Positions 1-33,426 of a stretch of DNA of 33,426 nucleotides are shown here, in pieces. The position numbers and the translations under genes are program-made. Numbering within the stretch: the stretch's first letter is position 1; every line of letters starts with the position of its first letter. The notes under the pieces are model-generated. The model was not told the origin of the DNA. It searched no databases and saw only the letters and a list, made by a program, of their open reading frames with translations. The stretch spans positions 1 to 33,426 of the forward strand of contig QHSP01000089.1 in assembly GCA_003220495.1 (NCBI GenBank), written 5' to 3'. Source of the stretch: Candidatus Rokuibacteriota bacterium (lineage in GTDB: Bacteria > Methylomirabilota > Methylomirabilia > Rokubacteriales > CSP1-6).

Positions 1-399
1 ACAACGGCGACGCCCCGCCTGATGTGGTTCAATTTCGCGCATCTGTTTTCCGTGTCACTGCTTCCGCTGTCCACCGCGTGGATGGCCGTGAGCGAATTGG
101 CGCCCCAGCCGGTTTCGTTCTATGCGGCGGTCTTCCTTCTAGTGAACGCGACCTACATCTTTCTGATCTGGGAGCTCGTTGACCGCCGTCCCGTCCATGA
201 CGTACCGCCGAAGGTGCGCAGGATCATGCGCGTCCGATCAATCGCGACTCTGTGTCTTTTCGGAGCGGCTGCGGTCGTAGCGCTGAAATATCCTCTCGTT
301 GGATTAGGAATTTGTGTTTGTTGCTTGGTTGTCTATCTGAAACCGGAAGCTCCGGGAGCCTCGATCGCCTCGAAGAAAGGGCGGGTCGCCGGGTTCTGA
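1..399 (+). CDS. TMEM175/DUF1211-family membrane protein, C-terminal part
   Basis: The reading frame is open from base 1, so the start lies outside the window; the ATG at 22 is internal because homology appears to continue upstream of it. The protein is strongly hydrophobic, with about three membrane segments (from WFNFAHLFSVSLLPLSTAW, then FYAAVFLLVNATYIFLIW, then IATLCLFGAAAVVALKYPLVGLGICVCCLVVYL). The pattern of a Trp/Asn-containing helix, then LLPLSTAW, then a helix ending in WELV is what I know from the C-terminal half of bacterial TMEM175 (DUF1211) potassium channels. The selectivity-filter region would lie in the missing N-terminal half, so channel function cannot be confirmed here. 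It ends at a TGA just before the MerR promoter of the next gene and appears to be a separate transcription unit. Confidence 0.65.
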   Translation, partial: TTATPRLMWFNFAHLFSVSLLPLSTAWMAVSELAPQPVSFYAAVFLLVNATYIFLIWELVDRRPVHDVPPKVRRIMRVRSIATLCLFGAAAVVALKYPLVGLGICVCCLVVYLKPEAPGASIASKKGRVAGF

Positions 400-408
400 C
401 ATCGCCGC

Positions 409-440
409 TTGACTCTCCCCATCAGGGGAGGCTTTAGCCT
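409..440 (+). promoter_or_regulatory. MerR-type promoter/operator of the first MerR gene
   Basis: A -35 box TTGACT (409-414) is followed by the perfect inverted repeat CTCCCC-ATCA-GGGGAG (415-430) and a weak -10 in GCTTTAGCCT (431-440). The long spacer (about 18-19 bp) filled by a GC-rich dyad, with TTTAGCCT at the -10, is the classic architecture of promoters twisted open by MerR-family activators. Transcription would start near 445 and read into the MerR gene at 481 and the MFS gene behind it, which implies autoregulation of the operon. Confidence 0.75.
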
Positions 441-480
441 CGTCGAGGAGATCCGGACGTTTCGTGCGAGGAGGTCCCAA

Positions 481-1017
481 GTGTTCACAGGAATCCGATC
501 GGTGGGCAACAGCGCGAATGGCCACGAGCCTGGGCTCCTGACGATCGGAGAGGTGGCGCGGCGGTCCGGCTTCACCGTGAAGGCTCTCAGGTTCTATGAC
601 CGCCACGGGCTCTTACCTCCCTGCCGGCGTCGACCCAGCGGCTACCGTCTCTACAGTGAGTCAGATCTCCACCGGCTGGAGTTCATTCGCCAAGCGAAGG
701 CTCTCGGGCTGAGCCTTCGCGCCATCCGAGACCTCGTCGCGGCGGCCCGGGTGCCCGGCACCGCACGCTTCCGGTTGCGTCTTCTCCGGATGCTCAGCGA
801 GCGGATCGCTCAGACGACACACCAGATCACGACCCTCACGGCCCTTCGCAGGGAACTCGAGCGCCGGCGCCGAATCCTGGCGTCGCGGCAGGACGAGGAA
901 AGAGGACCTGGGTACTGCACCTGCCTGCATAACGCAACGGCGCGAATCGTACCGGACAGGCCGGAGATCAAGGCCAGATGGAACCGGTTGCAGGCCAAGA
1001 CCGGCACGATCCAATAG
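481..1017 (+). CDS. MerR-family transcriptional regulator (first copy)
   Basis: A 178-residue DNA-binding regulator. The N-terminal winged helix-turn-helix (about residues 19-90) has the family signatures LTIGEVARRSGFTVKALRFYD, shortened here, and RRPSGYRLY; a long helical dimerisation segment follows. I chose the GTG at 481 because AGGAGGT lies about 6 bases upstream (469-475) and because the MerR-type operator at 409-440 would otherwise be inside the gene. The usual metal-site cysteine at the start of the dimer helix is absent; the only tight cysteine cluster is C146-x-C148-x-H150 near the C-terminus, so the ligand may be a metal or something else. The gene overlaps the following MFS gene by 40 bp, so that transporter is the likely regulated target. 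Confidence 0.85.
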   Translation: MFTGIRSVGNSANGHEPGLLTIGEVARRSGFTVKALRFYDRHGLLPPCRRRPSGYRLYSESDLHRLEFIRQAKALGLSLRAIRDLVAAARVPGTARFRLRLLRMLSERIAQTTHQITTLTALRRELERRRRILASRQDEERGPGYCTCLHNATARIVPDRPEIKARWNRLQAKTGTIQ

Positions 1018-2207
1018 AGGGCGCGCCGCCAAGCCGGCCGCCACGCGGCGTGCTCGCCGCAGCCTTCCTCTTTAACCTTGGGCAGGGCGTCCTCCGCCCG
1101 TCCCTCCCCCTCTACCTGCAGCAATTCTTCGGCGCGAACTACAGGATGGTCACGTTGATCCCGGTCGTCTTCGGCGCAGGAAAGTGGGCGGCGAATCTGC
1201 CGACTGGCTACCTCCTCGACCGTCTCGGCCGCGGACGTTTGATGGTTGCTGGCCTCCTGGTGATCGCCGCAAGCGATGTTGCGTCGGTGGTGGTGTCCAT
1301 CTACGCCACCTTCCTCGGCGTCCGCGGTGTCGCCGGCATGGGCTGGGCGATGTTCGGCACGGTGGCCACCACGATAATGGTGGACCGCTCGGCTGCCCGC
1401 GGTCGTGCCATCAGTTTCCTGTTGATGAGTGAGACTCTCGGTCTCCTGCTCGGGAGCCTCGCCGGTGGCTCGATCTACCAGCGCGTCGCGCCGACAGGAC
1501 CATTTGTCTTCGAGGCTGGATGCATGGTGCTAGGCGCCGCGGTGGTGGCTTGGAGTGCGCCTCGTGCGACCTTGAACCCTCGCGCCACTCCCGTGGCCGT
1601 CCGAGACTGGCGTCTTGTGCGCAGCGTCGTACGCACGCGCGGTGTCCAGCTCATGAGTGTGACCAACGCCGCCGTGACAGCGATCCAGACCGGCACGCTC
1701 GTATTCCTCTTCCCTCTCTACCTGGCGGAGCGAGGGGGCTTGCGGCCCGAGACGGTCGGGTACCTAGTCGGTCTCGGCGTGCTCGGAAGGCTGGTTGCGC
1801 TGTGGCTCATCAGCAGCCTCTCGGACATGCGGGACCGGTTGCGTCTGCTTGCGCTGGGGCTCGGGGCCCACGGCGTGTTGCTGGGCAGCCTCACCGTCGT
1901 GACCGAGCCTATCCTGCTTGGTTTCTGGAGCTTGATGATTGGCGCGAGCGCTGGCTTCATCGCGGGTTTACCAACCGCCATTGTCGGTGACCGCGTCGCG
2001 CCGGCGCTACACGGGGTCGCGATAGGCTGGCTGCGCACTATCACCGATGCTGGCATGCTCCTCGGCCCCTTGGTAATGGGGACCCTCGCGGACGCCGTTC
2101 ATCTCACCACGCCGTTCGTTTGCGCGGCTCTTCTTGTTTTCGTGCTGGCCTGGCTGTGCCATCGAGAGGCGCTCGCAGCGTCGTCCGTTTCAGAGGCTTC
2201 CGCATGA
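978..2207 (+). CDS. MFS transporter, drug-efflux-like
   Basis: A 409-residue major facilitator with about 12 hydrophobic segments and the MFS motif A between helices 2 and 3 (GYLLDRLGRGRLM, about residues 77-89). The N-terminal 20 residues are hydrophilic and overlap the 3' end of the MerR gene. An in-frame GTG at 1050, just before the first helix (VLAAAFLFNLGQG), is an alternative start that removes the overlap. It is co-transcribed with the MerR regulator and its stop overlaps the ATG of the PIG-L gene (ATGA, 2204-2207), so the three genes form an operon. The substrate cannot be read from sequence; regulation by MerR suggests inducible efflux of a toxic compound. Confidence 0.85.
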   Translation: MEPVAGQDRHDPIEGAPPSRPPRGVLAAAFLFNLGQGVLRPSLPLYLQQFFGANYRMVTLIPVVFGAGKWAANLPTGYLLDRLGRGRLMVAGLLVIAASDVASVVVSIYATFLGVRGVAGMGWAMFGTVATTIMVDRSAARGRAISFLLMSETLGLLLGSLAGGSIYQRVAPTGPFVFEAGCMVLGAAVVAWSAPRATLNPRATPVAVRDWRLVRSVVRTRGVQLMSVTNAAVTAIQTGTLVFLFPLYLAERGGLRPETVGYLVGLGVLGRLVALWLISSLSDMRDRLRLLALGLGAHGVLLGSLTVVTEPILLGFWSLMIGASAGFIAGLPTAIVGDRVAPALHGVAIGWLRTITDAGMLLGPLVMGTLADAVHLTTPFVCAALLVFVLAWLCHREALAASSVSEASA

Positions 2208-2928
2208 GTCTCGGCGAAGCAGCCCCAACCACTGGGCAGGGCAAGCGCATCCTGCTCGCGACCGCGCACCCCGATGATGCGGACATCATGGCCGGCGGTA
2301 CCGTGGCGCGATGGGTCGACGAAGGACACAAGGTACACGCCGCGATCTTCACGCGAGGCGATAAGGGGCACGATGATCCCGCGATGACGTCAGAGGCCGT
2401 CGCCGCCCTGCGCGAGCTCGAGCAGCGCGCCGCGGCGACGATCCTCGGTGTCTCGCAGTTGACCTTCCTCGACTTCTCCGGCTCGCCTGGACCGGGCCAC
2501 GGCTCGCGGAGACGGCGACCCGGCTGATTCGCCAGGAGCGGCCGGACATCGTCGTCACTCACGACCCGTACGGCGGAGCGCCGGCCTACTGGGAGCCGCA
2601 GCTTCACCCCGACCACCGGGCCGTCGGCCTAGCCGTCGTCGAGGCCTGCTACTTCAGGGCCCCAGGACCGCTCTTCTACCCGGCCCACGGCGCGGCCGGG
2701 CTTCGCCCGCACCGCGTTCGCGAAATTCTCCTGATCATGAGCGATCACGTTGATCACGTCGTCGACATCGCGGCGACCTTCGAGCGCAAGATTCGGGCCG
2801 TCCGTGAGCACGCTAGCCAGTTCGGAAAGCATCCGGACCTCGAGGGTTTCCTGCACCGTCTGGCAGAACGCCACACGAGCACCCATCACATCGCACTAGC
2901 CGAGGGCTTCAAGCGCCTGGTGCGCTGA
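2204..2928 (+). pseudogene. PIG-L family deacetylase, split by a frameshift
   Basis: PIG-L enzymes are zinc-dependent N-deacetylases acting on GlcNAc-type or related amides. The first zinc motif AHPDD sits at residues 21-25 of the frame starting at ATG 2204, which overlaps the MFS stop as ATGA. That frame runs through TFLDFSG and then hits TGA at 2525-2527 in a non-homologous Arg-rich tail. The family sequence resumes one frame back (-1): LAETATRLIRQERPDIVVTHDP from about 2503, then HPDH (2605-2616), the remaining ligand motif, and an intact C-terminus ending at 2928. The shift lies between about 2478 and 2512 and is explained by a single missing base. No heptameric slippery sequence is apparent. 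Either a recent pseudogene or a base error; both halves are otherwise well preserved. Confidence 0.8.
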
Positions 2929-2959
2929 CGCGCTGGCGCCGGGAGCTGGCAGGGCTATC

Positions 2960-3438
2960 CTGACTTCTTCCCCTGTCTTTGGGAGGCGGGCACTGAGAAG
3001 CCGGGACGTGTCCCCGCCGTGGTCAACAACATGCCGGGGTGGCGCGCCGAGCTCATCGGCTGGGAGTGGCGACGTTCATCGTCGATAGCTTCGGCGGGCG
3101 TGGGATCAAGGAAACGGCCACCGACCAATCGCGGCTGGCTACCTCGGCCATGATAGTGGATGCGTACCGGGCGCTCGCCCTGTTGGCCAGTCATCCCGCC
3201 ATCGATCGGAAACGGATCGCGGTGATGGGGTTCTCCGCATCTTCCACGGCGCCGCCGACGACTGGACGCCGGTCGGCCCGTGCCGGGAGTATGTGGAGCG
3301 GCTCACCCGGGCCGGCGTTGACGCGAAGGTGCACGAGTTCGGTCGGCGTGCGTAACCTACGGGGCGACGGTGGGCTACCACCCGCGCGCGCACCGAGAGG
3401 CGGTGGCCGCGGTCAACGAATTCTCGTGGGAGGAAAAG
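2960..3438 (+). pseudogene. Dienelactone hydrolase-family remnant, several frameshifts and an internal deletion
   Basis: Pieces of an alpha/beta hydrolase of the dienelactone hydrolase family appear in order but in different frames: EKPGRVPAVV (about 2995-3025), GVATFIVDSFGGRGI (from about 3060), a helix and RIAVMGFS (to about 3237), then in another frame RIFHGAADDWTPVGPC (from about 3235), and in a further frame TVGYHPRAHREAVAAV ending at the TGA 3438-3440. The nucleophile elbow is cut right after GFS, and the segment that should separate it from the FHGAADDW strand (tens of residues) is missing. The acid-containing ADDW motif remains, but no intact catalytic triad can be made. It sits between PIG-L and the serine hydrolase lipoprotein gene, whose frame happens to read through part of it. 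Confidence 0.75.
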
Positions 3439-3440
3439 TG

Positions 3441-5528
3441 ATGCGACGGCACGCGATGCTGCGCCCCTTGTTCTGCTTGGGCGTCTTGATGCCCCTTACC
3501 GTTGCGGTGGTGTCAGGCTGCGCTGCACCGCCTTCCGGTGCCATAGGGTCGCCGGGAACGTCCGGGATGGCGGCTCCAGCCGCCACGTCGACGGAGACAC
3601 CGTGGGTGGACCGTACGTTGACGCTTCCGTCGGGCGCCACGCTCAAGGTTCCCGTTGAATGGACGACGACAGCGGCGACAGACGGCGTCATCCTCTGGGA
3701 CCCCGAGAAGCTCGTGCGAATCGATCTCGTGGAGGTCGACGCGACCGGCGGAATGAGCGGGGCCATCGCCATGGCCTGGTCCCGCCGATATCCGAGCTTC
3801 AACCGGCAGGAGCTCGCCGCGTCGGATTCGCCGGGACGCGAGGGGTGGGAGCTGTTCCGGTGGTCGAGTTACAAGACTTCTCCGGAGGAATCCCGCAGGG
3901 TGTCGGCGTTTGGCGCGCGGAAGGGGCCGCTCGCGGCGGTGGTTCTCGTCGATGGCCCCCTGGCAACCGTCCAGCGGCGCGCCTCGCAGGTCGCGATCGT
4001 GCACAAAAGTCTGCGCCCAGCCGGCTATGTTCGCGAGACCTACCGGGGTCGAGCCCCGCGGCCGCTCGACGCCGCGCGCGTCGCGGAGCTGAAGACGTTC
4101 ATCGAGCGGATGCGCAATGCCGCTGATGTTCCAGGCATGTCAGCTGTGCTCTTCGACACGAACGCGACGCTCATCGACGAGGGCTTTGGCGTTCGCGAGC
4201 GGGGTCGGCCGGAGCCCGTGACCGCCGATAGCCTCTTCATGATCGCGTCGAACACCAAGCCGCTCACCACGCTCCTGTTGGCCCGTCTCGTCGACGAGGG
4301 GCGCTTCGGCTGGGACACGCCCGTGACACGGATCGACCCTCGCTTCAGAACCGGGGACCCGGACGCCACCCGACGTATTCTAATGAAGCACCTCATCTGC
4401 GCATGTACCGGCTTGCCCAGACAGGACCTCGAGTGGCTCTTTACCTTCGACCGCTCGTCGGCGCAGGGGCAGCTCGACGTGCTGGCGACCATGAAGCCCA
4501 CCACCAAGTTCGGCGCGCTGTTCCAGTACAGCAACCCGCTGGCCTCGGCCGCTGGCTACATCGGCGCGCGCCTACTGAGACCCGACCTGGAGCTGGGACA
4601 GGCCTACGACGCTGTGATGCGTGAGAAGGTCTTCCTTCCGCTCGGGATGAGCCGCACGACGTTCTCCTTCGATGAGGCGCTGGGTACGAGTCACGCATCG
4701 CCGCACTCCTGGGACATGTCGCTCAAGAACGTGCCTATCGAGATGGCGCTGAACCACTCCATCATCCCGGTTCGACCGGCGGGTGGGGCATGGTCGAGTG
4801 CGCGGGACTACGCGCGTTACGTTCGCCTCGAGCTCGCTCAGGGTCGGCTCCCGGATGGCTCGACGTTCGTGACCGAGAAGACCCTGCTCGCGCGCCGCGT
4901 CCCGCAAGTGCGGGTGAGTGAGGACGCGTGGTACGGCATGGGGCTCTGGATCGAGGATGTGAAGGGCATTCGGGTCATTAGCCATGGCGGCTCGATGTTC
5001 GGGTATAAGAGCAACTTCTTCTTCGTGCCAGATGCCGGCATCGGCGGCGTGATACTCACGAACGCGGACTCCGGCTGGAGCGTCGCGACGGCGGTGATGC
5101 GGCGGACTCTGGAGGTGGTGTACGACGGAAAACCGGAGGCGGAGGAGGACCTGCTGGCGGGAGAGCGAGAGACAGAGATCTACATGAGGGGCGAGCAGCG
5201 TGACTGGAAGGTGCCTCCCGATCCTTCCGAGGTTAGGCGGCTCGCGCGGTCGTATCGAAATGCGGCGCTCGGCGAGATCGTCGTCCACGCGGGGCAGCAT
5301 GAGGTCGTCTTCCAGTTCGGGGGCTGGAAGAGCCCAATGGCGAGCAAGCTGAACCCGGACGGTACGACGTCGTTCATTTCGGTCGCCCCGGGTGTCCGAG
5401 GGTTCGAGTTCAATGCGCCTGCCGCCACTGGCCCCTACACGCGGCTACGGCTCCGGGATCCGCAGCACACCTACGACTACGACTCAGTGGGTGCTGGAGT
5501 CGGTCACGCGCCGCCTTCGCCGAGATGA
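3441..5528 (+). CDS. Beta-lactamase-class-C-like serine hydrolase, lipoprotein
   Basis: A 695-residue predicted lipoprotein. Residues 1-27 are a lipoprotein signal with lipobox VSGC (C27). A beta-sheet-rich N-terminal domain (about 50-195) precedes a class C beta-lactamase-like/esterase domain with all three active-site elements: S270-N-T-K273 (SxxK), Y363-S-N365 (YxN) and H515-G-G517 (the KTG equivalent). A C-terminal extension (about 560-690) is probably a small beta-rich domain common in this superfamily. The frame is open upstream to 3039, but that part is dienelactone hydrolase debris; I use ATG 3441, preceded by GGAGGAAAAG, because the signal peptide starts there. Substrate unknown; such proteins are often peptidases or esterases rather than true beta-lactamases. 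It converges on a second serine hydrolase gene. Confidence 0.88.
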   Translation: MRRHAMLRPLFCLGVLMPLTVAVVSGCAAPPSGAIGSPGTSGMAAPAATSTETPWVDRTLTLPSGATLKVPVEWTTTAATDGVILWDPEKLVRIDLVEVDATGGMSGAIAMAWSRRYPSFNRQELAASDSPGREGWELFRWSSYKTSPEESRRVSAFGARKGPLAAVVLVDGPLATVQRRASQVAIVHKSLRPAGYVRETYRGRAPRPLDAARVAELKTFIERMRNAADVPGMSAVLFDTNATLIDEGFGVRERGRPEPVTADSLFMIASNTKPLTTLLLARLVDEGRFGWDTPVTRIDPRFRTGDPDATRRILMKHLICACTGLPRQDLEWLFTFDRSSAQGQLDVLATMKPTTKFGALFQYSNPLASAAGYIGARLLRPDLELGQAYDAVMREKVFLPLGMSRTTFSFDEALGTSHASPHSWDMSLKNVPIEMALNHSIIPVRPAGGAWSSARDYARYVRLELAQGRLPDGSTFVTEKTLLARRVPQVRVSEDAWYGMGLWIEDVKGIRVISHGGSMFGYKSNFFFVPDAGIGGVILTNADSGWSVATAVMRRTLEVVYDGKPEAEEDLLAGERETEIYMRGEQRDWKVPPDPSEVRRLARSYRNAALGEIVVHAGQHEVVFQFGGWKSPMASKLNPDGTTSFISVAPGVRGFEFNAPAATGPYTRLRLRDPQHTYDYDSVGAGVGHAPPSPR

Positions 5529-5578
5529 CATGGCGCATTGCATTTGCCGCTCATCTATCGCGAAGGCCTCGCAGGGTC

Positions 5579-8056
5579 TCAATCGATTCGCCGCAGCTTC
5601 GTGACACCCCATCGGTCGATCGCGTGGAGCTCGAAGGTGTCTCCGTCGCGATACAGCCGGTAGCAGCGTGGACGGCCGCGGTCCCCGACATTCCAGGTTC
5701 GGCAATACTGCCCGTCGTCGGTGACGCGCCACCGACCGATGTCGAAATCGCCCTTCGATTCGACGGAGACGATGCCGTTCCGTTCGATAACCAACCGCGC
5801 GAAGTCCGAGTCGAACGTGCGGCCGACGATCTCGGCACGCAGCTCGGTGGCGGTCAATGGAGCTCGTTGCGGCGCCATCACCGCCGCGCCGGCCGACGTG
5901 CAGAAGGGTCGAACGGCCTCGCCGGCCAGGATCATCCCCTCGACGTCGTAGCTCATCGCATCGGCGAAGCGGAACGCGGAAACGCGATTGGGAAGCAGCA
6001 CGATCAGATTCCCGCCGAAGCCGGACATATACGGGATCTGGAAGAAGCAGCCGGTGGTTGTGCGATACGGCACTGACCAGAACGACAGGTGATAGCGGGC
6101 CTCGCCGTCCCGGTAGCGCCATCCGATTGGCAGGCCGCTGTTTGCGCTCGTGCGATACAGCGCCTCCGCGAGCTTAGTCGCGCTGAGGAGCTGCCGGCCC
6201 TCATATCGACCGTCGGACTGAAGCAAGGTGGTGAGTTTCGCGACGTCGTCGATGGTGGGATAGAGCCCGTAGGCCAAGAGCGGAATGCCGCGACTAGCGT
6301 CCGTTTCCAGCGTGTGCATCTTCGGCGCGTGGAAGATCCCGATGGGCTCGAACACCTCGCGCACGACCATGTCCCAGAGCTGCGCATTCGGACCCGCGTG
6401 CCGTTTGAGGTACGCGTCCATCGCCGCCGCCAGAACGAACGTGTGAACCGAGTTGTAGCGGAAGACCTCGCCGTGCGTCCAGGGATACTTCGGATAGGCG
6501 AAGCCGGCATCGAGCTTCTCCGTCGCTGAGCGCTTGGCCATCCATGCGAACATCCGCGGCTTGTTCTCGTCGGCTGTCGGATCGTTCGGCTGGCGTTGGG
6601 GTGACAGCTCTCCGATGCCCGTAGCCATGCTGAGGGCGTCGGCGAACGTGACGTGCTCCCATCCGTCGTGGGACGCTGTGACGGTCACGTAATCCTTGAT
6701 CTTCGCGTCGAAGACCGCGTCGCCATACTTCTGGGCGAGCCGCAGCAGCGCGACCGCGCCGCCGAGTGACTTGGTGACGGAGAACACGCCGTGCCGCATC
6801 TCCCGGCAATACGGGTAGGCGCCGTAGCGGGTATTGCAGCCGCGGACGTAGACGACACCGTCCACGACCAGGCCGCTCGCGCTGACATCGTCGGTCGTGA
6901 CCTCGCCGTCGATGCCGTCGAGCAGCGGTCCGTGGGCCGTGGCTGGCAGTGCCCCCCACGGCCGGATCGGGGCCTGCCGGCGCAATTCTTCGTCGAACCG
7001 GGCGCGTGCCGCGGTCTCGTCGGCGATGGTGCGGGGCGTATAGACCATCGGGGCCTGGCCCCAGTAGTCGTACTTCTCCCACGCCATCGTCTCCTGGACG
7101 ATCTGGAACCGCAGCGCCGACACTCGCGTGTCGTCAAAGAGAAACGTCGCGAGGCCGTTGCGGGTGCCGTTGTTGAATTCGTTGACAAGGACGAATGGGA
7201 AGGATGCACGCGACATACCCAGGTCGCCAGGCTCGGACCAGACTCGGCCGGGCGAGACGATCATCCCGCCCGGCGAGCCGACGATACCGCGGATCACCGG
7301 CACCAGGTACTCGCCGTGGGTGAAGAAGTCAATCGTGCCCGACGGCGTCCGCACGGCGAGGCCCCGACATTCCTGGTAAGCGCTCGACATCGACGAGGCG
7401 GCGATGGCAAGAGTGCCACGCAGTGAATGTCGCGCCGGCGCCGTGGAGCCCAGGGGCATGAAGTAGTCGTTGTGAATCGGCCCGTGGCCGGCTGTGCCTG
7501 AGCCTAGGAGCTCAGCGGCTGTCAAGCGGTCGCGTGGGGCGACACCCGACGGTGGGGAGGCGACACCGATCACCTGCGCACGGCAGCCGATCCGGGTCGG
7601 GTCCGCCGCCCGCGTCACGGCGTGGTTCCCAGCACCTCGAAATGTTCCCGACAGCGATCCGTCTACGAACTTGTAGGCGAGAGGCGGACGATCGGGCACA
7701 GGCAGCACGAAGTGGAGCACACCGTCAACGATGCGGCCGCTGGCCCGATAGAACCTCGGCTGACGGATCCGCCGGGGCTCCCAAGCGCCGTGGCTGTAGA
7801 TCAGACGCGCGTGCCCCGTCGACAGAACTTCCTCGACGATCAGCGTCGCGCAGACGGTGTCGCCGCTCTCCTCCATCCACGCGCCGATCCACGCACCGGC
7901 AAAGCGCGAGGCGGTCGCCGGCACGTCCGAGCCAGGGGCAACAAGCTTCACGTCCGCCGGAAGGGGCGTCTCGTCGCGACAGTCCCTGGCATCCACGGGG
8001 CCTACGCCCAGGGACACGAACACGATGAGAGTCAGGGCGATGACAGGCGCGATCAT
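5579..8056 (-). CDS. Secreted beta-lactamase-like serine hydrolase, large
   Basis: An 825-residue protein with a cleavable signal peptide (about residues 1-24, ending VDA). Residues about 25-390 form an N-terminal region I do not recognise in detail. The serine hydrolase domain follows, with S426-V-T-K429 in FSVTKSLGG, a Y534-N-S536 motif in FRYNSVHTF, where serine replaces the asparagine usual in the third position, and a late SGFGG in the place of the KTG/HGG motif. A C-terminal beta-rich module (about 740-825) contains two cysteines in QYCRTW and PRCYRLY, probably disulphide-bonded. The ATG at 8056 has AAGGAGGG (8065-8072) about 8 bases upstream. Unrelated in detail to the convergent lipoprotein hydrolase; only 50 bp separate their stops. 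Confidence 0.85.
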   Translation of the reverse strand: MIAPVIALTLIVFVSLGVGPVDARDCRDETPLPADVKLVAPGSDVPATASRFAGAWIGAWMEESGDTVCATLIVEEVLSTGHARLIYSHGAWEPRRIRQPRFYRASGRIVDGVLHFVLPVPDRPPLAYKFVDGSLSGTFRGAGNHAVTRAADPTRIGCRAQVIGVASPPSGVAPRDRLTAAELLGSGTAGHGPIHNDYFMPLGSTAPARHSLRGTLAIAASSMSSAYQECRGLAVRTPSGTIDFFTHGEYLVPVIRGIVGSPGGMIVSPGRVWSEPGDLGMSRASFPFVLVNEFNNGTRNGLATFLFDDTRVSALRFQIVQETMAWEKYDYWGQAPMVYTPRTIADETAARARFDEELRRQAPIRPWGALPATAHGPLLDGIDGEVTTDDVSASGLVVDGVVYVRGCNTRYGAYPYCREMRHGVFSVTKSLGGAVALLRLAQKYGDAVFDAKIKDYVTVTASHDGWEHVTFADALSMATGIGELSPQRQPNDPTADENKPRMFAWMAKRSATEKLDAGFAYPKYPWTHGEVFRYNSVHTFVLAAAMDAYLKRHAGPNAQLWDMVVREVFEPIGIFHAPKMHTLETDASRGIPLLAYGLYPTIDDVAKLTTLLQSDGRYEGRQLLSATKLAEALYRTSANSGLPIGWRYRDGEARYHLSFWSVPYRTTTGCFFQIPYMSGFGGNLIVLLPNRVSAFRFADAMSYDVEGMILAGEAVRPFCTSAGAAVMAPQRAPLTATELRAEIVGRTFDSDFARLVIERNGIVSVESKGDFDIGRWRVTDDGQYCRTWNVGDRGRPRCYRLYRDGDTFELHAIDRWGVTKLRRID

Positions 8057-8072
8057 GAGGTGCTCCCTCCTT

Positions 8073-8442
8073 GTTGACGACCGAGGCCGTCCGGCGCGGC
8101 TGATGGGCCACTACGCATAGGCGGCAACCTAAAGCCGGCCGAAGCTGTCGTCAACGTCTACTTAGTCGCAACAGGTGGGCCGCTTCACCTTCATTGAGCA
8201 GTGCCTCTGGCGTGACCTCTACGACCGGCGCGTCCCGCCCGGCGTTGGGTGGCCGGGAACTGTTCTTCGGTCAGAATGTGTGAACAATGGTCCGCAGCAT
8301 GATCCGCCTCGGGACGCCCGTCGCCGGTCGTGTTGGCAATGTAGGACACGTCAGCCCAGTCTAGGTGCTCGGTGAGTGACGTCTGCGACGTGCCTGAACG
8401 ACTGTACATCGCGGCCGCCGACGGCACGGGGGGCCGGATCGA
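8073..8442. other. Intergenic stretch without a convincing gene
   Basis: About 370 bp between the serine hydrolase ribosome site and the cold-shock leader promoter. Short open frames exist on both strands (for example 8191-8427 on the minus strand) but show no recognisable family, no good ribosome site and no consistent composition. The promoter of the leftward serine hydrolase must lie in its left part. I see no RNA gene or repeat here. Confidence 0.5.
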
Positions 8443-8471
8443 TTGACCTGAGGTGCTGCGTGTGCGACACT
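8443..8471 (+). promoter_or_regulatory. Candidate promoter of the cold-shock leader
   Basis: TTGACC at 8443-8448 is separated by 17 bp from GACACT at 8466-8471, preceded by TG within TGTGC. The -35 is good, the -10 mediocre (A2, A4 and T6 match). A start near 8478 would give a 5' leader of about 174 nt before the cold-shock ATG, comparable to the long cspA leader of E. coli. The assignment is by eye. Confidence 0.4.
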
Positions 8472-8531
8472 GGCTTTGGTTCTGGTTAGCTCAAGGTTTG
8501 GTAGCTCGTCCTCAGAGAAGAGCGAGACACA

Positions 8532-8569
8532 CGCCGCGCGAGGATCCAGTTCGCGCGGCGTTTTTGTTT
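8532..8569 (+). terminator. Intrinsic terminator upstream of the cold-shock gene
   Basis: A perfect 10-bp GC-rich stem, CGCCGCGCGA (8532-8541) and TCGCGCGGCG (8551-8560), with a 9-base loop, followed at once by TTTTTGTTT (8561-8569). This is a textbook Rho-independent terminator on the plus strand. There is no plus-strand gene upstream for more than 3 kb, so it either ends a short RNA started near 8478 or acts as an attenuator in the leader of the cold-shock gene at 8652. Confidence 0.8.
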
Positions 8570-8651
8570 GCCCTCGCGTTTTGCGGGGTAACACCTTCGG
8601 TGACCGGAATACGAGACAATCGGGGTTCGCCCCGAAGGAAAGGTTCGAGTC

Positions 8652-8852
8652 ATGGCACACGGTCGAGTCAAGTGGTTCAACGATGCGAAGGGCTTTGGCT
8701 TCATCACGCAGGAGGGCGGCGAGGACGTCTTCGTCCACTTCAGCGCCGTCGCCGCGCAGGGCTTCAAGAGTCTGGCGGAAGGTGACCAGGTGGAGTTCGA
8801 GGTGACACGCGGCCCCAAGGGTCTCCAGGCCGCGAACGTTCGCAAGGCCTAG
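8652..8852 (+). CDS. csp: Cold-shock protein (CspA family)
   Basis: A 66-residue single cold-shock domain, the normal length for the family. It contains the RNA/ssDNA-binding motifs RNP1 (KGFGFI, residues 13-18) and RNP2 (VFVHF, about 26-30) and the typical start [14 protein letters not shown]. Such proteins melt RNA secondary structure and act as antiterminators or RNA chaperones. ATG 8652 follows GAAGGAAAGG, about 9 bases upstream. It stands alone, preceded by an unusual leader with an intrinsic terminator and followed by a long stem-loop, which suggests RNA-level control of its expression. Confidence 0.97.
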
Positions 8853-8861
8853 TTCGAGGAT

Positions 8862-8904
8862 CCCCGGCGGCGGACAGGGTGAGTACCCTGCGCCGACGCC
8901 GGGG
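8862..8904 (+). other. Long stem-loop after the cold-shock gene
   Basis: CCCCGGCG (8862-8869) pairs with CGCCGGGG (8897-8904), and inside it CAGGGT (8875-8880) pairs with ACCCTG (8885-8890) around a GAGT loop, with a small internal loop between the two helices. It starts 9 bases after the stop codon. There is no T-run behind it, so it is more likely an mRNA-stabilising or pause hairpin than a complete intrinsic terminator. Confidence 0.6.
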
Positions 8905-9010
8905 CCGTCAACGCCCAGCGCTCTGTCGTCCGAGAGTCGGTGCTACGATGCCCGGCAAGAGAACCGTCAGCAGTCGTAAATGGGTCAGCTGGCGCGACCG
9001 GGAGGAACAT

Positions 9011-9442
9011 ATGGCAGCGACCGTCCGGGCGGCGATCCGTGAACTGATGGAGCAGACGATGGCGACAATGGACGCCTTGCTCGAGGCGTCGGATGGGGAA
9101 CTCGCGATGTCATCGTCGCACGCGTGTGCACAAGGGAAGGATCTGTGGACGCTGGTCACCAACGATATCGACCACGAAAAGATCCATACGGGGCAAGTCC
9201 TCGAAGGGCGCTACGAGTCACGGAACACGGCATCGCCGATGGAACGCCTGGTGGCCGAGTGGCTTGCCGAACGGGCGCGGTTCATAGGATCACTCATCGG
9301 CCTTACAGACGCGCAGTTCAACAGCGAGACGGCCCCCGGTCAATGGACTTATCGGGTTATCGCCAAGCACGTCCTCACCCTGGAACAGGATTCGCTGAAG
9401 ACGCTTGCCGAGGACCAGGCGGCAAGAGCGGCCAGTCGGTAG
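9011..9442 (+). CDS. DinB-like four-helix protein
   Basis: A 143-residue, mostly helical protein. The pattern of an N-terminal helix (AAIRELMEQTMATMDALLEAS), a segment with DIDHEKIHTGQVLEGRYE, and a C-terminal helix beginning AKHVLTLEQDSLKTL matches the DinB/DfsB-like metal-binding four-helix bundles, whose histidines (here H in DHEKIH and AKHV) can hold a metal. I chose ATG 9011, with GGGAGGA directly upstream (9000-9006); an in-frame ATG at 8948 would add 21 basic residues. Members are often thiol- or mycothiol-dependent enzymes, but the substrate cannot be told. It lies just before the putative selenoprotein DsrE gene on the same strand; a link is possible but unproven. Confidence 0.65.
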   Translation: MAATVRAAIRELMEQTMATMDALLEASDGELAMSSSHACAQGKDLWTLVTNDIDHEKIHTGQVLEGRYESRNTASPMERLVAEWLAERARFIGSLIGLTDAQFNSETAPGQWTYRVIAKHVLTLEQDSLKTLAEDQAARAASR

Positions 9443-9502
9443 GATCAGGTTGACGGTTCGGCCCGACTGCCACACGAGTAACGAGGCCGACGCGACGCAC
9501 GT

Positions 9503-9530
9503 TTTTCAACCTGCTTCCGGCAGGTAGGAT
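9503..9530 (+). promoter_or_regulatory. Candidate promoter with dyad upstream of the DsrE-like gene
   Basis: TTTTCA (9503-9508), a 16-bp spacer and TAGGAT (9525-9530) form a possible promoter. The spacer is almost entirely filled by the inverted repeat ACCTGC-N5-GCAGGT (9509-9525), which could be an operator. The start would be near 9537, about 50 bases before the ATG at 9588. Assigned by eye only. Confidence 0.35.
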
Positions 9531-9587
9531 CAAAGCGGTCGCCGGCTCCCGGGACGACAGCGGGAATCTGAACAAGGGGGAAGAGCA

Positions 9588-9950
9588 ATGGCCACAATTC
9601 TCTACGTCGGTACCGCAGGCAGCGACGATCCCACGAGGGCGGGACTGCCATTCAATTTCGCGTTGGGCGCAGTCGAAGCCGGTCACCAGCCGATGATCTT
9701 TCTCGCTGGCGAAGCCGCCTACCTGATGAAGGACGATGTTGCCGGGGCTGTCATGCCCGTCGCGATGCCGCCGCTAAAGGACATGTTGGCAGCAGTGATC
9801 GCTCAGAGAGTGCCGATCTTCGTCTGAGGGAAGTGCTCGGTAGCCCGTGGGGTTACCGATGTGGATCTCAAGAGCAAGAATGCCCAGTTCATCACACCAA
9901 AAATCTTTGCCGAGAAAACCGCTGCAGCCGACAAGGTGGTGTCGCTGTAG
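9588..9950 (+). CDS. DsrE-family protein, putative selenoprotein (TGA 9825-9827 read as Sec)
   Basis: The frame from ATG 9588 (AAGGGGG at 9574-9580) encodes 79 residues starting MATILYVGTAGSDDPTRAG, a clear match to small DsrE/COG2044 sulfur-trafficking proteins, then meets TGA at 9825-9827 directly after VPIFV. Reading through gives GKCSVARGVTDVDLKSKNA and a normal C-terminus ending at TAG 9948-9950, total 120 codons. Family members have IYVCGACAKARGIT-like sequence here, so the TGA replaces the first cysteine of the CxxC pair, giving U80-x-x-C83. A 10-bp hairpin begins 9 bases after the TGA (separate entry). Stopping at TGA would remove the active-site cysteines and about a third of the fold. 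Role: probably persulfide or selenide transfer. The alternative is a nonsense mutation, but conserved coding after the TGA argues against it. Confidence 0.82.
9837..9859 (+). promoter_or_regulatory. Candidate bacterial SECIS hairpin in the DsrE-like gene
   Basis: TCGGTAGCCC (9837-9846) pairs with GGGTTACCGA (9850-9859), ten pairs including one G-U, closing a GTG loop (9847-9849). Nineteen bases separate the TGA from the loop, and the loop begins with G. Bacterial SECIS elements, which bind SelB just downstream of the Sec UGA, are known to have the loop about 16-37 nt from the UGA and a G in the first two loop positions; this hairpin satisfies both. Confidence 0.7.
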
Positions 9951-10048
9951 ATCCCAGACTCCTGTGACGCCGCGATCACGGCTTCGAGGTCGTGTTTGCT
10001 CAAGGCCTCGAAGTACCGACGGATGATATCTTCTTCTCGAATAGCCAT
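9941..10048 (-). pseudogene. N-terminal remnant of a SnoaL/NTF2-like protein
   Basis: From ATG 10048 leftward the frame begins MAIREEDIIRRYFEALSKHD and continues LEAVIAASQESGIYSD, resembling the first helix pair of SnoaL/NTF2-like proteins. The open frame runs on to 9803, but that part is antisense to the well-conserved end of the DsrE-like gene and loses any family likeness, so the real gene seems cut at about 9941-9951. It follows the LysR gene on the same strand and overlaps its 3' end by 49 bp; the LysR frame probably lost its own stop in the same rearrangement. An alternative is a short novel ORF. Confidence 0.4.
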
Positions 10049-10953
10049 GCATTCTTCCTTCCGCGCGCTGTCTCGTCGAGGAGCTCCATGAAGGCGCGGG
10101 CGCTCGCTGTGACCCTCCGCGCCTCATGGTGAATGACGTGGAAGTGTCGCTGAATGCGAACACCCCGAAGCCGCACGGCATTTAGTCGCCCGGCGGCGAT
10201 TTCTCCTCGCACCGCGTAGAGTGAAACAAACGCAACGCCCAGCCCAGCCATCACGCCTTGCTTGATCGCCTCGGTATGGTCGAGCTCCATCGCCACGCGG
10301 AACTTGACATGCGCGCGTTGCAGCGCGCGTTCCGTGACGCTGCGGGTCGCTGATCCTTCCTCCCGGACAAGCAGCGGCTGATCGGCGAGCGAGTCGGGGG
10401 CGATCGCCCGACGTCGAGCCCATGCGTGCTCGGGCGCGACGATGAGAACGAGTTCATCGCGCATTCCGGCCGTCAGACATTCCTCGCCCGGCCTCAGGGC
10501 ATGCCCGCCGACGATCCCAAGATCGAGCTCACGTTCTCTGACTCGCCCCTCGATGGTCTGAGAATTCGCGATCTGGAGCTTCACATCGACGCCGGGGTAC
10601 TTGGTCCGAAACGCCGCAACGATTCGGGGCAGTACGTAGAGCCCCGGAGTCGTGCTAGCCCCGATCAAGAGCGACCCGTGAGCCAAGCCATCCAGCTCAG
10701 CGAGCGCCTGGCGCGCGCCATCAACCGCTGAAACAGCACGCTCCGCAAATTGCTCGAAAACGCGGCCTGCCTCGGTCACGGTGACAACCCGCCGGCGTCC
10801 ACGACGGAAGAACAGATGCTTCCCCAGTTCGCTCTCGAGCTCACTGATGTGTTCAGAGAGCGTCGGCTGGGACGAATGGATCTTCTTCGCCGCCAGGCTG
10901 AAGCTCTTTTCCCGGGCGACGGCGAGAAAGACCTCGAGCTGGCGTAGTGTCAT
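10000..10953 (-). CDS. LysR-family transcriptional regulator
   Basis: A 317-residue LysR-type regulator. The N-terminal helix-turn-helix (residues 1-60: MTLRQLEVFLAVAREKSFS, then AAKKIHSSQPTLSEHISELE) and the periplasmic-binding-protein-like effector domain (about 90-295, with GSLLIGASTTPGLYVLPRIV) are intact. ATG 10953 follows AGGGAAA. It is divergent from the putative selenoprotein MBL gene at 11049; the 95-bp interval carries a TCCAA-N8-TTGGA dyad over that gene's -35 box, the usual layout for a LysR activator and its target. The last 20 or so residues (NAWLFEKKIS onward) look like read-through into a truncated downstream gene. The effector is unknown; the neighbours suggest a sulfur or selenium compound. 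Confidence 0.9.
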   Translation of the reverse strand: MTLRQLEVFLAVAREKSFSLAAKKIHSSQPTLSEHISELESELGKHLFFRRGRRRVVTVTEAGRVFEQFAERAVSAVDGARQALAELDGLAHGSLLIGASTTPGLYVLPRIVAAFRTKYPGVDVKLQIANSQTIEGRVRERELDLGIVGGHALRPGEECLTAGMRDELVLIVAPEHAWARRRAIAPDSLADQPLLVREEGSATRSVTERALQRAHVKFRVAMELDHTEAIKQGVMAGLGVAFVSLYAVRGEIAAGRLNAVRLRGVRIQRHFHVIHHEARRVTASARAFMELLDETARGRKNAWLFEKKISSVGTSRP

Positions 10954-10977
10954 TTCGGGTTTTCCCTATGCTTAAAA

Positions 10978-10995
10978 TCCAAAGTTCGTATTGGA
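10978..10995. promoter_or_regulatory. Putative LysR operator between the LysR and MBL genes
   Basis: The inverted repeat TCCAA (10978-10982), 8 bp, TTGGA (10991-10995) lies in the divergent intergenic region. Its right arm forms the first five bases of the -35 box TTGGAC of the rightward promoter. LysR-type activators typically bind such interrupted dyads next to or over the -35 of the target. Confidence 0.5.
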
Positions 10996-11020
10996 CCCTA
11001 TAGCACAGCCTGGCGTATGA
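10991..11020 (+). promoter_or_regulatory. Promoter of the MBL-fold/MFS operon
   Basis: TTGGAC (10991-10996), an 18-bp spacer and TATGAC (11015-11020) form a good sigma-70 type promoter. The start would be near 11027, giving a leader of about 20 bases that contains the ribosome site AAAGGAGGA (11036-11044) of ATG 11049. Confidence 0.6.
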
Positions 11021-11048
11021 CAAGCCTAGAACCTGAAAGGAGGACCCG

Positions 11049-11786
11049 ATGATTTTTCGCCACTTCCTGTCGCCAAAGACCGGCTGCGCCAGCTATCTGT
11101 TCGGCTGAGGGGGCGCAGCTGCCTGCGCTGTGGTGGATCCACAGCTCGATATCGAGCCCTATCTCGAAGCCGCCGCTCAGAAGTCCATGCGGATCACGCA
11201 CATCTTCGAGACCCACGTCCAGGCCGATCACCTGTCTGGCGCTCGTCGCCTCTCGGAAGCAACTGGCGCCCCCGTGATTTTCCACAAGTCGGCACCGGTC
11301 GAGTTCCCACACCTCAACGTCGAGGATGGAGAGCGACACGATCTTGGCAATGTGGTGCTCTCGATCCTCCACACGCCCGGACACACACCGGACAGCGTCT
11401 CGATTCTGGTCACGGACAAGACCCGGGCGTCGGAGCCCTGGTTTGTTCTGACCGGCGATACGCTGTTCTCAGGTGGGGTCGGTCGCCCAGACCTCATTGG
11501 CGCTGGCTCGGAAGCGATGCTCGCCGAACAGCTCCACGACAGCCTGCACAGCAAGATCATGACGCTGCCCGATCACCTCGAAATCTTTCCCGCGCATTTC
11601 GGGGGCGCGGCGTGTGGGAAAGGTCTGAGCGGTAAGCCCGGTTCCACGATCGGCTTCGAGCGTCGTTTCAATCCGGCGCTCCGGGCCGCCTCGAGAGCGG
11701 AGTTCGTGGACTTCGTGCTGAAGGATCTTCCGCCACAGCCCGAAGCCTTCGCCGTGAATCGCCGGCGCAACCTCACGGGCGAATGA
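11049..11786 (+). CDS. ETHE1-like MBL-fold hydrolase, putative selenoprotein (TGA 11106-11108 read as Sec)
   Basis: ATG 11049 has the strong ribosome site AAAGGAGGA. The frame reads MIFRHFLSPKTGCASYLFG, meets TGA at 11106-11108, and continues in frame with GGAAACAVVDPQLDIEPYLE to 11786: 245 codons. Cys homologues I know read ASYLFGCGG at this point, so the TGA replaces a conserved cysteine (U20). Fold motifs follow: T55-H-V-Q-A-D-H61, where Gln stands for the second His, HTPGHTP with H112, GDTLF with D137, AH183, and CGKGLSGKPGSTIGFERRF with C189. The ligands H56, H112 and D137 match the mononuclear iron site of persulfide dioxygenases. A GTG at 11130 could start a shortened protein, but it would lack the first strands and has no ribosome site. 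Stop and MFS start overlap (ATGA). Confidence 0.85.
11127..11145 (+). promoter_or_regulatory. Candidate bacterial SECIS hairpin in the MBL-fold gene
   Basis: GCTGTGG (11127-11133) pairs perfectly with CCACAGC (11139-11145) around the loop TGGAT (11134-11138). Twenty-five bases lie between the TGA and the loop, and G is the second loop base, both within the known bacterial SECIS rules. A competing hairpin, GCGCAG/CTGCGC (11113-11128), is closer to the TGA than the rules allow. Confidence 0.65.
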
Positions 11787-13030
11787 GCGAGATGCGGCTC
11801 GGACTGCGGGAGAATCTCCCGCAGTTCGCGCTGCTCGTCGTCCTCAATTCCTTCGTCGGCGCCATGGTGGGCCTGGAGCGGACTGTGCTGCCGCTTCTGG
11901 GCGAGCAGGAGTTCGGCCTCAGCTCGAAGACCGCCATCACGTCCTTCATCGTGAGCTTCGGCGTGACCAAAGCGATCATCAACCTCGTTGCGGCCCGTGC
12001 GTCCGACCGCATGGGCCGCAAGCCCATCCTGGTGGTCGGGTGGCTGTTCGCACTGCCGGTGCCCTTCCTGATCATCTACGCGCCGGCGTGGTGGTGGATC
12101 GACCTCGCCAACATCCTGCTCGGCGTAAACCAGGCGATGGCGTGGTCGATGACGGTGATCATGAAAGTCGATCTCGTGGGCCCCGAGCGTCGCGGACTCG
12201 CCTTGGGGCTGAACGAGTTCGCCGGCTACTTCGCGGTCGGCGTGGTGTCATGGGTGACCGGCTACATCGCCGCGCAAACGGCGCTGCGGCCGCAGCCGTT
12301 CTATCTCGGGATCGTCGTCGCGATCGTCGGCCTTGCCGTCTCCGTGCTGTTCGTCCGAGAGACACGCCCCTACGCATATCTGGAAGCGGCTGCTGTGCCC
12401 CAGACAGCGAGTAGTGTCCGGCCATCACTCGGCCACGTCTTTTACGTCACGAGCCTCGGGAACGTGAGCCTCTTCGCGGCCTGCCAGGCGGGCCTTGTGA
12501 ACAATCTCAACGATGGCATGTCCTGGGGGCTCTATCCCCTGTTCTTCGCCAGCTACGGTCTGGGCGTTGCCAGCATCGGCCTCGTCAAGGCGGTCTACCC
12601 CATGGTGTGGGGCGTTCTGCAGGTCGCGACCGGACCGCTATCGGACCGCTTCGGTCGAAAGGAGTTGATCGCTGGAGGCATGATCGTCCAAGCCGGAGGG
12701 ATCTGGTTGACCGTCCTCATCCCGACCTATGCAGCATGGTTGGCTGGGGCCGCGCTGCAAGGACTCGGCACGGCGATGGTGTATCCCACGTTGCTGGCAG
12801 CCATCACCGACCACGCGCACCCGACGTGGCGCGCGTCGAGCCTCGGCGTGTACCGATTCTGGCGTGACCTCGGCTATGCCGTCGGCGCGCTGCTCTCCGG
12901 TGTCGTCGCGGACCTCGTCGGGTTGGCGGCGGCGATTCACCTGGTCGCAGCGTTAACGCTCGTTTCTGGTCTTGTCGTCGTCCGGGCCATGGGAAGAACG
13001 AGCCCAAGGCCGATCCCCGCCCGCGCGTGA
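11783..13030 (+). CDS. MFS transporter coupled to the MBL-fold selenoprotein
   Basis: A 415-residue, 12-helix major facilitator. Motif A appears twice, as ASDRMGRKPILV (about residues 73-84) between helices 2 and 3 and as LSDRFGRKELIAGG in the second half. Its ATG overlaps the stop of the MBL gene (ATGA at 11783-11786), so translation is coupled and the two proteins are likely made together under LysR control. The substrate is unknown; the company of a persulfide-dioxygenase-like enzyme and a DsrE protein makes export of a sulfur or selenium product, or uptake of its precursor, a reasonable guess. An intact frame with no unusual residues. Confidence 0.88.
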   Translation: MSEMRLGLRENLPQFALLVVLNSFVGAMVGLERTVLPLLGEQEFGLSSKTAITSFIVSFGVTKAIINLVAARASDRMGRKPILVVGWLFALPVPFLIIYAPAWWWIDLANILLGVNQAMAWSMTVIMKVDLVGPERRGLALGLNEFAGYFAVGVVSWVTGYIAAQTALRPQPFYLGIVVAIVGLAVSVLFVRETRPYAYLEAAAVPQTASSVRPSLGHVFYVTSLGNVSLFAACQAGLVNNLNDGMSWGLYPLFFASYGLGVASIGLVKAVYPMVWGVLQVATGPLSDRFGRKELIAGGMIVQAGGIWLTVLIPTYAAWLAGAALQGLGTAMVYPTLLAAITDHAHPTWRASSLGVYRFWRDLGYAVGALLSGVVADLVGLAAAIHLVAALTLVSGLVVVRAMGRTSPRPIPARA

Positions 13031-13134
13031 GATCAAAGGCCATCCGAAGACGGTGAAGGCGCCATTAGGAGGTCACTCGCCTGTCACACTCCTGCACGCA
13101 GCGTGTCTAAAGGACTAAGGGAGGAGGACACGAT

Positions 13135-13602
13135 ATGGATCAGAAAGCCCTTCTACAGTTCTTGCTGGATGCCAGTCGGCGTGGCTATGCGGCCGGCCGC
13201 AGTGCCGTGAAAACGCGGGAAGCCGATCACTCGACGACTATCGTCCTCGAGGATGGCGATTGGAAGTTCCACGACAACTACTTCGGCGGCGAGCCGTATG
13301 GCGGACGAGAAGTCGTGTTCTTTGGTGGACAGCCGGTCTGGATGGCGGTCTATTACGGACAGGTCGACGACGCAAACGTCGACTCAGTCTATTCGTTCTT
13401 ACAGCGGGCCTTGCGCGATGCTCCGCCGGACTTTCCTGTCCGCGGTCCCCAAGTCTTTACCGAAGGACGATTTTCATACCGGAATGTCTACGAGGGCGAC
13501 GTCATGAGGTTCTGGGGCCAAGAGACTATTCATGCGGACGGGCGACTGGTCTACACCGCACGCTACGGGGGCGGCCTGGTCGACCGCCGGAGCGGTGACT
13601 GA
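13135..13602 (+). CDS. DUF5680-family protein
   Basis: A 155-residue soluble protein of the DUF5680 type, a small family with no established function. Recognisable marks are FLLDASRRGYAAG near the start, LEDGDWKFHDNYFGGEPYGG (about residues 38-57), VVFFGGQPVWMAVYYG, and a C-terminal FWGQETIHADGRLVY ending with YGGGLV. ATG 13135 has GGGAGGAGG about 6 bases upstream. It stands alone between two MFS genes, with about 100 bp free on each side. No signal peptide or membrane segment. Confidence 0.8.
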   Translation: MDQKALLQFLLDASRRGYAAGRSAVKTREADHSTTIVLEDGDWKFHDNYFGGEPYGGREVVFFGGQPVWMAVYYGQVDDANVDSVYSFLQRALRDAPPDFPVRGPQVFTEGRFSYRNVYEGDVMRFWGQETIHADGRLVYTARYGGGLVDRRSGD

Positions 13603-13690
13603 ATGCCCGGCGGGCGCACGACTCACAATCCCCTCGCCCAGGATCCTGCCGTGAGAGGCAGAGGAGGCCGAGGCGTGGCATCCTAACGCC

Positions 13691-14956
13691 GTGATCTGCT
13701 CTCGCGTGCATCCGGCCTGGATCGTCCTCGGGGCGCTCGCGCTCGCGATGCTCGGCGGCACGGGGCTCCGGTCGGTATTCGGGGTGTACATCAAACCGCT
13801 GGAGGCCGACTTCGGCTGGTCTCGCGCCGCCCTCTCGGGTGCGGCGGCTGTCTCGCTGCTCGTGTTCGGCGCGGTTGGGCCGCTCGCCGGGCGACTCGCC
13901 GACTCCTGGGGTCCGCGCCGTGTCATCGTGCTGTCCCTAACATTGCTCGGGATCGGCACGGTCGGCTCGGCCTTCGTCAGTCACCTCTGGCATATGTATC
14001 TGACCGCCGGGCTGCTCACGGCGGCCGGTGCCGGCGCCGTCCAGCCGACCGCAAGCGCCGTCATCGCACGATGGTTCGAGGCGCGTCGAGGACTGGCATT
14101 GGGTATCGTGGGAGGCGCGATGTCAGCGAGCCAACTCGTGGTCATCCCGCTCGCGACGGTGCTCATGCTCACCCTGGGTTGGCGTGCGAGCTTCTTCGGG
14201 CTGGGAGTGGTTCTGCTGGTGTTGGTGCTGCCGATCAGCGCGGCGTTCATTCGGAGCGATCCCGAGGAGAGCGGGCTCCGGCCTTATGGCGCGACGGGTC
14301 CATTGCGCCCGGCCGCCGAGATCGCCACACTCCAGCGCGCCGGCCGCGTCTCGGTGAGCGACGCGGCCCGTGTCCCGCAGTTCTGGCTCTTGATGGCGAC
14401 ATACTTCGTCTGCGGCTACACCTCGATGGGGATGATCCTCACTCACTTCATGCCGCACGCGCTCGAGCACGGCTTCACCGCCATCCAGGCCTCGACAGCG
14501 CTTGGCGTGATGGGCGCGATGAACATGGTCGGGACGGTCGGCTCGGGCTGGATCTGTGACTCCGTCGGCCGGCGAGGACCGCTGGCGACCTACTACTTCG
14601 TTCGCGGCCTTTCCCTCGTCTTCCTGCTCTACGTCTGGAACGTTCCCACGCTCCATGTGTGGGCGGCTGTCTTTGGGCTCAACTATATTTCAACGATCCC
14701 GCCCACGACCACGTTGACGGCGAATATCTTCGGCCGCTACTCGGTCGGCGAGCTCATGGGTTGGATTTCGTTTTCTCATCAGGTCGGGGCCGCGCTGGGC
14801 GCCGCGCTTGCGGGGTGGGTGTTCGAGTGGACCGGCAGCTACTCCGGGGCGTTCCTGTCCGCGGCGATACTGGCCTTCGTTGCCTCGGCTCTCGTGTTCG
14901 CGATCCGCGAAGAGCCGGTCGTCTCTCGACGGACGCCAGCACCCGCGCCCGCCTGA
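13691..14956 (+). CDS. MFS transporter, monocarboxylate/OFA-like
   Basis: A 421-residue 12-helix transporter resembling the OFA (oxalate/formate) and monocarboxylate branch of the MFS: it opens with HPAWIVLGALALAMLGGTGLRSVFGVYIKPLEADFGWSR (shortened), has the motif GRLADSWGPRR after helix 2, a cytoplasmic loop around residues 195-225, and a second half beginning with PQFWLLMATYFVCG. The start is GTG 13691 or GTG 13706; neither has a strong ribosome site. It ends 15 bp from the convergent P-type ATPase gene. Likely substrates are small carboxylates, by family only. Confidence 0.85.
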   Translation: MICSRVHPAWIVLGALALAMLGGTGLRSVFGVYIKPLEADFGWSRAALSGAAAVSLLVFGAVGPLAGRLADSWGPRRVIVLSLTLLGIGTVGSAFVSHLWHMYLTAGLLTAAGAGAVQPTASAVIARWFEARRGLALGIVGGAMSASQLVVIPLATVLMLTLGWRASFFGLGVVLLVLVLPISAAFIRSDPEESGLRPYGATGPLRPAAEIATLQRAGRVSVSDAARVPQFWLLMATYFVCGYTSMGMILTHFMPHALEHGFTAIQASTALGVMGAMNMVGTVGSGWICDSVGRRGPLATYYFVRGLSLVFLLYVWNVPTLHVWAAVFGLNYISTIPPTTTLTANIFGRYSVGELMGWISFSHQVGAALGAALAGWVFEWTGSYSGAFLSAAILAFVASALVFAIREEPVVSRRTPAPAPA

Positions 14957-14971
14957 TTATTGTCGCCGGCG

Positions 14972-17071
14972 TTATCGCCGGAGCCGGAGCAGACGCGCGT
15001 TGAACGCGACGATCAGGGTCGAGACGGACATGAGCACCGCACCGACCGCTGGCGTGAGCAAGATGCCAGCAGGGTAGAGCACGCCTGCGGCCACCGGGAT
15101 GGCCAGCACGTTGTACCCGGTGGCCCACCACAGATTCTGGACCATCTTCCGGTAGGTCGCCCGGGCGAGCTCGACGATGGCCGTTACGTCGCGCGGGTCG
15201 GACCGGACCAGTACGATGTCCGCGGACTCGATCGCCACGTCGGTACCAGCACCGACCGCGATGCCGACGTCGGCCTGGGTGAGCGCAGGTGCGTCGTTCA
15301 CGCCGTCACCGGTCATCGCGACGGTTAGTCCTCGTGCCTGCACGTCCTTGATCTTGGTCGCCTTCTGGTCGGGAAGGACCTCGGCGAAGAACTCGTCGAG
15401 GTCGAGCTCGCGCGCCACCCAGCGCGCCACCGCCGAGGCATCCCCGGTGAGCATCATGACCCGGATGCCCATCGCCTTGAGCCGGGCGAGCGCCTCGCGC
15501 GACTCCGGACGGATCACGTCGGCCAGAGCGATCGCGCCCTCCACTCGCTCGTCGACCAGCACGTAGACGACGGTCTTCCCCTGCTCGGCCACTTCGCGCA
15601 TTCGGGGGTGATACGCGCTGAGCCCGGAAGCCTTCAGGTAGCCCGGGCTCACGACCTTGACCTTCACGCCCTCCACCAGCGCCTCGGCGCCCCTGCCCGG
15701 GATCGCTCTGAAGTCCTTAGGCGGCGCGACCGCGACTCCGCGCTCGCCGGCACTCCGGACCACGCCCGTCGCAATAGGGTGCTCCGACTGGCTCTCGAGG
15801 CTAGCCGCGAGGCGCAGCAACTCCTGCTCGCTCCGAGCGCCGAGCGAAATCACGTCGGTCACGCCGAAGCGGCCCTCAGTGAGCGTGCCCGTCTTGTCGA
15901 AGACGATCGCGTCGAGCGCTCGGGCGCGCTCGAAGGCCGAGCGATCGCGGATCAGGAGGCCGTTGGCCGCCGACAGCGCCGTGGACATCGCGACGACCAG
16001 CGGCACGGCGAGCCCCAGCGCATGCGGGCACGCGATGACCATGACGGTCACTGTGCGCTCTACGGCAAAGGGCAGACTCGTGCCGAGCGCAAGCCAGGCC
16101 CCGAGCGTCACGGCGCCACCCCCCAGAGCCACGCCCGTCAACCAGACCGCCGCGCGGTTGGCGAGATCCTGGGAGCGCGAGCGCGACTCCTGAGCCTGTC
16201 GGACCAGCGCGACGACCTGGGCGAGGTAGGTCTCATCGCCCGTCTTCGTCACCTCCACGGTGATCGCCGCTTCGCCGTTGACGGAGCCGCCGATCACCGC
16301 CGCGCCCTTCGCCTTCTCGACCGGCTTGCTCTCGCCCGTCAGCATCGCCTCATTGACGGAGGTGTGGCCATCAACGATCACGCCGTCGGTCGGAATCTTC
16401 TCCCCAGGCTTCACCAGCACACGATGGCCGCGCCGGAGCTCGGTGACTGGCACGTCGCGGGTGGCGCCGTCGCTCTGGACCAGGTGCGCCTCCGCCGGCA
16501 TGAGACGCACCAGGCTCTCGAGCGCCGCGGACGCGCCGAGCACCGACTTCATCTCGATCCAGTGGCCGACCAGCATAATGTCGATCAGCGTCGCCAGCTC
16601 CCAGAAGAAGTCTTCTCCGCGGAGGCCGAACACCACGGCGCTGCTATAGCCGTAGGCGACCGCGATCGCGAGGCCGATCAGCGTCATCATCCCTGGGCGC
16701 CATGTCCGGACTTCGCCGACCAGGCCGGTCAGGAACGGCCAGCCGCCGTAGAAGAAGATGGCTGAGGCGAGGACGAACTGGACGAGATTGTCGCCGGGGA
16801 ACGTCAGCGCGTCGTGGAGCCCGAGCCATCCCTGGATATGCGGGGCGAGAACGAGCACCGGCACCGTCAGGACGAGCGATACCCAGAAACGCCGCCGGAA
16901 GTCCGCAACCATGTGCGCGTGGTGGCTCGTGAGCGGGCGCGCACTCTCTCCCGGATGGCCGGGCGCCGCGTGGCGGGCGTGGTGCTCATGCTGTGGGAGT
17001 TGATCGGGCGGTCGGGGCCCTCCCGCCTGACCGTGGGCGTGATCGTGCGCATGACCGTGATGGTCCTTCAT
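14972..17071 (-). CDS. copB: Copper-type P1B ATPase (CopB-like, CPH motif)
   Basis: A 699-residue heavy-metal ATPase. The N-terminus is His-rich (MKDHHGHAHDHAHG, then HEHHARH and TSHHAH) and replaces the usual HMA domains. It has T245-G-E-S248 in the actuator domain, the transmembrane metal motif C348-P-H350, the phosphorylated D392 in DKTGT, and MLTGD and TGDGVNDAP in the P domain. CPH plus a His-rich tail marks the P1B-3 (CopB) group, which exports copper ions. I use ATG 17071, with AGGAGGGG close upstream, rather than a start 28 codons earlier that has no membrane or metal features. It is the last gene of the leftward cluster containing cytochromes and a porin-like protein. Silver could be an additional substrate. 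Confidence 0.9.
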   Translation of the reverse strand: MKDHHGHAHDHAHGQAGGPRPPDQLPQHEHHARHAAPGHPGESARPLTSHHAHMVADFRRRFWVSLVLTVPVLVLAPHIQGWLGLHDALTFPGDNLVQFVLASAIFFYGGWPFLTGLVGEVRTWRPGMMTLIGLAIAVAYGYSSAVVFGLRGEDFFWELATLIDIMLVGHWIEMKSVLGASAALESLVRLMPAEAHLVQSDGATRDVPVTELRRGHRVLVKPGEKIPTDGVIVDGHTSVNEAMLTGESKPVEKAKGAAVIGGSVNGEAAITVEVTKTGDETYLAQVVALVRQAQESRSRSQDLANRAAVWLTGVALGGGAVTLGAWLALGTSLPFAVERTVTVMVIACPHALGLAVPLVVAMSTALSAANGLLIRDRSAFERARALDAIVFDKTGTLTEGRFGVTDVISLGARSEQELLRLAASLESQSEHPIATGVVRSAGERGVAVAPPKDFRAIPGRGAEALVEGVKVKVVSPGYLKASGLSAYHPRMREVAEQGKTVVYVLVDERVEGAIALADVIRPESREALARLKAMGIRVMMLTGDASAVARWVARELDLDEFFAEVLPDQKATKIKDVQARGLTVAMTGDGVNDAPALTQADVGIAVGAGTDVAIESADIVLVRSDPRDVTAIVELARATYRKMVQNLWWATGYNVLAIPVAAGVLYPAGILLTPAVGAVLMSVSTLIVAFNARLLRLRR

Positions 17072-17213
17072 GCGCCCCTCCTCTCGCCGCGGTCGTTCAC
17101 GTCGCTTCGGAAGAGATGGTCTGCTGGATCGCCCTTCGGCCACGCGAACCGCCACCCTTTAGGCGTCGCGGGACCAAGGATGGCAATAGCGACGACTGGT
17201 CCGCAAGCATTCA

Positions 17214-17573
17214 CTACGGCTTCTCCAACACGACCGTGACAATCTCGGCGACCTCGTTGCCGCCCTCGTGCTTGGTCGTGACGCTCACGATCCAGCCCGG
17301 CTTGAGATCGGACAACGCGAGCGGCTGCTCGACAAACCCGGTCTTCGCGGATTCGGGCGGGCGCGCGAACTTAACGATCTTTGACTCCGGTTTGAGGACG
17401 ATGGTCACTTCGCGCGTCTCACCCTTTGCCGTCGTCTGGAGCGTCAGCGTCTTGCCCGATGCGTCAATCGCTTTCACCGCGCCTGAGATCGGCCCCTCGT
17501 CTGCAACAGAGTGGGCGGCGCTCACGACGGCGCCGACCACGAGCGCCACGATTACGAACATTGCCTTGGTCAC
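17214..17573 (-). CDS. Small periplasmic protein, unknown function
   Basis: A 119-residue protein with an N-terminal signal peptide (MFVIVALVVGAVVSAAHSVADE region) and a mature part rich in beta strands: GPISGAVKAIDASGKTLTLQ, then EVTIVLKPESKIV, then GWIVSVTTKHEGG and AEIVTVVLE. This resembles small OB-fold-like secreted proteins (the DUF5666 type), but I cannot assign it firmly. The start is GTG 17573, just after AGGAGA; an ATG at 17558 is the alternative. It lies between the three-haem cytochrome gene and the copper ATPase on the same strand, so a periplasmic role in the same process is likely. No cysteines or Met clusters that would suggest metal binding. Confidence 0.6.
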   Translation of the reverse strand: MTKAMFVIVALVVGAVVSAAHSVADEGPISGAVKAIDASGKTLTLQTTAKGETREVTIVLKPESKIVKFARPPESAKTGFVEQPLALSDLKPGWIVSVTTKHEGGNEVAEIVTVVLEKP

Positions 17574-17605
17574 ATCATTCTCCTGTGCACGGTATCTTCG
17601 GCCGC

Positions 17606-18844
17606 TCAGCGAGATCCTGTCTGCGCCGATTGTCCGCCACGGGACAGCGACAGCACGTAGTACGCCAGGTCCCATACCTGATCGGGTTCGAGCGAGTCGC
17701 CATACGATGGCATCGGTGTGCCCGCGAGCCCCGTCACGAGCGTCCGATACACGTCCTCCGGCCGCGCGCCGTTCTTGAAGCGCGCGGGCCGGGTTAGATC
17801 CGTCGCGGCGATCGACAGGTCGCGATTGTCCTTGAGCATCGGCGCGGAGGGCCCGTCACCACGGCCGCGCGTGCCGTGGCACGCCAGGCACTCGGCATCG
17901 CCGTAGAGTTGCTTGCCGCGGGTCAGCCGCTCCGGCGTCAGGGGGGGCGGCGCGGGCACGGTAACGGTCTTGACCACACCCCGCTGCCAGAAGCCGCGGT
18001 TCAGGCTCTTGACGTACTCGAGGACCTCGAGCCGCTGCGCCACAGGCATGTGCTGGAAGCTCGGCATGATGCGATGGCCGCGCAGGCCGATGGTCATTGG
18101 ACCGCCGCTGCTGCGCACGCCCTCCGTCAGGGTCCGGAAGAGATCGGCCGTCGTCGGGAGCTGGCCCGACGGCGTGGAGCGGAACTTGAACTCCGCGCTG
18201 GTGAAGTCTCGCGGCTGCGGCGCGCGTCGAGGGGAGAGCATGGACCCGACCGAACCGTCGCCCTTGCCCGTGACGCCGTGGCATGGGACACACGCCATGA
18301 CAAAGATGTCGCGGCCCATCGCGATACTCTCGGGATGCCCCCAGGGCACGTGCGGTCCGTTGTGCCCGGAGAACGTGTGCTGATATGCCATCACGGCCCA
18401 TCGGTCATCGACCGAGAGCTCCCCCTTCCATGGAGGCATGGCTGAGCCCTTGCCCTTGAACGGCTCCACTTGTCCGCCCTCGCTCACTCGCCAGAACCAG
18501 TAGTTGTCGCGCATCTCCGCGACGCCGTCCTTGTCGCGGAAGTCCGGGGGCTTGAGCGGTAACGCGACGCCGGCGGGGCCTTTACCGTCCCCCTGGTCGC
18601 CGTGGCAGACTGCGCAGCGGCTTGCGTAGACCTCCTTGCCGCGAGTGATCATGGCGGGGTCCGTCCAGACGCTCGTCGGCACGTGGATGTCGGCGTACTC
18701 GAGCGGCGCTGGCATGTGAGCGTGTCCGCCCTTTTCCTCGTGCTTGTCGCCATTCGCCCGCGTGGCCGGCGGCGGGACGAGCCAGAGACCGACGAGCAGC
18801 CCGAGCACGCCGATCGCCAACGATGTGAAGAGTTTGGCTCGCAT
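17606..18844 (-). CDS. Three-haem cytochrome c, periplasmic
   Basis: A 412-residue secreted protein with a signal peptide (residues 1-30) and three cytochrome c domains, each with a CxxCH haem site: C77-AV-C80-H81, C185-VP-C188-H189 and C319-LA-C322-H323. Each is followed by a late Met in a PP/MP context (SAMPPWKGE, HRIMPSFQHMP, TPMPSYGD) that can be the axial ligand. Domains of this kind are of the mono-haem cytochrome c type and shuttle electrons in the periplasm. The segment GDKHEEKGGHAHMPAP near the N-terminus is His-rich. ATG 18844 follows GAGGAGAGG. It is directly downstream of the porin-like haem protein (12 bp), so the two are probably partners. Confidence 0.88.
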   Translation of the reverse strand: MRAKLFTSLAIGVLGLLVGLWLVPPPATRANGDKHEEKGGHAHMPAPLEYADIHVPTSVWTDPAMITRGKEVYASRCAVCHGDQGDGKGPAGVALPLKPPDFRDKDGVAEMRDNYWFWRVSEGGQVEPFKGKGSAMPPWKGELSVDDRWAVMAYQHTFSGHNGPHVPWGHPESIAMGRDIFVMACVPCHGVTGKGDGSVGSMLSPRRAPQPRDFTSAEFKFRSTPSGQLPTTADLFRTLTEGVRSSGGPMTIGLRGHRIMPSFQHMPVAQRLEVLEYVKSLNRGFWQRGVVKTVTVPAPPPLTPERLTRGKQLYGDAECLACHGTRGRGDGPSAPMLKDNRDLSIAATDLTRPARFKNGARPEDVYRTLVTGLAGTPMPSYGDSLEPDQVWDLAYYVLSLSRGGQSAQTGSR

Positions 18845-18856
18845 GTCGGCCTCTCC

Positions 18857-20293
18857 TCAGAAGCCCCAGTCGATGCCGACGAAGAGCTGATTGCGCCAGT
18901 TCCGTAGCGGACTGTTCTCGACGAAGCTCCGGAGGTTCACGCTGTCGCGGACGAAGAACGCGATATTCTGCCAGGGATAGAACTTCGCCTGCAAGGACAA
19001 CACGGAGCCGTCACGCTTCTCGTCCTTGAGGCCACCGGCCCAGAGCTGGTCGAACCGGCTCGATAGCATGACCTTCTCGTGGACGAGATAGTCCACTTGA
19101 ATCGTGAGACCGGTCGCTGAGCGGTCGAAGCTCCCTCGCAGCTCCCCCGGCAGGCCGTAGAGCCGATCCCAGATCACCGCGCCGTAGACGTCAAGCTGCT
19201 TCCATCGAACGTTGGCCGCCATGCCGTACCGCAATCGGTCGAGGCGGTTGCTACCTGGCTGGTTATGGTCCTCTGGATCGGGCGCGCGGACGACGCCGAA
19301 CCCCCAGTTCATCAGCGCGGAGACGTTGAACGTGAACTCACCGCGGTCCAGGAGATCGAAACGCGCCGCCATGTAGGTGTTGAACCCCTCGTTCTCGCGG
19401 AGGAAGCCGACCTGGCCGAGGACGACATCATTTAACATGGCGTGAAAATCGGCTCCCGGGGCGCCGGACGTGTTGTACATGACTTGGTCTGTCGCGAGCT
19501 GCGGCTCGCGCTCATCGCGATTCTTGAACAGCCCGAAGAACTTCGAGGCGAATGCGTATGGGACAACGGGCAGGCGCTCGACCTTACCGTGGGCGACCTC
19601 GAGCTCCGTCGGCGCGATGAGCTGGCGGTTGGTCGCGTAGGAGAAGTTCGTGTTCGGATCGACCTTGCCGGCCATCAGCATCGGACCATGCATAGAGAAG
19701 CCACCGTGCGTCCCGACCATCGTCTGGCCGCCCATTTCCATGGTCGGGGCGCCAAGCGCGCCGAGAAGGCGCCCGAGGTTGAGCATGAAGAACGCCTCCT
19801 TGCCGAGACCGAACTGACCCCTCTGAAAGTAGCGGCCGTTCTCGAACGCGACCGCGTTCGGCTCGCCTTCGATCTCGATGAAGATGCTCAGCTCGGGCAG
19901 AAGAGGCCGCGCCACGAACAGGGTGATCTCGTCAGGTGGAGCGAACTTCGTCTCGGTCTCTCGAGGAGACGCACTGTACTCGAAGAGCCCGCCCTCGACT
20001 CGAAGGGCAAGGCTGTCGATCAGCGTCTTGACCGTGCCGTCCTCCCTGACGTTCGTCACGATTCCGCCTGGCTGGGCGGCACTCGGGATCTGGAAGCCCA
20101 TCATGTGGAACTGCTCGCCGAACCGGTTCAGTCTCGGTGGACGAGTGTGGCAGGCGTTGCACTGAAGGTCGTACTGTCGCGCAAAGGCGGGAACCGCCTC
20201 CGCTCGCCCGGGACCGGCGACGGCGACCAGTCCTGCGAGCAGCGCGAGCAGACCTGCCGCGATAAACACGACCACAGTGAGGCGTTTGAGCAT
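18857..20293 (-). CDS. Outer-membrane porin-like protein with one haem c site
   Basis: A 478-residue protein with a signal peptide (residues 1-33) followed immediately by a haem site C45-NA-C48-H49 in AVPAFARQYDLQCNACHT (shortened). The rest is a long series of alternating, aromatic-rich strands ending in VGIDWGF; a terminal Phe after amphipathic strands is typical of outer-membrane beta barrels. The N-terminal segment PAFARQY...CNACH...PRLNRFGEQF is one I know from secreted proteins beside multihaem cytochromes in environmental bacteria. ATG 20293 follows AGGAGGGAGG; the open frame extends 22 codons further without signal features. Presumed role: a haem-plugged barrel for electron or metal passage, working with the three-haem cytochrome encoded next. 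Confidence 0.78.
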   Translation of the reverse strand: MLKRLTVVVFIAAGLLALLAGLVAVAGPGRAEAVPAFARQYDLQCNACHTRPPRLNRFGEQFHMMGFQIPSAAQPGGIVTNVREDGTVKTLIDSLALRVEGGLFEYSASPRETETKFAPPDEITLFVARPLLPELSIFIEIEGEPNAVAFENGRYFQRGQFGLGKEAFFMLNLGRLLGALGAPTMEMGGQTMVGTHGGFSMHGPMLMAGKVDPNTNFSYATNRQLIAPTELEVAHGKVERLPVVPYAFASKFFGLFKNRDEREPQLATDQVMYNTSGAPGADFHAMLNDVVLGQVGFLRENEGFNTYMAARFDLLDRGEFTFNVSALMNWGFGVVRAPDPEDHNQPGSNRLDRLRYGMAANVRWKQLDVYGAVIWDRLYGLPGELRGSFDRSATGLTIQVDYLVHEKVMLSSRFDQLWAGGLKDEKRDGSVLSLQAKFYPWQNIAFFVRDSVNLRSFVENSPLRNWRNQLFVGIDWGF

Positions 20294-20395
20294 GCCCCTC
20301 CCTCCTATCACCTGGAACCTGGACGGACGCCGCGACACACGCGGGCGCGTGCCGGGCAACGGCCAGGAGCGAACGCGGCGTGAGGGAGAGGGCTC

Positions 20396-20731
20396 TTAGA
20401 TCAGGAGCGCGGCGTGCAACAGGAAGAGCGGGGGGGAGCTCGTCGGCGCCGGTGCCGACGTTGGGTGCGCACGGAGTCTCTCGAGGTCGCCGATGACCGG
20501 CAGAACGATGCCGGTCGGAAGGAGGGCCGGCACATCGACATCGGAGTCGGCACGAAGAGCCTCACAGGAGCCGCCGTGAGCGGCCTCGTCACTGCCGCTC
20601 TCGGGATGGTCCTCGCTGTGGGTCGTCACCGCTCCGGCGTGAGCGTGAAACGGAGCCGCGCAGATATGACCGAACACGACGAACATAGCTACACTGACGA
20701 GCAGCCAGGACGACAGATGTCGGCCGTTCAT
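20396..20731 (-). CDS. Small secreted or membrane His-rich protein
   Basis: A 111-residue protein opening the leftward metal cluster. An N-terminal hydrophobic segment (LSSWLLVSVAMFVVFGHICAA) is followed by a His-containing stretch (PFHAHAGAVTTHSEDHPE, then DEAAHGGSCEAL) and a hydrophobic C-terminus (LFLLHAALLI). Small proteins of this layout are common beside copper and silver resistance genes, but no specific family is recognised. ATG 20731 is chosen because a perfect TTGACA/TAGTCT promoter (20739-20767) ends only about 8 bases upstream; an in-frame ATG at 20767 would lie in that promoter. The transcript would then be leaderless or nearly so. Confidence 0.6.
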   Translation of the reverse strand: MNGRHLSSWLLVSVAMFVVFGHICAAPFHAHAGAVTTHSEDHPESGSDEAAHGGSCEALRADSDVDVPALLPTGIVLPVIGDLERLRAHPTSAPAPTSSPPLFLLHAALLI

Positions 20732-20738
20732 TATGGTC

Positions 20739-20767
20739 AGACTAATGAGCGCCCAGCGCCATGTCAA
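20739..20767 (-). promoter_or_regulatory. Promoter of the leftward cytochrome/CopB cluster
   Basis: On the minus strand, TTGACA (20762-20767) and TAGTCT (20739-20744) are separated by exactly 17 bp. Transcription would begin around 20732, at or next to the ATG of the first gene. It is divergent from, and about 90 bp away from, the MerR-type promoter at 20858. Confidence 0.65.
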
Positions 20768-20857
20768 GCACCGGGGGCGCTCCTTGTGTTGGAGATACGT
20801 GAAACGGCCGCAGGTGAGGACACCGTGAAATGACCGCTCTTGCCGGTGGTCTCCTTC

Positions 20858-20889
20858 TTGACCTTGCCCTAGGGGGCAAGCCTTATCCT
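20858..20889 (+). promoter_or_regulatory. MerR-type promoter/operator of the second MerR gene
   Basis: TTGACC (20858-20863) is followed by the perfect dyad CTTGCCC-TAGG-GGGCAAG (20863-20880) and TTATCC (20883-20888), a 19-bp spacer. The arrangement closely mirrors CueR/ZntR-type promoters, which sense Cu, Zn, Cd or Hg. The predicted start, near 20895, falls on the GTG codon at 20896. Confidence 0.8.
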
Positions 20890-20895
20890 ACTCTC

Positions 20896-21417
20896 GTGGC
20901 GCGAGACGGACTGCTCATCGGAGAGGTGGCGACGCGCAGCGGCCTGAGCCGCAAGGCTCTGCGGTTGTACGAGGCGCGAGGCATCCTCCCGCCATCGCGA
21001 CGCACGCCGTCCGGCTACCGCACGTACCCCCTGGATGTTCTCGGCGTGCTCCACTTCATAGCGCAAGCCCGACGCCTAGGACTGACCCTGGCCGAGATCG
21101 GGAGCGTCGTCGCGCTTCGGTCCGCAAAGCCAGGCCCGTGCGTTCACGTGCGCGCTCTCCTGGAGCGAAAGGTCGCGGACTTGGACAACCTGCGGCGCGA
21201 GCTTCGGCGCATTCTCGATTCCTGGGATGCCTCGAGTCAGCGTCGGGGCGTCGTCTGCCAGCACATCGAGGGCGAAGGAGGTGAAACGTCATGGAGAGAG
21301 TCTCACTCTGCCCAGCCTGCACGGCCTGCCCCGAGGTCGTCATGGAAGGCGATACCATCCGCATCGGCGAAGACACGAACGTCGTCGTCCTCAAGAAAGC
21401 GGAATGGAACGTGCTAG
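20896..21417 (+). CDS. MerR-family metal-sensing regulator (second copy)
   Basis: The winged helix-turn-helix (residues 6-75: LLIGEVATRSGLSRKALRLYE, shortened; RRTPSGYRTY) is followed by the dimer helix and metal-loop signature. C82 (KPGPCVHVR) and C121 (GVVCQHIEG) are present, but W110 stands where mercury sensors have the middle cysteine, pointing to a two-cysteine site as in copper or zinc sensors. I start at GTG 20896 because the MerR operator at 20858-20889 would otherwise lie inside the gene; the frame itself is open from ATG 20830. The 3' end is odd: after GEGGETS the frame has no stop and runs 127 bp into the next gene with a low-complexity Ser/Arg-rich tail, so the true stop may have been lost. 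Confidence 0.85.
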   Translation: MARDGLLIGEVATRSGLSRKALRLYEARGILPPSRRTPSGYRTYPLDVLGVLHFIAQARRLGLTLAEIGSVVALRSAKPGPCVHVRALLERKVADLDNLRRELRRILDSWDASSQRRGVVCQHIEGEGGETSWRESHSAQPARPAPRSSWKAIPSASAKTRTSSSSRKRNGTC

Positions 21418-21455
21418 TCGAAGCCATCAAGTCCGGCCGGCTCGACCGGGTGTGA
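21291..21455 (+). CDS. 54-residue CxxCxxC protein
   Basis: ATG 21291 is preceded by AAGGAGGTGA (21275-21284), the best ribosome site in the window. The product begins MERVSLCPACTACPEV, with cysteines spaced C7-x-x-C10-x-x-C13, then an acidic and hydrophobic segment (GDTIRIGEDTNVVVLKKAEW) and a C-terminal helix. The cysteine cluster suggests binding of a soft metal or an Fe-S centre; I recognise no named family. It overlaps the 3' end of the second MerR gene in another frame; the balance of evidence favours this small frame being real there. Under the MerR promoter it would be made together with its regulator and could be a cytoplasmic metal buffer. Confidence 0.7.
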   Translation: MERVSLCPACTACPEVVMEGDTIRIGEDTNVVVLKKAEWNVLVEAIKSGRLDRV

Positions 21456-21462
21456 TCGGCGT

Positions 21463-21498
21463 GGAGGCGTCGGGTTGAGCCCCGGCGCCTCCGTTTCT
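21463..21498 (+). terminator. Terminator between the MerR operon and cusB
   Basis: GGAGGCGTCGGG (21463-21474) pairs over 12 bp, with one G-T wobble, with CCCGGCGCCTCC (21481-21492) around a six-base loop, followed by GTTTCT. It starts 8 bases after the stop of the 54-residue gene and lies before the convergent cusB stop at 21516. The T-run is short, so it may need help or act mainly as a hairpin boundary. Confidence 0.6.
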
Positions 21499-21515
21499 CA
21501 CCGCGCCCAAGCAGC

Positions 21516-22751
21516 TCATCCACCAGAGCGCGTGCGGCCGGCCTCCGCCCGCAAGAAGAAGCTTCCGCTGGTCACGACAAGCTCACCCGGCTTCACGCCA
21601 TCGAGCACCTCGAGCGACTCGCCGAGCGCGGCGCCGAGCTTCACGGACCGTTCCGCGAAGCGCCCCTCGCCGCCCTCCACCAGGACGTAGACGACGTTGC
21701 GGTTGCCCACGGCCTGGACGGCGTCCCGCGGCACGAGCGTGACGTGGCCGCCGGAGCGTGACTCGAAGCTGAGCGTCACGTACATGCCCAGTCGCAGATC
21801 GCCGCCCTTGTTCGGCACCTCCACGCGCACCCTGGCGGTTCGCGTGGCGGGATCGACCCGCGGGTCGATGTAGGCGACGCGCCCGCGCAGTGGCGCCACG
21901 GTGCTCACAGGCACCGTCACTGTCGCTTGGCTTCCGACGCGGACAACCGGGAAGTCCTTCTCGTAGAGATCGCCGATCGCCCAGACGGTGCTGAGGTCGG
22001 TGACCGTGAAGAGCTCTTGCCCCGCGCTCACCACCTGGCCCGGATTCACGCCTCGCGCGATCACCACCCCGTCCGCGGGCGCTCGGACCGTGACCTCCGA
22101 GACCACGTGCGACGCATCCGTGAGACGGGAGACATCGTCCGGCCCGAGCCCCAGCAACAGGAGGCGCTGGCGTGCCGCGGCGACCTCGGTCTCATGGCCG
22201 GTGTGGATCGCCGTGATCTCTTCCAGCTCCTGACGGCTCGCCGCGCCGAGCGTCGCGAGCTTCTGCGTTCGCTCGAGCTTCTGATGATCGGCGTTCAGCA
22301 TGGCCTGCATCGCGAGATACTTCATCTGCGCCTCGGCCAGCTCCACGCTGAAGATCACGGTCAGCGGCTGACCGCGCGTGACGGCCGTGCCCAGCTCGAC
22401 CGTCACCTGACGGACGACGCCCCCGACGAGCGCGTTCACCTTCGTGTCGCGGTAGGCGTTGGACATGACCGTCCCCGGAACCGTCAGCGTGGCGCTCGCC
22501 GGCACGCTTCGAGCCGCCGTCGTCTTGATCCCGGCCCGCTCGACCGCTTCAGGCGTGAGCACGACCTCAACGCTCTCGTCACTCTTCGCGGCTTCTCGAC
22601 TGGCCTGCACCGCCTCCGGCCCCGCCGAAATCCCACCGCCACCAGCCGGCCGACCACGGCCGGGACGCTCGGTCCACACCACGCCGGCCACCATTCCGAC
22701 GGCGATCAGCGCGACGGCGCCGACGCCTTGCGCAATGTGCCTCCGAGTCAT
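21516..22751 (-). CDS. cusB: CusB-type periplasmic adaptor of an RND metal efflux pump
   Basis: A 411-residue membrane-fusion protein. A single N-terminal membrane anchor (AVALIAVGMVAGVVW) precedes the adaptor core: barrel-sandwich halves around VNALVGGVVRQVTVELGTAV and VRAPADGVVIARGVNPGQVV, a helical hairpin (about residues 150-215) and beta-barrel and membrane-proximal domains. In the tripartite system it links the RND pump to the outer-membrane channel and, in copper pumps, delivers metal. The N-terminal Met cluster of E. coli CusB is not visible here. ATG 22751 overlaps the stop of the outer-membrane gene (ATGA). Last gene of its cluster; a terminator-like hairpin lies just beyond. Confidence 0.88.
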   Translation of the reverse strand: MTRRHIAQGVGAVALIAVGMVAGVVWTERPGRGRPAGGGGISAGPEAVQASREAAKSDESVEVVLTPEAVERAGIKTTAARSVPASATLTVPGTVMSNAYRDTKVNALVGGVVRQVTVELGTAVTRGQPLTVIFSVELAEAQMKYLAMQAMLNADHQKLERTQKLATLGAASRQELEEITAIHTGHETEVAAARQRLLLLGLGPDDVSRLTDASHVVSEVTVRAPADGVVIARGVNPGQVVSAGQELFTVTDLSTVWAIGDLYEKDFPVVRVGSQATVTVPVSTVAPLRGRVAYIDPRVDPATRTARVRVEVPNKGGDLRLGMYVTLSFESRSGGHVTLVPRDAVQAVGNRNVVYVLVEGGEGRFAERSVKLGAALGESLEVLDGVKPGELVVTSGSFFLRAEAGRTRSGG

Positions 22752-24031
22752 CGAGCCAGGGTCCCTGCCGCGCGCTCGATCCCGACCGCCGCGTCGTAGA
22801 CTTGCTTGAGGGCGTCCGTGTAGCCGTTCTCGACCTCGATGAAGCGCCTCTGTTCCGCGATGACGTCCAGAAGCGATCCACGGCCGAGCTGGTAGGCCTG
22901 CCGGATCACGTCCAGGTTCCGCCGCGAGACGTCGCGCACCCCACGCTCGTAGATTTCGAGTGATCGCCGTGCGGCCTCGTACTGGGTGAAGGCAGCCCCG
23001 ACCTCCTGCTGCACCGTGAGCATGGCAAACTCCACCCGGCGCTCCGCCGCACGAGTCGCCGCCGTCGCGGCCGCCACGTTGCCCTCATTACGGTTCCTGA
23101 CCGGGAGCACGATGCTCACGCCGCCGCCGAAATAGTGGAAGACGTCCTGGATCGGCCGCTGAGTGCCGCTCGCCGTCAGCCCGTTCAGCGCGAAGCCAAA
23201 ATCCTGGCGCTGGTAGCCGACGTTTATCGTCGCGTCCCAACGACCCTCCGCCTGCTCCTTTCTGACCATCGCGGCCGCCATTGCCGCCTCGGCCCGCGCG
23301 ACGGCCAGGTCCGGCCGGTCGCTGACCGCGCGCTGCGTCGCGTCCGCACGATCGAGCGCCAACGGTGCCAGCGCCAGCTCTCCCTTCAGCGCGAGCGGAG
23401 CATCCGGCGCCATCCCGGCGAGCAGCTTCAGCTGGAGCCCGGCGATCTCGACCCGGCTCTGAGCGAGCTGCCGGCTCGCGTCCAGTCGATTCACTTCGAC
23501 GAGCTGCAGGCCCTCGTCGAGCGACGGAGCGGCTCCCTGGCGCACCCGTGTCCCTACCACCTCGAGCGCGTTCCGGTTCACGCCCAGAAGCTCGTCGGTG
23601 ACCTGGAGGTTCCGCTGGGCCGCCAGCAGCTCGCCCGCCTTCATGCGCACCTCGGCACGCACCTGCCGCTCACGCTCGGCGACCTGGCGGCGCCGCGTCT
23701 CGATTTCCTGCTCCGCGACCCCGACGCGTCCTTCTTTGCGTCCGTTCAGATCGAGCGGGAGCGAGACGCCGACCGTCAGGTTGTTGTCGGGGCTCAGCGC
23801 CTTCTGGCCGCCCAGCTCGAGCATCGGGTTGGGCCGCAGGCCCGCCTGCTGGAGCCGCCCCGCCGAAGCCTCGACCTCGAGCCGCGCCGCCTTGAGATCG
23901 GGATTGTCGGCGAGCGCGCGAGCCACAAGCTCGTCCACGGTCACCTCGCCGATCGCCTGTGCCCGCGCGGGCCCAGGGACGATCGCGACGAGCCCGATCA
24001 GAAGTAGCGCGAGCCCTTTGCCGCCTCGCAT
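22748..24031 (-). CDS. cusC: Outer-membrane efflux protein (TolC/CusC type)
   Basis: A 427-residue outer-membrane factor with a signal peptide (about residues 1-25, ending ARA). Two repeats of long coiled helices (about 30-230 and 250-425), with LADNPDLKAARLEVEA and SDRPDLAVARAEAAM at equivalent positions, are the TolC-family duplication. It would form the trimeric exit channel. No lipobox cysteine is present, unlike E. coli CusC. I use the ATG at 24031; the frame extends 22 codons further but overlaps the preceding gene. It begins 11 bp after the YtkA-like gene and overlaps cusB by 4 bp, so all are in one operon. Confidence 0.88.
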   Translation of the reverse strand: MRGGKGLALLLIGLVAIVPGPARAQAIGEVTVDELVARALADNPDLKAARLEVEASAGRLQQAGLRPNPMLELGGQKALSPDNNLTVGVSLPLDLNGRKEGRVGVAEQEIETRRRQVAERERQVRAEVRMKAGELLAAQRNLQVTDELLGVNRNALEVVGTRVRQGAAPSLDEGLQLVEVNRLDASRQLAQSRVEIAGLQLKLLAGMAPDAPLALKGELALAPLALDRADATQRAVSDRPDLAVARAEAAMAAAMVRKEQAEGRWDATINVGYQRQDFGFALNGLTASGTQRPIQDVFHYFGGGVSIVLPVRNRNEGNVAAATAATRAAERRVEFAMLTVQQEVGAAFTQYEAARRSLEIYERGVRDVSRRNLDVIRQAYQLGRGSLLDVIAEQRRFIEVENGYTDALKQVYDAAVGIERAAGTLAR

Positions 24032-24042
24032 GGCCGGCGCCC

Positions 24043-24453
24043 CTAACGGACCGGGACCGAGAACTTGGTCGACCCCTTGCCCGTTGGGCCGTCCCACGTC
24101 ACGGTCACCTGTCGTGCTCCCCGATCGGGGAAGTCGATCGTGCCGCGATAACGACCCGGGGCCTCCGACGTCAGTGTCGCGCCGGCGACCATCGGTGCCA
24201 TCCCCGGCATCGCCATGCTCGTGTTCAGCGACACCTTGCCCACATCAACCGGCTTCTTGTCCTGGAGGGACGTGAACTCCAGCACGAACTCGTTCTTCCC
24301 CTGCTTCCACTGGCCCGATTCGTTCTGCAGCGTCACGGCGACGTCCTTCGCCTTCTGGGTATAGATGGGCTTCATGTCCGCCGCGGTCGCGGCGGGAGTT
24401 CCGACCATCGTCAGAACCACGAGCAAAAGCGTCACGATCAGACCTTTCAGCAT
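24043..24453 (-). CDS. YtkA-like secreted protein
   Basis: A 136-residue protein with a signal peptide (residues 1-24, ending ATAA). The mature part is a single beta-sandwich of the YtkA/FixH-like type: QNESGQWKQGKNEFVLEF, a Met-rich turn with SMAMPGMAPM (about residues 88-97), GRYRGTIDFPDRGARQVTV and TKFSVPV. YtkA-like domains are often fused or linked to CusB-type adaptors and copper handling; the Met-rich loop could bind Cu(I). ATG 24453 follows AAGGAGG. It sits between cusA and cusC, the place where other species have a small copper chaperone such as CusF, so a similar function is plausible. Confidence 0.75.
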   Translation of the reverse strand: MLKGLIVTLLLVVLTMVGTPAATAADMKPIYTQKAKDVAVTLQNESGQWKQGKNEFVLEFTSLQDKKPVDVGKVSLNTSMAMPGMAPMVAGATLTSEAPGRYRGTIDFPDRGARQVTVTWDGPTGKGSTKFSVPVR

Positions 24454-24472
24454 GCTGTCCTCCTTGTCTTGG

Positions 24473-27400
24473 TTAGTCGGCCGACCCCATCGCCGGCCGA
24501 TGGTTGGGAGCTTCGCGTCCGCCCTCCTCGGCCTCGGCACGCCGGAGATCACGCTCGCGCAGCCAGTAGAAGATCACCGGCGTCACGATCAGCACGAGGC
24601 CGAGCGAGCTGACCATGCCTCCGAGCACGGGCGTCGCCAGCGGCTTCATGACCTCCGCGCCGGTTGAGTGGCTCCACATGATGGGCAAGAGGCTGGCGAC
24701 CACGGTGGAGACGGTCATGACCTTCGGGCGCAGCCGGAGCAGCGCACCTTCCTTCACCGCCTCGAGCAGCGCCTCGCTCGTGAGGCGCCCGCCCAATTCC
24801 TCGCGCTTGCGGGCCACCGCCTCCTCGAGATAAATCACCATCACGACCGCGGTCTGCACGGCGGTGCCAAAGAGGGCGATGAAGCCGACCCAGACGGCGA
24901 CCGAAAAGTTGTAGCCGAGCGCGTAGAGGAGGTAGATCCCCCCGGCGAGGGCGAAAGGTACGGCCATCAGCACCTGCGCCGCGTCGAGAAACGAGCGGTA
25001 CGTCAGGTAGAGCAAGACGTAGATCACCACCAGCACGATCGGGATCACGATCTGCAGCCGCTGGCGCGCGCGGACCTCGTTCTCGTACTGTCCGCTCCAC
25101 TCCAGGTACGAGCCGGGTGGAAGCGAGACTCGGTCGGCGATCAGCCGGCGCGCCTGGTCCACGAAGCTCCCGACATCGCGGCCGCGGACGTTCAAGAGGA
25201 CGGTCACCACCAGTAGCCCGTTCTCGCTCGAGATCATCGACGGGCCACTCACGCTTCGGATGTCGGCGAGCTGGGCGAGCGGCACCTGCGTGCCGTTCGG
25301 GGCCGTCACCAGGACGCTCCCCAGCGCCCCGCCACTGGCTCGGTATTGCGGCGCGTAGCGCACCCGAACGGGGAACCGCTGGCGCCCTTCGATCGTCAGA
25401 GTGAGGTTCGTTTCGCCGACGGCCGTCTCGATCACGTCCTGGACGGCGCCGACCGCGATGCCGTAGCGCGCCGCCGCCTCGCGGTTCACACGGACGTCGA
25501 GGTAAGGCGCCCCGGTGATCTGCTCGGGGTAGACGTCGGCGGCGCCCGGGATCTGGCGGAGGGTGTCGGCGATGGCGCGCGCGCGCTCCTGGAGCATGTC
25601 CAGGTCGCTGCCGAAGACCTTCACACCGACCTCCGAGCGGATCCCCGTCGTCAGCATGTTGATCCGGTTGATGATCGGCTGGGTCCAGATGTTCGAGACG
25701 CCCGGCAGGGTCGTGGCCATGTCGAGCTCACCGATCAGCCGCTCGCGCGTCATACCCGGTCGCCACGCCGCCTCCGGTTTCAGATTGACGATCGTCTCTG
25801 TCATGTTGACGGGGGCGGGATCGGTGGAGGTCTCTGCGCGCGCGATCTTCGCGACCACCGACGCCACCTCCGGGAACTGCTGGATCGCCGCGTTCTGCTT
25901 CGTCGTGATCTCGATCGCCTGGGCCAGCGAGATCGAGGGGTCGGTGACCGGCATGAACATGAGGTCACCCTCGTTCAGCGGAGGCATGAACTCTTTGCCG
26001 ATCCTCGGCACGAGCGCGACCGCCCCGGCGACGACGAGCACCGCGACGGCGAGGGTCAACAGGCGCTGCCGGAGTGCCAGGGCGAGCACCGGCCGGTACG
26101 CCCACACCAGCGGGCGCATGATCGGGTTCGACTCCTCGCGGCGGATCCGGCCTCCGATGAGCAAGCTGCACAGCACCGGGACCAGCGTCACGGACAGGAG
26201 GGCGGCGCCCAGCATGGAGAACGTTTTCGTAAACGCAAGCGGATGAAAGAGCTTGCCCTCCTGGCCCGTGAGCGCGAACACCGGGACGAAGGCGAGGATG
26301 ATGATGGCCATCGAGAAGAAGATCGGGCGCCCCACGAGCCGCGTCGCATCGAGCACGGCTTCCGTCACGCGCCGGCGATTACGCGGGTCGACGCCGCGCT
26401 GTTCGATGAAGCGGAAGGCGTTCTCGGTGACGACGATGGCCGCGTCGACGAGCACGCCGATGGCGATCGCGATGCCGGCCAGCGACATGATGTTCGAGGT
26501 GATACCGAGGTAGCGCATGAAGAGGAAGGCCGTCAGCACCGCGAGCGGCAGCGGCAAGGTCACGATCAGGACGGACCGGAAATGGAGCAGGAACAGAACG
26601 TTCACGATCGTGACGACGATCGTCTCCTCGATCAGCGCGCGCCGGAGGGTCTGGACGGCCCGCTCGATGAGCGCCGACCGGTCGTAGAACGACACGATCT
26701 TCACGCCCGGCGGCAGGCCCTTCTGGAGCGCCTGGATCTTCTCCCTGATCCGGTTGATCACGTCAACGGTGCTGACGCCGTAGCGCGCGACCACGACGCC
26801 CCCGACCGCCTCCTCTGTGCCCTTGACGAGTGCGGCCGCTCGGAACGCATCGCCGAGCTTCACGTCGGCGACCTGGCGCACGAAGATCGGCACGCCGTTC
26901 TCGGCGCCGACGACCACCTGCTCCAGGTCGCGCGGGCTCTCGATGAGCCCGAGGCCGCGCACGACGGACCACGTCCCGCTCGCTTCGACGACGTTACCGC
27001 CGACGTTCCGGTTGCTCCGCAGGACGGCGTCGACCACGGCGGAGAGCGGGATTTTATAGGCACGCAGGCGGTTGGGATCGACGTCGATCTGATACTGGCG
27101 CACCGTTCCGCCGATACTCGCGACCTCGGCGACGCCCGGCACCGAGTTGAGCTGGTAGCGGACGAACCAGTCCTGAAGTGACCGGAGCTCGCGGAGCGAG
27201 ATTCCCTTGCCCTCGACGGTGTACCAGAAGACGTGCCCGACCCCGGTCGCGTCCGGGCCGAGCGTCGGCACGACGCCCGCGGGCAGTGACTTCGCGAGCA
27301 GGTTGAGGCGCTCGAGCACGCGCGACCGCGCGAAGTAGAGATCGACCTCGTCCTCGAAGATCACGTTGATCATTGAGAAGCCGAACGCCGACGACGATCG

Positions 27401-27646
27401 GACGACGCGCACGCCGGGGAGGCCCTGCAGGCTGACGGTGAGCGGATAGGTGATCTGGTCTTCGACCTCCTGTGGCGAGCGCCCGGACCAGTCGGTGAAC
27501 ACGATGACCTGGTTGTCGGAGAGGTCCGGGATCGCGTCGATCGGCGTCGTCAAAAGCGCCCAATATCCCCAGGCGCCGACGAGCAGAAAGACGGCGACCA
27601 CGAGGAAACGGTTCTTCAGCGACAGTTCGATGAGCCAGTTGACCAC
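24473..27646 (-). CDS. cusA: CusA-type heavy-metal RND efflux pump
   Basis: A 1057-residue inner-membrane RND transporter of the heavy-metal branch, full length. The start [20 protein letters not shown] and [19 protein letters not shown] are typical. Twelve membrane helices flank two large periplasmic loops; helix 4 carries [15 protein letters not shown] with the proton-relay aspartate. Of the three methionines that bind copper or silver in E. coli CusA, counterparts of two are visible, M615 (PVNMTET) and M664 (RINMLTTG), while the third appears to be I730 (ARYGIAV). The start is GTG 27646 beside GGAGGAG. It heads an operon with the YtkA-like protein, CusC and CusB. Metal is most likely Cu or Ag, but the Met loss leaves room for another ion. 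Confidence 0.92.
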
Positions 27647-27730
27647 GCACTCCTCCGCGACATCGCGAGCGCGTAGATCGGCGCACGCAAGCGCGATGTT
27701 TACTGTGACAGCAACGCGAACTTCAGAACG

Positions 27731-28006
27731 CTATGCGGAGAAGAGCGGGGACTTCGGCGGCGGTGTGAGGGGCCTGGCGTTGGTGATTGCCGGCCGCGGA
27801 GTCATCGGCGATTCGAGATAGGCCAGCGGTTGCAGGACAGCGAGGCCGGTGACGGCCGGCCCCGTGATGTACGACACGACACCGCAAGGCGCCTCGCACA
27901 TGGCGCCCATCATGGCGCAGCCATCGAATGCCATGCCGACCGGACCGGAGACTGCCCAGAGCGTCAGCATGAGTGTGATCAGGAGCGGCCGAAAGAGGCT
28001 ACGCAT
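27731..28006 (-). CDS. Small secreted Cys/Met-rich protein
   Basis: A 91-residue protein with a signal-like N-terminus (LFRPLLITLMLTLWAVSGPVGMA) followed by DGCAMMGAMCEAPCG, which packs three cysteines and three methionines into 15 residues, then a hydrophobic stretch (VTGLAVLQPLAYL) and a Pro-rich tail. Such a cluster could bind Cu(I) or Ag(I). No named family is recognised. ATG 28006 lies about 8 bases after an extended -10, TGCTATGAT, so the transcript may be leaderless. It precedes cusA by 84 bp on the same strand and may be its first operon member. Confidence 0.6.
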   Translation of the reverse strand: MRSLFRPLLITLMLTLWAVSGPVGMAFDGCAMMGAMCEAPCGVVSYITGPAVTGLAVLQPLAYLESPMTPRPAITNARPLTPPPKSPLFSA

Positions 28007-28014
28007 TCTCAGGC

Positions 28015-28023
28015 ATCATAGCA
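28015..28023 (-). promoter_or_regulatory. Extended -10 promoter ahead of the cus cluster
   Basis: On the minus strand TGC-TATGAT (28015-28023) is an extended -10 element. No good -35 is seen at the usual distance. The start would be around 28008, next to the ATG at 28006. Confidence 0.45.
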
Positions 28024-28181
28024 TGGGAAGATCGGACCACCGGCCGCTCGGCGAGCCTCCGCGGCTCGTGGTGAGCGGTCGGTGAGCCGGCCTTCCTCAT
28101 CCTGCGTCCGTGCCTACGCGGCCCCCGCGCGGCGGTGCGGACGTTCGACGCAGCCACCCGATCAGAACCCAGGTGAGCACG

Positions 28182-28550
28182 ATGAGACTTCCAAGCAGCC
28201 CGAGGCCAAGGAGGCCGCCGAGCGCGCCGGATCGCCTCGTGCTGCGGCGGGTCGTCCACGCACTGCCGAAAGTCGCGGAGCATCTGTATCCCGAAGGCCG
28301 GCCGCGCTCGCCCGAAGAGACGAAAGCATGGATGGAGTACACGCTCGCGAGCTATGAGCAGCACGCGCTCGGCAACGACGACGAACGCAACCAGCTGCGC
28401 GACCGCTACCACTGGGAAGTCGTCGGTACCAAACCCGCTCTGACGAGGTGCGCGGGGCCGGGGCCGGGCTCGACTTTTTGGGGTAGTACCGCCATTGCTT
28501 CGCCGGGGCGCGGGACGACGTTCGGACTCCGCTCGTCCTTCACCTCGTGA
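28182..28550 (+). CDS. Doubtful hypothetical ORF
   Basis: A frame of up to 122 residues with a plausible middle part (LRRVVHALPKVAEHLYPEG, then RSPEETKAWMEYTLASYEQH and NQLRDRYHWEVVG) and an improbable Gly/Ser/Arg-rich end, as if the original reading frame had been lost after about 28440. No family is recognised and no ribosome site is convincing. On the opposite strand at 28097-28342 a competing frame contains one hydrophobic helix (GLLGLGLLGSLIVLTWVLIG). At most one of the two is real; the region may be decayed. Confidence 0.25.
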   Translation: MRLPSSPRPRRPPSAPDRLVLRRVVHALPKVAEHLYPEGRPRSPEETKAWMEYTLASYEQHALGNDDERNQLRDRYHWEVVGTKPALTRCAGPGPGSTFWGSTAIASPGRGTTFGLRSSFTS

Positions 28551-28588
28551 CGACGGCGTCGCGTCGGGAACGCCGCCCAATCCTGTAC

Positions 28589-28601
28589 ATCATGTCATGA
28601 T
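28589..28601. promoter_or_regulatory. Palindrome ATCATG-T-CATGAT, possible MarR operator
   Basis: A perfect 13-bp palindrome 14 bases before the MarR fragment, overlapping a possible -10 (GATACACT). MarR regulators typically bind short palindromes over their own promoter, so this may be a leftover autoregulatory site. Confidence 0.4.
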
Positions 28602-28615
28602 ACACTCGCTCCGTG

Positions 28616-28774
28616 ATGCGACGCTCGCTCGTCGCGCGTACCCTTAACCCTCCGATCGATTACGAGACGCTTGCCGAGCTCCGCTATCAGCTGCGCCGGT
28701 CCCTGCGTGCTCGTGAGCTGGCCGCCCGGGCGGCCGGCGTGGCGCCGCATATGAAGCGCGCCTCGCATAGGTGA
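28616..28774 (+). pseudogene. N-terminal fragment of a MarR-family regulator
   Basis: A 52-codon frame from ATG 28616 (or GTG 28613) contains IDYETLAELRYQLRRSLRAR followed by ELAARAAGVAPH. This strongly resembles the first two helices of a MarR subfamily that reads YETLAEFRYQLRRFLRFSE..AARAAGLEPQQ. The homology stops there and the frame ends with MKRASHR and TGA, before the winged helix. It is therefore a truncated regulator that cannot bind DNA. Its stop overlaps the start of the following glycosyltransferase gene (TGATG), so its promoter may now drive that gene. Confidence 0.55.
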
Positions 28775-30024
28775 TGACCGCCCCGGGGCTGCGACTGGTC
28801 GTCTTCGGAACGATAGGGCAAATGCCCCTCGCAGGCGTGGCATGGCAGGTACTTCACTATCTCGAGGGCTTTCGCCGATTGGGTTTCGCAGTGTACTACG
28901 TCGAAGACACCGGCGATTGGCCGTACGATCCCGATCGGAACACAATCACGGACGATCCCACGTACGCTATCAACTATCTCGGTGCGTTGATGGCGCGATT
29001 TGGCTTCTCCGACCGGTGGGCCTATCGCGCCACAGCACGGGATGGGTGCACGTTCGGTCTCTCCGAAGCCGATCTTCAGCGGCTCTTCGAGAAAGCCGAC
29101 GCGATAGTGAATCTCACGGGGTCGACGGTCTTACGCCCCGAGCATCGGCAAGTGCCAGTACGCATCTATCTGGAGACAGACCCCGTACTGTCGCAGATCG
29201 AGGCGGAGAGAGGGAGCGCGTCGCGTGTCGACCTTCTGAAGGCGCATACCCATCACTTCTCGTACGGTGAAAACCTTGGCGCGCCGGATTGTGGCATCCC
29301 GGTCAATCGCTTCGCCTACCGGGCCACCCGTCAACCGGTCGTGCTCGATTGGTGGACTTCCACCTCCGCGTCGCCAACTCTTCGGAGTCCCGCGCGGGGA
29401 TGGCCCTTCACCACTGTCGCGAATTGGCGTCAGTCGGGCAAAGACGTCGAGTGGCAGGGCGAGAAATACACCTGGAGCAAACACCACGAATTCCTCAAGT
29501 TTCTCGATCTCCCACGCCGCAGTGGGCAGCCGCTGGAGTTGGCCCTCGCCATGAAAGGTGAAGTAAAAGGCGAAGAGCGTCTGCGGGTCGAGCTGAGCGA
29601 CGAGGATGCCGAATCGATCCGCCTGTTGACGTCCCATGGGTGGCAGGTCATTGACGCGCTATCACTCTCCAGACACCTCGCGCCGTACCACAACTACATT
29701 CTGGGCTCGCGCGGAGAATTCACCGTCGCCAAGGATCAGAACGTACGTCTGCGCAGTGGATGGTTCAGCGATCGCAGCGCTTGCTACCTCGCCGCGGGGC
29801 GGCCGGTGATTACGCAGAACACCGCGTTCGGAAGGTACCTCCCGACCGGCGAGGGGCTCTTCGCCTTCGATCGCATCGACGACGTGTTGGCGGCCTTCCG
29901 AGCTGTCGATGCCAACTACGAACGACAGCGGCGAGCGGCACGGGCGATCGCGGAGGAATGCTTCAAGGCCGAGACGGTCTTGGCGAAGCTCGTCGAAGAA
30001 TCTGGGCTCGATTCTGGAGGCTGA
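28774..30024 (+). CDS. Glycosyltransferase-like protein (GT-B type)
   Basis: A 416-residue soluble protein. The N-terminal half begins LRLVVFGTIGQMPLAGVAWQ and continues with a helix and YYVEDTGDWPYDP, a Rossmann-like start typical of GT-B transferases. The C-terminal half has SDRSACYLAAGRPVITQNT and GLFAFDRIDDVLAAF, then a helical tail with EECFKAETVLAKLV, as in family 1/4 transferases, where this part holds the nucleotide sugar. Overall family assignment is loose and the sugar and acceptor are unknown. ATG 28774 overlaps the stop of the MarR fragment; GTG 28771 is an alternative. It converges on the YdjC deacetylase, which may act on a related carbohydrate. Confidence 0.65.
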   Translation: MTAPGLRLVVFGTIGQMPLAGVAWQVLHYLEGFRRLGFAVYYVEDTGDWPYDPDRNTITDDPTYAINYLGALMARFGFSDRWAYRATARDGCTFGLSEADLQRLFEKADAIVNLTGSTVLRPEHRQVPVRIYLETDPVLSQIEAERGSASRVDLLKAHTHHFSYGENLGAPDCGIPVNRFAYRATRQPVVLDWWTSTSASPTLRSPARGWPFTTVANWRQSGKDVEWQGEKYTWSKHHEFLKFLDLPRRSGQPLELALAMKGEVKGEERLRVELSDEDAESIRLLTSHGWQVIDALSLSRHLAPYHNYILGSRGEFTVAKDQNVRLRSGWFSDRSACYLAAGRPVITQNTAFGRYLPTGEGLFAFDRIDDVLAAFRAVDANYERQRRAARAIAEECFKAETVLAKLVEESGLDSGG

Positions 30025-30047
30025 GATCTTCACGCCGCCTCCGGAGC

Positions 30048-30833
30048 TCATCGGGATCTGAGCCGCGCGTAGTCGCGATAGTTGACAAGCTGGATACCCT
30101 CCTCGGTCATCACGGTCTTGACTCGCTGGTCCGTGAGGGCGCTCAGCTCCGCCACGCGTTCCTCGTTGTAGAGGGCGTCCGGCCGTGTCTCGAGATGGCC
30201 GGGGTGACACGACACTTCGTAGATGCCGGGTTTGAGTGATCGCAGTAGTGCCACGAGGGCTTCGACACTCACCTTCGACATATCCGTCTTGCCCAACTCG
30301 GGCTGGCCGTAGAATTTGCCGATGTACACCACCTCAGAGAATCCTCGGACCGGGGCGTGATATCGCTCGCCTGCCTTGAGGAACAGATGGGCGATGTTGA
30401 AGCGCCGGTGCACATGGTGATGCGAATCGATGTGGTCCGGAGGACCGCCGGTCAGGCGCATAAACGCTTCGAGCTGTCGATCCAGCTCGCGCTGGACCAT
30501 GTCGAGATCTTGCGGGTCGATGAGCCATTTCAACCTCGAATCGAAGGCCACGTGGATTCCGAGCCCAAGCCGGGGACGCTTGCGAATCTCCTGGATGGCT
30601 GCCTCCGCGTCCGGAGCGTCAACGAGAAGGCTGGCGCTGGTTACGATGCCGCCGTCGTGGGCTTCGAAGATGCCGCGGTCGATTTCCGCGGACAAGCCGA
30701 GATCATCGGCGTTGACGATCACGACCCGGTCTCGCAGAGCCGCGCGGGCCGCGACCGGGACGACGAGCTTCGCCGCCATCGCGCCCAAGCTGGATTGGAG
30801 GAGACGCCGCCGCGTCATCCGGCTCGCGGCCAC
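30048..30833 (-). CDS. ChbG/YdjC-family carbohydrate deacetylase, Tat-exported
   Basis: A 261-residue protein with a twin-arginine signal (MTRRRLLQSSLGAMAAK, about residues 6-31, ending AARA). The mature part carries the YdjC/ChbG metal motifs: N41-A-D-D-L-G46 at the first strand, H94 in LGIHVAF, D135-S-HHH-V-H141 and a late CHPGH. These Mg/Zn-binding enzymes remove acetyl groups from N-acetylated oligosaccharides such as chitobiose. The start is GTG 30833 or ATG 30818; both keep the Tat signal. Export through Tat is less usual for ChbG, which is generally cytoplasmic, and suggests an envelope or extracellular substrate. It is followed on the other strand by a convergent glycosyltransferase-like gene. 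Confidence 0.85.
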   Translation of the reverse strand: MAASRMTRRRLLQSSLGAMAAKLVVPVAARAALRDRVVIVNADDLGLSAEIDRGIFEAHDGGIVTSASLLVDAPDAEAAIQEIRKRPRLGLGIHVAFDSRLKWLIDPQDLDMVQRELDRQLEAFMRLTGGPPDHIDSHHHVHRRFNIAHLFLKAGERYHAPVRGFSEVVYIGKFYGQPELGKTDMSKVSVEALVALLRSLKPGIYEVSCHPGHLETRPDALYNEERVAELSALTDQRVKTVMTEEGIQLVNYRDYARLRSR

Positions 30834-30857
30834 CCCGCACCCTCGGCGAGACGTTTC

Positions 30858-31412
30858 TTACTCAAGGCGCGCCCGGGCGCGATTGGCTAGTATGAGATCA
30901 GCCGTCTCGACCGGTGCGAGCGCAGCGTTGTCGATCCAGAACCCGACGCCTGTCAGTTGTTCGACCAGAGGCCTTTCGAGGTGGGCGAAGTGTTCCCCGA
31001 TGGTGAGGCCATGCCTTTGTTTGTGTCGCTGGCTCTTCTCTCGCGCCGATTCCCTCGCGATCACAACACCTTTACCGGGATGCAGCACCACGAAGTGAAC
31101 GGCCAATCCGCGAAGCTCTTGTTGATACTCGCGGAGGTCGGCTTGGCTGACGATGACGTAATCGATAATCGGCGTAAAGCCAGCGGCAGCGTAGGACTGA
31201 GCGAGGAGACATTGGTTGTGCATGTTGAGGTGGATTTGGCGGGACGATTCAGCCGCCGGTTCCTGGCCCGGCCACACGTTGCCCGACACGATCCAGCCCT
31301 GGAGCAGATCGCCCTCGATGACCACGGCGCGCTCGAGGCGCTCGGCGAGGAACCGCGCCACCGTGGTCTTGCCGGCCCCGGGAATACCCGTGATCAACCA
31401 AGTGTCGGCCAT
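30858..31412 (-). CDS. P-loop small-molecule kinase
   Basis: A 184-residue P-loop ATPase of the AAA_33/zeta-toxin/CPT-like kinase group. The Walker A motif is G9-IPGAGK-T16-T17; an acidic EGD at about 33-35 after the second strand is the usual acceptor or base position; IIDYVI follows in place of a Walker B strand; and the basic lid helix is ARESAREKSQRHKQRHG (about residues 119-135). Members phosphorylate small molecules, including antibiotics and nucleotide sugars; no substrate can be named. Start ATG 31412 has only a weak ribosome site. It lies 24 bp from the YdjC gene on the same strand, so the two are likely co-transcribed. Confidence 0.8.
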   Translation of the reverse strand: MADTWLITGIPGAGKTTVARFLAERLERAVVIEGDLLQGWIVSGNVWPGQEPAAESSRQIHLNMHNQCLLAQSYAAAGFTPIIDYVIVSQADLREYQQELRGLAVHFVVLHPGKGVVIARESAREKSQRHKQRHGLTIGEHFAHLERPLVEQLTGVGFWIDNAALAPVETADLILANRARARLE

Positions 31413-31505
31413 GTTGGAGATCGTACCCCTGGCCCTCGGTCCAAGAGCCGCAACACTGTGACTGTGAGCTTCTGCGCTGAATGCAGCTCGACGACCGGAG
31501 CCTCA

Positions 31506-32690
31506 TCAGTCCGACGCGAGTAAGGCGAGGACGGCAAAGGCGGTCGCGGCATCGGACATGAACAGCCTCCGCCAGGGTTCGCCTTTGCTCCCACCGTGCT
31601 CGCGGTCATAGTTGAGCGAGTGCGACCGCCAGGCGGGATGTGTCCGCTCGCCCACTTGAACGCCTTGCTGATTCGCCTTGAGCCAATGCACGCCACGTCT
31701 CTCTACCGGGTCGTCGCCAGGAAGGCCGGCCTGCCGGAGCGTGTATACGATCAGCCCGGTAGCGAAGCCATCGGACTTCGCCAGGAATGCGGCGTCCACC
31801 GTTCCCGGTGGGTGGGAGCGCCAGGCGGCCTTGCTCCACCGCCACCCGCCCAGCGCCCGCAGGGACCAGCCCCCATCGTCCCGCTGGGCCCGCTGCACCT
31901 CGCCGATGAGCGCGTCCCGCTGCGTCTTCGTGAGCAAGTCCTTCCACCGGGTCGCGGCCAGCAATAGCCACACCCGGTTGAAGAGGCTTTGCGCCGCATA
32001 TCGCTCGGTCAGATAGCCCCTCAGCTTTTCGATATGCGCTGTCGCGTCCGCAGCCTGGCCCGCGGCGAATGCGGGAGCAGTACCGATCGCCAGGGCCGCA
32101 AGGGTGGCGCCGTAGTATGTAGCGTCTGCGCTCTCGAATGGCTCGAGGCCGAAGTCGAGCCAGTCCCAGACCCCGTCGGGGCGCTGCGTCTCCCACAGTC
32201 GTCCGAACGCGCGTCGCGTCGGCTCGCTGGGCTCGCGCCGATGTTGCTCGGCGTCGGCGCTGGCAAGGATCAGGGCGTTGAGTACCGCCTCCGTGCCGCG
32301 CGACTCGACTTTCTTGGCGTCGGCGAAGTCATAGTAGGGCTCGTGAGCGTCGTAGGTCTGCACACGCCGCGTGACGTTCTCAATCAGCCGCACCTCCTGG
32401 GGCGTCGGGGTCTTTACGTGCATCGCCTGCCTCAGAGCAGGTCGTGCGAGCGCGTACGGGATCACCGTGTGGCACGAGACGCACGCCGTCTCGCCTTTAC
32501 TGGTCTGGAGCTTCTTGGTCTCGGCGAACCAGACGTCCATTCGTTCGTCGAGATACTTCGCCGCGCCCTCGCGATTCCACCCACTCGGCTCGACTGGGAC
32601 ATTCTGCGAAGCCACCTCGCGAGCGCTCAGAACCATCAGGACCGTGATCACGACGAGGGTTATGCCCCGCCCCACAGCGGCCTTGCTCAT
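31506..32690 (-). CDS. Secreted terpene-cyclase-fold protein with a haem c motif
   Basis: A 394-residue protein with a signal peptide (about residues 1-28). Soon after the signal is a haem-attachment motif C70-VS-C73-H74 in ETACVSCHTVIPYALARP. The remainder is made of repeated helical pairs with QW-like repeats, RLWETQRPDGVWDWLDFG and VQRAQRDDGGWSLRALGG, as in the alpha/alpha barrels of squalene-hopene cyclases and prenyltransferases. The cyclase catalytic DXDD motif is not visible, so cyclase activity is unlikely; I recall such secreted cytochrome/cyclase-fold proteins from environmental genomes without a known function. ATG 32690 is used; the frame is open further upstream, but that part overlaps a LysR remnant. 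Confidence 0.75.
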   Translation of the reverse strand: MSKAAVGRGITLVVITVLMVLSAREVASQNVPVEPSGWNREGAAKYLDERMDVWFAETKKLQTSKGETACVSCHTVIPYALARPALRQAMHVKTPTPQEVRLIENVTRRVQTYDAHEPYYDFADAKKVESRGTEAVLNALILASADAEQHRREPSEPTRRAFGRLWETQRPDGVWDWLDFGLEPFESADATYYGATLAALAIGTAPAFAAGQAADATAHIEKLRGYLTERYAAQSLFNRVWLLLAATRWKDLLTKTQRDALIGEVQRAQRDDGGWSLRALGGWRWSKAAWRSHPPGTVDAAFLAKSDGFATGLIVYTLRQAGLPGDDPVERRGVHWLKANQQGVQVGERTHPAWRSHSLNYDREHGGSKGEPWRRLFMSDAATAFAVLALLASD

Positions 32691-32953
32691 GACGCCACCG
32701 CCTTCTTCTTCTCCGGCCGCTGCTTGCGAACGACGATCTTGCAGTTTGCCGCAGCGCCGGCGTGACACCCTGGTTTCCAAAGGGTCTTCTTCGACACTCG
32801 AGCTATCAAGTCATCAATCCTCGAGAGGAATAGCTTCAGGATCGGAGACGTATTCGTCTTGCTGTAGCCGACAACCAGATCAATCGTGGGTACATCCCCC
32901 AGCAAGGGACGGCTGATCACGGATGTCCCATGCCTCCGAGGTATGACACCAGC
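32687..32953 (-). pseudogene. C-terminal fragment of a LysR-family regulator
   Basis: The frame, closed upstream by a TAG at about 32955, contains SVISRPLLGDVPTIDLVVGY followed by SKTNTSPILKLFLSRIDDLI and ARVSKK. This is the end of the effector domain as found in one LysR subfamily (GDVPTIDLVVGYxKxNxSPxLKxFL). Everything before it, including the DNA-binding domain, is absent. The frame then continues with a basic tail to a stop overlapping the ATG of the next gene. A remnant left by a deletion or insertion at about 32950. Confidence 0.6.
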
Positions 32954-33161
32954 CTACAAAGTATTCACGGGCCACGCCACCAGAACTCCGCGTACACCAT
33001 CGGAAGGGATATGAACGGTCTTCATCGGGGGGCGGTCTTCATCTGGCGGCGCCCTCAGGGGCATCCGCCAGCCGTCGATCTTCTGCAACTTGATCTGCCC
33101 GCTCGCTACGAGACTGAAGAGCAGGACCACTGGCTCGTTGCCGCCTTCCCGCAGGTATCGA
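32954..33161 (-). other. Open stretch of unknown origin, possibly insertion-element debris
   Basis: Between two broken genes, a minus-strand frame reads RYLREGGNEPVVLLFSLVAS, GQIKLQKIDGWRMPL and on to the TAG near 32955. It has the look of a protein C-terminus and vaguely recalls transposase tails, but I cannot name a family. No terminal inverted repeats or target duplications were found by eye. Confidence 0.25.
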
Positions 33162-33260
33162 CTACGCAGAGCACCGGCGCCCGCAATCCACGTGCGACGA
33201 GATCGTCGAGGCAGCCCTAGCGGCCTGCCCGGCGACCCGTTCGGCGATCGGTGTCGTCAT
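33162..33260 (-). pseudogene. Start of an interrupted small gene
   Basis: ATG 33260 has a fine ribosome site (AGGAGGT about 5 bases upstream) and overlaps the stop of the SnoaL-like gene as ATGA, so it once followed it in an operon. The frame begins MTTPIAERVAGQAARAAS and ends after 32 residues at TAG, with a Cys/Arg-rich end unlike its beginning. The gene seems to be cut around 33190-33200. Family unknown. Confidence 0.4.
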
Positions 33261-33426
33261 CTCTGACCTCCTAGAGGAGGGACGACACCGAGCTGCTGCA
33301 TCAGGTCGAGCAGCGTGGCGACACCCCAGTGCTCAGTGATCTTGCCGTCGACGACCCGCATGGCGTCGACGGTATAGAAACTGACCTTCTTCCCTGTGGC
33401 TGGAATACCGAGGAACTCCCCCTGGT
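33257..33426 (-). CDS. SnoaL-like/ester cyclase protein, C-terminal part
   Basis: The gene enters from the right edge. The visible 55 or so residues read GEFLGIPATGKKVSFYTVDA, then MRVVDGKITEHWGVATLLDLMQ, and end with QLGVVPPLGG. This is the end of the cone-shaped alpha/beta barrel of SnoaL-like proteins, where GIPATGKKV, a Val-Asp-Gly-Lys-Ile turn, EHWGVAD-like and LMQQLG are typical. The function of this branch (polyketide cyclase, ester cyclase or other) cannot be given from the fragment. It is the upstream partner of the interrupted gene at 33260. Confidence 0.75.
   Translation of the reverse strand, partial: QGEFLGIPATGKKVSFYTVDAMRVVDGKITEHWGVATLLDLMQQLGVVPPLGGQR

Follow-up and report, generated by a model that had tools for sequence, protein, structure and literature searches.

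A CstB/ETHE1-type MBL-fold protein with a probable selenocysteine, encoded beside an MFS transporter gene in Rokubacteria

A gene in the 33,426-nt stretch of Rokubacterial DNA that we analyzed (contig QHSP01000089.1, hereafter the window) encodes, as we hold with good confidence, a metallo-beta-lactamase (MBL)-fold protein of the CstB/ETHE1 type into which selenocysteine (Sec) is inserted under the direction of a SECIS element. This protein, here called Sec-MBL, is most likely a mono-iron enzyme acting on sulfane sulfur by oxidation or transfer and associated with export by an MFS transporter. In the mechanism that we propose, SelB and tRNA-Sec would read the UGA at codon 20 as Sec, directed by a downstream in-frame hairpin, and Sec would replace a Cys that CstB-type enzymes and those of MBL-MFS operons keep at residue 20. 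The protein would most likely bind one iron through H56, H112, and D137 and oxidize or transfer the sulfane sulfur of low-molecular-weight persulfides, with C189 and Sec20 as presumed sulfur- or redox-handling residues, while the co-transcribed MFS protein would export substrate or product. Comparative sequence analysis gives the predicted Sec codon, the SECIS constraint, the machinery, the Cys/Sec exchange, the predicted fold, the putative ligands, and the MBL-MFS unit; it is from the fold and the ligands that we infer the name persulfide dioxygenase (PDO).

A Conserved Reading Frame Is Interrupted by a Single UGA

The gene and its elements, all on the + strand, are as follows.

11036..11043, + strand: ribosome-binding site AAAGGAGG, 5 nt 5' of ATG 11049
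11049..11786, + strand: Sec-MBL gene, CstB/ETHE1-type MBL-fold protein of 245 aa with predicted Sec20 (read-through translation)
11106..11108, + strand: in-frame UGA, putative Sec codon 20; TGA in 31/31 homologues, Cys in paralogues and CstB
11127..11145, + strand: putative SECIS hairpin of bacterial type, 7-bp stem and loop UGGAU, within the coding sequence

The read-through frame starts at ATG 11049, runs through 19 codons to GCASYLFG, meets the TGA, and continues with GGAAACAVVDP to the stop TGA at 11784-11786, so that a preliminary description of this frame, made from the window's letters alone, is accurate in its start, ribosome site, and extent. That description had proposed Sec at the TGA, and the same codon proves to be shared widely. 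In the 31 homologues that we extracted from Rokubacteria/Methylomirabilota (59-97% identity), codon 20 is invariably TGA, and TAA or TAG is found in none. All 31 have the 19-codon leader, which starts with ATG, or GTG in one case, and nearly all of their starts are preceded by a purine-rich, GGAGG-like ribosome site. More broadly, 64 of the 95 genomes of the phylum encode homologues of the read-through protein (E <=1e-30), and every full-length homologue with at least 59% identity has a single internal stop, which is always TGA. Codons 2-19 combine a high dS (0.93) with a pN/pS of 0.22, which indicates purifying selection and shows that the leader is protein coding in this frame.

In a scan of genome contigs, TGA forms came from Rokubacteria only, with a pattern search that reaches close relatives only, while the non-Sec MBL homologues found in the same scan were mainly from Bacteroidota. 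Two assemblies (G049 and G053) hold the Sec-MBL gene in two copies each; since their estimated contamination is ~9% each, these duplicates may represent mixed strains.

A Hairpin Within the Coding Sequence Is Nearly Frozen

The hairpin consists of the arms GCTGTGG (11127-11133) and CCACAGC (11139-11145) around the loop TGGAT (11134-11138). Counted from the TGA, the distance is 18 nt to the stem and 25 nt to the loop; the perfect 7-bp stem and the loop are thus as given in the preliminary description, but the 25 nt quoted there is the distance to the loop. The structure lies just 3' of the UGA and has a G in its apical loop, as is usual for bacterial selenoprotein genes.

Conservation of this element is most evident at synonymous sites. 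The hairpin is formed by codons 27-32, where dS is 0.04, against 0.93-1.03 in the flanking codons and 1.03 downstream. GCT, CCA, and GAT are among the codons that hardly change there, although the rest of these genes varies freely. In the alignment of the hairpins 100% of the cells are paired, and the rare changes preserve the stem: one homologue shows a two-sided, compensatory T-A to C-G change and another a one-sided consistent change. That the hairpin fits the rules for bacterial SECIS elements had been proposed earlier, and comparison among the homologues agrees with this. A search of the 95 genomes with the pattern TGA-N18-GCYGTGGTGGAYCCACRGC returned 34 matches in 32 genomes, all at the MBL gene, while the reversed control pattern gave none in the same 95 genomes. 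Taken alone, the hairpin does not stand out in folding energy (z -0.9 to -1.5), so a single sequence is not decisive, and it is conservation that makes the pattern so. Likewise, covariation in the stem is weak when taken alone, 39 of 500 shuffles reaching the observed level, because the stem hardly varies; the RNA argument therefore rests on the synonymous-rate test. Cys paralogues with an AVVDP-like peptide use other codons, and in those examined no matching hairpin is predicted. Together, the synonymous freeze, the pairing, and the hairpin-free Cys paralogues are the signature of a putative SECIS inside a coding sequence. A scan of the window with Rfam gave no match at gathering thresholds, a result that is uninformative for bacterial SECIS elements.

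These data bear on whether translation might instead terminate at the UGA, a functional protein of 218 aa being made from the internal GTG 11130. The GTG codons 28 and 29 are invariant in 31/31 homologues, and a plain listing of open reading frames yields the one starting at GTG 11130. However, both codons are invariant because they lie inside the frozen hairpin, and the 18 leader codons after the start evolve in frame as coding sequence. Moreover, in the structural model the truncated protein would have lost the two N-terminal strands of the sandwich, homologues from other phyla begin at residue 1 and have Cys at residue 20, and the internal stop is TGA in every case, TAA and TAG being found in none. 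We consider this reading very improbable. GTG 11130 is not the sole start, a case that the preliminary description had raised against its own proposal, given the selection on codons 2-19 and the conserved ribosome site, although some internal initiation at GTG codons 28 and 29 may occur besides that at ATG 11049. Since a standard call of the open reading frame starts at GTG 11130, annotations across Rokubacteria probably show the members of this family in truncated form.

The Genome Encodes the Selenocysteine Machinery

The 5.98-Mb assembly that holds the window has SelB (356.6 bits), SelA (591.4 bits), and tRNA-Sec together on one contig, as well as SelD, which has an in-frame TGA of its own. 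SelA, SelB, and SelD all score over their cut-offs, and SelA is found in 83 of the 95 genomes of the phylum. The machinery on which the earlier proposal depended is thus present in this genome.

A pseudogene, a sequencing error, or a UGA reassigned to Trp or Cys, with no link to selenium, might be considered for a UGA within a frame in data from a metagenome-assembled genome. Against this, 31 homologues from many independent assemblies agree, TGA is a normal stop that also ends the Sec-MBL gene itself, the genome has the full Sec machinery together with a TGA-containing SelD, and the SECIS-type hairpin is under strong synonymous constraint. The evidence from homologues, machinery, and hairpin refutes these explanations for practical purposes. 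By the same comparative evidence, Sec insertion at UGA codon 20 is near certain, and the predicted use of Sec at this codon extends to about 30 related genomes.

The Predicted Selenocysteine Stands Where Related Proteins Have Cysteine

The counterparts of Sec-MBL have Cys at the position in question, as had been expected from the Cys version SYLFGCGG given in the preliminary description, which occurs literally in the Burkholderia and Microvirga homologues. Residue 20 is Cys (TGC or TGT) in 23/23 MBL-rhodanese paralogues of the phylum. A longer MBL paralogue in the same genome (a 469-aa frame) likewise has Cys at this site, and the genome's Sec-MBL is 53% identical to its Cys MBL-rhodanese paralogue. 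Residue 20 is also Cys in CstB, where it aligns with Sec20, and in all seven homologues from cultured bacteria (Acidithiobacillus, Acidiphilium, Cytobacillus, Burkholderia, Microvirga, Azotobacter, and Thiothrix), most of them from MBL-MFS operons. In more remote homologues the residue is Ser, Asp, or Asn, which makes Cys/Sec a trait of the subfamily formed by the CstB-like and MBL-MFS members.

In a first tree the Sec forms lie on one side of a branch (support 94/87), and when the Cys forms of the MBL-MFS operons are added, Sec and MBL-MFS forms cluster (90/88). These trees favor a single origin of the Sec form, but not firmly, and the MBL proteins of the MBL-MFS operons are likely the Cys orthologues of Sec-MBL.

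The Predicted Fold Is That of CstB-Type Enzymes, with Sec20 Probably Far from the Metal

Sec-MBL has Lactamase_B (Pfam, 2.8e-13) as its sole domain. Its best sequence matches to solved structures are 3tp9 (2e-49) and 3r2u, that is, CstB (2e-43), followed by ETHE1-type enzymes of M. xanthus and human. The AlphaFold model (pLDDT 92.5) superposes on 3r2u and 3tp9 with TM scores of 0.92-0.94. Consistently, its VIA Z scores are 37.4 for 3tp9 and 35.9 for 3r2u, against 32.5 for hETHE1 and 23.6 for glyoxalase II, and the top VIA rows are all of PDO type or MBL-rhodanese proteins (Z 28-37). The persulfide-dioxygenase-like character assigned earlier is therefore upheld for fold and ligands, but the nearest characterized relatives are of CstB type rather than ETHE1 or Blh, as then suggested.

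The iron of ETHE1 is bound by three motifs, HxHxDH (through its first His), PGHT (His), and GD (Asp), which give the triad H79/H135/D154. H56, H112, and D137, which like H183 are invariant in 28 Sec rows of the alignment, match this ligand set, and so the mono-iron triad appears to be intact in Sec-MBL. The second His of HxHxDH is replaced by Q58 in 25 of the 28 Sec forms, unlike in ETHE1 and CstB. C189 aligns with Cys201 of CstB, a residue reportedly (in work attributed to Shen et al. 2015) enhancing thiosulfate formation. In five plasmid-encoded MBL homologues (L132, L133, L134, L135, and L139), D137 is replaced by His and H183 by Ala, so that their metal site is unlike the one in persulfide dioxygenases.

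In the secondary structure of the model, Sec20 ends a strand (residues 13-20), and the opposite strand (residues 25-29) leads to Asp30, whose position we take to be beside the metal in MBL folds. Sec20 is thus probably ~16 Å from the metal, as estimated from secondary structure, a distance that speaks against direct participation of this residue in catalysis at the iron. With this modeled placement, Sec20 would more readily serve as a relay, as a redox switch, or in protection than in chemistry at the iron itself.

Might Sec-MBL then be a redox switch or a sulfur/selenium relay instead of a dioxygenase, its metal chemistry being secondary? Sec20 would accept sulfane sulfur or selenium from a partner, for example the DsrE-like selenoprotein described below, and pass it on, or would form a selenenylsulfide with Cys26. 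The position of Sec20 at the end of its strand, facing strand 25-29, would suit this, and 22/28 Sec forms have Cys26, against 0/18 non-Sec rows, although the class-level relatives L038-L040 and L043 are without it. In Azotobacter, moreover, the operon is shared with genes for DsrE, rhodanese, and methyltransferase, and D137 and H183 are lost from several MBL-MFS homologues, which means that the activity of the operon may not be dioxygenation. On the other hand, the ETHE1-type triad H56/H112/D137 is invariant across all Sec forms. We regard a relay in place of a dioxygenase as conceivable but somewhat doubtful, and a mono-iron enzyme acting on sulfane sulfur as the better reading.

Sec-MBL Forms a Unit with an MFS Gene and Lies near a Second Selenoprotein Gene

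Three neighboring genes are relevant here.

9588..9950, + strand: DsrE-like selenoprotein gene, TGA codon 80 at 9825-9827; Pfam DsrE 4e-12
10000..10953, - strand: LysR-type regulator, divergent; NF040786 241.7 bits, cut-off 250
11783..13030, + strand: MFS transporter, Pfam MFS_1; 4-bp overlap (ATGA) with the MBL stop

The MFS gene is probably translationally coupled to Sec-MBL, and an MFS homologue adjoins Sec-MBL in 28 of the 31 homologous loci. Most of these loci also have a LysR gene upstream in divergent orientation. For the LysR protein of the window the best NCBIfam model is the selenium metabolism-associated LysR (NF040786), just below its cut-off. Further along the window, between 14972 and 27646, a gene cluster encodes a three-part RND efflux system of metal-export type together with a P-type ATPase, a c-type cytochrome, and a MerR regulator.

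The DsrE gene lies 1.1 kb upstream of Sec-MBL. Its product reads VUGKC, the TGA taking the place of the first Cys in the CGxC of its counterparts, and the TGA is followed by a strong hairpin of its own (z -2.66). DsrE homologues containing TGA occur in 28 of the 95 genomes of the phylum, some of them with two TGA codons. Adjacency of DsrE and MBL within Rokubacteria is restricted to the same genus; a general Rokubacterial operon of the two was considered and rejected, since other relatives have no DsrE gene or have it at a different locus.

The neighbor of the MBL gene in cultured bacteria, where MBL and MFS are mostly paired, is a regulator of ArsR type; the two such regulators tested by Pfam both have a rhodanese domain. 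A compact operon, apparently an uncharacterized sulfane-sulfur or metalloid system, is found on a plasmid of Azotobacter salinestris (L136, 1429-5404), in the order ArsR-type regulator, DsrE, MBL, MFS, rhodanese, and methyltransferase. Its DsrE-MBL-MFS unit is an all-Cys operon, and its MFS protein is 58% identical to that of the window. This shared DsrE/MBL operon makes it plausible that the two selenoproteins of the window belong to one sulfur-handling system. The preliminary description had taken the occurrence of two TGA genes within 2 kb as an argument against chance; the Azotobacter operon lends weight to the association, while the linkage in Rokubacteria is local to one genus. We tentatively propose, as a distinct possibility, that Sec-DsrE, Sec-MBL, and MFS form a selenium-dependent sulfane-sulfur operon in which Sec20 would be a second redox or relay center, off the iron.

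In a class-level relative (L101), an arsenite methyltransferase-like gene with an in-frame TGA (WTA-TGA-IGGAL) lies ~1.0 kb 3' of the Sec-MBL start, and from its sequence is probably another selenoprotein gene beside Sec-MBL.

The neighborhood also raises the question whether the substrates of the operon are selenium, tellurium, or arsenic species instead of persulfides, the MFS protein then being a metalloid exporter. The LysR protein's best model, the metal-efflux-type RND, P-type ATPase, and MerR genes of the window, the ArsR-type regulators adjoining plasmid MBL homologues of acid-mine bacteria, the SAM methyltransferases in two operons, and the ArsM-like gene in L101 would agree with such a role. 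However, the rhodanese domain of the tested ArsR proteins points to sulfane-sulfur sensing, the closest solved relatives of Sec-MBL are CstB-type, and DsrE and rhodanese are sulfur-transfer proteins. Metalloids as the substrate are thus unlikely, and we retain sulfane sulfur.

Comparison with Known Systems

If an operon with Sec20 as an off-iron relay is confirmed, Sec-MBL would be the first PDO-type selenoenzyme. The MBL fold is one of the largest enzyme superfamilies, and none of its members was found among the listed prokaryotic selenoproteins, which are mostly thioredoxin-like or redox-cofactor proteins. The Sec/Cys pair in one genome offers a direct test of the contribution of selenium to persulfide chemistry and also bears on why CstB-type enzymes keep Cys20, probably far from the iron.

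That this might be a new type of selenoprotein had been suggested in the preliminary description, and published lists agree. The 119 prokaryotic selenoprotein families compiled in a 2026 review (PMC13188914) include a DsrE-like one (UxxC) but no MBL-fold or persulfide dioxygenase family, and a 2022 list (PMC9312934) has no MBL-fold family either. No NCBIfam selenoprotein model matched Sec-MBL, and searches for literature linking MBL or metallo-beta-lactamase with selenoprotein or UGA, or Rokubacteria with selenoproteins, found nothing related. A groundwater assembly of Methylomirabilota has been predicted to have 63 selenoprotein genes (Deng et al. 2026, cited in PMC13188914), and the Sec-MBL gene may be among them, unnamed.

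Other models of MBL proteins fit poorly. The Blh model NF040641 scores 59.6 bits against a cut-off of 625, and glyoxalase II GloB (TIGR03413), whose dinuclear HxHxDH is not present here, 90.1 bits against 200.8. With ETHE1 and the bacterial type I PDOs (4chl, 4ysb), Sec-MBL shares the fold (Z about 32) and the mononuclear iron triad at 26-33% identity, and to our knowledge Sec does not occur in that family. The MBL-MFS operons of Acidithiobacillus, Acidiphilium, Cytobacillus, and Azotobacter have the same MBL-MFS order as the Sec-MBL locus (MBL about 49-51% and MFS 40-58% identical), but they have Cys20 and an ArsR(-rhodanese) regulator rather than LysR, and several are without D137 and H183. 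The cysteines of PDOs are reported not to be generally conserved (PMC6060420).

The closest system is CstB, from Staphylococcus (3r2u) and with an Alicyclobacillus relative (3tp9), to which Sec-MBL is 34-40% identical over its whole length with the metal ligands aligned, and which is likewise found beside an exporter gene. In contrast to CstB, Sec-MBL is a single MBL domain of 245 aa that ends before any C-terminal rhodanese; it has predicted Sec instead of Cys20 and, in most members, Gln for the second His of HxHxDH, and it is accompanied by LysR rather than CstR and by an MFS rather than a TauE-type exporter. Like the listed selenoproteins, Sec-MBL combines a UGA, a bacterial-type SECIS, and Cys homologues, and we place it in a known enzyme family, as a new variant with Sec.

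Follow-up and report, generated by a model that had tools for sequence, protein, structure and literature searches.

A small CxxCxxC protein gene overlapping merR in a Rokubacteria genome and its possible role as a DUF397-like partner of the regulator

The small gene that lies beside merR in the window, i.e. the whole stretch of 33,426 nucleotides that was analysed, is a real and previously overlooked gene. Its product is a protein of 54 amino acids (MERVSLCPACTACPEVVMEGDTIRIGEDTNVVVLKKAEWNVLVEAIKSGRLDRV) with cysteines at C7, C10 and C13. Sequence comparison, structural models and analogy with known systems suggest, with a probability of about 0.5, that this protein would be a DUF397-like partner carrying an added CxxCxxC soft-metal site and acting with a metal-sensing MerR of the Cu/Hg type. 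The frame with its ribosome-binding site, the 54 residues with three cysteines and the 127-bp overlap with a longer frame had been read from the sequence in the initial annotation, and all are borne out (Table 1); the longer frame is that of merR, which ends at 21417.

Table 1. Coordinates of the merR operon, the small gene and the adjoining efflux genes in the window
Feature	Positions	Strand	Remarks
MerR-type promoter: -35 TTGACC 20858-20863, 20-bp spacer, -10 TATCCT 20884-20889	20858..20889	+	
merR gene, probable GTG start	20896..21417	+	start 6 nt past -10
Ribosome-binding site AAGGAGGTGA of the small gene	21275..21284	+	5' of ATG 21291
Small gene (54-aa CxxCxxC protein, DUF397-like, predicted β-β-β-β-α)	21291..21455	+	homologues, codon-position bias, model
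Three-cysteine motif CPACTACP, residues 7-14	21309..21332	+	β1-β2 turn of model
Periplasmic adaptor of RND efflux system (HlyD_D23; RND_mfp)	21516..22751	-	convergent with the small gene
Outer membrane efflux protein (OEP) of that RND system	22748..24097	-	

Within its own genome the small protein has a single match, and its nearest homologue is 83% identical. At E ≤ 0.001, matches were obtained in 30 of 99 genomes including its own, which corresponds to 29 of 98 relatives. A profile search of the window's phylum found homologues in 32 of 95 genomes, own included, two of which (G028 and G065) match over the C-terminal half only. Outside this phylum the distribution is patchy, with matches in 9/285 genomes of the phylum of G101 (Omnitrophota), 4/245 of that of G108 (labelled Nitrospirota) and 5/395 of that of G107 (labelled Deltaproteobacteria), these samples including the centre genomes and some matches already known from the contig scan. 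The scan of named contigs gave 41 loci with the small gene, labelled Rokubacteria, NC10/Methylomirabilota, Omnitrophota, Nitrospirae, Elusimicrobia, Gemmatimonadetes and others. Since these loci are labelled as MAGs and some of them (labelled Chloroflexi and Acidobacteria) may be misbinned, the taxonomic spread may be overstated. All three cysteines are invariant in the 33 aligned homologues (33/33), with a spacing of C-x3-C-x2-C in a few of them (L021, L024 and L025), and a strong Shine-Dalgarno sequence is a feature of most homologues too.

Being short and sharing 127 bp with merR, the frame could have been a spurious one within the regulator gene, an explanation whose probability we consider negligible. 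Compared with six relatives, the substitutions in the overlap fall on small-frame codon positions 1, 2 and 3 in the numbers 36, 27 and 103; the chi-square P of this bias is 3e-14 if the substitutions are taken as independent, which is optimistic because one sequence is compared repeatedly. Beyond the overlap the corresponding numbers are 16, 21 and 27, with no clear bias (P 0.24). Across the overlap the third codon positions of the small gene coincide with second positions in the MerR frame; hence it is for the small protein, not MerR, that the overlap is maintained. Together with the 83% identity of the nearest homologue, the matches in 30 of the 99 genomes and the invariant cysteines, this third-position bias shows that the small frame is not due to chance. 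The spurious frame is thus ruled out by the codon-position counts in the overlap and by homologues in several phyla, and the Shine-Dalgarno sequence and the variable MerR stops also speak against it.

Indeed, many related MerR proteins stop no more than about 5-20 residues from a VCPHIE-like motif, and others read on for variable distances to very differently placed stops. The stops of the MerR frame range from ~120 bp before to ~235 bp after the start of the small gene, leaving aside L019 and L043, where the MerR match is split over two frames, and L070, which has an N run; in several loci the two genes have 4-bp stop/start overlaps. In the window, the conserved MerR protein ends near VCQHIE (~21270) and the remainder reads through into the small gene. 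A conserved MerR extension through the small frame, named at the outset as the observation that would speak against the gene, was looked for among the related proteins and none was found, the stops being scattered and the overlap evolving for the small frame. The MerR tail as a conserved domain is likewise ruled out, as its stops are scattered and its sequence is unconserved.

The search for homologues beside merR genes, which had been proposed as a check, showed a merR within 200 nt on the same strand for 48 of 54 distinct usable homologues, the small gene following merR in 45 and preceding it in 3. The starting set comprised 61 distinct domain sequences that were 40 residues or longer (shorter stretches, e.g. 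L060 and L069-L071, lie outside it), from which the remote members L137 and L145-L148, the broken fragment L144 and L048 at a contig edge were dropped. In L056 and L053, merR is found 807 and 1760 nt upstream of the small gene, respectively, and a CopZ-cluster (zf_CopZ) gene lies directly 5' of the small gene, itself preceded in L053 by a MerT-HMA-cluster gene. L046 shows the promoter and the beginning of the MerR coding sequence up to an N run, and no merR was found in the flanking sequence covered for L089, L058 and L139.

Control of the small gene by a MerR promoter had also been put forward. A MerR-type promoter does lie 5', with the dyad TTGCCCTAGGGGGCAAG in its spacer, but it is merR's own; hence the small gene comes second in an operon that is probably autoregulated. 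As this promoter falls within the longer frame that starts at ATG 20830, GTG 20896 is the more likely start of MerR. With a script, the same promoter layout was found 5' of 30 of the 35 distinct merR cores, only loci with a placeable core being scanned, and in none of 5100 mononucleotide-shuffled sequences. The misses are L011, L014, L026, L028 and L050, of which L011 shows a MerR-type promoter in a separate scan. The script favours a 20-bp spacer where several fit; in the separate scan, open to 17-21 bp without preference, the spacer was also 20 bp throughout, except that L001 allowed 19 as an alternative. In 19 of the 30 merR genes with a promoter the distance from the -10 to the first start codon is exactly 6 nt, and in 3 it is 7 nt, so that merR messages with this start spacing, the one of the window included, are probably leaderless. 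From the strong Shine-Dalgarno sequence of the small gene as compared to a leaderless merR, we infer that the small protein is made in large excess over MerR. In L027, L028 and L029 the order is inverted, the small gene being first and merR second; the full promoter was found by script in two of these three loci, and a MerR-type -10 is visible in the leader 5' of the small gene.

The MerR of the window contains the HTH and the dimerisation helix, a likeness to CueR, MerR and CadR, and its closest NCBIfam model is CueR (TIGR02044), at 73 bits far under the cut-off of 147.4. Aligned with MerR (4ua1) and CadR (6jgv), the family of these MerR partners keeps the helix cysteine whereas the first loop cysteine is replaced by Trp. 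Among 33 distinct MerR cores, the helix cysteine is present in 32 and the first-loop column holds Trp in 28 and Cys in none, L062 and L065 having a Cys one column off this Trp column. The last loop cysteine is present in 33/33, which is uninformative since the cores were picked by a motif containing it. The partner therefore does not have the helix cysteine plus two loop cysteines of the three-cysteine MerR/CadR sensors, and the dedicated small gene after merR is a further difference from CueR, MerR and CadR. Given the change to Trp in most of these proteins, one can conceive of a partner protein sharing the ligand or delivering it; in view of the Cys beside the Trp column in L062 and L065, the idea that the small protein completes a split metal site is speculation.

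Soft metals are the likely inducers of the merR operon, considering the RND efflux set, the MerT-HMA and zf_CopZ neighbours and the operators, many of which we take to resemble the copA/CueR operator (TTGACCTTgcCC-GGgcAAGG promoters). At the 41 contig loci, clusters resembling RND pumps, adaptors and outer-membrane proteins occur in 9, 8 and 6, respectively, labels that were given by the appearance of the clusters. Loci of Omnitrophota show a MerT-HMA fusion, a zf_CopZ/BFD protein and a redoxin, the MerT-HMA and zf_CopZ labels coming from other cluster representatives than the copies in L053 and L056. In L051, an HMA domain immediately follows the merR and small-gene pair. The genome of the window has one HMA match (E ≤ 0.001), inside a 982-aa frame, and no stand-alone CopZ was found in it.

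Divergent from merR, positions 20396-20767 of the window (minus strand) encode a small secreted-looking protein with His residues; similar proteins adjoin the pair in L035, L044 and L070, and neither the window protein nor its L070 counterpart has a Pfam match. Translations read by eye indicate, at 14972-17155 (minus strand), a protein resembling a heavy-metal P-type ATPase, His-rich at its N-terminus and containing DKTGTLT, and, at 409-1017 (plus strand), another MerR-like gene with an MFS-like transporter after it.

No convincing match for the small protein was obtained in Pfam, NCBIfam or PHROGs, the window protein having no Pfam match above the cut-off and a best NCBIfam score of 12.1 bits against a cut-off of 100. 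Usp-48 was listed for 22 of the 33 members at E ≤ 1 with a best E of 0.0043, and scored 15.3 bits with the window member (cut-off 27); we take this match to be probably due to chance. At E ≤ 1, HMA (PF00403) gave no match and DUF397 (PF04149) was absent for all 33 members, and the solved structures searched by sequence gave no relative (best E 0.48).

DUF397 was chosen from the look of the C-terminal half and then tested using DUF397 sequences from plasmids and later from viral contigs (50 of 65 viral-contig loci used). In hhalign local mode, the small family compared with 13 DUF397 sequences gave a probability of 85.7%, and only 20.3% in global mode. The addition of five remote members to the small family gave 88.8% in local mode, the reversed profile scoring 8.6 and 150 shuffles at most 18.8. 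Against a deeper DUF397 set, the local values were 86.5% without the remote members (P 4.6e-6) and 93.4% with them (P 2.5e-7), at a score of 36.3 for a maximum of 16.2 in 200 column shuffles, and separate alignments without remote members gave 92.1% (P 6.1e-7). Because this family was selected by eye, multiple families have to be corrected for, and these P values multiplied by the 24,736 Pfam families become ~0.006 to 0.14, according to the alignment. The similarity spans 51-53 columns. The invariant cysteine of DUF397 aligns with the third cysteine of the small protein; thus the family linked to MerR has the first two in addition. Indeed, where DUF397 has W-x-KSS-x-S-G before C-V-E-V, the small family has SLCPxCxxCPEV instead, and just the Cys and the following E-V correspond. 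On these profile comparisons, the small protein looks like a distant relative of DUF397.

The AlphaFold model of the small protein (pLDDT 84.5) predicts strands at residues 2-5, 15-19, 22-27 and 30-35 and a helix at 36-48, with moderate confidence only for the cysteine loop. That of a DUF397 protein (L169 1486-1680, m33a54cef139d; pLDDT 88.5) has strands at 6-8, 19-25, 28-33 and 42-44 and a helix at 46-57. Both are β-β-β-β-α, so the two predicted folds agree, and their best structural rows share the KhtT N-domain, MoSub1, EF_3132 and SP_0782, with PC4 6ycs among those of the small protein and YdbC and WHY1 among those of DUF397. With VIA-align, the best rows of the small-protein model are PC4, MoSub1, EF_3132, SP_0782 and PBF-2 (Z 4.0-5.1, rmsd 2.2-4.2), PC4 6ycs giving Z 5.1, which is below 8, and rmsd 2.2 over 49 residues; a Foldseek search by itself found nothing at E ≤ 0.001. 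As all Z are below 5.5, a PC4-like fold of the model is tentative. The strand-strand-strand-strand-helix arrangement is similar to that of the PC4/YdbC/Whirly fold, but no sequence similarity to it was detected, the PC4 (PF02229) profile, made of 5 PC4 sequences from one phylum, scoring 14.2 against the small family with shuffles reaching 14.7. The DUF397 model on its own resembles the KhtT N-domain and the PC4/YdbC types (Z ~4-5), a possible lead to the fold of the BldB family.

DUF397 partners are abundant in Streptomyces: according to PMC10364602, S. coelicolor has 15 XRE-DUF397 pairs, and the XRE regulator Scr1 depends on its DUF397 partner Scr2 to function. For BldB, PMC10294661 reports no DNA binding and hetero-oligomers with many paralogues, its biochemical function still being called unknown. 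Like Scr2 and BldB, the members of the small family are small single-domain proteins, with a shared β-β-β-β-α model and profile similarity. Furthermore, in L104 and L106 a regulator gene immediately precedes the DUF397 gene, which is not so in L105. The differences are that the partner is MerR and not XRE, that CxxCxxC stands in place of the W-KSS-S region and that the hosts found here are non-Actinobacteria, unlike those of the DUF397 of Actinobacteria. By analogy, merR and the small gene would form a regulator plus DUF397-like partner as known with XRE; no title or abstract start among the papers listed in literature searches describes this pair.

The remote members L146-L148 have LC....SCCP in place of CPxCxxCP, and these three of the five are linked to an Rrf2 regulator gene; no regulator was identified for L145, whose neighbours lay outside the scan. 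In L148 (1008-2733) the remote member is directly downstream of the Rrf2 gene, and an ArsP-type permease that carries a YHS domain comes next. A NifU-like gene lies between the two in L146 (678-1653), where the small frame lacks a standard start codon; ~390 bp separate them in L147 (minus strand). In L137 (765-1453) the remote member follows a PemK/MazF-like gene and no MerR was found in the locus. In these small numbers, the Rrf2-linked members extend the pattern of a regulator plus a small partner. A broader proposal, which we regard as doubtful, is that DUF397-like proteins are general small regulator partners found far outside Streptomyces, of XRE in Actinobacteria, of MerR here and of Rrf2 in some remote members, and that the MerR-paired ones gained CxxCxxC. 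Regulator and partner would then make up a metal sensor of two proteins, the small one providing or taking away the ligand that MerR misses through its loop Cys to Trp change.

In the proposed partnership with MerR, a soft metal, most likely Cu(I) and in some loci Hg(II), would activate MerR, which would then induce merR and the small gene together. The small protein, made in excess, would bind the metal through CxxCxxC and act with MerR by feeding or removing metal or by binding the regulator directly, a role that may be likened to that of the DUF397 protein needed by its XRE partner. The main rival, possible but less likely in our estimation, is a cytosolic soft-metal chaperone or buffer which substitutes for CopZ and merely shares the merR operon. 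CopZ copper chaperones carry the motif MxCxxC, and the small protein resembles CopZ in its size, its cysteine motif and its position behind the promoter of a metal-type regulator, but differs by the absence of an HMA match, by its predicted fold and by its three cysteines. The invariance of these cysteines, the efflux genes near the window copy and other loci and the window genome, in which no stand-alone HMA protein was found, are in line with a chaperone or buffer. So are L053 and L056, where merR is distant and the small gene follows the zf_CopZ-cluster gene; they fit a metal-handling role equally and count against a partner of MerR. However, the partner gene is merR in 48/54, L051 already has an HMA domain right behind the pair, and the related DUF397 proteins partner regulators and keep the third cysteine only. 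Thus the pairing with merR and not with a pump gene, the DUF397 relationship and the fold favour a regulator partner at least as much as a buffer or metallochaperone.

It is unlikely that the protein is a PC4/Whirly-like nucleic-acid or RNA-polymerase cofactor working at the MerR promoter, with its cysteines binding an iron-sulfur cluster or a structural zinc. The CPxC motif resembles zinc knuckles, and PC4, MoSub1, EF_3132, SP_0782 and PBF-2 are among the best VIA-align rows; nevertheless, Z values below 8 may reflect a common arrangement alone, KhtT is equally high, the PC4 sequence score stays within its shuffles and the relative BldB bound no DNA according to PMC10294661. A toxin-antitoxin pair with MerR as the antitoxin is more improbable still. 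DUF397-XRE pairs were proposed as such in PMC2701414, and one remote member follows a PemK-like gene, but Scr1/Scr2 did not act as a toxin-antitoxin system according to PMC10364602, and the small protein was not found in the plasmids, phages and viral contigs searched.

The small gene fits none of the curated families searched. With a cysteine-bearing DUF397 relative placed next to a well-understood one-component metal sensor, the role of the partner would be directly measurable, merR and the small gene offering a test system with one promoter, one inducer and two small proteins. Moreover, the pair would add a piece to the metal handling of Rokubacteria, Omnitrophota and Nitrospirota.
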